From Rhodocyclaceae bacterium (lineage in GTDB: Bacteria > Pseudomonadota > Gammaproteobacteria > Burkholderiales > Rhodocyclaceae), in contig JACAEF010000013.1 in the NCBI GenBank assembly GCA_013388985.1, positions 27,711 through 91,710 of the forward strand: a stretch of 64,000 bases of DNA, in the 5' to 3' direction. Of this stretch, positions 1-64,000 are shown piece by piece. Under the pieces are notes generated by a model. That model had not been told where the DNA came from and searched no databases. It saw nothing but the letters and a program-made list of their open reading frames with translations. The position numbers and the translations under genes are program-made. Every line of letters starts with the position of its first letter. Positions within the stretch are counted from its first letter, which is position 1.

Positions 1-10
1 ACGCGCCGCA

Positions 11-1572
<1,562 letters not shown>

Positions 1573-1576
<4 letters not shown>

Positions 1577-3084
1577 GCCGTGGCCCTCGTCGGCAGCACC
1601 ACGCGCAGGCGGCAGCCGGCGGCATGGTGGGCGTCGATCTCGATCAGGCCGCCGTGGTCGTTCGCGACCTGCTGCGCCATCGCGAGGCCCGTGCCGGCGT
1701 GGTGCGGCTTCGTCGAGAAGAAGGGCTCGAAGACCTTGAGGTGCAGCTCGGGCGGGATGCCGGGGCCGGTGTCCTCGACGAGGATTTCGACGCTCTCGGG
1801 CAGGGCGTGCGTCGCGATCGTCAGTTCGCGCACCTGCCGGCCCTTGGCGTTCATCGCCTCGAGCGCGTTGTCGACGAGCGCCTTGAACAGCGCGCGCAGG
1901 CGGATCGGGTAGCCCCGTACCGTCGGCAGCACGGCCTGCGGCTTCCAGTTGACGGTGACGCCGGCGGCGAGCAGGCGGCCGGTGGCGAGATCGAGCACGT
2001 CGCGCAGCAACTCGTTCGCATTGGCGGCGGTCAGCGTCTCGGTCGTCGGCTCGGGAATCGCGCGGCGCAGGGTGTCGAGCGCCGCCTGCCCGGCGGCGAG
2101 TGCCTCGCTCAATGCCGCCGAAGTCGGATCGTGCCGGCCGCGCCGCTCCGACATGGCGAGCACCGAGGCGAGCACGTTGAGCGGGCCTTCCATCTGGAAG
2201 ATCGCGGCCGAGAGGCTCTCGCGCAGCGCGCTGACGCGGTTCTCCTCGGCCATCGTCGCCTGCAGGGCGGCCATGCGCGCCTTTTCCTGCTGGGCGCGCT
2301 GGCGCGTGATCTCCTTGGCGATCAAGAGCAGGTAGAGGCTGTCCTGACGGCCGAAGAAGGCTTCGGCGCCCTCGTCGACGCTCTTCACCCACGCCCCGGT
2401 GCAGGCGAACCAGCGCGCCGGACGGCCGCCGGGCGGGTCGATGCGGATCTCGCGGTCGGCGAAGGCGAGCGCGCCGTCCTTCGCGGGCCCCAGGCCGTGG
2501 CCGAGGTCGGCGCGCACCGCGTCGAGGATCAGGCTCGCCGGCTCGGCCATGCCGAGATCGCCCATCAGCTTCTTGTATTCGTGGTTGTCGAGCACCACGC
2601 AGTCCTCGCCGTCGATCAGCGCGATGGCGAGCGGCGCGGCGTCGACCACCGACTCGATCAGCGCCTTCTGGTTACTGACCTGGCATTCGAGGCGGTGCAG
2701 CGAGGTGACGTCGCGGTGGATGCCGAGATAGTGGCCGATCCTGCCCTGCGCGTCGAGCACCGGCGTGATGAGCAGGTCGGCGAGGTATTCGGCGCCGTCC
2801 TTGCGGCGGTTCACGAGCCGGCCGCTCCAGGGAATGCCTGCGGAAATCTTCTTCCACATGTCGGCGTAGAGCGCGGTCGGCGTCGCCTTCGCGGAGAGCA
2901 TCGACTGGTTGCGGCCGACCGCCTCGGCGGCCGGAAAGCCCGTGACGCGCTCGAAGGCCGGATTCACGTAGAGGATGTTCGCCTGCGGATCGGTGATCGA
3001 GATCGCGATGTCGGCCTGCGCGACGGCCTCGCGGAACACGGGCGCGAGGACGGCCTCGCCGGCGGGTTGTTTGGCTGTACTCAT
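1573..3084 (-). CDS. nifL: NifL, PAS-containing anti-activator with histidine-kinase-like ATPase domain
   Basis: PAS domain ([19 protein letters not shown]), GHKL-type C-terminus (EDTGPGIP), directly upstream of nifA. Confidence 0.9.
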
Positions 3085-3140
3085 AGCGTGGCTTTCCTAT
3101 CCGTTTCGACATGGCTCTGCACGATCCATGCCACGAAAAG

Positions 3141-3159
3141 TCGGCGCTGGCGGGACGGC
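3141..3159 (+). repeat. Dispersed repeat copy 2, nifL-rnfA intergenic
   Basis: TCGGCGCT-GGCGGG-ACGGC. Confidence 0.92.
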
Positions 3160-3195
3160 ACGCAAACCCCCTGTTTGTCGCGTTTCCGACCTGTC

Positions 3196-3211
3196 TGTCG
3201 CAACTGCGACA
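3196..3211 (+). promoter_or_regulatory. Candidate NifA upstream activator sequence TGTCGCAACTGCGACA (TGT-N10-ACA)
   Basis: Exact match to TGT-N10-ACA, about 95 bp upstream of a sigma-54 promoter motif. Confidence 0.8.
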
Positions 3212-3303
3212 AGGGGCCTACAGCGCGGCCGGGGCCGAAAAAGTCACGCTTCGGTGCGGACTTGCGCTCTCGCGCACCAAGCTGGCGCATGCCAAAAAAC
3301 CGA

Positions 3304-3319
3304 TGGCACGGAACCTGCC
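3304..3319 (+). promoter_or_regulatory. Candidate sigma-54 promoter TGGCACGGAACCTGCC (GG-N10-GC)
   Basis: -24/-12 motif with exact N10 spacing, 28 bp before the rnfA ATG. Confidence 0.82.
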
Positions 3320-3346
3320 TAGAGGACGGCGGAGCGTACGAACCCG

Positions 3347-3928
3347 ATGAGCGAATACCTGATCCTTCTCGTGACGACGGCCCTCGTGAACAACGTGGTG
3401 CTGGCCAAGTTCCTCGGCCTGTGTCCGTTCATGGGCGTGTCGAAGAGCGTGGATAGCGCACTGGGCATGGGGCTCGCGACGACCTTCGTCATCACGCTCG
3501 CCTCGGCGGCGACCTGGATGCTCGAACACTGGCTGCTGGTTCCCCTCGACCTCGGCTTCCTGCGCATCCTCACCTTCATCCTCGTCATCGCCGCAACGGT
3601 GCAGTTCGTCGAGATGGTGGTGAAGAAGACCAGCCCCGAGCTCTACCGGGCACTCGGCATCTATCTCCCGCTCATCACCACCAACTGCGCGGTGCTCGGG
3701 CTGGCGCTCCTCAACGTGATGGAGAAGAGCGGCTTCGTGCACAGCATGGTGGCCGGCTTCGGCTCGGCGCTCGGCTTCACGCTGGTGCTCTTGATCTTCG
3801 CCGGCCTGCGCGAACGGCTGGCGCTCGCGCGCGTGCCCGCGACCTTCGCCGGCGCGCCGATCGGCTTCGTGCTGGCGAGCCTCTTGGCGCTCGCCTTCAT
3901 GGGTTTCTCGGGGCTGAATTTCAAATGA
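3347..3928 (+). CDS. rnfA: Rnf electron transport complex subunit A
   Basis: [33 protein letters not shown]. Confidence 0.95.
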
Positions 3929-4467
3929 TCGCGGCGATCCTCTCCCTCACCGTCCTCGGCATCCTCCTGGGCTTCGGCCTCGGCTTCGCGGCCAGGAAGT
4001 TCGCCGTCGAGGCGGATGCCAACGTCGCCGCCATCGAGGCGCTGATGCCCGGCTCGAACTGCGGGCAGTGCGGCTACCCCGGCTGCCCCGGCGCGGCGGC
4101 CGCCATCGCGAAGGGCGAGGCGCCGCCGACGATCTGCCCGCCCGGCGGCAAGGCGCTCGTCGAGGCGCTCGCGAAACTCTTGGGCATCGGCGTGGATCTG
4201 TCGGCCGTCGCCGACGAGGGGCCGAAGATCGCCGTCGTGCAGGAGGAAATCTGCATCGGCTGCTGCCGCTGCCTCAAGGAATGCCCGACCGATGCCATCG
4301 TCGGCGCCGCCAAGCAGATCCACAGCGTGCTGCGCGAGGCCTGCACCGGCTGCGCCAAGTGCATCGACCGCTGCCCGACTGAGGCGCTCAGGATGGAACC
4401 CGTGCCGGTCACCCTCCAGCACTGGGTCTGGCCCAAACCTCGACAGGATGCGCCGGCATGGGCCTGA
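3925..4467 (+). CDS. rnfB: Rnf complex subunit B, ferredoxin-like
   Basis: [11 protein letters not shown] and two 4Fe-4S motifs ([24 protein letters not shown]). Confidence 0.95.
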
Positions 4468-5972
4468 TGGAAAAGTTTCTTGCGCTGATCGAACCGGCGC
4501 ACTGGGGCGTGCATCCGGACGACCGCAAGCGCCCCGCCGCCGACGCGCCCGTGCGCGCGCTGCCGCTGCCCGAACGCCTTTACGTGCCCTTGCAGCAGCA
4601 CATCGGCGCGGCCGCGCGGCCCATCGTGCTTGCGGGGCAGAAGGTGAAGAAGGGGCAACTCATCGCCGAGGCGCAGGGCGCGACCTCCGCCGCGATCCAC
4701 GCGCCGACCTCGGGAATAGTGACCGCCATCGGCGAGGTCACCGCGCCGCATCCCTCGGGGCTGCCCGTCGCCGCGATCGTCGTCGAGGCCGACGGCGAGG
4801 ACGCATGGATCGAGACGGAGTCCGTCGATCCCTTCGCGCTGCCGCCGCAGGAGATCGCGCGGCGCGTCGCCGCCGCCGGCGTGGTGGGCCTGGGCGGCGC
4901 GACCTTCCCCTCGGCGCTCAAGCTCGGTCTCGGCCTCAAGGCGAAGATCCACACGCTGATCGTCAACGGCGGCGAGTGCGAACCCTATCTTTCCTGCGAC
5001 GACCGGCTGATGCGCGACCGCGCGCCGGAAATCGTCGATGGCATCCGTTTGATGCTCGTCGCCACCGGCGCGCAAAAGGCGCTCGTCGGCATCGAGGACA
5101 ACAAGCCCGAGGCGATCGCCGCGATGGCCGCCGCCGCGCGCCCGTTCCGCGAGATCGAGGTGAGGCCGGTGCCGGCGCGTTACCCGATGGGCTCGGAGAA
5201 GCACCTGTTTTCGGAGCTCACCGGCATGGAAGTGCCCGCCGACGGCCGCACCACCGACCTCGGCGCGCTGGTGCACAACGTCGGCACGGCCTTCGCGGTG
5301 CATGAGGCCTTGCGCCACGGCCGGCCGCTCGTCGAGCGCCTCGTCACCGTCAATGGCGGCGCCGTCGCCTTTCCCGGCAACATCCGCGTGCCGGTCGGCG
5401 CGCTCGTCGAGGAGGTGCTCGCCTTCGCCGGCCTCAAGGAAGAGCCCGCGCGGCTGGTGATGGGCGGGCCGATGATGGGCAGCCTGTTGCCGCACGCGCG
5501 CGTACCGGTCGTCAAGGGCACGAGCGGGGTTCTCGCGCTGACGGCGAACGAGGCCGCCGCCCACGCCCCCGGCCCCTGCATCCGCTGTTCCTCATGCGTG
5601 CGCGCCTGCCCGGTCGGGCTCCTGCCGCTCGAGATGTCGGCACGCATCGCCGCCGGGGCGCTTTCCGCCGCCGTCGATCTCGGCCTCAAGGACTGCATCG
5701 CCTGCGGCTGCTGCGCCTATGTCTGCCCGTCGCGCATTCCACTGGTGCAGTATTTCAACCACGCCAAGGGCGAACTCGCCGCGCAAAGCCGCGCGCAATT
5801 GAGGAACGAGGCCGCCAAGCGGCTTGCCGCGGCGCGCGCCGAACGCCTCGAACGCGAGGCGAAGGAAAAGGCCGAGGCTGCCCTCCGCCGCAAGGCCGAA
5901 CGCATGGCGCAAAAAGCCGCCGAGGCCGCCGCCGCGGCCGGCAAGACGCCGGAAAGCGAGGCGACGGCATGA
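4458..5972 (+). CDS. rnfC: Rnf complex subunit C
   Basis: GGATFPSALKL, NGGECEPYLSCDD, two 4Fe-4S motifs. Confidence 0.95.
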   Translation: MGLMEKFLALIEPAHWGVHPDDRKRPAADAPVRALPLPERLYVPLQQHIGAAARPIVLAGQKVKKGQLIAEAQGATSAAIHAPTSGIVTAIGEVTAPHPSGLPVAAIVVEADGEDAWIETESVDPFALPPQEIARRVAAAGVVGLGGATFPSALKLGLGLKAKIHTLIVNGGECEPYLSCDDRLMRDRAPEIVDGIRLMLVATGAQKALVGIEDNKPEAIAAMAAAARPFREIEVRPVPARYPMGSEKHLFSELTGMEVPADGRTTDLGALVHNVGTAFAVHEALRHGRPLVERLVTVNGGAVAFPGNIRVPVGALVEEVLAFAGLKEEPARLVMGGPMMGSLLPHARVPVVKGTSGVLALTANEAAAHAPGPCIRCSSCVRACPVGLLPLEMSARIAAGALSAAVDLGLKDCIACGCCAYVCPSRIPLVQYFNHAKGELAAQSRAQLRNEAAKRLAAARAERLEREAKEKAEAALRRKAERMAQKAAEAAAAAGKTPESEATA

Positions 5973-7033
5973 GCGCGCAAATCCTGACCGCCGCGCCGCT
6001 CGCGTCGCCACACGCCCACGCGGGCGGCGGCGTCTCGCTCGTCATGGCCAAGGTCATGCTCGCGCTCGCCCCGGCGACGCTCTACGGCTTCTGGCTCTAC
6101 GGCTGGCCGGCCGTGCATCTGTGGTGGATCACCGTGCTCGCCGCGCTGTTCGGCGAGGCCTTCTGCCTGCGGCTCATGCGCAGGCCCGCCCTGCCGGCGC
6201 TGAAGGACGGCTCGGCGGCGCTCACCGGCTGGCTGCTCGCGCTCTCCTTGCCGCCCTGGGCCCCCGCCTGGCTCGGCGCGCTCGGCGGCCTATTCGCCAC
6301 CGTCGTCGCCAAGCAGATGTTCGGCGGCCTCGGCCAGAATCTCTTCAACCCGGCGATGGTGGCGCGCGTCGCGCTTTTGATCTCCTTCCCGGTCGCCATG
6401 ACGCAATGGGTCGCGCCGCTGCCGCTCGGTTCGACGGGCGCGCCGGATTTCGTGCAGGGCCTGCGCATCGTTTTGAACGGCATCCCGAACCTCGACGCGG
6501 TTGCCAGTGCCTCGCTGCTGGGCTTCGCCAAGACCGAACTCTCGCGGGGCATCGACCTGCTGCACACGACCGTCCCCGCGCTCTCCTTCGTCGGCGAGCG
6601 CGCCGGCAGCCTGGGCGAGACCTCGGCGCTCTTGATCGCCGCGGGCGGCCTCGCGCTCGTCTGGCTGCGCGTCATCTCCTGGCACATTCCCGTCGCCATG
6701 CTCGCCGGCCTCGCCATTCCGGCGCTCGTTGCCCACGCCGCCGACCCGGCGCGCTACCTCGCGGCGCCAACGCATCTCCTGTCGGGCGCGGCGATGCTCG
6801 GCGCCTTCTTCATCGCCACCGACTACGTCACCTCGCCCAACACGCGCCTCGGCCAGCTGATCTTCGGCGCGGGCTGCGGCTTCCTGACCTGGGTGATCCG
6901 CACCTATGGCGGCTATCCCGAAGGCGTCGCCTTCGCGGTGCTGCTGATGAACGCGGCCACGCCCGCCATCGACCGCCTCGTCCGCCCGCGCATCTACGGC
7001 CGCGACCGGCGCGGCAAGCCGCTGGAGACGTGA
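5969..7033 (+). CDS. rnfD: Rnf complex subunit D
   Basis: Polytopic membrane protein with NLFNPAMVA and DYVTSPNT; ATG overlaps the rnfC stop. Confidence 0.93.
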   Translation: MSAQILTAAPLASPHAHAGGGVSLVMAKVMLALAPATLYGFWLYGWPAVHLWWITVLAALFGEAFCLRLMRRPALPALKDGSAALTGWLLALSLPPWAPAWLGALGGLFATVVAKQMFGGLGQNLFNPAMVARVALLISFPVAMTQWVAPLPLGSTGAPDFVQGLRIVLNGIPNLDAVASASLLGFAKTELSRGIDLLHTTVPALSFVGERAGSLGETSALLIAAGGLALVWLRVISWHIPVAMLAGLAIPALVAHAADPARYLAAPTHLLSGAAMLGAFFIATDYVTSPNTRLGQLIFGAGCGFLTWVIRTYGGYPEGVAFAVLLMNAATPAIDRLVRPRIYGRDRRGKPLET

Positions 7034-7035
7034 GC

Positions 7036-7674
7036 ATGGATCTCGCCCTCCTGCGCGACAAGCTTGCCTATCAGGGCCTCTCGCTCGGCGCGGTGGCCAT
7101 GCTGTGCGCCGCCGCGCTCGTCGTCGGCAACCGCCTGACGCGCGAAGGCATCGCCAAGGCCGAGGCCGCCGACCTCGCCGCTTCGCTGGCCCAGGTGCTG
7201 CCCGCCGGCAGCAGCGACAACGACCTGTTGAACGATACGGTGAAAGTCGGCGCTGGCAAGACGGCATCCGGAGCCGACGCCGGCGGGACGGCGCCCGCGG
7301 TCACCGTGTATCGCGCCCGCAAGGAAGGCAAGGTCACCGGCGCGGTATTCCGCATGGCGGCGCGCGGCTACGCGGGCGACATCGTCGTGCTGATGGGCGT
7401 CGATACGCAGGGGCGGCTCCTCGGCGCGCGCGTCGTCAAGCATGCCGAGACGCCGGGGCTCGGCGACAAGATCGAGCCCGCCAAGTCGAAGTGGATTCTC
7501 GATTTCGACGGCAAGTCGCTCAACGACCCGCCCGCCGAGAAATGGGCGGTGAAGAAGGATGGCGGCGTCTTCGACCAGTTCGCCGGCGCGACGATCACGC
7601 CGCGCGCGGTCGTCAAGGCCGTCAAGAGCGGCCTCGAATTCTTCGCCGCGCACCGCGAGGAGATCCTGCAATGA
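7036..7674 (+). CDS. rnfG: Rnf complex subunit G, FMN-binding
   Basis: FMN-binding region FDQFAGATITPRAVVKAV; carries an in-frame repeat. Confidence 0.92.
   Translation: MDLALLRDKLAYQGLSLGAVAMLCAAALVVGNRLTREGIAKAEAADLAASLAQVLPAGSSDNDLLNDTVKVGAGKTASGADAGGTAPAVTVYRARKEGKVTGAVFRMAARGYAGDIVVLMGVDTQGRLLGARVVKHAETPGLGDKIEPAKSKWILDFDGKSLNDPPAEKWAVKKDGGVFDQFAGATITPRAVVKAVKSGLEFFAAHREEILQ
7247..7265 (+). repeat. Dispersed repeat copy 3, in frame in rnfG; degenerate second copy at 7273-7292
   Basis: TCGGCGCT-GGCAAG-ACGGC, then GCCGACGCCGGCGGGACGGC. Confidence 0.88.
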
Positions 7675-8345
7675 GCATCCGCCGGCATGTCAAGGAAGGT
7701 CTGTGGCATAACAACGTCGTCTTCAGTCAGCTGCTGGCGCTGTGCCCGACGCTGGCCGTCACCACCAGCGGCACCAACGGCCTCGGCATGGGGCTGGCCA
7801 CCACCGCCGTGCTCCTCGTCTCGAACATCCTCGTCTCCCTGATCCGCAACTTCGTCAGCCGCGAGGTGCGCATCCCCGTCTTCGTCGTCGTCATCGCCAC
7901 GCTGGTGACGCTCGTCGACCTCTCGCTCAACGCCTGGCTGCACGATCTCTACAAGGTGCTCGGCCTGTTCATCGCGCTGATCGTCGTGAATTGCGCGATC
8001 CTCGGCCGCGCCGAAGCCTTCGCCTCGAAAGCGCCGGTGCGCGAGGCCGCCCTCGACGGCCTGTTCATGGGCCTCGGCTTCACCCTCGCGCTCACCGTCA
8101 TCGGCCTCGTGCGCGAACTCCTGGGCAGCGGCACGCTGTTCGCGCAGGCGAGCCTCTTGCTCGGCCCGAGCTTCGCCTTCCTCGAAACGACGGTGGTCAA
8201 GGACTTCAACGGCGCGCTGATGATGATCCTGCCGCCCGGCGGATTCCTCGCGCTGGGCGTTCTGCTCGCCGCCAAGCGCGTGCTCGACGCGCGTCTCGCG
8301 GCGCGCCGTCCCGCCGGCGCCGACCTGGCCGCGGAGGCCGCGTAA
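7671..8345 (+). CDS. rnfE: Rnf complex subunit E
   Basis: NNVVFSQLLALCPTLAVTTSGTNGLGMG. Confidence 0.95.
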   Translation: MSIRRHVKEGLWHNNVVFSQLLALCPTLAVTTSGTNGLGMGLATTAVLLVSNILVSLIRNFVSREVRIPVFVVVIATLVTLVDLSLNAWLHDLYKVLGLFIALIVVNCAILGRAEAFASKAPVREAALDGLFMGLGFTLALTVIGLVRELLGSGTLFAQASLLLGPSFAFLETTVVKDFNGALMMILPPGGFLALGVLLAAKRVLDARLAARRPAGADLAAEAA

Positions 8346-8621
8346 ATGCAGATCGGCGTCGCCTACGCCGAGCCGGGCAACCAGATCTGGCTCACCCTCG
8401 AGGTGCCCGAGGAAACCACGGTGCGCGAGGCCATCGAGCGCTCGGGCATCCTCCGGCAGTTCCCGCACATCGATCTCGCGACGCAGAAGGTCGGCATCTT
8501 CGGCAGGCTCGTCAAGCTCGAGACTCCCTTGCGCGCCGGCGACCGCGTCGAAATCTACCGCGCGATCATTTGCGACCCGCAGACCGTGCCGCGCAAGGAC
8601 GGCGCCAGCGAGGCCGATTAG
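8346..8621 (+). CDS. rnfH: RnfH family protein
   Basis: Small ubiquitin-like protein directly after rnfE. Confidence 0.85.
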   Translation: MQIGVAYAEPGNQIWLTLEVPEETTVREAIERSGILRQFPHIDLATQKVGIFGRLVKLETPLRAGDRVEIYRAIICDPQTVPRKDGASEAD

Positions 8622-8803
8622 CCAAGCGCGCCGCTCGAGCGTCTCTCAGTCGGACGGTGGCGCAGCGATACGGCTCATCGTCATGTTGGCCACCCAGCGG
8701 CATCAGGGTCACACCCAACCACTTATATATAGAAGGTGCTTGACCGCATTGGCACATGGCAGCGGCCACACGGTAAGCACGGCTGGCGTATGATCACATT
8801 CTT

Positions 8804-9577
8804 ATGAGTACGAATTTTCCGAGACCGTTTGAGGCCTTGGGTTGCGATTAGTGTCGCAAGGCTGGCCCCTTGGGATTCGAGTTCACGATGGCGTTCCAGC
8901 CCATCATGGACATTGAGACTGGCCAGCCCTTCGCTTATGAAGCTCTGGTGCGCGGTCTCAATGGAGAGGGGGCTGGAGCGATCCTGGCCCAGGTCAATGA
9001 CAGCAACCGCTACCGTTTCGATCAGTCATGCCGGGTTAAAGCCATCGAACTGGCTGCACAATTGGGCTTGCACCGCATACCCGATTGCCACTTGAGCATC
9101 AATTTTCTGCCGAACGCGATCTATCGGCCGGAAACATGCATCCGATCGACGCTCGAAGCCTGCGACCGCTTCGGTTTTCCCAAAGAACGCCTGATGTTCG
9201 AGGTTGCCGAAGGCGAGCGCGTCGATAGTTTCAGCCACCTGATCAATATCTTTTCTTTCTATCGTCGCAGTGGTTTCTTCACGGCCATCGATGATTTCGG
9301 TGCAGGCTATTCCGGCCTCAATTTGCTGGCCGAATTCCAGCCGCATGTCATCAAGATCGACATGGAGCTGGTGCGCGGTATCGATCAGAGCCAGCCGCGT
9401 GTTGCCATTGTCGCAGCAATCGTGCAAATGGCTGTACAGTTGGGGATTACCGTCGTAGCCGAGGGGATCGAGAATGCGGCCGAGCGCGATGCCCTGCACA
9501 GGCTGGGTATCCGCTACCAGCAAGGTTACTTTTTCGCTCGTCCTGTGGTCGGTGCCTTGCCTCTGAACAAGCTCTGA
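8804..9577 (+). pseudogene. EAL-domain c-di-GMP phosphodiesterase-like gene with an in-frame TAG at 8849-8851; the longest open part is 8870-9577
   Basis: Reads MSTNFPRPFEALGCD*CRKAGPLGFEFTMAFQPIMD; downstream EALVRG, DDFGAGYSGL and AEGIE are intact. Confidence 0.7.
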
Positions 9578-12084
9578 AATGCTCCCACGCCGATGATCCC
9601 GAGCGCGGCGGCCAAGGCCAGGTCATCGCCCGGCAGCGGAGCAAAGCGGAAAACCGAAGCCAGAGCCGGCACATAAACGACAAGCATCAGCAGCACGAGC
9701 GTCACGCCGGCGACCATCCAGAGCATCGGATTCGGCAGGCGCAGCGCATCGAAGAATGAGTCACCGCGCACACGGTTGGCGATGATCAACGCCAGGTTGG
9801 CGATCACCAGTGTCACGAAGACGAAGGCGCGCGCTTCTTCTTCGCCGAGCCGGCCAAAGGCCGATGCGCTCGCGCCCAGCACGACGGTCAATACCACGAT
9901 ACCCTGAAGGCAAGCCCGCCCCAGCGTGGCGCCGCCAAAGAGTGGTTGCCGTGTGTCGCGCGGCGGGCGTCGCATCACATCGGCTTCCGCGGCTTCGTTC
10001 TCGAAGACCAGCGAACAGGCCGGATCGATGATCAGCTCGAGGAAAGCGATGTGCATCGGAAACAGCACGGCCGGCCAGCCGAACAGCACCGGCAGCAGCG
10101 CGATGCCGGCTATCGGGATATGCACCGCCAGGATGTAGGACATCGATTTCTGCAAGTTGTCGAAGATGCGTCGTCCGAGGCGGATGGCACGTACGATCGA
10201 AGCGAAATTGTCGTCGAGCAACACCAGTGCTGCCGCCTCACGAGCGACGTCGGTGCCGCGCCCCCCCATGGCGATGCCGACGTGCGCGGCCTTGAGCGCG
10301 GGCGCATCGTTGACGCCATCCCCCGTCATGGCGACGATCTCGCCGTTGGCCTTCAGGGCCTGGACGATGGCGAGTTTTTGTTCCGGCGCGATGCGGGCAC
10401 AGACACACGTCGCCCGCAGCCGGGCCCGAAGCTCTTCCTCGCTGAGCGTCGCGAGCTCATCGCCGGAAAGAATGTCTTCGACGGGCAGGCCCGCTACACG
10501 GGCGATGGCGCGCGCGGTGGCGGGGTAGTCACCGGTGATCATCACCACACGGATGCCTGCTTCGCGGCATTCCTGCATCGCTTTCGGGATCTCGGCGCGC
10601 AGTGGGTCGGAAAGCCCCGTCAGGCCAATGAACTCGAACGGAAAATCGTGCTCGATGGCCGGCAGCGCATTGCCGGAAAAGCGCGCTCGCGCCACTGCCA
10701 GCACGCGCAGGCCGAGCGCGGCGAGCTCATTCACTGCCGCCGCGATGCATGCCTGCGCCGCGGTACCGAGATGGCAAAGATCGATGACGGCTTCGGGTGC
10801 GCCCTTGACGGCGACCACATACTCGCTGCCGTGTTTCGCCTGCCAGACATGGGCCATCGTGCGTAGGCGGGGGTTTAGGCCATAGTCGTGCACCAGCGTC
10901 CAATCACGATGCAGATGCTCGGTGTGCGCCAGAAAGCGCTCGCCGAGACGATGGAAGGCCTGGTCCATCGGATCGAAAGGATCGGTCTCGCTGGCCAGGA
11001 TGGCATGCTCGACCAGGCTGTGAAAGACTTCCGGCAATGCCCCGGATTCATGTTCCACCACAAAATCCTCGCCGGCGGCCCACAAATGCGTCACCGTCAT
11101 GCGGTTCTCGGTGAGCGTGCCGGTCTTGTCCGTGCACAGCACCGAGGTGGCGCCCAACGTTTCGATGGCCGCGATGCGCCGCGTCAGCACGTTTTCCCTG
11201 GCCAGCCGCCATGCGCCAAGCGCCGGAAACACGGTGAGCACCACCGGATATTCTTCCGGCAGCATGGCCATCGCCAGCGCGATGCCGGCCAGCAGCGCCG
11301 CCAGCCAGTCCCCGCGCAGGAAGCCGTGCGCGACGACCAGCAGCGCACTCATGCCCAGCGCCAGCAGCGCCAGGTTGCGGATGAGCCGCGCCGTCTGTTT
11401 TTGCAAGGGCGAACGCTCCACCGAGAGCGTGCCCAGTGCCGCGCCGATGCGGCCGATCTCGGTGCGTGGCCCCGTGGCGGTTATGCGGGCGATGCCGTGT
11501 CCCGCCACCACCAGGGTGCCCGAGAAGACGAAAGGTGTGCCTTCACCGCCGGGCCGGGCCGGTGGCAATGATTCAGCGACCGCAAAGTGTTTGGAGACCG
11601 GCACGGCCTCACCGGTGAGCAGCGATTCATCGACCACCAGATCGCTGCCCTCGATGAGCACGCCGTCGGCCGGTACGCGGTCGCCTTCGGCCAGAACGAC
11701 GTGGTCGCCGCGCACCACCTCGCCGCCGGGTATGCGCACACGCTGGCCATCGCGGATGACCAGCGCGCGCGGGCTGGTGAGATCGCGCAAGGCTTCGATG
11801 GCGCGCTCGGTCTTGCCCTCCTGGTAGAGCGTGAGACCGAGCGTCACCAGCACGAAGCCGAACAGCACGGCTCCTTCTCGTAATTCACCGAAAACGAGAT
11901 AGAGCGTGCCGGCCGCGACGAGCAGCAGGAACATCGGCTCGCGTGCGGTTTCCCGGACGATATCGAGCCATGTGCGGCCCCGCCCGCCGGGCAGCGTGTT
12001 CGGGCCTTCGCTGGCGAGAAGGCGGGCGGCTTCCTCGCTGCTCAGCGCGGTTTCGGGATGGGCGCGCGCTTGCGGGAAAACCAC
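9526..12084 (-). CDS. P-type cation-transporting ATPase
   Basis: DKTGTLTENRMTV, MTGDGVNDAPALKAA, PEEYP membrane motif; 3' end overlaps the EAL gene by 52 bp. Confidence 0.92.
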   Translation of the reverse strand: MVFPQARAHPETALSSEEAARLLASEGPNTLPGGRGRTWLDIVRETAREPMFLLLVAAGTLYLVFGELREGAVLFGFVLVTLGLTLYQEGKTERAIEALRDLTSPRALVIRDGQRVRIPGGEVVRGDHVVLAEGDRVPADGVLIEGSDLVVDESLLTGEAVPVSKHFAVAESLPPARPGGEGTPFVFSGTLVVAGHGIARITATGPRTEIGRIGAALGTLSVERSPLQKQTARLIRNLALLALGMSALLVVAHGFLRGDWLAALLAGIALAMAMLPEEYPVVLTVFPALGAWRLARENVLTRRIAAIETLGATSVLCTDKTGTLTENRMTVTHLWAAGEDFVVEHESGALPEVFHSLVEHAILASETDPFDPMDQAFHRLGERFLAHTEHLHRDWTLVHDYGLNPRLRTMAHVWQAKHGSEYVVAVKGAPEAVIDLCHLGTAAQACIAAAVNELAALGLRVLAVARARFSGNALPAIEHDFPFEFIGLTGLSDPLRAEIPKAMQECREAGIRVVMITGDYPATARAIARVAGLPVEDILSGDELATLSEEELRARLRATCVCARIAPEQKLAIVQALKANGEIVAMTGDGVNDAPALKAAHVGIAMGGRGTDVAREAAALVLLDDNFASIVRAIRLGRRIFDNLQKSMSYILAVHIPIAGIALLPVLFGWPAVLFPMHIAFLELIIDPACSLVFENEAAEADVMRRPPRDTRQPLFGGATLGRACLQGIVVLTVVLGASASAFGRLGEEEARAFVFVTLVIANLALIIANRVRGDSFFDALRLPNPMLWMVAGVTLVLLMLVVYVPALASVFRFAPLPGDDLALAAALGIIGVGAFQSLFRGKAPTTGRAKK

Positions 12085-12155
12085 CCCCGTCCCCTTTTCG
12101 CTGGATGCAGCATCAGCGATGACCGATTGTGGACGATGCGGTCATCACGCGAAAA

Positions 12156-12174
12156 TCGGCGCTGGCGGGACGGC
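12156..12174 (+). repeat. Dispersed repeat copy 4, intergenic
   Basis: TCGGCGCT-GGCGGG-ACGGC. Confidence 0.92.
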
Positions 12175-12202
12175 ACCTCCTTTCACCGTCCTCCCCAGAC
12201 CA

Positions 12203-12547
12203 TTATTTGATGATTCCGCGCGCTTTCATGATGTCGCAGCCGTTCCTGCGCGGCGGCCTCAACTGCACGCCTTTTTCCTTCGCGCGCTCTTCCATCGCCT
12301 TGCGGTGGGCGTCCTGAGTCGCCACACACTCTTCATAGGTCTTCACTTCCCGCATCTGCGCCTGCCATGTCGCACGCTCTTCGGGGGTCATCAACGTCCA
12401 CCCTGGCGTATAGGTCTGGTTCCATGCGAAGCGTCCCTTGCCGCCCGGGCCCATGCCGCCTCCGCCGCCCGGTCCCATTTGTGCGAAGGCTGAGGTCGCG
12501 ACGAGGGCTGCGGTCAGGAAAGAAGCGGTCAATGCAAGTTTTTTCAT
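12203..12547 (-). CDS. Small exported protein, Gly-rich N-terminus
   Basis: Signal peptide MKKLALTASFLTAALVATSAFAQ followed by MGPGGGGGMGPGG. Confidence 0.75.
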   Translation of the reverse strand: MKKLALTASFLTAALVATSAFAQMGPGGGGGMGPGGKGRFAWNQTYTPGWTLMTPEERATWQAQMREVKTYEECVATQDAHRKAMEERAKEKGVQLRPPRRNGCDIMKARGIIK

Positions 12548-12697
12548 GGTCTTCTCCTTCGGTCTGGTTGGCGTTCCGACATCTCATCGGGCTGTTTCCA
12601 CTATGGACAAAGCGAGGCGGAATAGCAAAGCCATTATGGCGCGCAACTGTAAGCATTCATGAAAATCGTAAGGAAATGTTGCAGCGCGCGCAAAGCC

Positions 12698-13354
12698 TCA
12701 ACGGGCTCGTGTCGAGGAGCCGTAGTAGGCGAAGAGCGCTGCCAGTTCTTCGTCATCGAAAGGGTTGGCATAGGCGAGCTCGCGCGTCGCGCGCACGCCG
12801 AGCCAAAGCCGCGCGGCGAATTCCGCGCGTGGCATCGCCGCCGCCATGCGGTTCAGGTTTCGGGCTGGCAGCGGAACGTCACCCCAATCGGCGTCATGGC
12901 AGCCAGCGCAGGTTTCTGCGTGCAAGCGGCGGCCGGCGGCGATGCGCGCCGGCGTCGCCTGAGTCGCGGCAAAGGCGGGGGAAAAGGGGAAACGTTTGGC
13001 AAGCCGTTCGGCCTCGGCGGCAAAGGCTTGCCAGTCTCCGCGTCCGAATGCGGCGCGCAGTCGGCCGGCAGGCCGCGCATCGGCGCCGGCGCGGCGCAAG
13101 GCGAGCGGCAGGGAGGCAAGCCCTCCCGCAATCCGGCTCTGCAACCCGGCGCGTTCCTGCAGGCCCAGCCGGTCATGGGCCAGACGGTGCGCGTCGCCGG
13201 AGAGGATCAGCAATTCCGCGCCAATACGCCAGGCCCCCGCCTCGTCGGCCCATGCCGCGCCCGCGAGCTGAAGACTCGCGAGACACGACAGCAGGAAAAG
13301 CCTTATTGCAGCTTGACGTGCTGTTCTACCGGGCCGGCTTTGGTGAGCGTCCAT
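12698..13354 (-). CDS. Periplasmic c-type cytochrome
   Basis: Signal-like N-terminus and one CXXCH motif (CAGCH). Confidence 0.75.
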   Translation of the reverse strand: MDAHQSRPGRTARQAAIRLFLLSCLASLQLAGAAWADEAGAWRIGAELLILSGDAHRLAHDRLGLQERAGLQSRIAGGLASLPLALRRAGADARPAGRLRAAFGRGDWQAFAAEAERLAKRFPFSPAFAATQATPARIAAGRRLHAETCAGCHDADWGDVPLPARNLNRMAAAMPRAEFAARLWLGVRATRELAYANPFDDEELAALFAYYGSSTRAR

Positions 13355-14235
13355 TCGGTCATCGAACCGTCGTAGAGCTTCGCCTTCTTGTTGCCGAGAA
13401 GCTCGCTGGAGACGAACCAGCCGATCGAGGCCAGGTGACCGGTGTTGCAGAAATTGATCTGCTCGCCTGCGGTAGACACGCCGGCATGCTTGTAGAGCTT
13501 CTCGATCGTTGCTTTGTCGCGGAACATCCCGCCGCCGTTCTCGGTGAACCAGCCGGTCGGCAGATTCTTCGCGCCGGGCAGCGTGCCGTTCTCGGACGCC
13601 TTCGGGTTACGGTTGATGCCCGAGAACTGGTCTTCCGGCCGGCTGTCGACGAGCACTGCCTTCTTGGAGGCGATTGCGGCTTTGACGTCATCGACGGTGG
13701 CGAGCATGTCCATGCGTGGATGCGGGGTGAAAGTCTTGGCCGCGACTTTTGCGGCGCCGGTTTCCAGGGGGTTCGCCTTGTCTTTCGTCCAAGCGGCCAT
13801 GCCGCCATTGAGGATCGACACGTTGTCGTGGCCGAGCGTCTTGAACGTCCAGTAGATGCGTGTCGCCCAGCCCATGTCGAGGTATGAGCTGCCGGGAGCG
13901 ACGAGGATCACGTGGCTGGAATTGTCGACGCCGAGGCTGCCGATGTGGGCAGCAAGTTTGTCGAATTTCGCCGGCAGCATGTCGGGCACCTTGTCGGCAC
14001 GATCCTCGCGCCAGCCCGACTTGGCGAAGTCGGTATTGGCTGCACCGGGAATGTGGCCGCGCAGGAAATCGCTGGCGGGCTGGATGTCGACGATGACGAT
14101 GTCCGGCTTGCCGAGATTGGCTTTCAGCCAGGCGACGTCGACCAGCGGTTCGGCGGCGAGGGCCGCGGTCACGAGGCTGAAAAGGAAGGCCGCGACCATC
14201 CCGAGCGCGCGGCCGAGGTTCATCAATTGTTTCAT
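13303..14235 (-). CDS. Exported tandem-rhodanese sulfurtransferase
   Basis: Signal peptide, two rhodanese-like halves, C-terminal loop CNTGHLA. Confidence 0.85.
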   Translation of the reverse strand: MKQLMNLGRALGMVAAFLFSLVTAALAAEPLVDVAWLKANLGKPDIVIVDIQPASDFLRGHIPGAANTDFAKSGWREDRADKVPDMLPAKFDKLAAHIGSLGVDNSSHVILVAPGSSYLDMGWATRIYWTFKTLGHDNVSILNGGMAAWTKDKANPLETGAAKVAAKTFTPHPRMDMLATVDDVKAAIASKKAVLVDSRPEDQFSGINRNPKASENGTLPGAKNLPTGWFTENGGGMFRDKATIEKLYKHAGVSTAGEQINFCNTGHLASIGWFVSSELLGNKKAKLYDGSMTEWTLTKAGPVEQHVKLQ

Positions 14236-14256
14236 GGCGTCTCCTCCATCAGGTGA

Positions 14257-14442
14257 TTACGTCGTGATGACGCGATCGGCGGCGAGGATGCTTGCCATCA
14301 CCTCGTCCCAATCGCTTTCTCTCATGTCCCGGCGCGTCACATCGACGACCGCGACGCGATGCGTCGCAGCCATCAGCCGCAAGGCGGCAGTCACGGTCTG
14401 CGCGTCGGGAAACAGACCGGTATTCAGTTGCAGGATGTTCAT
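14257..14442 (-). CDS. 61-aa protein, possibly DsrE/F/H-like
   Basis: MNILQLNTGLFPDAQTV resembles the neighbouring DsrE-like N-terminus. Confidence 0.5.
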   Translation of the reverse strand: MNILQLNTGLFPDAQTVTAALRLMAATHRVAVVDVTRRDMRESDWDEVMASILAADRVITT

Positions 14443-14452
14443 GGCGTCGTTC

Positions 14453-14731
14453 TCACAGCGAGAGCACGAGGTCGGCACCGTCCATGACCGCGGCGAGTGC
14501 AGTCGGATCGAGCAGCTTCAGTTCGTCGGCCATCGTCGCGACGGTCGTCTGCGGCACGATGTCGCACATTTCCAGCAATTCGGCGTTGGCGGCGTTTTCC
14601 GCCGATTCCTCGACGGGCCGGTCCATGAAGACGAGACCGACACGGTGGCCGAAGATCGTCAGCCCCGCCGCCACGCGCATCGCTTCGGCATGATCGCGGC
14701 GCGCCAGCACGAGGATGTTTTTCTCGCTCAC
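14453..14731 (-). CDS. DsrE/DsrF-like protein (GTG start)
   Basis: EKNILVLARRDHAEAMRVAAGL and MADGADLVLSL-type end; start overlaps the upstream gene stop. Confidence 0.65.
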   Translation of the reverse strand: MSEKNILVLARRDHAEAMRVAAGLTIFGHRVGLVFMDRPVEESAENAANAELLEMCDIVPQTTVATMADELKLLDPTALAAVMDGADLVLSL

Positions 14732-15015
14732 AGGCTCACCACCCTTTCCGCCTCGCCCACCAAAGCGCTGTTGGTCGTCTGGCTGCCCTGTTCCACCGGG
14801 CAATCGAAGCCGGGACGGAAACGACGCCACGATTCCTCGCAGACCACCGCCCGGCTGCCGGAAAGAGCGGCAAGCAGTTCGGCATCTTCGAGGTTGCTGA
14901 CACCCTCATGGGTGAAAAAAACCGCGAAGCTGGCGTTCGCCCGTCGCGCGGCAAGCGCCAGCGATTTGAGCAAGGTGCCGCTGTTCGCGGTCGTGACATG
15001 GAACAGGATGTTCAT
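14728..15015 (-). CDS. DsrE-family protein
   Basis: MNILFHVTTANSGTLLKSLALAARR. Confidence 0.65.
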   Translation of the reverse strand: MNILFHVTTANSGTLLKSLALAARRANASFAVFFTHEGVSNLEDAELLAALSGSRAVVCEESWRRFRPGFDCPVEQGSQTTNSALVGEAERVVSL

Positions 15016-15611
15016 CGTTTCTCCCCGTCGAGCGCCCAGCCGACGCGGATGGCCTGGCCGGTGTCGAGCAGCTGGCGCGTGAAGCGGCGGATCGCCGTAT
15101 AGGCATCCGTGGCAAGAATGACCGGCCCGCCATTTGCTTCGCGTGGGTGGACGATCCAGAGTGCATCGCGCATCGGCGCAGCGAACACTTTCGTACGCAC
15201 CAGTGCGCGCTCTTGCCCGGGCACGGCATCGCTGCGGGCGGAGACCAGCGGCGTCAATGGCATTGCAAGCACGCGCACCTCACGCTGGCCGGCGAGATAA
15301 AGCAGGCCGGCGACGAACTCGCGTGCGCCATCGCTGTCGCCGGCGACGACCACGCGCTCGCTGCCATCGAGGCCGGCGGCGCCCAGCAGCCAGAGCAAGT
15401 CGCGCTCGCTCGGCAACTGGCCGCGCAGACCGAGGAATTCCGACGGCGGCAGGCAGCGCGCGCCGGGCAGCGACGCGGCCCGGCATTGCTCGAGTGGACG
15501 CACGTCGATTGCCGTATCGCCAGCGCCGACTTTTGCCGTCATGCCGAAATCGGCCGCCGCCAGCGCCGGCAAGGCGACGATGCTCCAGGCAGCGAACAGC
15601 GCGCGCAGCAT
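15012..15611 (-). CDS. Exported rhodanese-like protein without an obvious catalytic Cys
   Basis: Signal peptide, AIDVRPLEQ start, loop VVVAGDSDGAREF lacks Cys. Confidence 0.6.
   Translation of the reverse strand: MLRALFAAWSIVALPALAAADFGMTAKVGAGDTAIDVRPLEQCRAASLPGARCLPPSEFLGLRGQLPSERDLLWLLGAAGLDGSERVVVAGDSDGAREFVAGLLYLAGQREVRVLAMPLTPLVSARSDAVPGQERALVRTKVFAAPMRDALWIVHPREANGGPVILATDAYTAIRRFTRQLLDTGQAIRVGWALDGEKR
15511..15529 (-). repeat. Dispersed repeat copy 5, in frame in the rhodanese-like gene
   Basis: TCGGCGCT-GGCGAT-ACGGC on - strand. Confidence 0.88.
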
Positions 15612-15910
15612 CAGCAGCCACCGAAACGTCTGGGGGCGGCCGGCGCCCCCGCGCCAGTGGCGGCCGGGGCGGGCGGATTGTCGATGTAGTAGCCCATCAG
15701 CTCGAGCACGCTCACCCTGCCGAAGCTGCCCAGATCCAGTTCGGGAAGGGTCTCGGGAGGAACGGGGACCTTGGCGGCCGCAATCGCGTTCTTCGGCATC
15801 GCGGCCAGCCGGAAGCCGCCAATGCAGACAATCGCCGCAATGGCGATGCTGACGGAGCAGAAGATCACGCCGGTGCGATCGAGCATTTTCTCTTCCTCAC
15901 AGGGAGTCAC
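15611..15910 (-). CDS. Small single-TM protein; real start probably the internal MLDRTG
   Basis: MLDRTGVIFCSVSIAIAAIVCIGGF. Confidence 0.6.
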   Translation of the reverse strand: MTPCEEEKMLDRTGVIFCSVSIAIAAIVCIGGFRLAAMPKNAIAAAKVPVPPETLPELDLGSFGRVSVLELMGYYIDNPPAPAATGAGAPAAPRRFGGC

Positions 15911-15983
15911 TGAAAAACGCGAGATACATCATGCCCATGGCGAGACAGAACAAACCGCCATGCCAGACCACTTGCCAATCCAT
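15897..15983 (-). CDS. 28-aa single-TM micro-ORF MDWQVVWHGGLFCLAMGMMYLAFFSDSL
   Basis: ATG at 15981-15983 overlaps the upstream gene stop (ATGA); not in the supplied ORF track. Confidence 0.5.
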   Translation of the reverse strand: MDWQVVWHGGLFCLAMGMMYLAFFSDSL

Positions 15984-16192
15984 CACTTCCCTCCCTTGTA
16001 GTGGCGCACCAGGGTTTCCACCGCGATCGCCTCGCCGCTCACCGGATGGATCACCGGCGGCGTGAAATAAGGCACGCCCTCACGGGTCGCCTTCATGCCG
16101 GGCGGTGGAGCGAAAGTCATCCAGAGAATGCCGCCGATGCTGATGACGGCCGACAAGGCGACCAGCAGGCGCAACAAGTAGCGTTGCCACAT
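15983..16192 (-). CDS. Small membrane protein
   Basis: MWQRYLLRLLVALSAVISIGGILWMTFAPP. Confidence 0.6.
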   Translation of the reverse strand: MWQRYLLRLLVALSAVISIGGILWMTFAPPPGMKATREGVPYFTPPVIHPVSGEAIAVETLVRHYKGGK

Positions 16193-16196
16193 GGCG

Positions 16197-16502
16197 TCAA
16201 TCCCGGCGAATATAGATACGCCAGCAGTTGGGCGCCTTGATGGTTTCCAGATGCGTGGCATCGAGTTCGTCGCACATCGGCGGCAGCGCTTCGACCGATG
16301 ACGGGTTATCGGCGAGCACTTCGATCACTTCTCCGATGGCGATCTCATTGATGGCCTTCTTGGTCATCAATTGCGGGCGCGGACAGGAAACGCCCAGGCA
16401 ATCCACGCGGCGCGCGATCCTGACCTCGCTGCCATCCGACAGCTTGACCGTGCCGCCGCCGGCAGTCTCTGCAGTCTTCGTTTTCGATCCGAACAATCCC
16501 AT
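16197..16502 (-). CDS. TusA-family sulfurtransferase
   Basis: RVDCLGVSCPRPQLMTKKAI. Confidence 0.88.
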   Translation of the reverse strand: MGLFGSKTKTAETAGGGTVKLSDGSEVRIARRVDCLGVSCPRPQLMTKKAINEIAIGEVIEVLADNPSSVEALPPMCDELDATHLETIKAPNCWRIYIRRD

Positions 16503-16513
16503 CTCGCTCCTCC

Positions 16514-17167
16514 TCAGGCATTTTGAACCGCCGTCTCGACGGGTTTCCCCTTGGCGTGTTCTTGTTGATGTTTCACATGCTCGGCATGATGGGCGCGCTC
16601 GCGTTTCAGGATGGCGCGATAAAGCCCGAACAGCACCGCGAACTGCACCAGACCGAAGACGATCGCCGGCACGCCGAATTTCTGCTGCAGGGTCTGGGCG
16701 TTGGCGAAGCCGAGCTGCAGCGCCGGCGCGTTGATCTGCCCGGTCATGGTCTGCGGCGCCGGCGGCCACCAGCTCGCCGACCAGACGAGCGAGAACAGGA
16801 ACATGCCGACGAAGGTGAAGATCAGCGCCCATAGCGCGCCGAGGTTGCCTTCACCGGTCTTGACCCAGGTCGACACCGTGCAGGCACCGGCGAACACCAT
16901 GCCGATGCCAAACAGGAACAGGCCGGCGAAGGTATTGAGGCCGACATCGAATTGCAGCGGATGTCCGGCGCCCAGCGACATGAAGCCGGTGAAGCCCAGC
17001 GTCAGGATCATCATCGCCGCCAGCATCGCCTTGGTGTTGCGGTAAGTCTTGAACATGATCGCGTCGCGCAGCGCGGCGGTGTTGCAAAAGCGCGAGCGCT
17101 GCATCAAGAGGCCGGCCACGGAACCGAACAGGAAAGCGACGAAACATTCGGCGACCGGGGACATCAT
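16514..17167 (-). CDS. YeeE/YedE-family transporter half
   Basis: GLLMQRSRFCNTAALRD and FAGACTVSTWVKTGEGNLGAL. Confidence 0.85.
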   Translation of the reverse strand: MMSPVAECFVAFLFGSVAGLLMQRSRFCNTAALRDAIMFKTYRNTKAMLAAMMILTLGFTGFMSLGAGHPLQFDVGLNTFAGLFLFGIGMVFAGACTVSTWVKTGEGNLGALWALIFTFVGMFLFSLVWSASWWPPAPQTMTGQINAPALQLGFANAQTLQQKFGVPAIVFGLVQFAVLFGLYRAILKRERAHHAEHVKHQQEHAKGKPVETAVQNA

Positions 17168-17658
17168 TCGGCCTCCAGCAGTTTCTTGTAGATCAACGAA
17201 CCTACCCAGGCGCCGGCGAGGATGCCGGACATGGCGAGATACCCGCCCATGTTCATTTCCGGCATCAGGCCGAAGAAGGTGGAGACGTTGCAGATATAGG
17301 CGAGACGAATGCCGAAGCCCATCAAGAGGCCGCCGAGCGTGATCAGCACCCATTCGGACAGATGTCGCGGCACCCGCCAATAGAACTCCTTCGACAGCAC
17401 CGCGCCGACGAAGGCGCCAAACAGCATGCCGAGGCTGATGTAGATCTTCCAGTAGTCCCCATGCACGGGGAAGACGATGTTCCAGAACGGCAGGCGCTCC
17501 AGCTCATCGCCGATCGCCGCCTTGGCGATCAGCCCCGTCATCATCGTCTCGCCGCCGCCGACCGTCCAGGCGCCCATGATCAGGAACATGAAGATGTCGA
17601 GCACCGCGATCGCCGAGAGCGCGATGATCGGGTCGAGCGTCTTCTTGAAAAACTCCAT
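17164..17658 (-). CDS. YeeE/YedE-family transporter half
   Basis: GFGIRLAYICNVSTFFGL; coupled to the preceding half. Confidence 0.85.
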   Translation of the reverse strand: MEFFKKTLDPIIALSAIAVLDIFMFLIMGAWTVGGGETMMTGLIAKAAIGDELERLPFWNIVFPVHGDYWKIYISLGMLFGAFVGAVLSKEFYWRVPRHLSEWVLITLGGLLMGFGIRLAYICNVSTFFGLMPEMNMGGYLAMSGILAGAWVGSLIYKKLLEAE

Positions 17659-17767
17659 GGTGTCTCCTCATTTCGTTGTCGTGGCCCGCAACTTACGGCA
17701 TGAGCCATTGCCTGAGGTAGTATCTATTGCCAACAACAAACCGGCGAAAGCCGGAAGAGGAGAGACG

Positions 17768-18112
17768 ATGAACATCTACTGCGAGCCGCGCGACTTTCTC
17801 GACCACATGTTCAATTCCTGCACGACATCGCAGATCAACGAGTTCATACCCGAGAAGCGCGGCTTCCGGCTACACGGCCACAGCACCACCGTGGCGCTCG
17901 AGCGAGCCTTCTGGAACGTGCTGGAAGCGATGGCGCAGGATTGCCAACTGACCGTGCCGCGCCTGATCGAGCGGGTGCTCGACGGCTGCCTGGTGGCCAA
18001 CGACAAGAACCTGGCGTCCTGCCTGCGCGTGATCTGCCTCAAGTACCTGAATATCTACGCCTCGGGGGAGATGCCCCTACGGGCCGAACAACCCGACACG
18101 TTGGCGGCCTAG
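17768..18112 (+). CDS. Ribbon-helix-helix-like DNA-binding protein, divergent from the sulfur cluster
   Basis: FRLHGHSTTVALERAFWNVLEAMA resembles RHH domains of that family. Confidence 0.6.
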   Translation: MNIYCEPRDFLDHMFNSCTTSQINEFIPEKRGFRLHGHSTTVALERAFWNVLEAMAQDCQLTVPRLIERVLDGCLVANDKNLASCLRVICLKYLNIYASGEMPLRAEQPDTLAA

Positions 18113-18135
18113 GGCCGACAGCGTGTCGCGCGATC

Positions 18136-19191
18136 TCACAACACTGCGTTGAAGACGTAGCCCACCAGCAGGATGCCCGCCGCGACGACGCTCACGAAGG
18201 TGGCGATCAGCCGCGGCTTCAGGACCTTGCGCAGGATGATCATCTCCGGGGCGGAGAGCGCGATCACGCTCATCATGAACGCCAGCACCGTGCCGAGCGC
18301 CGCGCCTTTGCCCATCAGCGCCTCGACGACGGGAATGATGCCGGCGGCGTTGGCATACATCGGCACGCCGATGGCCACGGCAGCCGGCACCGACCACCAG
18401 GGTGCATCCTTGCCCATGATCGAGGCCATGAAGTCCTCGGGCACGTAGCCGTGGATGCCGGCGCCGAGCGCAATGCCGGCGAGGATGTAGGGCCAGACCT
18501 TGCCAACGATCTCACGCACGTGATGAAAGCCATGGTCGATACGTTCGCCCCAGGGCATCGCGCTGCCCTCGAAAGAGGCGCCTTGCTGGGTGTTCTGCAT
18601 CGCCCGCACCCAGTCCTCGAGGTGATGCTCCATGCCCAGCTTGCCGATTGTGAGCCCCGCGACGATGGCGATGATCAGCCCCAGCCCGAGGTAGAGCGCC
18701 GCCACTTTCCAGCCGAACATGCCAAACAGCAGCGCCAGCGCCACTTCATTGACCATCGGCGCGGAGATCAGGAACGAGAAGGTGACGCCGAGCGGCACGC
18801 CGGCCTGCAGGAAACCGATGAACAGCGGCACCGCCGAGCAGGAGCAAAACGGCGTGACGATGCCCAATGTGGCCGCCATCGCGTTGCCGAGGCCCAGACG
18901 CCGGCCCGAGAGCAGCGCGCGCGTGCGCTCGGGAGAGACGAAGGTGTGCACGATGCCCATCACGAAGACGATGCCGACGAGCAGCATCAGCACCTTCGGC
19001 GTGTCGTAGAAGAAAAACTGCAGCGCGCCGCCCAGATGGCTGTCACGCTCGACCGGCAGCAGCTCGACCACGGCTTCCGAAAACGGATTCAGCGTCTGGT
19101 AGAGCGCCCACCACAGCGCACCGGCGACCAGCAAAAACGCAAAGGGCTGGCGGTCGGTCCAGCGCTTCAGTTGCAAGACGAGTGCGCTCAT
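18136..19191 (-). CDS. Permease (UPF0718/ArsP-like)
   Basis: TPFCSCSAVPLFIGFLQAGVPLGVTFSFLISAPMVNEVAL. Confidence 0.85.
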   Translation of the reverse strand: MSALVLQLKRWTDRQPFAFLLVAGALWWALYQTLNPFSEAVVELLPVERDSHLGGALQFFFYDTPKVLMLLVGIVFVMGIVHTFVSPERTRALLSGRRLGLGNAMAATLGIVTPFCSCSAVPLFIGFLQAGVPLGVTFSFLISAPMVNEVALALLFGMFGWKVAALYLGLGLIIAIVAGLTIGKLGMEHHLEDWVRAMQNTQQGASFEGSAMPWGERIDHGFHHVREIVGKVWPYILAGIALGAGIHGYVPEDFMASIMGKDAPWWSVPAAVAIGVPMYANAAGIIPVVEALMGKGAALGTVLAFMMSVIALSAPEMIILRKVLKPRLIATFVSVVAAGILLVGYVFNAVL

Positions 19192-19424
19192 TGCGCCAGC
19201 CAGCCGTCGATCTTCTCGCAGCTCGGGATGCCGCCGGCGTGCACCACCTTGCCGTCGATGACGACCCCTGGCGTGCTCATCACGCCATAGCTCATGATGT
19301 CCTTGAGGTCTTCGACCTTTTCCAGCTGCACGGCGATACCCTTGGCGGCAGCGGCTTCCTCGATGAGCTTCAGGGTGGTCTTGCAGTTGGCGCAGCCCGT
19401 GCCGAGCACTTTGATGTTTTTCAT
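19188..19424 (-). CDS. Small thioredoxin-like redox protein
   Basis: MKNIKVLGTGCANCKTTLKLIEEAA, CXXC. Confidence 0.88.
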   Translation of the reverse strand: MKNIKVLGTGCANCKTTLKLIEEAAAAKGIAVQLEKVEDLKDIMSYGVMSTPGVVIDGKVVHAGGIPSCEKIDGWLAQ

Positions 19425-19485
19425 GGTTTGACTCCGTGAGGGTTATCCGATCCCGTAGACGAACGAGGCGCGAAAAGGATGCCGC

Positions 19486-20388
19486 TCAATGCCGCACCAG
19501 CGGCGCCCATGAAACCGTTTCCGGCTGGAACGTGGTGTGACCGATACCATGTTCTTCGGCTTCGTGCTGCAAAGCGTCCAGGATGGCCGGCCAGGCCGCC
19601 ATGTCCTTCACCCGCACATGGGCAGTGAGCGCCAAGCGTTGGCCGGACAGCGCCCAGACATGCAGGTCATGCACCTCGATCACCCCCGGCACGGCGGCGA
19701 GTTCGCGGCCCAGTTGCGCCAAGTCGATGGAGAAAGGCACGCCGTCCATCAGCCCATGCAGCGCATCCCGCAACAGGCGCAGGCTGGCCGCCAGCACCAG
19801 GCCGCCGATCAGGATGGATAGCAGCGGATCGATCGGCGTCCAGCCGCTGGCCCAGATCACGAGGCCGGCGACGATCGCCGCCACCGAGCCCGCCACGTCG
19901 CCCAGCACGTGGAGAAAAGCGCCGCGCACGTTGAGATTGTCCTGGCCGTGCGAGAGCATCCAGGCCACCAGCAGGTTGACGCCCAGCCCCACCAGCGCCA
20001 CCGCGCTGACCAGCGGCCCATCGACCGCCCGCGGCGCATTGAAACGCTCCCAGGCTTCGACGGCGATGCCGGCGACGACGGCGAGCATCGCCAGCGCATT
20101 GATCAGTGCGGCGATGAGCTCGGCGCGCCCGAAGCCATAGGAATGCCGGTGAGAGGCCGGTCGCGTCGCCAGCCAGGCCGCCAGCAGGGCAAGTCCCAGC
20201 GCTGCGCCGTCGGTGATCATGTGGCCGGCATCGGCCAGCAAGGCGAGCGAGCCGCCCCGCCAGCCGGCCAGCGCCTCGATCAGCGCATAGCCCCAGGTGA
20301 GCAGCAGTGCAGCCAGCAGGCGGCGCCGCTGGTCGGGTGCCTCCGCGCTGCCATGATGGTGGTGGGTGTGGTCGTGAGAATGGGCCAT
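19486..20388 (-). CDS. Cation diffusion facilitator (CzcD/ZitB-like)
   Basis: His-rich N-terminus, LLADAGHMITDGAALGLAL. Confidence 0.9.
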   Translation of the reverse strand: MAHSHDHTHHHHGSAEAPDQRRRLLAALLLTWGYALIEALAGWRGGSLALLADAGHMITDGAALGLALLAAWLATRPASHRHSYGFGRAELIAALINALAMLAVVAGIAVEAWERFNAPRAVDGPLVSAVALVGLGVNLLVAWMLSHGQDNLNVRGAFLHVLGDVAGSVAAIVAGLVIWASGWTPIDPLLSILIGGLVLAASLRLLRDALHGLMDGVPFSIDLAQLGRELAAVPGVIEVHDLHVWALSGQRLALTAHVRVKDMAAWPAILDALQHEAEEHGIGHTTFQPETVSWAPLVRH

Positions 20389-20393
20389 GAAAG

Positions 20394-20412
20394 TCGGCGC
20401 TGGTGAGACGGC
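20394..20412 (+). repeat. Dispersed repeat copy 6, fills the sigma factor-CDF gap
   Basis: TCGGCGCT-GGTGAG-ACGGC. Confidence 0.92.
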
Positions 20413-20414
20413 AC

Positions 20415-20954
20415 TCAGCGCGGCTCGGGCGGACGCGGAACGAAGCCTTCCACCCTGCCCTGGTCATCGAAGCTCACCTGGCAGGCTGCGCTGATGCGCG
20501 CCTTGAGGCGGGCGCGGGCGCGTTGCACCCGCGACTTGGCGGCTGGCAGGGACAGGCCGAGGCGACTGGCGTATTCCTGCTGGGTGATGCCCTCGAGGTC
20601 GCACAGGGTGATCGCCTCGCGATCCTGCGGCGAAAGCTCGGAGAGCACGCGCGGCAGGCACTGCGCCAGACTGTCGACCGGCGGCGGCTCCTCGCCGCTT
20701 TCGTCGACCAGATCGTCCGGCAGTTCCACCTGCTCCTTGGTGAGCCGCAGCCGGTCGATCAGCAGATGGCGCGCCGTCTGGAACAGCCAGGCGCGCGGGT
20801 CGTCGATGCCGCACAGGCCATTTTTCTGACGCAAGGCGCGCAGGAAGACTTCCTGCAGCAGATCCTCCGCGCTGGCATCGTCGCCGCTGCGATGGCGCAG
20901 GAAACGGCGCAGTTCCGTCTCGTGCCTTTCCCAGGCAGCGACGATGCACTTCAT
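20415..20954 (-). CDS. ECF sigma factor (SigZ-like)
   Basis: Region 2 DLLQEVFLRAL, region 4 REAITLCDLEGITQQEYASRLGLSLPAAKSRVQRAR. Confidence 0.85.
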   Translation of the reverse strand: MKCIVAAWERHETELRRFLRHRSGDDASAEDLLQEVFLRALRQKNGLCGIDDPRAWLFQTARHLLIDRLRLTKEQVELPDDLVDESGEEPPPVDSLAQCLPRVLSELSPQDREAITLCDLEGITQQEYASRLGLSLPAAKSRVQRARARLKARISAACQVSFDDQGRVEGFVPRPPEPR

Positions 20955-22024
20955 GCGGCATGCCTCTCATACCAGGGCTGCGTCGCATTGACGAGCTTGA
21001 CGACCAGTAGCATCACCGGCACCTCGATCAGCACGCCGACCACGGTGGCGAGCGCCGCGCCGGATTCGAAGCCGAACAGCGAGATCGCCGCGGCCACCGC
21101 GAGTTCAAAGAAGTTCGAGGCGCCGATCAGCGCCGAGGGGCAGGCGACGCTGTGCTTTTCGCCCACGACGCGGTTGAGCCAGTAGGCGAGCGCCGAGTTG
21201 AAGATTACCTGGATCAGGATCGGGATCGCCAGCAGCAGGATGACGAGCGGCTGCTCGATGATCGCCTGGCCCTGGAAGGCAAACAGCAGCACCAGCGTGG
21301 CCAAGAGCGCCGCGATCGACCACGGGCCGATTCTCGCCATCACCGCGTCGAAATGCGCCTGGCCTTTTTTCAGCAGCCGCTTGCGCCAGGCCTGCGCGAG
21401 CGCCAGCGGGATGACGATGTAGAGCACGACCGAAGTGAGCAGCGTGTCCCAGGGCACGGTGATCGCCGAGATGCCGAGCAGCAGGCCGACGATCGGCGCG
21501 AAGGCGAACACCATGATCGTGTCGTTTACGGCCACCTGCGAAAGCGTGAACAGTGGATCGCCATTGGAGAGACGGCTCCAGACGAACACCATCGCCGTGC
21601 ACGGCGCGGCGGCGAGCAGGATCAGGCCGGCGACGTAGCCATCGAGCTGATCGGCGGGCAAGAGCGGTGCGAACAGATGGCGCACGAACAGCCAGCCGAG
21701 GAAGGCCATCGAGAACGGCTTGACCAGCCAGTTGACGAACAGCGTCACGCCGATGCCTTTGACATGTGCCTTAACTTCATGCAGCGCGCCGAAATCGACC
21801 TTGACCAGCATCGGGATGATCATCACCCAGATCAACAGGCCGACCGGAATGTTGACCTGCGCGATCTCCATGCGGCCGAGCGCCTGGAAGGGCGCAGGCA
21901 GCAGCTGGCCGAGCGCGATGCCAATGAGGATGCAGAGGAACACCCAGACCGTCAGGTAGCGCTCGAAGGTCGACAGCGGCGCGCCGGCGGCACGCCTGGT
22001 GGTGACTTCGCATTGGGCCGACAT
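20951..22024 (-). CDS. ACR3-type arsenite efflux permease
   Basis: APCTAMVFVWSRLSNGDPLFTLSQVAVND. Confidence 0.92.
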   Translation of the reverse strand: MSAQCEVTTRRAAGAPLSTFERYLTVWVFLCILIGIALGQLLPAPFQALGRMEIAQVNIPVGLLIWVMIIPMLVKVDFGALHEVKAHVKGIGVTLFVNWLVKPFSMAFLGWLFVRHLFAPLLPADQLDGYVAGLILLAAAPCTAMVFVWSRLSNGDPLFTLSQVAVNDTIMVFAFAPIVGLLLGISAITVPWDTLLTSVVLYIVIPLALAQAWRKRLLKKGQAHFDAVMARIGPWSIAALLATLVLLFAFQGQAIIEQPLVILLLAIPILIQVIFNSALAYWLNRVVGEKHSVACPSALIGASNFFELAVAAAISLFGFESGAALATVVGVLIEVPVMLLVVKLVNATQPWYERHAA

Positions 22025-22026
22025 GC

Positions 22027-22512
22027 TTACTCGTCCTCGTGGATGCGACGGGCGGCGGCGACGATCGCATCTGGCGTCATGCTTTCCAGCGGCAAGGCGA
22101 GAAAGGCCTCGATGCGTTTCCTGAGCGACTGGTAGGCCTGCTCGAAGGCCTCGCGGCGCGCTGCGAGCGGCTCGACATGCGCAGGGTCGGGGATGCCCCA
22201 ATGCGCAGTGGTCGGATGGCCCGGCCAGACCGGACAAGCTTCGTTGGCGGCGTTGTCGCAGACGGTGAAGATGAAGTCGATCGTTGGCGCCCCCGGCGCG
22301 GCGAACTCGTCCCACGACTTGCTGCGCGCGCCCACGCTGGGGACGCCGTGCTTCTTTAGCGTTTCGAGCGCGACGGGATTGACTTGTCCCGTCGGCTTGC
22401 TGCCCGCGGAATAGGCTTTCACACGGCCTTGGCCGAGGTGGTTGAACAACATCTCGCCGAGGATCGAGCGGGCCGAGTTGCCGGTACAGAGAACGAGAAC
22501 GTTGAAAGGCAT
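22027..22512 (-). CDS. arsC: Arsenate reductase, LMW-PTP type
   Basis: VLVLCTGNSARSILGEMLFNH. Confidence 0.9.
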   Translation of the reverse strand: MPFNVLVLCTGNSARSILGEMLFNHLGQGRVKAYSAGSKPTGQVNPVALETLKKHGVPSVGARSKSWDEFAAPGAPTIDFIFTVCDNAANEACPVWPGHPTTAHWGIPDPAHVEPLAARREAFEQAYQSLRKRIEAFLALPLESMTPDAIVAAARRIHEDE

Positions 22513-22522
22513 CGAAAACTCC

Positions 22523-22876
22523 TTAGGCGGCCTTCTTGGCACGGCGTTTGGCCGTGGTTGATGCCGCGACGGTTTTCGGCAGACAGGCCATAGCACCGTG
22601 GCAGCAATTTTCGGTCAGATAGGCGATCAAATCGTCCATCGCCGCAAAGTCGGCCGCGTAATAGATGTAGCGACCTTCCTGCCGCGCGGAGACCAGGCCG
22701 GAGCGGGCGAGCTGGGCGATGTGAAAGGAGAGCGTCGGCGCGGCCAGCCCCAGTGTCCCGGCTATGGCACCGGCATTGAGCCCATCCTCCCCGGCCTCGA
22801 CGAGCAGGCGGAAGATCGCCAGGCGTGTCTCCTGCGCGAGCGCAGCCAAGGCGGCAACGACCGCCGCGGCTTTCAT
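22523..22876 (-). CDS. arsR: ArsR-family regulator
   Basis: ALAQETRLAIFRLLVEAG with winged helix. Confidence 0.9.
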   Translation of the reverse strand: MKAAAVVAALAALAQETRLAIFRLLVEAGEDGLNAGAIAGTLGLAAPTLSFHIAQLARSGLVSARQEGRYIYYAADFAAMDDLIAYLTENCCHGAMACLPKTVAASTTAKRRAKKAA

Positions 22877-22944
22877 TTCATCATTTCCATAATCATTGAA
22901 ACATTTTAACGGAAAGCACGGCTTCGGCAAGCTTGCTGCAAAAA

Positions 22945-22963
22945 TCGGCGCTAGCGGAACGGC
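22945..22963 (+). repeat. Dispersed repeat copy 7, arsR-cytochrome intergenic
   Basis: TCGGCGCT-AGCGGA-ACGGC. Confidence 0.92.
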
Positions 22964-23088
22964 ACTCCGGCGAGGCACCATGCCGGAACCAGGACGGAGC
23001 GCCACACAAGCGGGGCCGATTCGCAGATAATTCGCTGCTCGGGCCGTTCGGTCCGACGTTTCGCGACGATTTCCGGAAAGGGATAGGC

Positions 23089-23520
23089 ATGATGCAAAAA
23101 CGTTGCTCCCGACTGCTCGCGATTGCTGGACTGGCGATCCTTCCCGCGCTGGTGTCGGCGATGGGCAGCCGGCCGCAAAGCAATGACGAGGAAGCCGCCA
23201 ACCTGCGCATCCAGCCGGTTGCCAAAGTGCGGCTCGCACCGCCGACCGCTTCGGGGGCGGCGACGGGCAGCCGCAGCGGCGAAGAGCTTTACAAGGCCGT
23301 TTGTAGCGCCTGCCATGAAACAGGGGTCGCCGGCGCGCCGAAAGCCGGCGACAAGACGGCTTGGGGTCCGCGCATCGCGCAGGGTTTCGATGCGCTCGTC
23401 GCTTCCGCGAAGGCTGGCAAGGGAGCGATGCCCCCCAAAGGAGGCTCCGACGCGACGGATGAAGAACTCGCGCGTGCGGTGGCATACCTCGCCAACAAGG
23501 CCGGCGCCAACTTCAAGTGA
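23089..23520 (+). CDS. Cytochrome c5-like protein
   Basis: Signal peptide and CSACHETGVAGAPKAGD. Confidence 0.88.
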   Translation: MMQKRCSRLLAIAGLAILPALVSAMGSRPQSNDEEAANLRIQPVAKVRLAPPTASGAATGSRSGEELYKAVCSACHETGVAGAPKAGDKTAWGPRIAQGFDALVASAKAGKGAMPPKGGSDATDEELARAVAYLANKAGANFK

Positions 23521-23592
23521 GAGACCCGCCGCCCGCCCTTCCTCGGGGCGGTTGCCGGCGGTCCGCCATCCCCGATCGCCGCTGGGCGGGAA

Positions 23593-27172
<3,580 letters not shown>

Positions 27173-27205
27173 CTTGATAACCCCTTAGTGATGATGTTGA
27201 GGGAT

Positions 27206-27347
27206 GGGCGATTCTGTGGATGCGCAGTTTAAGTCCATGTGGGACAAGGAATTGTTCCTTTGCAGCGAATCGTGGATAAGAGTGTGGACTGCTGTGGATG
27301 CCTGTGGAAGGAAACCGGATGAGAATGAGGCGGTAAAGTTATTCACA
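27206..27347. other. DnaA-box cluster between dnaA and dnaN (candidate origin half)
   Basis: TTATTCACA at 27339-27347, TTATCCACG on - strand at 27271-27279, several TGTGGAT motifs. Confidence 0.55.
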
Positions 27348-27386
27348 TTCTTTCCCAAGCTTGTTCATGGTGGCGCTGTGAGTCTT

Positions 27387-28775
27387 TCAGCCTTTGATGG
27401 TCTGTGAGAGCACGAGCAGATCCTTGTTGAGGAGGCTGTCTTTGTTGCGCAATTCGGCGATCGTCCGGCAGGCGTGCAGCACCGTCGTATGGTCGCGGCC
27501 GCCGAAGGCTTCGCCGATTTCCGGCAGGCTGTGGGGCGTCAGGTCACGCGCCAGCCACATCGCCACCTGGCGAGGCCGGGCGATGGCGCGGGTGCGCTTT
27601 TTCGAATACATGTCGGCGACCTTGATCTTGAAGTAGTCGGCGACGGTCTTCTGGATCAGTTCGAGAGTGATCTGGCGGTTGTGGGCGCCGAGGATGTCTT
27701 TGAGGGCTTCCTTGGCGAGTTCGAGATTGATCTCGCGGTTGTGAAAGCGCGCGAAGGCGAGTACTTTCTTGAGTGCGCCTTCCAGCTCGCGGACATTCGA
27801 GCGCAGGTTCTTGGCGATCAGGAAGGCGACGTCGTCGCCAAGCTCGATCGACTCGCTGGCGGCCTTCTTCTTCAGGATCGCGACGCGCATCTCCAGCTCG
27901 GGGGGTTCGATCTGGACGGTGAGCCCCCAGTCGAAGCGGGAGATCAACCGTTCTTCGAGACCCTGGATGTCCTTGGGATAGGTATCGCAAGTGATGACGA
28001 TCTGTTTCTTGGCTTCGACCAGGGCATTGAAGACGTAGAAAAATTCTTCCTGCGTGCGCGCCTTGCCGTTGAAGAACTGGATGTCGTCGATCAGCAGGAC
28101 GTCGAGCGAACGGTAGGTGCGCTTGAAGGTATCGAAGGATTTTTGCTGGTAGGCGCGGATCACGTCGGAGTAATAATCTTCCGCGTGGATGTAGCGGATG
28201 ACCTTGTTGGGGGCATGGCGCAAAACCTCATTGCCCAGCGCATGGACAAGGTGAGTCTTGCCCAGGCCGACGCCGCCATAGATGAACAGCGGGTTGTAGG
28301 AGGCGCCCGGGTTCATCGCCACCTGTTGGGCGGCGGCACGGGCCAGGTCGTTGGAGCGGCCGGTCACCAACGTATTGAAAGTGAAATCCGGATTCAGGCG
28401 GGTGCGACCGTATTCGGGCAGATTGACCGGATCGGTGAATTTTTCACTGCTTTGCGCTGCCTCCTCCTTGCTGGGCAGGATGGCAATGTCTTCGGCCGCC
28501 TTGCCGGCAGGTTCCTGCAGCAGGCCGGTGGGGGTTTCGTCCAGCGCGAGATCGATCGTGATCGGCTCGGGAAAGTATTCCCGGGAAAATGCCTCGACGC
28601 GATCGAGATAGCGCTCGCGCACCCAGCGCAGGATGAAGCCATTCGGGGCGAGAAGACGCAACCGCCGCTCGGCATCGTCGGTCTCGACGCGCAGCGATTT
28701 GATCCACGCATTGAATTGCTGTGCCGGCAGCTCGCTCTCGAAGCGCGCCAGGCAGTCCGCCCAGAACTGTTTCAT
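27387..28775 (-). CDS. dnaA: Replication initiator DnaA
   Basis: [34 protein letters not shown]. Confidence 0.98.
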
Positions 28776-28897
28776 TCAACCTTATGAATTAATTGATTAT
28801 TTTACAGACGAGTGCAGGATTGGCGGAAATGTTGAAGTCATTGCGACCTTCACTTCCCGATCCCCTTCGCTTGCGATTCTAACCAAATCAGGGCAGG

Positions 28898-28906
28898 TTA
28901 TCCACA
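28898..28906 (+). promoter_or_regulatory. Perfect DnaA box TTATCCACA
   Basis: Exact consensus in the dnaA-rpmH gap, next to an AT-rich stretch near 28785-28805. Confidence 0.75.
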
Positions 28907-28958
28907 ACCCTGACGAAGCGCGAAACAGGCCAGCCGGATCGTATCCTGACCGAATCCC

Positions 28959-28988
28959 TTGACAAGGCCCTATATAACGGGTTGTAAT
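28959..28988 (+). promoter_or_regulatory. Candidate sigma-70 promoter for rpmH
   Basis: TTGACA at 28959-28964, 17-18 bp spacer, TTGTAAT. Confidence 0.5.
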
Positions 28989-29018
28989 ACAGGGCTTTTT
29001 TCAGCCAAGGATGCCGAC

Positions 29019-29153
29019 ATGAAACGTACCTATCAACCTTCCGTGGTGCGCCGCAAGCGCACGCATGGCTTCCTCGTCCGTTCCCGCACCCGTGGCGGCC
29101 GCGCCGTGCTGCGTGCCCGTCGCGCCAAGGGCCGTCATCGTCTGGCTGTCTGA
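29019..29153 (+). CDS. rpmH: Ribosomal protein L34
   Basis: [24 protein letters not shown]. Confidence 0.98.
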
Positions 29154-29159
29154 TCACGC

Positions 29160-29579
29160 TTGAACAGCCGCGGCCCGGTTGCCGATTCCGGCCGGTTGGG
29201 TTTCGGTCGGGCTTTTCGTCTGCTCAGGCCGCAGGAATTCGCCGCGGTATTTTCCGCCCGCCGGACATCGCGGGGCACCCGTTTCGTCCTGCACTACAAG
29301 GAAAACGGATTGCCCCATCCGCGCTTGGGGCTCGTGATTCCGAAAAAACTGGCGCGCACCGCGGTGCTGCGTAATGCGATCAAGCGTCAGGCGCGCGAGG
29401 CTTTCCGTCTGAACCGGCCCGGCTTGCCGGCATTCGACCTGGTCCTGCGCCTGGTGCAGCCGGTGACGCTGGGGGAGAAGTCGGACTGGCGCGTTGAAAT
29501 CGGCGAGCTGTTCGGGCGGTTCGTCACCGCCGGGCACAAAAAGCCGGTCGCGGACGGCCGGGAAGGAAATTCCGCGTGA
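29160..29579 (+). CDS. rnpA: RNase P protein component
   Basis: [32 protein letters not shown] start. Confidence 0.95.
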
Positions 29580-29797
29580 AACGTCTGCTGGCTCTGCCGT
29601 TGATCTGGCTGGTACGCGCCTATCAGCTGTTCATCAGCCCCTTCTTCCCCCCCTCCTGCCGGTTTCATCCGACCTGTTCGTACTATGCGATCGAAGCGCT
29701 CGAAAAGCACGGGCCATTGCGTGGCGGCTGGCTGGCGGTGCGTCGGGTTTTGCGCTGCCATCCCTGGCATCCGGGCGGACACGATCCGGTGCCGTAG
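29576..29797 (+). CDS. yidD: Membrane protein insertion efficiency factor YidD
   Basis: [27 protein letters not shown]. Confidence 0.96.
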
Positions 29798-29833
29798 AAT
29801 GACGCTCCTTTTCCGTCGTAGTCTTCACCGATC

Positions 29834-31465
29834 ATGGACACTCAACGCCTGATACTGCTGCTGGTCTTCCTGTTCTCCTGCATGATGTTGTGGGAGGCTT
29901 GGCAGCGCAAGGACATGCCGCCGCCCGTGACGGCGACCCAGCAGGCTTCTGCCATTCCGGCGGCCGGCAGCGCAGCCGGCGCCGCCTCCGGGAGTGCCGT
30001 TCCGCCAGCGCCGACTTCTGCGGCCACCTTACCGGCTGCGCAAAACGTCCCAGCCGCGCAAGCCATGGTGATGAAAGTGCGCACCGATCTGGTCGAAGCG
30101 GAAATCTCTTCCCAAGGGGGCGATCTGGTGCGCCTGGAACTGCTCAGGCATCAGGCGCACGACAGCCGCGACCGGCATTTCGTGCTGATCGACCCGGCGC
30201 ATGCCTATGCGGCCCAGTCGGGCCTGATCGGCCCGGGGCTGCCGAATCACAAGTCCGTATGGACGCTGCCGGCCCAGGCAATGACGCTCAAGGACGGCGA
30301 GGAGGCGCTGCGGGTCTCCCTCGAAGCGCCGATCGAAGGGGGCGGCAAGGTGGTCAAGACTTATGTCTTCAAGCGCGGCAGCTATCTGATCGACGTCCAA
30401 TACCAGTTCGTCGATGCCCAGCCGCCGGCCGGCGCCCATGCGTATTTCCAGTTGGTGCGCAACGATACGCCGCCCGAGGGGACGGGCGGGGGAATGTCGG
30501 CCTCCACCTTCACCGGAGCAGCGTTCTATACCGAACAGGACAAGTTCAAGAAGATCGATTTCAAGGCCTTCGGCGAAAAGGGCAAATATCCCACCACCGC
30601 CGACAACGGCTGGGTCGCTCTGGTGCAGCATTACTTCGTTTCCGCCTGGATCCCGGCCAATGGTCCGCGGGAATATTTCACCCGCAAGCTGGACGGCAAT
30701 CTTTATGCCGCCGGGGTCATCCTGCCGCTTTCCGGCCCGACGCTGACAGTGCCTTTGTATGCCGGTCCGCAGGAACAGGACAAGCTGGAGAAGATCGCGC
30801 CAGGGCTTGAGCTGGTGGTCGATTACGGCTGGCTTACCTTCATCGCCGCGCCGCTCTTTTGGGTGCTGCAGTGGATCCACAAGCTGGTCGGCAACTGGGG
30901 CTGGGCGATCATCGTGTTGACGATCCTGATCAAGCTGATTTTCTTCCCGCTCTCCGCCGCCAGTTACAAGTCGATGGCAAAGATGCGCGTGCTGACGCCG
31001 AAGCTGATGAAGCTCAAGGAAACCTACGCCGACGACAAGCAGCGCATGAATCTGGAAATGATGGAGCTCTACAAGCGCGAGAAGGTGAATCCCCTGGGCG
31101 GCTGCCTGCCGATCCTGGTGCAGATTCCCGTCTTCATCGCGCTCTACTGGGTGCTGCTCGGCACCGTCGAGCTGCGTGGCGCGCCCTGGCTGGGCTGGAT
31201 CACCGATCTGTCGGTGAAGGACCCCTACTATGTGCTGCCGATCATCATGGGCATTTCGATGTTCGTGCAAACCAAGCTCAATCCGACGCCGCCGGACCCG
31301 ATCCAGGCAAAGGTCATGCTGTGGATGCCGATCGTGTTCACCGGCATGTTCCTGTTCTTCCCGGCCGGCCTGGTGCTTTACTGGACGGTGAACAACATCC
31401 TGTCGATCGCCCAGCAGTGGCAGGTCAACCGGATGATCGAGGCCAGTGGCCTCAAAGCGCACTGA
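29834..31465 (+). CDS. yidC: Membrane protein insertase YidC
   Basis: C-terminal insertase domain, [23 protein letters not shown]. Confidence 0.97.
29996..30014 (-). repeat. Dispersed repeat copy 8, in frame in yidC
   Basis: TCGGCGCT-GGCGGA-ACGGC on - strand. Confidence 0.92.
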
Positions 31466-32801
31466 CACGATCGCCGCGATCGCCACGCCGCCCGGCCGTG
31501 GCGGGATCGGCGTGGTGCGCGTCTCCGGCCATGGCCTGCTGTCGCTGGCCTCTCGGCTTACCGGCAAGCCCGCAGAGCGCATCTCGCCGCGTCGCGCCTT
31601 GCTGGCGGATTTTCTCGCCGCCGATGGCGGCTTGCTCGACCAGGGGCTGCTGATCTATTTCCCGGCACCGCATTCCTTCACCGGCGAGGACGTGCTCGAA
31701 CTCCACGGCCACGGCGGCCCGGTAGTGATGCACACCTTGCTGACGCGCTGCCTCGAACTGGGCGCGCGGCTCGCCGAACCGGGGGAGCTTTCCCGGCGCG
31801 CATTCGAGAATGAAAAGATCGATCTCGCCCAGGCCGAGGCCATCGCCGACCTGATCGAGGCGGCCTCGGCGCAGGCGGCGCGCGCCGCGCTGCGTTCGCT
31901 GTCGGGCGAGTTTTCTCATGCCGTGCGAGCACTCACTGACGGCCTGATCGAGCTCAGGAGCCTGATCGAGGCGACGCTCGATTTTCCCGAGGAGGAGCTC
32001 GATCCGCTCGCCGACACCGACATCGTGCCGCGGCTGGAAGCGCTGCGCGCCGATCTGGCCCGTCTGCGCACGCGGGCACGCGAGGGCAGCGTGCTGCGTT
32101 CCGGGCTGACGGTAGTGCTCGCCGGATTGCCGAACGTCGGCAAATCCTCGCTGCTCAACCGGCTTGCCGGTGAAGAGCGCGCGATCGTCACCGACATCGC
32201 CGGCACGACGCGCGACGCGGTGCGCGAGACGATCCTGGTCGAGGGCATCCCCCTGCACATCATCGATACCGCGGGCCTGCGCGAGACCGAGGATGCGGTC
32301 GAGAAGATCGGCATCGCGCGCACCTGGCAGGAGATCGCCAAAGCCGACGCGATCCTGCAGATCGTCGATGCCCGCTGCGGCATCACGCCGGCCGACCGGG
32401 CGATCGCTGCGCAGCTGCCGACCGGTATCGAGCGGATCGTGATCGAAAACAAATGCGACCTCGCCCAGCGGCCGCCCGGCCGGCAGGTCGTCGATGGCGT
32501 CGTTCATCTCGTGCTGTCGGCAAAGCGGGGGGAGGGTATCGCACTGCTGCACGACGAACTGCTGCGCATCGCCGGCTGGCACGGCCATGGCGAGGACGTC
32601 CTGCTGGCGCGGGCACGCCACCTCGAAGCGCTGGCGGAAGCGGAAACGCATCTCGCCGCGGCGCATGATGAACTGCGCCAGCTCGAGCTGGCGGCCGAGG
32701 AGCTGCGCCTGGCCCAACGAGCATTATCGGCCATCACCGGCGAATTCACCGCCGACGACCTCCTGGGCGTGATCTTCAGCCGCTTTTGCATCGGCAAGTG
32801 A
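31446..32801 (+). CDS. mnmE: tRNA modification GTPase MnmE
   Basis: [32 protein letters not shown]-terminal FCIGK; GTG start. Confidence 0.97.
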
Positions 32802-32807
32802 GGAAAC

Positions 32808-32826
32808 TCGGCGCTGACGGGACGGC
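32808..32826 (+). repeat. Dispersed repeat copy 9, fills the mnmE-permease gap
   Basis: TCGGCGCT-GACGGG-ACGGC. Confidence 0.92.
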
Positions 32827-32832
32827 ACGGCG

Positions 32833-33615
32833 ATGATCGATTTCGATCCGTTCTGGCTCACATTGCTGCTCGCGGCATTTTTCGCCGGCTTCGTCGATGC
32901 GGTGGCGGGCGGTGGCGGGATGATCCAGGTCCCTGCGCTGTTCGCCGCGCTGCCTGGCGAGGCGCCGGCGACCCTGTTCGGCACCAACAAGGTGGCGTCG
33001 ATCTTCGGCACCTCATATGCCGCGCGGCGTTACGCCCGGGTGGTGGAGCTTCCCTGGCGGCTCGTGCTGCCCGCTGCGGGGGCGGCGTTCGTGTTTTCGT
33101 TCGTCGGCGCCGCGGTGGTGGCCTGGCTGCCGAGAGCAGTGGTGCGTCCGCTGGTGCTCATCCTGCTCGTGGCCGTCGCGGCTTACACCTGGACCCGGCC
33201 GGATTTCGGCGCAGCCAAACGCCCGCCCCGGCTGGCAGTGGAGCATCTTTTCATTGCGGCGGTTTCGGTCGGCGCCGTGCTGGGCTTCTATGACGGCTTC
33301 TTCGGGCCGGGGGCCGGCAGCTTCATGATCTTCGCCTTCGTGCGTCTGTTCGGCATGGATTTCCTGCACGCCTCGGCCAGCGCCAAGGTCATCAACGCCG
33401 CGACCAATGCCGGCGCCTTGCTGCTGTTCGCGCCTTCCGGCCACGTGCTCTGGGCGCTTGGTTTCGGCATGACGTTTTGCAACATCGCCGGATCGCGTTT
33501 TGGCAGCAAGCTGGCGATCCGGCACGGCAGCGGTTTCGTGCGGGTGGTGTTCCTGATCATGACCTCGTCGCTGATCGTGAAGATCGCTTGGGACACATTC
33601 GCCATCGGCGGCTGA
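32833..33615 (+). CDS. TauE/SafE-family permease
   Basis: FFAGFVDAVAGGGGMIQVPAL, GFYDGFFGPGAGSF. Confidence 0.9.
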   Translation: MIDFDPFWLTLLLAAFFAGFVDAVAGGGGMIQVPALFAALPGEAPATLFGTNKVASIFGTSYAARRYARVVELPWRLVLPAAGAAFVFSFVGAAVVAWLPRAVVRPLVLILLVAVAAYTWTRPDFGAAKRPPRLAVEHLFIAAVSVGAVLGFYDGFFGPGAGSFMIFAFVRLFGMDFLHASASAKVINAATNAGALLLFAPSGHVLWALGFGMTFCNIAGSRFGSKLAIRHGSGFVRVVFLIMTSSLIVKIAWDTFAIGG

Positions 33616-33705
33616 AACCCTTCGGATTCATGGACGAACGGCCGTCGCGATGATAAATTGGGCAAGATTTTCGCCATCATTCACCAAAACTTTCGGGAGG
33701 AGCCC

Positions 33706-34857
33706 ATGAAGTTGCACAAACCGTCTTTGCTGGCGCTGGCATTCGCAGCCGGACTGGCTGGCCAGGCATTCGCGGACATCAATGTCGGAGTGGTGGTCTC
33801 GGCCACCGGCCCGGCGGCCTCGCTCGGCATTCCGGAAAAGAACACCATCGCCCTGATGCCGACTTCGATCGGCGGCGAGAAAGTGAATTACATCGTCCTC
33901 GACGATGCGTCCGATACCACCACCGCGGTGAAGGACACCCGCAAGCTCTTGACCGAGGACAAGGTGGATGTGATCGTCGGCTCCACGATCACGCCGAATT
34001 CGCTGGCGATGATCGACGTCGTCGCCGAGGCCGAGACGCCGATGATCTCGATGGCAGCATCGGCGCGCATCGTCGATACCAGCAACCCGAAAGTCAAATG
34101 GGTGTTCAAGACGCCGCAGAACGACATCCAGATGTCGACGGCGATCGTCGAGCACATGACCAGCGCCGGTATCAAGACCGTCGCCTTCATCGGCTTCGCC
34201 GACGCCTACGGCGAGGGCTGGTTTCAGGAATTCTCGAAAATCGCCGAGGCGCGTAAATTGCAGATCGTCGCCAACGAGCGCTACAACCGCAACGACACCT
34301 CGGTGACCGGTCAGGTGCTGAAGATCATCGCCGCCAAGCCGGATGCGGTGCTGATCGCCGGTTCGGGCACGCCGGCCGCGCTGCCGCAGAAGACGCTGAA
34401 GGAGAAAGGCTACAAGGGCGCTTTCTATCAGACGCACGGCGTGGCCAACAAGGATTTCCTGCGCGTCTGCGGCAAGGATTGTGAAGGCACCTTGCTGCCG
34501 GCTGGTCCGGTGCTGGTCGCCGCGCAACTGCCGGACAGCAACCCGATCAAGAAGGTGGCCCTCGACTATGTGACCAAATATGAGGCGGCGCATGGCAAGG
34601 GCAGCGCCTCGACCTTCGGCGCGCACGCCTGGGATGCCGGCATCCTGCTGCAGCACGCCGTGCCGGTGGCTCTCAAGAAGGCCAAGCCCGGCACGAAGGA
34701 GTTCAAGGCGGCGCTGCGTGATGCGCTGGAAGGGCTGAAGAACGTCACCGTCTCGCACGGCATCGTCAACATGTCACCGACCGACCATCTCGGCTTCGAT
34801 CAGCGCGCCCGCGTGATGGTGAAGATCGAGAATGGCGACTGGAAGTTGATCCAATAA
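33706..34857 (+). CDS. Branched-chain amino acid-type ABC substrate-binding protein
   Basis: Signal peptide and periplasmic ligand-binding fold, upstream of liv-type permeases. Confidence 0.9.
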   Translation: MKLHKPSLLALAFAAGLAGQAFADINVGVVVSATGPAASLGIPEKNTIALMPTSIGGEKVNYIVLDDASDTTTAVKDTRKLLTEDKVDVIVGSTITPNSLAMIDVVAEAETPMISMAASARIVDTSNPKVKWVFKTPQNDIQMSTAIVEHMTSAGIKTVAFIGFADAYGEGWFQEFSKIAEARKLQIVANERYNRNDTSVTGQVLKIIAAKPDAVLIAGSGTPAALPQKTLKEKGYKGAFYQTHGVANKDFLRVCGKDCEGTLLPAGPVLVAAQLPDSNPIKKVALDYVTKYEAAHGKGSASTFGAHAWDAGILLQHAVPVALKKAKPGTKEFKAALRDALEGLKNVTVSHGIVNMSPTDHLGFDQRARVMVKIENGDWKLIQ

Positions 34858-34876
34858 AATTCCGGTCATTGAAGTC

Positions 34877-34910
34877 AAGGGCGTCGGAAGCCTCCGGCGC
34901 CCTTGTCGTT
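34877..34910 (+). terminator. Hairpin between the binding protein and the first permease (terminator or attenuator)
   Basis: AAGGGCGTCGGAAGCCTCCGGCGCCCTT followed by GTCGTTT. Confidence 0.6.
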
Positions 34911-34925
34911 TGAAAGAATCGACCA

Positions 34926-35960
34926 ATGGATCTGCAAATCGCGCTGTTGCTCGGCCAGGATGGCATCGTCACCGGCGCCATCTATGCGCTGCTGGCGCTG
35001 GCCCTGGTGCTGGTGTTCGCGGTCACGCGCGTGATCTTCATCCCGCAGGGCGAGTTCGTCGCCTACGGCGCCTTGACGCTGGCCGGCATCCAGAGCGGCC
35101 AGACACCCGGCACGATCTGGCTGCTGCTGGCGCTGGGCATCGCGGTGACGGCCGTCGACGCGCCGGCCAGCCTGCGCGCCGGAAGAGGGCGTTTGCTGCG
35201 GCTTGTCGCCAGCCAGCTCGTTTATCCAATCGTCATCATCGCGCTGCTGCTCGGCGGCTCCCCGCGCAACTGGCCGCTGCTGCTGCAGGTGCTGCTCGCG
35301 CTCGCGGTGGTGGTGCCGCTCGGCCCGCAGCTCTACCGCTTGGTCTATCAGCCGATCGCCGAAGCCACGGTGCTGGTGCTGCTGATCGCCTCGGTCGCGC
35401 TGCACCTGACCCTGGTCGGCCTGGGCCTGCTGTTCTTCGGCGCCGAAGGCTCGCGCACCCCGGCGTTTTCCGAAGCCTCTTTCGATCTCGGCGCGCTCAC
35501 CGTCAGCGGCCAGAGCCTGTGGGTGATCGCCGCCAGTCTCTTCTTGATCGTCGCTCTCTACTTCTTCTTCGAGAAGAGCCTCTACGGCAAGGCCTTGCGC
35601 GCCACCGCGGTGAATCGCGCCGGCGCGCGGCTGATGGGCATCTCGACGACGCTGGCCGGCCGGCTGACCTTCCTGCTGGCGGCGGCGATCGGCGCGCTCT
35701 CCGGCATCCTGATCGCGCCGATCACGACGGTGTATTACGACACCGGCTTCCTGATCGGCCTCAAAGGCTTCGTCGGCGCCATCATCGGCGGACTGGCGAG
35801 CTACCCGGTGGCGGCGGCGGGTGCGGTGCTGGTCGGCCTGCTCGAATCCTTCTCGTCCTTCTGGGCTTCGGCCTTCAAGGAAGTGATCGTGTTCACGCTG
35901 ATCATCCCGGTGTTGCTATGGCGCTCGCTGACCACGCGCCACGTCGAGGAGGAGGAATGA
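34926..35960 (+). CDS. LivH-type permease
   Basis: GAIYALLALALVLVFAVTRVIFIPQGEFVAYG. Confidence 0.9.
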   Translation: MDLQIALLLGQDGIVTGAIYALLALALVLVFAVTRVIFIPQGEFVAYGALTLAGIQSGQTPGTIWLLLALGIAVTAVDAPASLRAGRGRLLRLVASQLVYPIVIIALLLGGSPRNWPLLLQVLLALAVVVPLGPQLYRLVYQPIAEATVLVLLIASVALHLTLVGLGLLFFGAEGSRTPAFSEASFDLGALTVSGQSLWVIAASLFLIVALYFFFEKSLYGKALRATAVNRAGARLMGISTTLAGRLTFLLAAAIGALSGILIAPITTVYYDTGFLIGLKGFVGAIIGGLASYPVAAAGAVLVGLLESFSSFWASAFKEVIVFTLIIPVLLWRSLTTRHVEEEE

Positions 35961-37750
35961 AGCCGCGCCTCGTCCTCGCCGCTTTCGTCCTGCTGCTGGC
36001 CGTGGCGCCGCTGGCGCTGCCCGAGTTCTACATCACGCTGCTCAATTACATCGGGCTCTATGCGCTGGTCGCGCTCGGCCTGGTGCTGCTGACGGGGATC
36101 GGCGGGCTGACCTCGTTCGGCCAGGCGGCGTTCGTCGGCATGGGTGCCTACGCGACCGCCTGGCTGACCACCGCCGCGTCCCTTCCTGGCTGGCTGCTGC
36201 CGTTGGCCCATCCCTGGGGTGGGCTGCTGCTCGGCATCGCGCTCACCACGCTGCTCGCGCTGCTCCTGGGCGCGCTGACCCTGCGCCTGTCCGGGCATTA
36301 CCTGCCGCTGGGCACGCTCGCCTGGGGGATCTCGCTGTATTTCCTGTTCGGCAATCTCGAATTCCTCGGCGGCCATACCGGCATCGGCGGCATTCCGCCG
36401 CTCGCCGTCGCCGGCTTCGAACTGCGCGACGGCCGGCAGTTCTTTTTCCTGATCTGGCTCGTGCTGCTCGCCGCAGTCTGGCTGACGCGCAACCTGCTCG
36501 ACTCGCGCGCCGGCCGCGCGATCCGCGCCCTCAAAGGCGGCTCGCTGATGGCCGAGGCGATGGGGGTCGACACCGGCCGCATGAAGATCGTCATCTTCCT
36601 GATCGCCGCGTTGTTCGCCTGCCTCTCCGGCTGGCTCTACGCGCACCTGCAGCGCTTCCTCAATCCGACGCCCTTCGGTCTTCACATCGGCATCGAGTAT
36701 CTGTTCATGGCCGTGATCGGCGGGGCGGCGCACGTTTGGGGCGCGCTGGTCGGCGCGGCGGTGATCACGATCCTCAAGCAGTGGTTGCAGGACATCCTGC
36801 CGCAGCTGTTTGGCGCGACCGGCAACTTCGAGGTGATCGCCTTCGGCCTGCTGATGATCTTCGTGCTGCACCGCGCGCGCGAGGGTTTGTGGCCGATGCT
36901 CGCGCGCTTCGTGCCGGAGGCGGGGTGCCGTGCCACCAGCGCCGACTTTGCGCCGGCCACGCCGTTGCCGCGGCGCGCCGTTCCCGCGCCGGGCACGCTG
37001 CTGCTCGAAGTCGGCGAGGCGGTGAAGAAATTCGGCGGACTGGTCGCCAACGACCGGATGAGCCTCGCCGTCGCGGCGGGCGAGATCCTCGCCTTGATCG
37101 GCCCGAACGGCGCCGGCAAGTCGACGCTGTTCAACCTGATCACCGGCGTCGATCCGCCCACCAGCGGTTCGGTGCGCTTCCTCGGCCAGGAGGTGGCGGG
37201 CCGCTCTTCGCGCGCCATCGCCCGGATGGGCATGAGCCGCACCTTCCAGCACGTGCGCCTGCTGCCCGCGATGACGGTGCTGGAGAACGTCGCGCTGGGC
37301 GCGCACATGCGCGGCAGCCGGGGCGTCGTGCCGGCGATGCTGCATCTGGAGCGCGCCGAGGAGCGCCGGCTGCTGGCCGAGGCGGCGCGCCAGTGCGAGC
37401 GCGTCGGCCTCGGTGCGCACCTTCATGATGCCGCCGGTAGTCTGCCGCTCGGCAAGCAGCGCATCGTCGAGATCGCCCGGGCGCTGGCCGCCGATCCCTG
37501 TCTGCTGCTGCTCGACGAGCCGGCTGCCGGGTTACGCTTCCTCGAAAAGCAGGCGCTGGCCGAACTGCTGCGCCAGCTGCGCGCCGAAGGCATGGGCATC
37601 CTGCTGGTCGAGCACGACATGGAGTTCGTGATGGATCTGGCCGATCGCGTCGTGGTGATGGAGTTTGGCAAGAAGATTGCCGAAGGGCTGCCCCACGAGG
37701 TGCAGAACGACCCGGCGGTGATCGAGGCCTATCTGGGCGGAGTCGAGTGA
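35957..37750 (+). CDS. LivM-LivG fusion (permease plus ATPase)
   Basis: One ORF with LivM TM region then Walker [17 protein letters not shown]; repeat copy at the junction. Confidence 0.88.
36927..36945 (-). repeat. Dispersed repeat copy 10, at the LivM/LivG junction
   Basis: TCGGCGCT-GGTGGC-ACGGC on - strand. Confidence 0.9.
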
Positions 37751-37751
37751 G

Positions 37752-38498
<747 letters not shown>

Positions 38499-38507
38499 GC
38501 CGCGCAA

Positions 38508-38523
38508 TGTTTCACGTGAAACC
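38508..38523. promoter_or_regulatory. parS-like site TGTTTCACGTGAAACC
   Basis: 15/16 match to TGTTTCACGTGAAACA. Confidence 0.9.
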
Positions 38524-38533
38524 AGCTGGTGCC

Positions 38534-38549
38534 TGTTTCACGTGAAACA
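38534..38549. promoter_or_regulatory. parS site TGTTTCACGTGAAACA
   Basis: Perfect 16-bp parS palindrome near parAB. Confidence 0.96.
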
Positions 38550-38602
38550 ATTTGGGCGCTAGCCGCCTTCGGCGGTATCATGGCGCCCCTTTCCCGTTCC
38601 GT

Positions 38603-38621
38603 GCCGTCCCGCCAGCGCCGA
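38603..38621 (-). repeat. Dispersed repeat copy 11, 8 bp before the mnmG ATG
   Basis: TCGGCGCT-GGCGGG-ACGGC on - strand. Confidence 0.92.
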
Positions 38622-38629
38622 CTTTTCGC

Positions 38630-40567
38630 ATGCACTATCCAGATCGCTACGACGTCATCGTCATCGGTGGCGGCCATGCCGGCACCGAGGCGGCGCTGGC
38701 CGCGGCGCGCATCGGCGCACGCACGCTGCTGCTGACCCACAATATCGAGACGCTCGGCGCGATGTCATGCAATCCGTCGATCGGTGGCATCGGCAAGGGC
38801 CATCTGGTCAAGGAGGTCGATGCGCTGGGCGGGGCGATGGCGCTGGCCACCGACGAGGCCGGCATCCAGTTTCGCATCCTCAACGCCTCGAAGGGGCCGG
38901 CGGTGCGCGCCACCCGCGCCCAGGCCGACCGCGTGCTCTACAAGCAGGCAATCCGCCGCCGCCTGGAGAATCAGCCGAACCTGACCATCTTCCAGCAGGC
39001 CGCCGACGACATCGAGCTGGAAGGGGAGCGGGTCGTCGCCGTCGTCACCCGCTTGGGCATCCGCTTCGAGACCCGTGCGGTGGTGCTGACCGCCGGCACC
39101 TTCCTCAACGGCCTGGTGCATGTCGGGCTGGAAAACTACCGCGCCGGCCGCTTCGGCGATCCGCCGTCGCTCTCGCTGGCGGCGCGGCTGCGCGAGCTGA
39201 GCCTGCCGGTAGGCCGGCTGAAGACCGGCACGCCGCCGCGTCTCGACGGCAAGACGATCGACTTTACGGTGATGCAGGAGCAGCCGGGCGACACTCCGAC
39301 GCCGGTGTTCTCGTTTCTCGGCCAGACGGCGATGCACCCGCGCCAGGTGCCGTGCTGGATCACGCACACCAATGCCCGCACCCACGAGATCATCCGCGCC
39401 AATCTCGACCGCTCGCCGATGTTCGCCGGCGTCATCGAGGGCATCGGGCCGCGCTATTGTCCGTCGATCGAGGACAAGATCCACCGCTTCGCCGGCAAGG
39501 ACAGCCACCAGGTGTTCCTCGAGCCGGAAGGGCTCGACACGCACGAATACTATCCGCAGGGCATCTCCACCAGCCTGCCCTTCGACGTCCAGCTGGAATT
39601 GGTGCGCTCGATCCGCGGCCTGGAAAACGCCCACATTACGCGGCCGGGCTACGCGATCGAATACGACTACTTCGATCCGCGGGCGCTGCGGGCGACGCTG
39701 GAGACGAAAGCGATCGCCGGCCTGTTCTTCGCCGGCCAGATCAACGGCACCACCGGCTACGAGGAGGCGGCCGCCCAGGGTCTGCTCGCCGGCGCCAACG
39801 CCGCGTTGCAGGCGCTGGGCAGGGAAGGCTGGTGGCCGCGCCGCGACGAGGCCTATCTCGGCGTGCTGGTCGATGACCTGATCACGCGCGGTGTCTCCGA
39901 ACCCTACCGGATGTTTACCAGCCGGGCCGAATACCGCCTCAGCCTGCGCGAGGACAACGCCGACCTGCGGCTCACCGAGACCGGCCGCCGCCTCGGCCTG
40001 GTCGATGACGCGCGCTGGGAGGCCTTCAACCGCAAGCGTGATGCGATCGCCGCCGAGATCGAGCGCTTGAAGAGCGTCTGGATCAATCCGAACGTCGTCG
40101 CGCGCCATGAGATCGAGCGGGTGCTGGGCAAGCCGATCGAGCGCGAAAACGAAGTTTCGTTGCAGGCTAACCCGAGCGAAGCGAGGGTTAAGCGTAGCGG
40201 CCGGAAACAGTACGCCCTATTCGATCTGCTGCGTCGCCCCGAGGTGAGCTATCAACGGCTGATGAGCCTGCCGGGCGCAGGCGCGCCGGTCGAAGCGCCG
40301 GAAGTCGTCGAGCAGCTCGAGATCCAGGCCAAGTATCAGGGCTACATAGAACGGCAGAAGGAAGACGTCGCCCGCATGGCCGCCCAGGAAAACACGCCGA
40401 TCCCGCCCGATCTCGACTACATGCAGCTCACCGGTCTGTCGATCGAGGTGCGGCAGCGCTTGAGCCAGGCCAGGCCGCAGACGGTGGGGCAGGCGAGCCG
40501 CATCCAGGGCGTCACGCCGGCGGCCATCGCCGTGCTGCTCGTGCATCTGAAGAGGCTGCGCGGATGA
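38630..40567 (+). CDS. mnmG: tRNA uridine-5-carboxymethylaminomethyl modification enzyme MnmG
   Basis: [30 protein letters not shown]. Confidence 0.97.
40165..40203 (+). repeat. REP-like palindrome in frame in mnmG
   Basis: GGCTAACCCGAGCGAAGCGAGGGTTAAGCGTAGCGGCCG, stem TAACCC/GGGTTA; encodes [13 protein letters not shown]. Confidence 0.6.
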
Positions 40568-41184
40568 CGCTTTCGGAGGGCATCGCCGCGCTGGGGCTCA
40601 CGCTGCCGCCGGACGCGGAGGAGAAACTGCGGGCCTATCTCGCCCTGCTGGCGAAATGGAACAAGGTCTACAACCTGACGGCGATCCGCGATCCAGCCGC
40701 GATGGTGACGCAGCATCTGCTCGACGCGCTGGCCGTCCTGCCCGTTTTGCAAAAGTCGGCGCTGGTGGGACGGCACTATTCATTGGCGGATGTCGGCAGC
40801 GGCGCGGGCCTGCCCGGCCTGGTGCTGGCGATCGCCCGGCCCGACTGGCAGGTTATGTCCGTCGAGGCGGTGGCCAAGAAGGCGGCGTTCCAGCAGCAGG
40901 CGAAAATCGAGCTCGGCTTGGCCAATGTAAGCATTCACTGCGGTCGTGTCGAAGACCTGCAGGGAAGGTTCGATGGCGTGATCTCGCGCGCGTTTGCCTC
41001 GCTGGCCGATTTCGTCGCCTTGGCCGGCCATCTGTCCGACCGGCTGTGGGCGATGAAAGGCGCGTATCCTGCCCATGAGGTCGCGGCCCTGCCCCCCGGC
41101 TGGCGCTTGGCCGCCTGCCATGAACTGCACGTTCCCGGCCTCGGCGCCGAGCGCTGCCTCTTGCTACTGGAAAGGGGAAACTGA
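40564..41184 (+). CDS. rsmG: 16S rRNA methyltransferase RsmG
   Basis: [20 protein letters not shown]. Confidence 0.94.
40756..40774 (+). repeat. Dispersed repeat copy 12, in frame in rsmG
   Basis: TCGGCGCT-GGTGGG-ACGGC. Confidence 0.92.
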
Positions 41185-41186
41185 GC

Positions 41187-41972
41187 ATGCACATTTTCGC
41201 GATCGCCAACCAGAAAGGCGGGGTGGGCAAGACCACGACAGCCGTCAACCTGGCCGCGGCGCTGGCACAGGCCGGCCAGCGCACGCTGCTGGTCGACCTC
41301 GATCCGCAAGGCAATGCGACGATGGGCAGCGGCATCGACAAGCGCACGCTGCGCGTCTCGGTCTATCAGATGCTGCTGGGCTTGGCGAGCTTGGCCGAGG
41401 CGCGCTCGCGCTCGCCCTCCGGGCAGTTCGACGTGCTGCCGGCCAACCGCGATCTGGCCGGCGCCGAGGTCGAGCTGGTCGACCTGCAGCGGCGCGAACA
41501 GCGCCTGCGCGACGCGCTGGCGCGGCATGCCGACGAATACGACTTCGTCCTCATCGACTGTCCGCCCTCGCTGTCGATGCTGACCTTAAACGGCCTGTGC
41601 GCCGCCCACGGCGTGATCATCCCGATGCAGTGCGAATACTATGCGCTGGAGGGGCTCTCGGATCTCGTCAATACCATCAAGCAGGTGCATCGCAATCTGA
41701 ACCGCGAGCTCAGGATCATCGGCTTGCTGCGCGTGATGTTCGACCCGCGTTCGACCTTGGCCAACCAGGTGTCGCGGCAGCTCGAAGAACATTTCGGCGA
41801 CAAGGTCTTCAGGACGCTGGTGCCGCGCAACGTCCGGCTCGCCGAGGCGCCCAGCTATGGCATCCCCGGGGTGCTGTTCGACAGGCATGCGAAGGGCGCG
41901 CAGGCCTATCAGGGTTTCGCACAGGAAATGATCGAGCGCGTCGGCGCTTGGGAGAAGGAGCAACGAGCATGA
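41187..41972 (+). CDS. parA: Chromosome partitioning ATPase ParA
   Basis: NQKGGVGKTTTAVNLAAALA. Confidence 0.95.
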   Translation: MHIFAIANQKGGVGKTTTAVNLAAALAQAGQRTLLVDLDPQGNATMGSGIDKRTLRVSVYQMLLGLASLAEARSRSPSGQFDVLPANRDLAGAEVELVDLQRREQRLRDALARHADEYDFVLIDCPPSLSMLTLNGLCAAHGVIIPMQCEYYALEGLSDLVNTIKQVHRNLNRELRIIGLLRVMFDPRSTLANQVSRQLEEHFGDKVFRTLVPRNVRLAEAPSYGIPGVLFDRHAKGAQAYQGFAQEMIERVGAWEKEQRA

Positions 41973-42829
41973 TCCAACGCAAGAAGGGGCTGGGGCGCGG
42001 CCTGGATGCGCTGCTGGCCGGCAACGACGATGCCGGCGACAACGAAGTCCGGCAACGCCAGGCCACGTTGCCGATCGGCGATCTGCAGCCGGGCAAGTAT
42101 CAACCGCGCACGCGCATGGACCCGGGTTCGCTGGAGGAACTGGCCGCGTCGATCAAGGCGCAGGGCCTGATCCAGCCGATTTCCGTGCGCCCCGTCGCGG
42201 GCGGCCGCTACGAGATCATCGCCGGCGAACGTCGCTGGCGCGCCGCGCAGATCGCGGGCCTCACCGAGGTGCCGGTGCTCATCCGCGAGATTCCGGACGA
42301 GGCGGCGCTGGCGATGTCGCTGATCGAGAACATCCAGCGCGAAGACCTCAACCCGCTCGAAGAGGCCGCCGGCCTGCAACGCCTGATCGATGAATTCGGC
42401 ATGACGCACCAGCAGGCGGCCGAAGCCGTCGGCCGCTCGCGCTCGGCGGCGACCAATCTGCTGCGCCTGCTGCAGCTGGCCAAGCCGGCGCAGGACCTGC
42501 TGATGGCCGGCGACATCGAGATGGGCCATGCGCGCGCGATCCTGGCGGCGCCGAAGAGCGAGCAGGGGCGGCTGGCTGCCGAGGCGGCCGACAAGGGCTG
42601 GTCGGTGCGCGAAACCGAACGCCGCGTGGCACGGGAACTCAACCCGCAGGCACACAAGAGCGCCCCGGCGAAAAGCCGCGACCTGGAACGGCTCGAAGAA
42701 GAGCTATCCGACATGATGGGCGCCACCGTGAAAGTGAGCGCTAACCGCAAGGGTGCTGGAGCGCTGACGATCCGTTTTGGCAGCCTCGATCAGCTCGATG
42801 GCATCCTGAAGCGGCTACGCGGTGAATAG
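41969..42829 (+). CDS. parB: Chromosome partitioning protein ParB
   Basis: [40 protein letters not shown]. Confidence 0.95.
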
Positions 42830-42990
42830 GCGTTTTTCGCGGATAAATTTGTTGCATAGCAGTAGATATATTGACTTATTTCAGTGAACGCTATATATTC
42901 GCGCGCTTTGTGCGGTAGCGCGCGCCGCTGGCGGGTCGGAAGCGTCGGCGGCACGATGAGAAACCAGGTGGAATCCGGGTCGCCCGCAAG

Positions 42991-44488
<1,498 letters not shown>

Positions 44489-44525
44489 GCGGCTTTCCTC
44501 TCTGACGCTTTAAAGGAGCGAAACC

Positions 44526-44996
44526 GTGAATCTGAACGCAACGCTATTCGCCCAGCTGGTTGTGTTCTTCATTCTGGCGTGGTTCACGATGAAGTTCGTG
44601 TGGCCGCCCATCATGAAGGCGCTCGACGAGCGTGCCGCGAAGGTCGCCGAAGGACTGGCGGCGGCGGACAAGGCGAAGACCGATCTGCAACTGGCCGAAC
44701 GGCGTGCCACCGAAGAGCTGCGCAAGGCGCGCGAGGCCGCCAACGAGCTGCGCGGCGGCGCCGAGCGGCAGGCGGCGCAGGTCCTCGACGAGGCGCGTGC
44801 CGAAGCGGCACGCATCATCGCCGCCGCGCGCGCTGCAGCGGAAGGCGAGGCCGAGGCCGCCGCCCAGCGTGCCAAGGAAGCGCTGCGCGATCAGGTGGCG
44901 CAGCTCGCCGTCGCCGGCGCCGAGCGCATCCTGCGCAAGGAAATCGATCCGGCCAAGCACGCCGAGCTGCTCGATCAGCTGAAGGCGGAGCTCTGA
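44526..44996 (+). CDS. atpF: F0F1 ATP synthase subunit b
   Basis: N-terminal TM and Ala/Glu-rich helix, syntenic. Confidence 0.95.
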
Positions 44997-45002
44997 TCCG
45001 TC

Positions 45003-45536
45003 ATGGCCGAGAACGTCACCATTGCCCGGCCCTATGCCGAAGCGGCTTTCGAGCTGGCCAAGGCGTCCGGGGCTCTGGCTTCCTGGCAGGACGCGCTCTC
45101 GCGTCTGGCTGCGGCTTCCGCGGATCCCGCGATGCGCGAGTGCATGAACGATCCGCGGCTCACCTCATCGACGCTGGCCGAGCTGTTTCTTGGCGTGGCG
45201 GGCGAGCTCTCGCCCGAACAAGGCAACTTTCTCAGCATTCTCGTCGACAACCGTCGCCTCGATGTGCTGCCCGAGATCAGCGCCCTCTTCGACGAACTCA
45301 AGAACGCCCAGGAAGGCACGCGCGAGGCGCTGGTCACTTCCGCGTTTCCGCTCACCGATGCGCAACTGGACAAGCTCGTCGGCGATCTCGAGCGTAAGTT
45401 CGACTGCAAGATCAAGGCGACCGTCCAGGTCGACCCGGAACTGATCGGGGGGGTGCGCATCGCCCTGGGTGATCAGGTCATCGACGCTTCCGTCCGTGGC
45501 AAATTGAACGCCATGGCGGTTTCGCTCAAGAACTAG
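45003..45536 (+). CDS. atpH: F0F1 ATP synthase subunit delta
   Basis: [16 protein letters not shown]. Confidence 0.95.
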
Positions 45537-45546
45537 GAGTTTTTCC

Positions 45547-47085
<1,539 letters not shown>

Positions 47086-47106
47086 CCCCGTCGGGAGAAA
47101 CGCGCC

Positions 47107-49408
<2,302 letters not shown>

Positions 49409-49417
49409 GGGGCCGCG

Positions 49418-49837
49418 ATGGCACTCACAGTTCATGTAGATGTCGTCAGCGCCGAAGAGTCGATCTTCTCCGGCCTGGCGGAGTTCGTCGTGCTGCCCGG
49501 CGAGGCCGGGGAGCTCGGCATCCTGCCGGGCCACATGCCGCTGATGACGCGCATCAAGCCCGGCGCGGTGCGCCTGAAGATTCCGAACCAGAGCGAAGAA
49601 GAGTTGATCTTCGTCGCGGGGGGCGTGCTCGAGGTGCAGCCGGGGCTGGTGACCGTGCTCGCCGACACGGCAATCCGCGGCAAGGACCTCGACGAAGCCA
49701 AGGCGATCGAGGCGAAGAAACGCGCCGAGGAGGCGATGGCCAACAAGAGCGCCGAAATGGATTTCGCCCGCGCCCAGGCCGAACTCGCCGAGGCGGTGGC
49801 GCAGCTCGCCGCGATCCAGAGGCTACGTCGCAAGTAG
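49418..49837 (+). CDS. atpC: F0F1 ATP synthase subunit epsilon
   Basis: Follows atp[17 protein letters not shown]. Confidence 0.95.
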
Positions 49838-49860
49838 GCACTTGCTCGATCGCAATGGGA

Positions 49861-49888
49861 AGGGCAGCGATGGCTGCCCTTTCTTTTC
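49861..49888 (+). terminator. Rho-independent terminator of the atp operon
   Basis: AGGGCAGC-GATG-GCTGCCCT followed by TTCTTTTC. Confidence 0.85.
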
Positions 49889-49896
49889 GCGTAAAG

Positions 49897-49915
49897 TCGG
49901 CGCTGGCGGAACGGC
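49897..49915 (+). repeat. Dispersed repeat copy 13, after the atp terminator
   Basis: TCGGCGCT-GGCGGA-ACGGC. Confidence 0.92.
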
Positions 49916-49957
49916 ACCCATTAAAATCGGTCCATTGTTTTCCCCCGGCCGACCGAA

Positions 49958-50920
49958 ATGCGACACAGCAAGGAAGCCCAGGAGCGCGCCGTCGCCCTGA
50001 TGCGCGCCGGCGAAGTGCCGTTGTTCGACATCGCGCGCGAATTCAATGTCTCGACGACGACATTGCGCACCTGGTTTCGCGCCAGTGAAGCGCGCGCCCG
50101 GGCGCAATTGAGTGCGAAACGGGTCGCCACCGCCCTGTCCCAGGAAAAATTCACCCGGGCGAGCCAGCGGCAACGTCTGCTGATGCATGCGCTCGAACAG
50201 AGCCCGGCGACGATCATCGTCACCGACAGCGAAGGCAGGATCGTCTATGCCAATCCGAAGTTCGTGAGCACGACCGGCTACCGCGTCGAGGAGGTCGTCG
50301 GCCAGACGCCACGTCTGCTCAAGTCGGGCGAGACCTCGCAGGAAGAATATCGGCGCCTGTGGAAAACGATCAAAGCAGGGCGGGAATGGCGTGGCATATT
50401 CCATAACCGGCGCAAAGATGGTTCCCTCTACTGGGAACGCGCCTCGATCTCGCCCGTGCATGATGCGAAAGGCCGCATCACGCACTTCATGGCCGTCAAG
50501 GAGGACATCACCAGCTACATGGAAGCCGACGCGGCACGCCGGCGCATCGCGGCGGGATTCACCGCCGTGTTCGAGGCGCTGCCGTTCGCCATCGTCGTGA
50601 TCGACGCCCAGCAGAAGATCCTCTTGGCCAATCCGGCCGCCGAGTCGCTGATCGGGACGCCGCTACGCCGGGGCAGCCGCTTCGCAGACCTGAACCTGCG
50701 CTGGGTGGATGCGCAGGGGGTTGCCTTGCCGGTGTCGGATCACCCCGGGATGCAGCTGATCGCCGCAGGAGGGGGAATGCATTCGCTCGAAGTCAGGATG
50801 GGCGTGATTCCGCCGATGGGCGGGGTGCGTTGGCTGCAATGGCAGTGCCGTAGCATCAAGATGCCGGAAACGGATGAAACCGTGGTCTTGATGGTGATGA
50901 GCGAGACGCAGTCGCCGTGA
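49958..50920 (+). CDS. HTH-PAS protein
   Basis: HTH (ALMRAGEVPLFDIAREFNVSTTTLRTWFRASE) then PAS (NPKFVSTTGYRVEEVVGQTPRLLKSG) and a second PAS-like region; no kinase, GGDEF or EAL. Confidence 0.8.
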   Translation: MRHSKEAQERAVALMRAGEVPLFDIAREFNVSTTTLRTWFRASEARARAQLSAKRVATALSQEKFTRASQRQRLLMHALEQSPATIIVTDSEGRIVYANPKFVSTTGYRVEEVVGQTPRLLKSGETSQEEYRRLWKTIKAGREWRGIFHNRRKDGSLYWERASISPVHDAKGRITHFMAVKEDITSYMEADAARRRIAAGFTAVFEALPFAIVVIDAQQKILLANPAAESLIGTPLRRGSRFADLNLRWVDAQGVALPVSDHPGMQLIAAGGGMHSLEVRMGVIPPMGGVRWLQWQCRSIKMPETDETVVLMVMSETQSP

Positions 50921-50923
50921 CCC

Positions 50924-51493
50924 TCAGCGGCGCAGCGAGGCGAGCTTGTTTTCGACGCGGCCGAGATCGGCAGCGAAGCGCTCGATGTCTGCCCGCAGGG
51001 CGGAAAGCTCGTGCTGGGCGACCAACAGCCGCTTTTCATGGATGAGATATTCGCCGAGATTCTCGGCGAGATTTGCCGCCGCACGGCGCTGCCAGTCGGT
51101 AAAGCGTGTGGCGGCGAGAACGAGCCGATGGGCGGCGATGTCGCCGACGAGCCGTGACAGATCTTCCTCGAAGTCCCAGCGCAGGTTGCGGAAGACGAAG
51201 GAGAGGGCGGTGGCGAATTCGGCATTGCCTTCCACGGTCGCCTGGGCCATCGCCTTGTCGAGTCCATGAGGAAGCTGGAGCGGAGTATCGGCCGGCAGGC
51301 GGATGACGACGTCTGTCGCGGCGACATCGTCAGCCTGTGACAGGCGGCCTTCCGCAGTCACTTCGAAGGCCAAAGAGAGGGGAGGCATGTCGAAGCGCGC
51401 CCGGCGGCCGGCAAACGGGGCGAGCCGCGTGCGCGCCCAGTGCGCGCCGTCGAGCAGATGGTTCAGAGCGGAGAGCAAGAACCGTTCGATCAT
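50924..51493 (-). CDS. ubiJ: UbiJ-like SCP2-domain protein
   Basis: Position next to ubiE and overall family resemblance. Confidence 0.75.
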
Positions 51494-52224
51494 CGGATCT
51501 TGTAGCCGCGATGCAGCGCGACCACGCCCGCCGTCAGATTGAAATAATCGACGCGGGAGAAACCGGCCTGCTCCATCATCTGCTTCAAGGTTTCCTGATC
51601 CGGGTGCATGCGGATCGATTCGGCCAGATAGCGGTAGCTGTCGGGATCACCGACCACCTTCTGGCCCAGCCACGGCAGGACCTTGAACGAATAGAAGTCG
51701 TAGGCAGGCGAGAGCGGTTGCCAGATTTTCGAGAATTCGAGCACCAGCAGGCGGCCGCCGGGGCGCAGGACGCGGAACATTTCGGCCAGCGCCCGATCCT
51801 TGTGGGTCATGTTGCGCAGGCCGAACGCGACGGTGACGATGTCGAAATGATCGTTCGGAAAGGGCAGCTTCTCGGCATCGCACTGGGCGACGGGGCCGGT
51901 CTTGCCCTCGTCGAGCAAACGGTCGCGGCCGCGCGTCAGCATCGCGTTGTTGATGTCGGTGAGCCAGACCTCGCCGGTAGGGCCGACGCTGTTGTGGAAG
52001 GCCGAGGCCAGATCGCCGGTGCCGCCGGCGATGTCGAGCACCCGTTCGCCCGGGCGGGCGAGAGCGACCTGGAGCGTAAACAGCTTCCACAGCCGGTGCA
52101 GGCCGACGGACATCAGGTCGTTCATCAGGTCGTATTTGTCGGCGACCGATGAAAACACGCCCTTGACCCGTTGCGCCTTTTCGCTTTCCGGGACGGTCTG
52201 GAAGCCGAAGTGGGTGTCCGCCAT
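51490..52224 (-). CDS. ubiE: Ubiquinone/menaquinone methyltransferase UbiE
   Basis: [37 protein letters not shown]. Confidence 0.95.
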
Positions 52225-52235
52225 GGGGGATCCCG

Positions 52236-52658
52236 TCAATGCCTGCCGCAGCTTCCGCCGGTCTTCGGCGGCTGGGTCGTGGAATCGACATCGCGGCTCG
52301 CGCCGGCCGCCTCGAGGCGGGCGAGGTAGTCTTCCCACAGCGCGTCACGGTTCTTGCCGTAGGCGTAGAGCAGATCCCAGGAATAGATGCCGGTATCGTG
52401 GCCGTCGGAGAACACGGGCTGAACGGCGTAATTGCCGACGGGTTCGAGGGACTTGATCTCGACGTTGCGCTTGCCGGTCTGCAGGGTTTCCTGCCCGGGC
52501 CCGTGGCCCCGCACCTCGGCGGAAGGCGAATAGACACGGAGGAATTCGTAGGAGAGGCGGAAATTGCTGCCGTCGTCGAAAGAGATTTCCATTTCGCGCG
52601 ACTTCTGGTGCAGCTTGATTTCGGTGGGTATCGGGGTCTTGCGGTCGAGTCCGGCCAT
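52236..52658 (-). CDS. DUF971-family protein
   Basis: [38 protein letters not shown]. Confidence 0.85.
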
Positions 52659-52730
52659 GTTCGTTTCAGTCAGGGTTGCAGGTGACCTACAGATGGGGAT
52701 GGCGCATCATAGCGCAAGGCGCGCCATCGC

Positions 52731-53675
52731 TCAGCCGAACTCGGATTGGTCGAGCGCGCGCTGCTGGCGCTGCAGGAATTCTTCCATGCTGTCGATACCC
52801 CGTAGCAGCAGGATCGTCGAGCGCACGGCCGCTTCGAGCAGCACGGCGAGGTTGCGGCCGGCGGCCACCGGCAGGACGACCTTGCGCACCGGCACACCGA
52901 GGATGTTTTCGGTCAACGCGTCGAGCGGCAGGCGCGGCAGATCGCCCGCGCCGGGCGTGGGCCGCTGTAGATGGGTGATCAGCTTCAGGCGCATCTTGCG
53001 CCGGCAAGCGGTTTCGCCGAAGACGGTGCGGATGTTCAGCAAACCCAGGCCGCGCACCTCGATGAAATCCTTGAGCAGCTCGGGGCAGCGACCTTCGAGG
53101 ACGTCCGGCGCGACACGCGAGACCTCGACGACGTCGTCGGCTACCAGTCCGTGGCCGCGGGTGATCAGTTCAAGACCGAGCTCGCTCTTGCCGACGCCGG
53201 AATCGCCGGTGATCAGCACGCCGATGCCGAGCACGTCCATGAACACGCCGTGCAGCATCACGGTTTCGGCCAGCTGGCGGGAGACATAGACGCGCAACGC
53301 ATCGATCACCTGCGCCGTCGGCAGCGGCGTGGAAAACAGGGGCGTGTCGGTCGCTTCGCAGGCGACGCGGATTTCTTCGAGGATGTCGCAGCCGTCGGCG
53401 ACGATGATCGCCGGCGGACGGGCGTCGATGACTTGCTGGAAGATGTGCTCGTGTGGGTCGCCGAGATGGCGCTTGTACCAGATGATCTCCGGTGAGCCGA
53501 GCACCTGCACCCGGTCGGGGTGGATCAGGTTCAGATGGCCGATCAGGTCGGCCGGGGAAACGTCATCGCGATTGACGGCGATCGGGCGGTTGAGGGTGCC
53601 GCCGATCCAGGTGAGCTTCAGCCGTTCGCGGTTCTTCTCGAACAGCTGGGCGACGATCAGCTGAGCGATTGCCAC
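52731..53675 (-). CDS. hprK: HPr kinase/phosphorylase
   Basis: GDSGVGKSELGLELITRGHGLVADD. Confidence 0.95.
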   Translation of the reverse strand: MAIAQLIVAQLFEKNRERLKLTWIGGTLNRPIAVNRDDVSPADLIGHLNLIHPDRVQVLGSPEIIWYKRHLGDPHEHIFQQVIDARPPAIIVADGCDILEEIRVACEATDTPLFSTPLPTAQVIDALRVYVSRQLAETVMLHGVFMDVLGIGVLITGDSGVGKSELGLELITRGHGLVADDVVEVSRVAPDVLEGRCPELLKDFIEVRGLGLLNIRTVFGETACRRKMRLKLITHLQRPTPGAGDLPRLPLDALTENILGVPVRKVVLPVAAGRNLAVLLEAAVRSTILLLRGIDSMEEFLQRQQRALDQSEFG

Positions 53676-54118
53676 TGCGTGAAGAGCGAATGCACCGCGG
53701 CTGCATCCGCCGCCGCCACGAGCCGTTCGCGGAAGCCCTTGTCGCTGAACATTTGGGCCAGTTCGGAGAGGAGCTGCAGATGGTGTTCGCTGGCGGCTTC
53801 GGGGACCAGCAGCACGAAAACCAGATTCACCGGCTGGCCGTCCGGCGCATCGAACGGAACGGGTGTGGTCAGACGGAAAAAGGCGCCGCGCGCCTCCTTG
53901 AGCCCCTTGATGCGGCCATGCGGAATGGCGATGCCCAGCCCCAGGCCCGTCGATCCCATCTTCTCGCGCGCGAACAGCGCATCGAACACCGTATTCCGGG
54001 AAATGCCGTGCAGCTTTTCGAAATGCTGGCCGGCCTGTTCGAACAGGCGCTTCTTGCTGGTGACGTCGAGGCCGACGACGATGTCGTCGCGGCCAAGGAG
54101 TTGAGCTATCAGGTTCAT
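53657..54118 (-). CDS. ptsN: PTS IIA-Ntr protein
   Basis: GLGIAIPHGRIKGLKEARGAF. Confidence 0.92.
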   Translation of the reverse strand: MNLIAQLLGRDDIVVGLDVTSKKRLFEQAGQHFEKLHGISRNTVFDALFAREKMGSTGLGLGIAIPHGRIKGLKEARGAFFRLTTPVPFDAPDGQPVNLVFVLLVPEAASEHHLQLLSELAQMFSDKGFRERLVAAADAAAVHSLFTQWQSLS

Positions 54119-54251
54119 TTCAGGTCTGGGGATCGCCCGCTCACCCTGAGTGACTGTAAGGAATCGCCGCGCCCCGGGGGTATCCCGGCTTTCCGGCGAA
54201 CAGGGGGCGAAGTATATACCTCGTCCCCTGGCAAGTGGAGGGATTCCCCGC

Positions 54252-54563
54252 CTACTCGACGGTCGGGCGGGTATGGCCGTGATCGTTGTGCTTGCCCTTG
54301 TATTTCTGCACTTGACGGTCGAGCTTGTCGATCAGGATGTCGATCGCGGCATAGAGGTCGGTGTCGCTGCTGTCGGCGTAGATGTCCTTGCCTTTGACGT
54401 GCAGGGTGATCTCGGCCTTCTGCACCAGCTTTTCGACGGAAAGGATCACATGGACGCTGGTGACCTGATCGAAATGCCGCACGATCTTTTCCAACTTGCT
54501 GGAAACGTAATCGCGCAGGGCGGGAGTGACCTCGATGTGGTGCCCAGTGATGGTGAGATTCAT
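54252..54563 (-). CDS. hpf: Ribosome hibernation promoting factor
   Basis: [27 protein letters not shown]. Confidence 0.94.
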
Positions 54564-54575
54564 GATGGCTCCTCT

Positions 54576-56030
54576 TTAGAGAGTTTTGCGAAGATTGACC
54601 GGCGGGATGCCCAGGGATTCGCGATATTTCGCGACGGTGCGCCGCGCGACGACGATGCCCTGTTCGCCGAGGATGTCCGCGATGCGCGCGTCCGAAAGCG
54701 GCTTGTGGCCGTCTTCGGCGGCGACGAGCTGCCTGATCAGCGCCCGGATCGCGGTGGATGAAGCCGCGCCGCCGGTATCGGTGGCGACGTGGCTGCCAAA
54801 GAAATACTTGAGCTCATAGACGCCGCGCGGACAGGCGAGATACTTCTGCGTCGTCACGCGCGAGATCGTCGATTCGTGCAGATCGACCGTCTCGGCGATC
54901 TCGCGCAGCGTCAGCGGCCGCATCGCGACCTCGCCGTGATCGAAGAAGGCGCGCTGCCGGTCGACGATCGCCTGGGCGACGCGCGCGATGGTATCGAAAC
55001 GCTGCTGCACGTTCTTGATCAGCCACTTGGCTTCCTGCAGCTGGCCGGCGAGATTATTGCCGCCGCTCGCGCGATGCCGGCGCAACAGATCGGCATACTG
55101 CCGGTTGATGCGCAGGCGCGGCATGGCTTCCTGGTTCAGCTGGGCGACCCACTGGCCGCGCAGCTTCTTGACGATCACATCCGGCACGACATAGCGCGTG
55201 TCGAGCGTGGCGAACTGCGCGCCGGGACGCGGGTTGAGCGAGCGGATCAGATCCTGCGCGACGCGCAGCGCCTCGTCGTCGCAGCCCGTCGCTTTCTTGA
55301 TGCGGGCGTAGTCGCGCGAGGCCAGCTGTTCGAGGTGGTCGCTGACGATCGTGCGCGCCAGCTCGCGTGCCGGCGTGGCCGGCAGGTTGGCGAGCTGCAG
55401 CAGCAGGCATTCGCGGGGATTGCGCGCGCCGACGCCAGGCGGATCGAGGCTCTGCAGATGCTTGAGCGCGATCTGCAAGTCCTCGATCACCTCGTCCGGC
55501 TCGCCGATCAGCTCCGGGGGCAGTACTTCGGCGAGTTCTTCGAGCGGCTGGGCGAGATAACCATCCTCGTCGAGCGCCTCGATCAGGAAGGCGACGAGCA
55601 GGCGCTCCCGGCCGGAGAGCTGGCTCAAGGCGAGCTGGGAGATCAAGTGATCGGAGAGACTCGTCGCGGCGGCCTGCAATTCTCCCGCGTCGACATCGTT
55701 CTCGTCGTTCGGATCGCGCGGCCCTTTGGCCCCACTGCTGGGCCATTCGAAGCCCTCCTCGCTCCATTCAGCGGTCGCTTCGACACGTTCTTCGCCACTG
55801 CTGGGTGCTTCGTCGCGGGTATGGGCCAAGGCATCCTGAGCACCGCCATAGACGATGGCCTCGCCTGGCTCTTCGCGTTCGAGCAGCGGATTTTCCTGCA
55901 GCGCCTGCTCGATTTCCTGGTTGAGCTCCAGCGACGACAGCTGCAACAGGCGGATCGACTGCTGCAACTGCGGCGTCAGTGCGAGATGCTGCGACAGCTT
56001 GAGCTGGAGCGTTTGCTTCACGACACTCAC
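54576..56030 (-). CDS. rpoN: RNA polymerase sigma-54 factor
   Basis: RpoN box [12 protein letters not shown]. Confidence 0.97.
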
Positions 56031-56761
56031 ATCCGGAAATGTTCGCCGAGATAGACCCGGCGCACATTTTCATTATCGATGATCTCGGCCGGATGTCCAG
56101 CCGCGAGCACCTCGCCTTCGTTGATGATCGTCGCGCGGTCGCAGATGCCCAAGGTCTCGCGCACGTTGTGGTCGGTGATCAGGATGCCTATGCCGCGCTC
56201 CTTCAAAAAGCCGATGATCTTCTGGATGTCGATCACGGCGATCGGATCGACGCCGGCAAACGGCTCGTCGAGCAGGATGAAGCGCGGCTGGGTGGCGAGC
56301 GCACGGGCGATTTCGACCCTGCGGCGCTCGCCGCCGGAGAGCGCTATTGCCGCCTGATCGCGCAGGTGGCTGATGTGCAGTTCTTCGAGCAGTTCCTGGA
56401 GGCGGGTATCGATCGTCGCCGCGTCGTAGTCCTGGAGTTCGAGCACGGCGCGGACGTTTTCCGCGACGGTCAGCTTGCGGAATACCGAGTTTTCCTGGGG
56501 CAGATAGGAAAGCCCGAGACGGGCACGCCGATGGATCGGCAGATGCGTGATGCGCGTCTCGCGGCCGTCGTCCTGGATGAAGATCTCGCCCCCGTCGGCG
56601 GCGATCAGCCCGACGATCATGTAAAAGCAGGTGGTCTTGCCTGCGCCGTTGGGGCCGAGCAGGCCGACGACCTCGCCGCCGTCGACCTGGAAGCTGACGT
56701 CCTTCACGACGGTGCGGCGGCGGAATTTCTTGAACAGATGTCGGGCGGAGAGCGTCGTCAC
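56027..56761 (-). CDS. lptB: LPS export ABC ATPase LptB (GTG start)
   Basis: [18 protein letters not shown], adjacent to rpoN. Confidence 0.94.
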
Positions 56762-57178
56762 GCGTCGATTTCCTTTAGCACTTTGCGGACGATTTCGGTG
56801 GAAAAGCCCCGCCCTTGCAGGAAGCGCGCCTGTTTCGCCCATTCCCGGGCGTCGGCGGGCGGCGTGGCGAACTTTTTCTCCCAGACGGCGCGCGCGCGCG
56901 CCAGCTCGTCGGGCAGGTCGGCCACCTGTGCCTCGATCAGTGCGGCATCGACGCCCTTGGTGCGCAGCGTCTGGCGCAGGCGCGCGATACCGAGCCGGCC
57001 GGCCTGGCTGCGCAGATAACCTTCGGCAAAGCGCGCATCGGATTGCAGCCCGGCGCGGGCCAATTGGTTCAACACCATTTCGATTTCTTCCGGGGTGCCG
57101 TGGGGAGCGAGTTTCCGGGCCAGCTCGGCGCGCGTGTGTTCGCGCCGCGCCAGCAGCCTCACCGCACGCGCATAGAGC

Positions 57179-57186
<8 letters not shown>
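56758..57186 (-). CDS. recX: RecA regulator RecX
   Basis: Overlaps the recA 3' end; RecX-like sequence. Confidence 0.88.
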
Positions 57187-58198
<1,012 letters not shown>

Positions 58199-58272
58199 CG
58201 CGTTCTCCGGTTACTGCGGATCCAGAGGGCGGCACAGGCGCACGCTCCAATCCGTCATTGCAATTTAAAGAA

Positions 58273-58767
58273 TTATGGCATGTTTCTTGCGGTAACAATC
58301 AGCCCCGTGAGCGCATGGATCACCGATTGTCTGCGGATCGCCTCGCGGTCGCCTGCAAAAAATCGGCGCTCGCAGGACGGCACTCCTCCCTTCAGGCACC
58401 AGGCGAAACAGACCGTGCCGACCGGTTTCTCCGGAGAGCCGCCGCCGGGCCCGGCGATTCCGGTGATGGCCAATGAAATCGTGGCGTTGGAATGTGTCAG
58501 CGCGCCCGCGGCCATTTCCCCGGCGGTTTCGAGACTGACCGCGCCGAAGGTTTCTATGGTGAACATGCGTACTCCAAGCATATCCACTTTTGCCGCATTT
58601 GCATAGGTCACGAAGCCGCGCTCGAACCACGCCGAGCTGCCGGGCGTGTGGGTGATCACCTGGGCTGCCCAGCCGCCGGTACAGGATTCGGCGGTGGCGA
58701 CCGTCAGGCCGCGCAGCTGGCAGATCTGTCCGACCGCTGCGGAGAGCGCGACCAGTTCGGCTTCCAT
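58273..58767 (-). CDS. CinA C-terminal-domain nicotinamide-nucleotide amidase
   Basis: LTVATAESCTGGWAAQVITHTPGSS, TGIAGPGGGSPEKPVGTV. Confidence 0.9.
   Translation of the reverse strand: MEAELVALSAAVGQICQLRGLTVATAESCTGGWAAQVITHTPGSSAWFERGFVTYANAAKVDMLGVRMFTIETFGAVSLETAGEMAAGALTHSNATISLAITGIAGPGGGSPEKPVGTVCFAWCLKGGVPSCERRFFAGDREAIRRQSVIHALTGLIVTARNMP
58363..58381 (+). repeat. Dispersed repeat copy 14, inside the cinA-like gene (antisense)
   Basis: TCGGCGCT-CGCAGG-ACGGC. Confidence 0.9.
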
Positions 58768-59267
58768 TACAACGTCTCGACGAGGCGCTTGAAGAGCGCG
58801 AGGGTGAAAAGGGTGTAGCCGGCGGCGATTACATCATCCATCATCACGCCGAGGCCGTTCTTGACCCGTTCGTCGAAATGGCGCGCCGGCGGAGGCTTGG
58901 CTATGTCGTAGAAACGGAACCAAAGAAAGGCGGCGAGCTGCCAGAGCACGCCCGTCGGGGTCATCATCAGCACGGCCCAGAACGGCACGATTTCGTCCCA
59001 GACGATGCTGCCGTGATCGACCACGCCCAAATTGCGGCCGGTGATGTGGCAGGTGGTGACACCCAGCACGAACGCCAGCAGCAGGAAGACCGCGCAGGCC
59101 GCATCGGCCGGGAACAAGAGGCGCAGCAGCGGATAGGTCAGCCACGCGAACAACGTGCCGGCGGTGCCCGGTGCCAGCGGCGAGAGGCCGCTGCCGAAGC
59201 CGCAGGCGATCAGATGCGCCGGGTGGGAGAGCAGGAAGCCGGCGGGTGGGGCAGGGGCTTTGGCCAT
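58767..59267 (-). CDS. pgpA: Phosphatidylglycerophosphatase A
   Basis: GFGSGLSPLAPGTAGTLFAW, DDVIAAGYT. Confidence 0.93.
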   Translation of the reverse strand: MAKAPAPPAGFLLSHPAHLIACGFGSGLSPLAPGTAGTLFAWLTYPLLRLLFPADAACAVFLLLAFVLGVTTCHITGRNLGVVDHGSIVWDEIVPFWAVLMMTPTGVLWQLAAFLWFRFYDIAKPPPARHFDERVKNGLGVMMDDVIAAGYTLFTLALFKRLVETL

Positions 59268-59268
59268 C

Positions 59269-60216
59269 TCAGGCGAAGTGGTCGTAGCCGCGTTGCGTCA
59301 CCTCGACCGGCTGCCCGTGGGCGTCGAAAATCGTGAGCTTGCCTGCGGGCCCGGCTTCGGTCTTGCCGATGCAGGTGAGCGGCAGGTCGAGGCGTTCGGA
59401 CAGGCCGAGAATCGCTGCATGATGCTCCGGCGGTGAGGTGAAGATCAGTTCGTAATCGTCGCCGCCGGAAAGGTAGGCATCGCGCTCCAGGCCGGGCGCC
59501 GGAAGCCGATCGAGATGCAGCGTGGCGGCCAGGCAGGAGGCTTCGAGCAGATGGCCGAGATCGGCCAGCAAGCCGTCGGAGACGTCGATTGCCGCGGAGG
59601 CGATCCCGCGCAGGGCCAGGCCGAGCTCGACCCGTGGTTGCGGGCGGCGCAGGGCGGCGAGGCAGACCGAGAGCGCCGGCTCGGTCAGCGCGATGCGTCC
59701 TTGCAGATGGGCCAGCCCGAGCGCGGCACGGCCGGGCATGCCCGAGACCCAGATTTCCTCGTACAGATGGGCGCCGGAGCGGAGCAGGGCCTGACTCTGC
59801 AGGCCGACGAGCGGTACTTCACCGAAGATCGTGACGCAGAAATTGCGGGGCCCGCGCGTGGTGTCGCCGCCGATGATGTCGATGCCGAAAGCATCGGCGC
59901 AGGCGAACAGGCCGGTGGAGAATTTCTCCAGCCAGTCTTCGTTCGCGGTCGGCAGCGCAGCGGCGATCACGGCCCAGCGCGGCTGGGCGCCCATCGCCGC
60001 GATGTCCGAGACATTGACCGCGAGCGTTTTCCAGCCGAGATCCTCGGGATCGTCGTCGGCAAAGAAATGCGTGCCGGCGACCAGCATGTCGGTGGAGATC
60101 ACCAGCTCGCAGCCGGGACTGGGGCGCACGATGGCGGCATCGTCTCCGACGCCGAGCACGGCGTGGCGCGGCGGGCGACGGAAGTAGCGGTCGATCAGGG
60201 CGAATTCGGAAGGCAT
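59269..60216 (-). CDS. thiL: Thiamine-monophosphate kinase
   Basis: GVGDDAAIVRPSPGCELVISTDMLVAGTHF. Confidence 0.95.
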   Translation of the reverse strand: MPSEFALIDRYFRRPPRHAVLGVGDDAAIVRPSPGCELVISTDMLVAGTHFFADDDPEDLGWKTLAVNVSDIAAMGAQPRWAVIAAALPTANEDWLEKFSTGLFACADAFGIDIIGGDTTRGPRNFCVTIFGEVPLVGLQSQALLRSGAHLYEEIWVSGMPGRAALGLAHLQGRIALTEPALSVCLAALRRPQPRVELGLALRGIASAAIDVSDGLLADLGHLLEASCLAATLHLDRLPAPGLERDAYLSGGDDYELIFTSPPEHHAAILGLSERLDLPLTCIGKTEAGPAGKLTIFDAHGQPVEVTQRGYDHFA

Positions 60217-60228
60217 GCGAACAGTATA

Positions 60229-60381
60229 TTATCGAAACCCCTGCGAAACTTGCTGCACGGCCGGTCTGCTGTGTTGCGCGGTGCTCGGATGCTCGCCTAT
60301 CGACTGGATATGTCTCGCATCCTGCGCTCCGTGCGCCTTGCATCCCATCCCGCTCGCGGCGTTTCGCGGGGGTTTCTTATC
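60229..60381. mobile_element. MITE-like element: 143 bp (60234-60376), 16-bp terminal inverted repeats, TTATC target duplication
   Basis: GAAACCCCTGCGAAAC vs GTTTCGCGGGGGTTTC (15/16), flanked by TTATC at 60229-60233 and 60377-60381. Confidence 0.75.
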
Positions 60382-60467
60382 GTGAATGGCGCGGCATGCG
60401 CCGAAGGCGCAAGGTGCTCACTACGATAGACGCCCGTAATCCTTGAGCGCCGCATAAGCGACGCGAG

Positions 60468-60962
60468 CTATTTGGAGCCCTCCGCAAGGGGAGTGAAGGG
60501 GAGCGGGCTTTCGTGGGGGCGGAGTTGCGGCGCCAGCTTGTCGAGCACGCCATTGACGAATTTGTGGCCATCGGTACCGCCGAAGGACTTGGCCAGTTCG
60601 ATCGCCTCGTTGATGACCACCCGCCACGGCGTCTCGGGATGGTCGCGGAGCTCGCAGGCTGCCAAAAGCAGGATGCTGCGCTCGATCGGCGACACCTCGT
60701 CCCAGCTGCGTGCGATATGAGGTTCGAGCAGGGCGCGCAGCGCCTGCTGGTCGTCGAGCACGCCGGAGAGCAGGCTGTCGTAGAGCGGGCGGTGCGCCTT
60801 CTCGAAACCGGCGACCGATTCGGCCTGGGCGACGATCGCGGCATGGTCCTGACCGCCGACCAGATGCTGGTAGAGGCCCTGCACCACGAACTCGCGCGCG
60901 CGGTGGCGCGGGCTGGCCGGTGCCTTCCTGGGTCTCTCGCCGTGCAGTTTTTCGGCGCTCAC
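60468..60962 (-). CDS. nusB: Transcription antitermination factor NusB (GTG start)
   Basis: [49 protein letters not shown]. Confidence 0.94.
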
Positions 60963-61465
60963 TTCAGCGCTTTCATCAGATTGGCCATCTCGACCGCGCA
61001 TTGCGCCGCCTCGGTACCTTTCTGGATCATCCGCACCTGTGCCTGCGCCTCGTTCTCGACGGTGAGGATCGCGTTGGCGATCGGGATGCCGGTGGCGAGC
61101 TGCACGTCGGTGACGCCGCGCGAGGACTCGTTCGAGACGACCTCGAAATGATAGGTCTCGCCGCGGATCACGCAGCCGATGGCCACCAGCGCATCGAACC
61201 TGCCGGTCTGCGCCAGGGTCTGCAAGGCGAGCGGAATTTCCAGCGCCCCCGGGACGGTGATGAGCGTGACATCGGCGACGCCGAGGCGGCGCAGCTAATG
61301 GCAGCAGCCGGAGAGCAGGCCTTCGCCGACGTCCTTGTTGAAGCGCGCCATCACGATGCCGATGGAAAGGCCAGCACCGGCGAGGTTGGGTTCGATCTCG
61401 GCCAGGTCGGCGCAGCGGGCCGTGGCGGGAGAGGAAGTGGGGGCCGGATTCGGTGTGAAGCTCAT
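60959..61465 (-). pseudogene. ribH: 6,7-dimethyl-8-ribityllumazine synthase with an internal in-frame TAG at 61295-61297
   Basis: [50 protein letters not shown]; same frame on both sides. Confidence 0.9.
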
Positions 61466-62562
61466 GAGGGGATTTCCTCGGGTGTCAGGTAGCCGCAGAT
61501 TTCGAGGCCGAAGCCGGCCATCGAGGGCATTTTCCTCGGGCTGGCCATGAGCCGCATCTTGCCGACACCCAGTTCGCGCAGGATCTGTGCGCCGATGCCG
61601 TAGAGACGCGGATCCCACTTCTGCGCCGGACGGGGGGCCTCGCTTTGCAAGGCGTCGAGCAGGTCGGCGCCGGTCTCGTTCCGGTGCAGCAGCACGATCG
61701 CGCCGCTGGGCGCCTGGCTGATGATCCGCATCGCCTGATCGATCGTAAATGTGTGGCGATGATTCTTGCAATCGAGGAAATCGAGCACCGAGACCGGCTC
61801 ATGCACCCGCACCAGCGTTTCGGTCTCCGGCTGAATCTCGCCGCGGGTCAGAGTCAGATGTACATCATTGCTGGTCTGGTCGCGGAAGGCGCGCAGGCGG
61901 AAGCTGCCGTGCGTGCAGATCACCTCCTTGTCGGCGACCACCTCGACGAGCTTTTCGTTTTCCGAGCGGTACTGGATCAGATCGCGGATGGTGCCGATCT
62001 TGAGGCCATGCCTGGCCGCGAACTCGACGAGCTGCGGCAGGCGTGCCATCGAACCGTCCTCGTTCATGATCTCGCAGATCACCGCAGCGGGCTCGCAGCC
62101 GGCCATTTGCGCCAGATCGCAGCCGGCCTCGGTATGGCCGGCGCGCACCAGCACGCCGCCCTTTTGTGCCATCAGCGGAAAGACGTGGCCAGGCTGGACG
62201 AGATCGGCAGGCTTGGCATGCTTGGCCACCGCGACGCGGATCGTGCGGGCGCGGTCGTGCGCCGAGATGCCGGTGGTGACGCCCTCGGCCGCCTCGATCG
62301 AGACGGTGAAGGCGGTGCCGTGGGGTGTGCGGTTGTCGCGCACCATCAGCGGCAGGTCGAGCTGGCGGCAGCGTTCCTCGGTCAGCGTCAGGCAGACCAG
62401 GCCGCGCGCATGGGTGACCATGAAGTTGATCGCCTCGGGGGTCACGAACTCGGCGGCGAGGACGAGATCGCCCTCGTTCTCGCGGTCTTCCTCGTCGACG
62501 AGGATGACCATCCTGCCGGCGCGCATTTCGGCGACGATGTCCTGGATGGGGCTGATGCTCAC
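61462..62562 (-). CDS. ribBA: RibBA-like DHBP synthase with GTP-cyclohydrolase-II-like domain
   Basis: [27 protein letters not shown]. Confidence 0.93.
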
Positions 62563-62614
62563 TTCGCTATGCTCCTTTGGGGAAGGAGCGCATTCTACGC
62601 CGCCCGATGCAAAG

Positions 62615-62633
62615 TCGGCGCTGGCGGGACGGC
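62615..62633 (+). repeat. Dispersed repeat copy 15, ribBA-urtA intergenic
   Basis: TCGGCGCT-GGCGGG-ACGGC. Confidence 0.92.
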
Positions 62634-62769
62634 ATGCGGAAGGTTGTTTGCACCTTCAGTGTGCAAGGCTCCTGACGGTTGCCCCAAAGTAGGGCGCTAG
62701 CTACACCGCCTCGAAATAGTGGGTCTGCATTACAGCTGTGTTTGAGCAGCATTGTTCCCCAATGAGCTG

Positions 62770-62784
62770 CTGGCACGCTATTCG
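62770..62784 (+). promoter_or_regulatory. Candidate sigma-54 promoter TGGCACGCTATTCGC (GG-N10-GC)
   Basis: -24 element perfect, -12 element TCGC rather than TTGC; about 85 bp before the urtA ATG. Confidence 0.55.
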
Positions 62785-62867
62785 CTCATGGTGTTGCAGC
62801 GCACATGCGCACATTCATTCCATTTTCTTCTGCAGCAATCACTCAATCCTCACAAGGGAGCACGCAC

Positions 62868-64000
62868 ATGCAACGTCGCAACTTCGTCAAGGCCACCGCC
62901 CTCACTGTCGCACTTGCCGCCGCCGGACTCATCTCCGCTCCGGCTCTCGCCGCCGACACCATCAAGGTCGGCATCCTCCATTCGCTCTCGGGCACGATGG
63001 CGATTTCCGAGACCGCGCTGAAAGAAACAGCGCTGATGACCATCGAAGAGATCAACAAAAAGGGCGGCGTGCTCGGCAAGAAGCTCGAACCCGTGGTCGT
63101 CGATCCGGCCTCGAACTGGCCGCTATTCGCCGAGAAGGCGCGACAGCTCCTCACCCAGGACAAGGTCGCCGTCGTCTTCGGCTGCTGGACTTCCGTCTCG
63201 CGCAAGTCAGTGCTGCCGGTGTTCAAGGAACTGAACGGTCTCCTGTTCTACCCGGTGCAATACGAGGGCGAGGAACTGGAAAAGAACGTCTTCTACACCG
63301 GCGCCGCGCCCAACCAGCAGGCGATTCCCGCCGTCGAATACCTGATGAGCAAGGACGGCGGCGAAGCGAAGCGCTTCGTGCTCCTGGGCACCGACTACGT
63401 CTATCCGCGCACTACGAACAAGATCCTGCGCGCCTTCCTGAAGAGCAAGGGCATCTCGGATGCCGATATCATGGAGGAATACACCCCCTTCGGCCACAGC
63501 GATTACCAGACCATCATCGCCAAGATCAAGAAGTTCGCCTCCGAAGGCAAGAAGACCGCCGTCGTGTCGACGATCAACGGCGACTCGAACGTGCCCTTCT
63601 ACAAGGAGCTCGGCAACGCGGGACTCAAGGCCACCGACGTGCCGGTGGTCGCCTTCTCCGTGGGCGAGGAGGAACTGCGCGGCGTCGATACCAAGCCGCT
63701 GGTCGGGCATCTGGCGGCGTGGAACTACTTCATGTCGATCAAGAACCCGGAAAACGACGCCTTCATCAAGATGTATCGCGACTGGGCGAAGAAACAGAAA
63801 CTCCCGAACGCCGACACCGTGGTCACCAACGACCCAATGGAAGCCACCTACATCGGCATCCACATGTGGAAGCAGGCGGTCGAGAAGGCCAAGTCCACCG
63901 ACGTGGACAAGGTGATCGCCGCGATGGCCGGCCAGACCTTCAAGGCGCCGTCCGGCTTCGTCGCCAAGATGGACGAGAAGAACCACCACCTGCACAAGCC
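62868..64000 (+). CDS. urtA: Urea ABC transporter substrate-binding protein UrtA, truncated by the window edge
   Basis: TIKVGILHSLSGTMAISETALKETALMTIEEINKKGGVLGKKLEPVVVDPASNWPLFAEKA. Confidence 0.95.
   Translation, partial: MQRRNFVKATALTVALAAAGLISAPALAADTIKVGILHSLSGTMAISETALKETALMTIEEINKKGGVLGKKLEPVVVDPASNWPLFAEKARQLLTQDKVAVVFGCWTSVSRKSVLPVFKELNGLLFYPVQYEGEELEKNVFYTGAAPNQQAIPAVEYLMSKDGGEAKRFVLLGTDYVYPRTTNKILRAFLKSKGISDADIMEEYTPFGHSDYQTIIAKIKKFASEGKKTAVVSTINGDSNVPFYKELGNAGLKATDVPVVAFSVGEEELRGVDTKPLVGHLAAWNYFMSIKNPENDAFIKMYRDWAKKQKLPNADTVVTNDPMEATYIGIHMWKQAVEKAKSTDVDKVIAAMAGQTFKAPSGFVAKMDEKNHHLHK

Follow-up and report, generated by a model that had tools for sequence, protein, structure and literature searches.

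A MITE between nusB and thiL of a Rhodocyclaceae bacterium with a conserved hairpin core that was very probably moved by several transposases

A MITE is commonly taken to be what a deletion has left of one insertion sequence (IS), after which it is named. In prokaryotes, type II MITEs are similar to their IS in the terminal inverted repeats (TIRs) only (MITEAba12, PMC6382973). QMITE1 and QMITE2 of Coxiella and Chunjie of Geobacter are also type II MITEs (reviewed in PMC10969869). MITEAba12 has one TIR pair, 9-bp target-site duplications (TSDs), a distribution within one bacterial family, and a weak predicted structure of -24 to -27 kcal/mol (PMC6382973). REPs, which are 20-40 bp long (PMC3733652), and REPINs are dispersed intergenic palindromes under structural constraint.

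The element described here lies between nusB and thiL. It resembles type II MITEs in being short, non-coding, bounded by TIRs, and flanked by TSDs, with many intergenic copies and with TIRs that match a co-resident IS where one was found (the T4 class, below). Unlike MITEAba12, its family combines a covarying core with five or more TIR types and with TSDs of several lengths, mainly in two proteobacterial classes. The copies share dispersal and structural constraint with REPs and REPINs, but they are about 143 bp long and carry TIRs and fixed-length TSDs, which are a sign of transposition by a staggered double-strand cut. A REP or REPIN moved by a RAYT is expected to have no TSD, and the duplications present contradict this. 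A literature search returned no description of the family. A structured core with interchangeable ends, spread mainly over two proteobacterial classes, is unusual for bacterial mini-transposons. On its own, the nusB-thiL copy is an ordinary MITE; it is the family as a whole that is more unusual. The insert is very probably a MITE with a conserved hairpin core that has been moved by several transposases.

The window, the whole 64,000-nt stretch of DNA analysed, holds the element at 60234-60376 (143 bp). The thiL start codon (ATG at 60216, minus strand) lies on one side of it and the nusB stop codon (60468) on the other. The features of the locus are the following:

59269-60216, minus strand: thiL, downstream of the insertion; an open reading frame (ORF) that adjoins nusB without the insert in relatives
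60229-60233, no strand: left TSD, TTATC; from the sequence, with a 5-bp TSD signal class-wide
60234-60249, plus strand: left TIR of the T1 class, GAAACCCCTGCGAAAC; from the sequence, with the same TIR in copies of the window's own genome and of G017, a genome of the same genus
60250-60360, plus strand: structured hairpin core, common to copies with other TIRs; from copy comparison and covariation
60292-60317, plus strand: apical hairpin CTCGCCTATC-GACTG-GATATGTCTCG; nearly invariant unpaired positions and one strongly covarying pair
60361-60376, minus strand: right TIR of the T1 class, GTTTCGCGGGGGTTTC, with one mismatch to the left TIR; from the sequence
60377-60381, no strand: right TSD, TTATC; from the sequence
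60468-61001, minus strand: nusB, upstream of the insertion; an ORF, identified by its own sequence and by its place beside thiL in relatives

The preliminary description had reported a 143-bp segment with near-perfect 16-bp inverted repeats and an exact TTATC duplication, and the sequence confirms all three. The 16-bp TIRs are 94% complementary, with a single T/C mismatch. The 111 nt between them contain no transposase gene and no gene-like ORF, and the ORFs that overlap the element are mechanical only, without evidence of being genes. The whole element folds as one long hairpin on either strand and is about six standard deviations more stable than shuffled sequence. About 90 extra bases that are missing in relatives lie beside the MITE, at 60382-60520 of the window. 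NusB of the window genome has a 16-residue C-terminal ending that replaces the PHEATTK of the relatives; this tail has weak DNA matches elsewhere in the own genome (G000) and in G017 and is perhaps another repeat.

A DNA search of the own genome with the 163-bp region gave 43 matches, the best other one at E = 7.5e-50, which excludes chance. Trained on 48 copies, a covariance model detects 61 in this genome and, in the same genus, 56 in G017, 47 in G002, 20 in G006, 9 in G005, and 1 each in G004 and G009. By this model, the element is present in 6 of 18 other genomes of the genus, and 12 have none. G006 matches a record of Rhodocyclaceae bacterium SKW65 at 100% over 3.1 kb, which places the genus in the Rhodocyclaceae. 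In the two nearest relatives (ThiL 89% identity), the nusB-thiL gap measures about a dozen bases and the site is empty; the TAATAT bases of this gap stand on the thiL side of the insert in the window genome. The insert is missing at nusB-thiL in every same-genus genome with a readable junction. When flanks are compared with G017, about 15 other own-genome copies are missing there and about three are at the same place. These empty and shared sites indicate that insertion was repeated and, for many copies, later than the split of these species. Thus, the further genome copies and the empty sites that the preliminary description had asked for both exist, the latter in the two nearest relatives at this locus and at the other loci compared with G017. 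Its reading of the segment as a nonautonomous transposon gains support from the dispersed copies, the TSDs, and the empty sites. In two Pseudomonas genomes, a divergent copy (L105 and L131) lies beside apparently the same gene end, and some copies such as these may be old and kept in place.

A non-autonomous DNA transposon very probably inserted at TTATC between nusB and thiL after the split from the closest sampled relatives. A transposase acting in trans would have recognised the GAAACCYCTGC ends and, judging from the TSD, made a 5-bp staggered cut. The interior is a conserved covarying hairpin, not leftover transposase sequence, and this hairpin has very probably been moved by several transposases, including one or more from the IS5 family.

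Copies were classed by their terminal repeats, and exact duplications were counted against left and right flanks paired from different copies. In T1, the class of the window copy (GAAACCYCTGC; TIR also as GAAACCYCTGCSNAAC), the 5-bp duplication is exact in 11 of 20 cases, with 0.05 expected. T2 (GGAAACRCTGAWT) has a 4-bp duplication, mostly YTAR, in 34 of 61 (7.1 expected, a value this high because the target itself is conserved), and T4 (CAGGCYGTTGAAAAAC) has a 4-bp YTAR duplication in 8 of 13 (2.3 expected). T5 (GGGCACCTCKAAAAACC) shows a 4-bp duplication other than YTAR in 5 of 6, where 0.0 are expected. T3 (GAGCTTGTGAAAA), with a 3-bp duplication that is mostly TNA in 14 of 25 versus 7.2 expected, is the weakest class, its excess being twofold. 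The length of a duplication is a property of the transposase. Since TSD length and target vary by TIR class, several different cutting enzymes are implied. In most classes the elements are 142-146 bp long, so that length hardly varies, and distant genera have TIR types in common. The T1 end is loosely similar to the T2 and T4 ends, and intermediate ends are seen, such as GGAAGCTTTGCATAAGTT and GAAACCTCTGCCTAAC. These intermediate TIRs suggest that the ends may have been altered stepwise with pairing kept, not in one swap.

In G017, as read from the table, YTAR and TNA targets appear often to coincide with stop codons, and many copies appear to lie within a few bases of a gene 3' end. At many copies there, the start is within a few bases of a stop codon, and the YTAR or TGA duplication overlaps that codon. 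Insertion at a stop codon or gene 3' end would spare the gene. The same genome has miniature palindromes of about 50-80 bp, with little beyond two T2 or T3 TIR arms, at C1:320087, 1744966, and 2149606.

A hairpin core of about 110 nt is common to copies across the TIR classes. At least five TIR types flank it, and their TSDs measure 5, 4 (YTAR), 4 (YTAR), 4 (other), and 3 (TNA) bp. The occurrence of one hairpin between at least five TIR types, each with its own TSD, points to several transposases having moved the core. Close pairs of copies with different ends are known: L012 (T2, own genome) and L041 (T1, G017) are identical at 104 of 108 core positions, and L009 (T2) and L008 (T1), both from the own genome, at 101 of 108. 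The cores of the different-ended copies compared are 94-96% identical. On the core tree, the TIR class changes about 33 times versus 53 with shuffled labels, a rough number in which labels are simple patterns and 31 of 106 copies are unclassified.

Among 106 aligned copies, 94.0% of cells pair versus 81.6% after shuffling, a control that leaves relatedness in place. Double changes occur in 23 of 30 pairs, compared with 8-14 in slid controls, and amount to 371 cells against a shuffled mean of 101 and 22-72 in slid controls; this alignment (A2) was fitted to the model, and its pair counts lean towards the model. A structure-free MAFFT alignment already has double changes in 17 of 30 pairs, and parsimony on the core tree counts 144 double changes from one standard pair to another. 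In the apical motif many positions do not vary, an invariance exaggerated by the use of the motif itself to collect part of the copies. The structure of the core appears to be under selection. An orientation bias relative to genes would have been a sign of RNA function; none was found, which speaks against a role tied to the host transcript. In the plus reading, wobble intermediates comprise 50 A-C versus 26 G-T events (p = 0.008, with mutation bias uncontrolled). The A-C excess would favour the minus strand as the paired RNA and is suggestive only, whereas two nearly invariant G-U positions point the opposite way.

An autonomous partner was found for the T4 class, as a 1,323-bp element in G017 and a 1,320-bp element in G002, both of which end in T4 repeats and have YTAR-type flanks. 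In G017 the transposase, 352 aa long, scores 318.6 bits against the IS5-family model (cut-off 140) and is 94% identical to a protein annotated as ISDisp1-family. The G002 element is adjoined by a T4 MITE. T4 copies resemble the IS5 family (ISDisp1-like) in having the TIR CAGGCYGTTGAAAAA and the YTAR duplications of these two elements, and the terminal repeat is all that the IS5-family elements and the MITEs have in common in the sequence compared. Another genome, G066, shows a burst of T4 copies that hardly differ from one another and have YTAR duplications; it yielded no DDE_Tnp_1 gene. Several many-copy genomes are without any DDE_Tnp_1 transposase, and the window genome has none. A full transposon with the same ends as the window copy, which the preliminary description had proposed to look for, did not emerge from the own genome, searched by TIR pattern, from 2.42 of 2.74 Mb (88%) of G017, or from the loci collected. 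Unlike the case of the IS5 family and T4, no IS has so far matched the T1 ends with their 5-bp duplication. Thus, mobilisation in trans, which we infer for the element, is unproven for T1. Possibly the T1 enzyme was lost, is encoded in unsampled sequence, or belongs to another family. A 1.45-kb T3-ended element in G017 (C1:1956259-1957709, L367) was considered as an autonomous partner and rejected, its protein being IS110-like by eye; this element is probably inserted inside a T3-ended hairpin copy.

Beyond the genus, a scan for the exact apical pattern, with stem position and loop left free, matched 31 of the order's 399 genomes, from 17 of 158 genera, and the reversed control pattern gave no match. 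In named genomes, the apical pattern occurs in at least 116 stretches. Exact matches to the core lie in more than 100 contigs, mostly of Beta- and Gammaproteobacteria. Among the matches listed are Nitrosomonas, Gallionella, Sideroxydans, Accumulibacter, Tepidiphilus, Halomonas, Modicisalibacter, Salinicola, Kushneria, Pseudomonas, Halothiobacillus, and others. A few of the records listed are labelled Geobacter, Nitrospirae, or Deltaproteobacteria, and these need care as many are MAGs. The core was found in 1 plasmid record of 72,556 and in 1 of 2.9 million viral contigs; it is common in chromosomes and nearly absent from the plasmid and viral collections. A scan of the viral contigs for T1 ends matched 17 contigs.

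The alternative named in the preliminary description was a local structured RNA, which would have no other copies and a repeat conserved in place; neither is found here. A structured RNA or attenuator that regulates thiL would fit a strong sense-strand hairpin (-68.3 kcal/mol, z = -6.0) that sits in an operon. However, the site is empty in all readable same-genus junctions and dozens of copies occur elsewhere, which refutes this explanation as the primary origin. No T-run follows the sense-strand hairpin at the locus, and Rfam, searched up to E = 1 at the window locus, gave nothing there, nor anything for the element at six other loci. An immobile regulator is therefore extremely improbable. 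Another explanation needs a single transposase that recognises the core and cuts at a fixed distance, so that the ends drift freely while pairing. The near-constant element length and the many-copy genomes devoid of DDE_Tnp_1 transposases are consistent with such an enzyme. Yet variation of TSD length and target among the TIR classes calls for different cutting enzymes, and both the recurrence of TIR types in distant genera and the match of T4 ends to an IS5-family element count further against it, making it quite improbable.

The element could also be an ordinary MITE whose core is a historical passenger, its paired changes arising from arm-to-arm quasipalindrome correction and not from structural selection. 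In its favour, perfect palindromes readily undergo such correction, short palindromic derivatives are known, and the copies are oriented without bias relative to genes. Mismatches should disappear under correction, yet the core keeps its internal mismatches and unpaired positions unchanged across genera, and a passenger leaves unexplained why one core has several kinds of ends; this account is rather unlikely. For the MITE moved by several transposases, a tentative extension, to which we give somewhat less than even confidence, is that its core is a selected structured nucleic-acid module that spreads via the TIRs of available IS5-like transposases, using several mobilisers. Such a module might act as RNA or as single-stranded DNA and serve either the element or its host.

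In this family, one folded core is retained across mainly two proteobacterial classes, whereas the ends vary, and the duplication length with them. This means either that the interior is under selection for some property or that the elements trade ends by a route undescribed in the literature searched. With the structure, the covarying pairs, the close copy pairs with different ends, and one identified transposase in hand, both options are testable. The family would also explain intergenic hairpins that lack annotation in Nitrosomonas, Gallionella, Accumulibacter, Halomonas, and related genomes. Some copies have a second, unrelated-looking palindromic segment (GGCCGCTTCGCTTAAC...GTTTTCGCTC) in the left arm (L272, L273, and L277 of G066; L253 and L257 of G017), and it occupies the same place in these two different genera.
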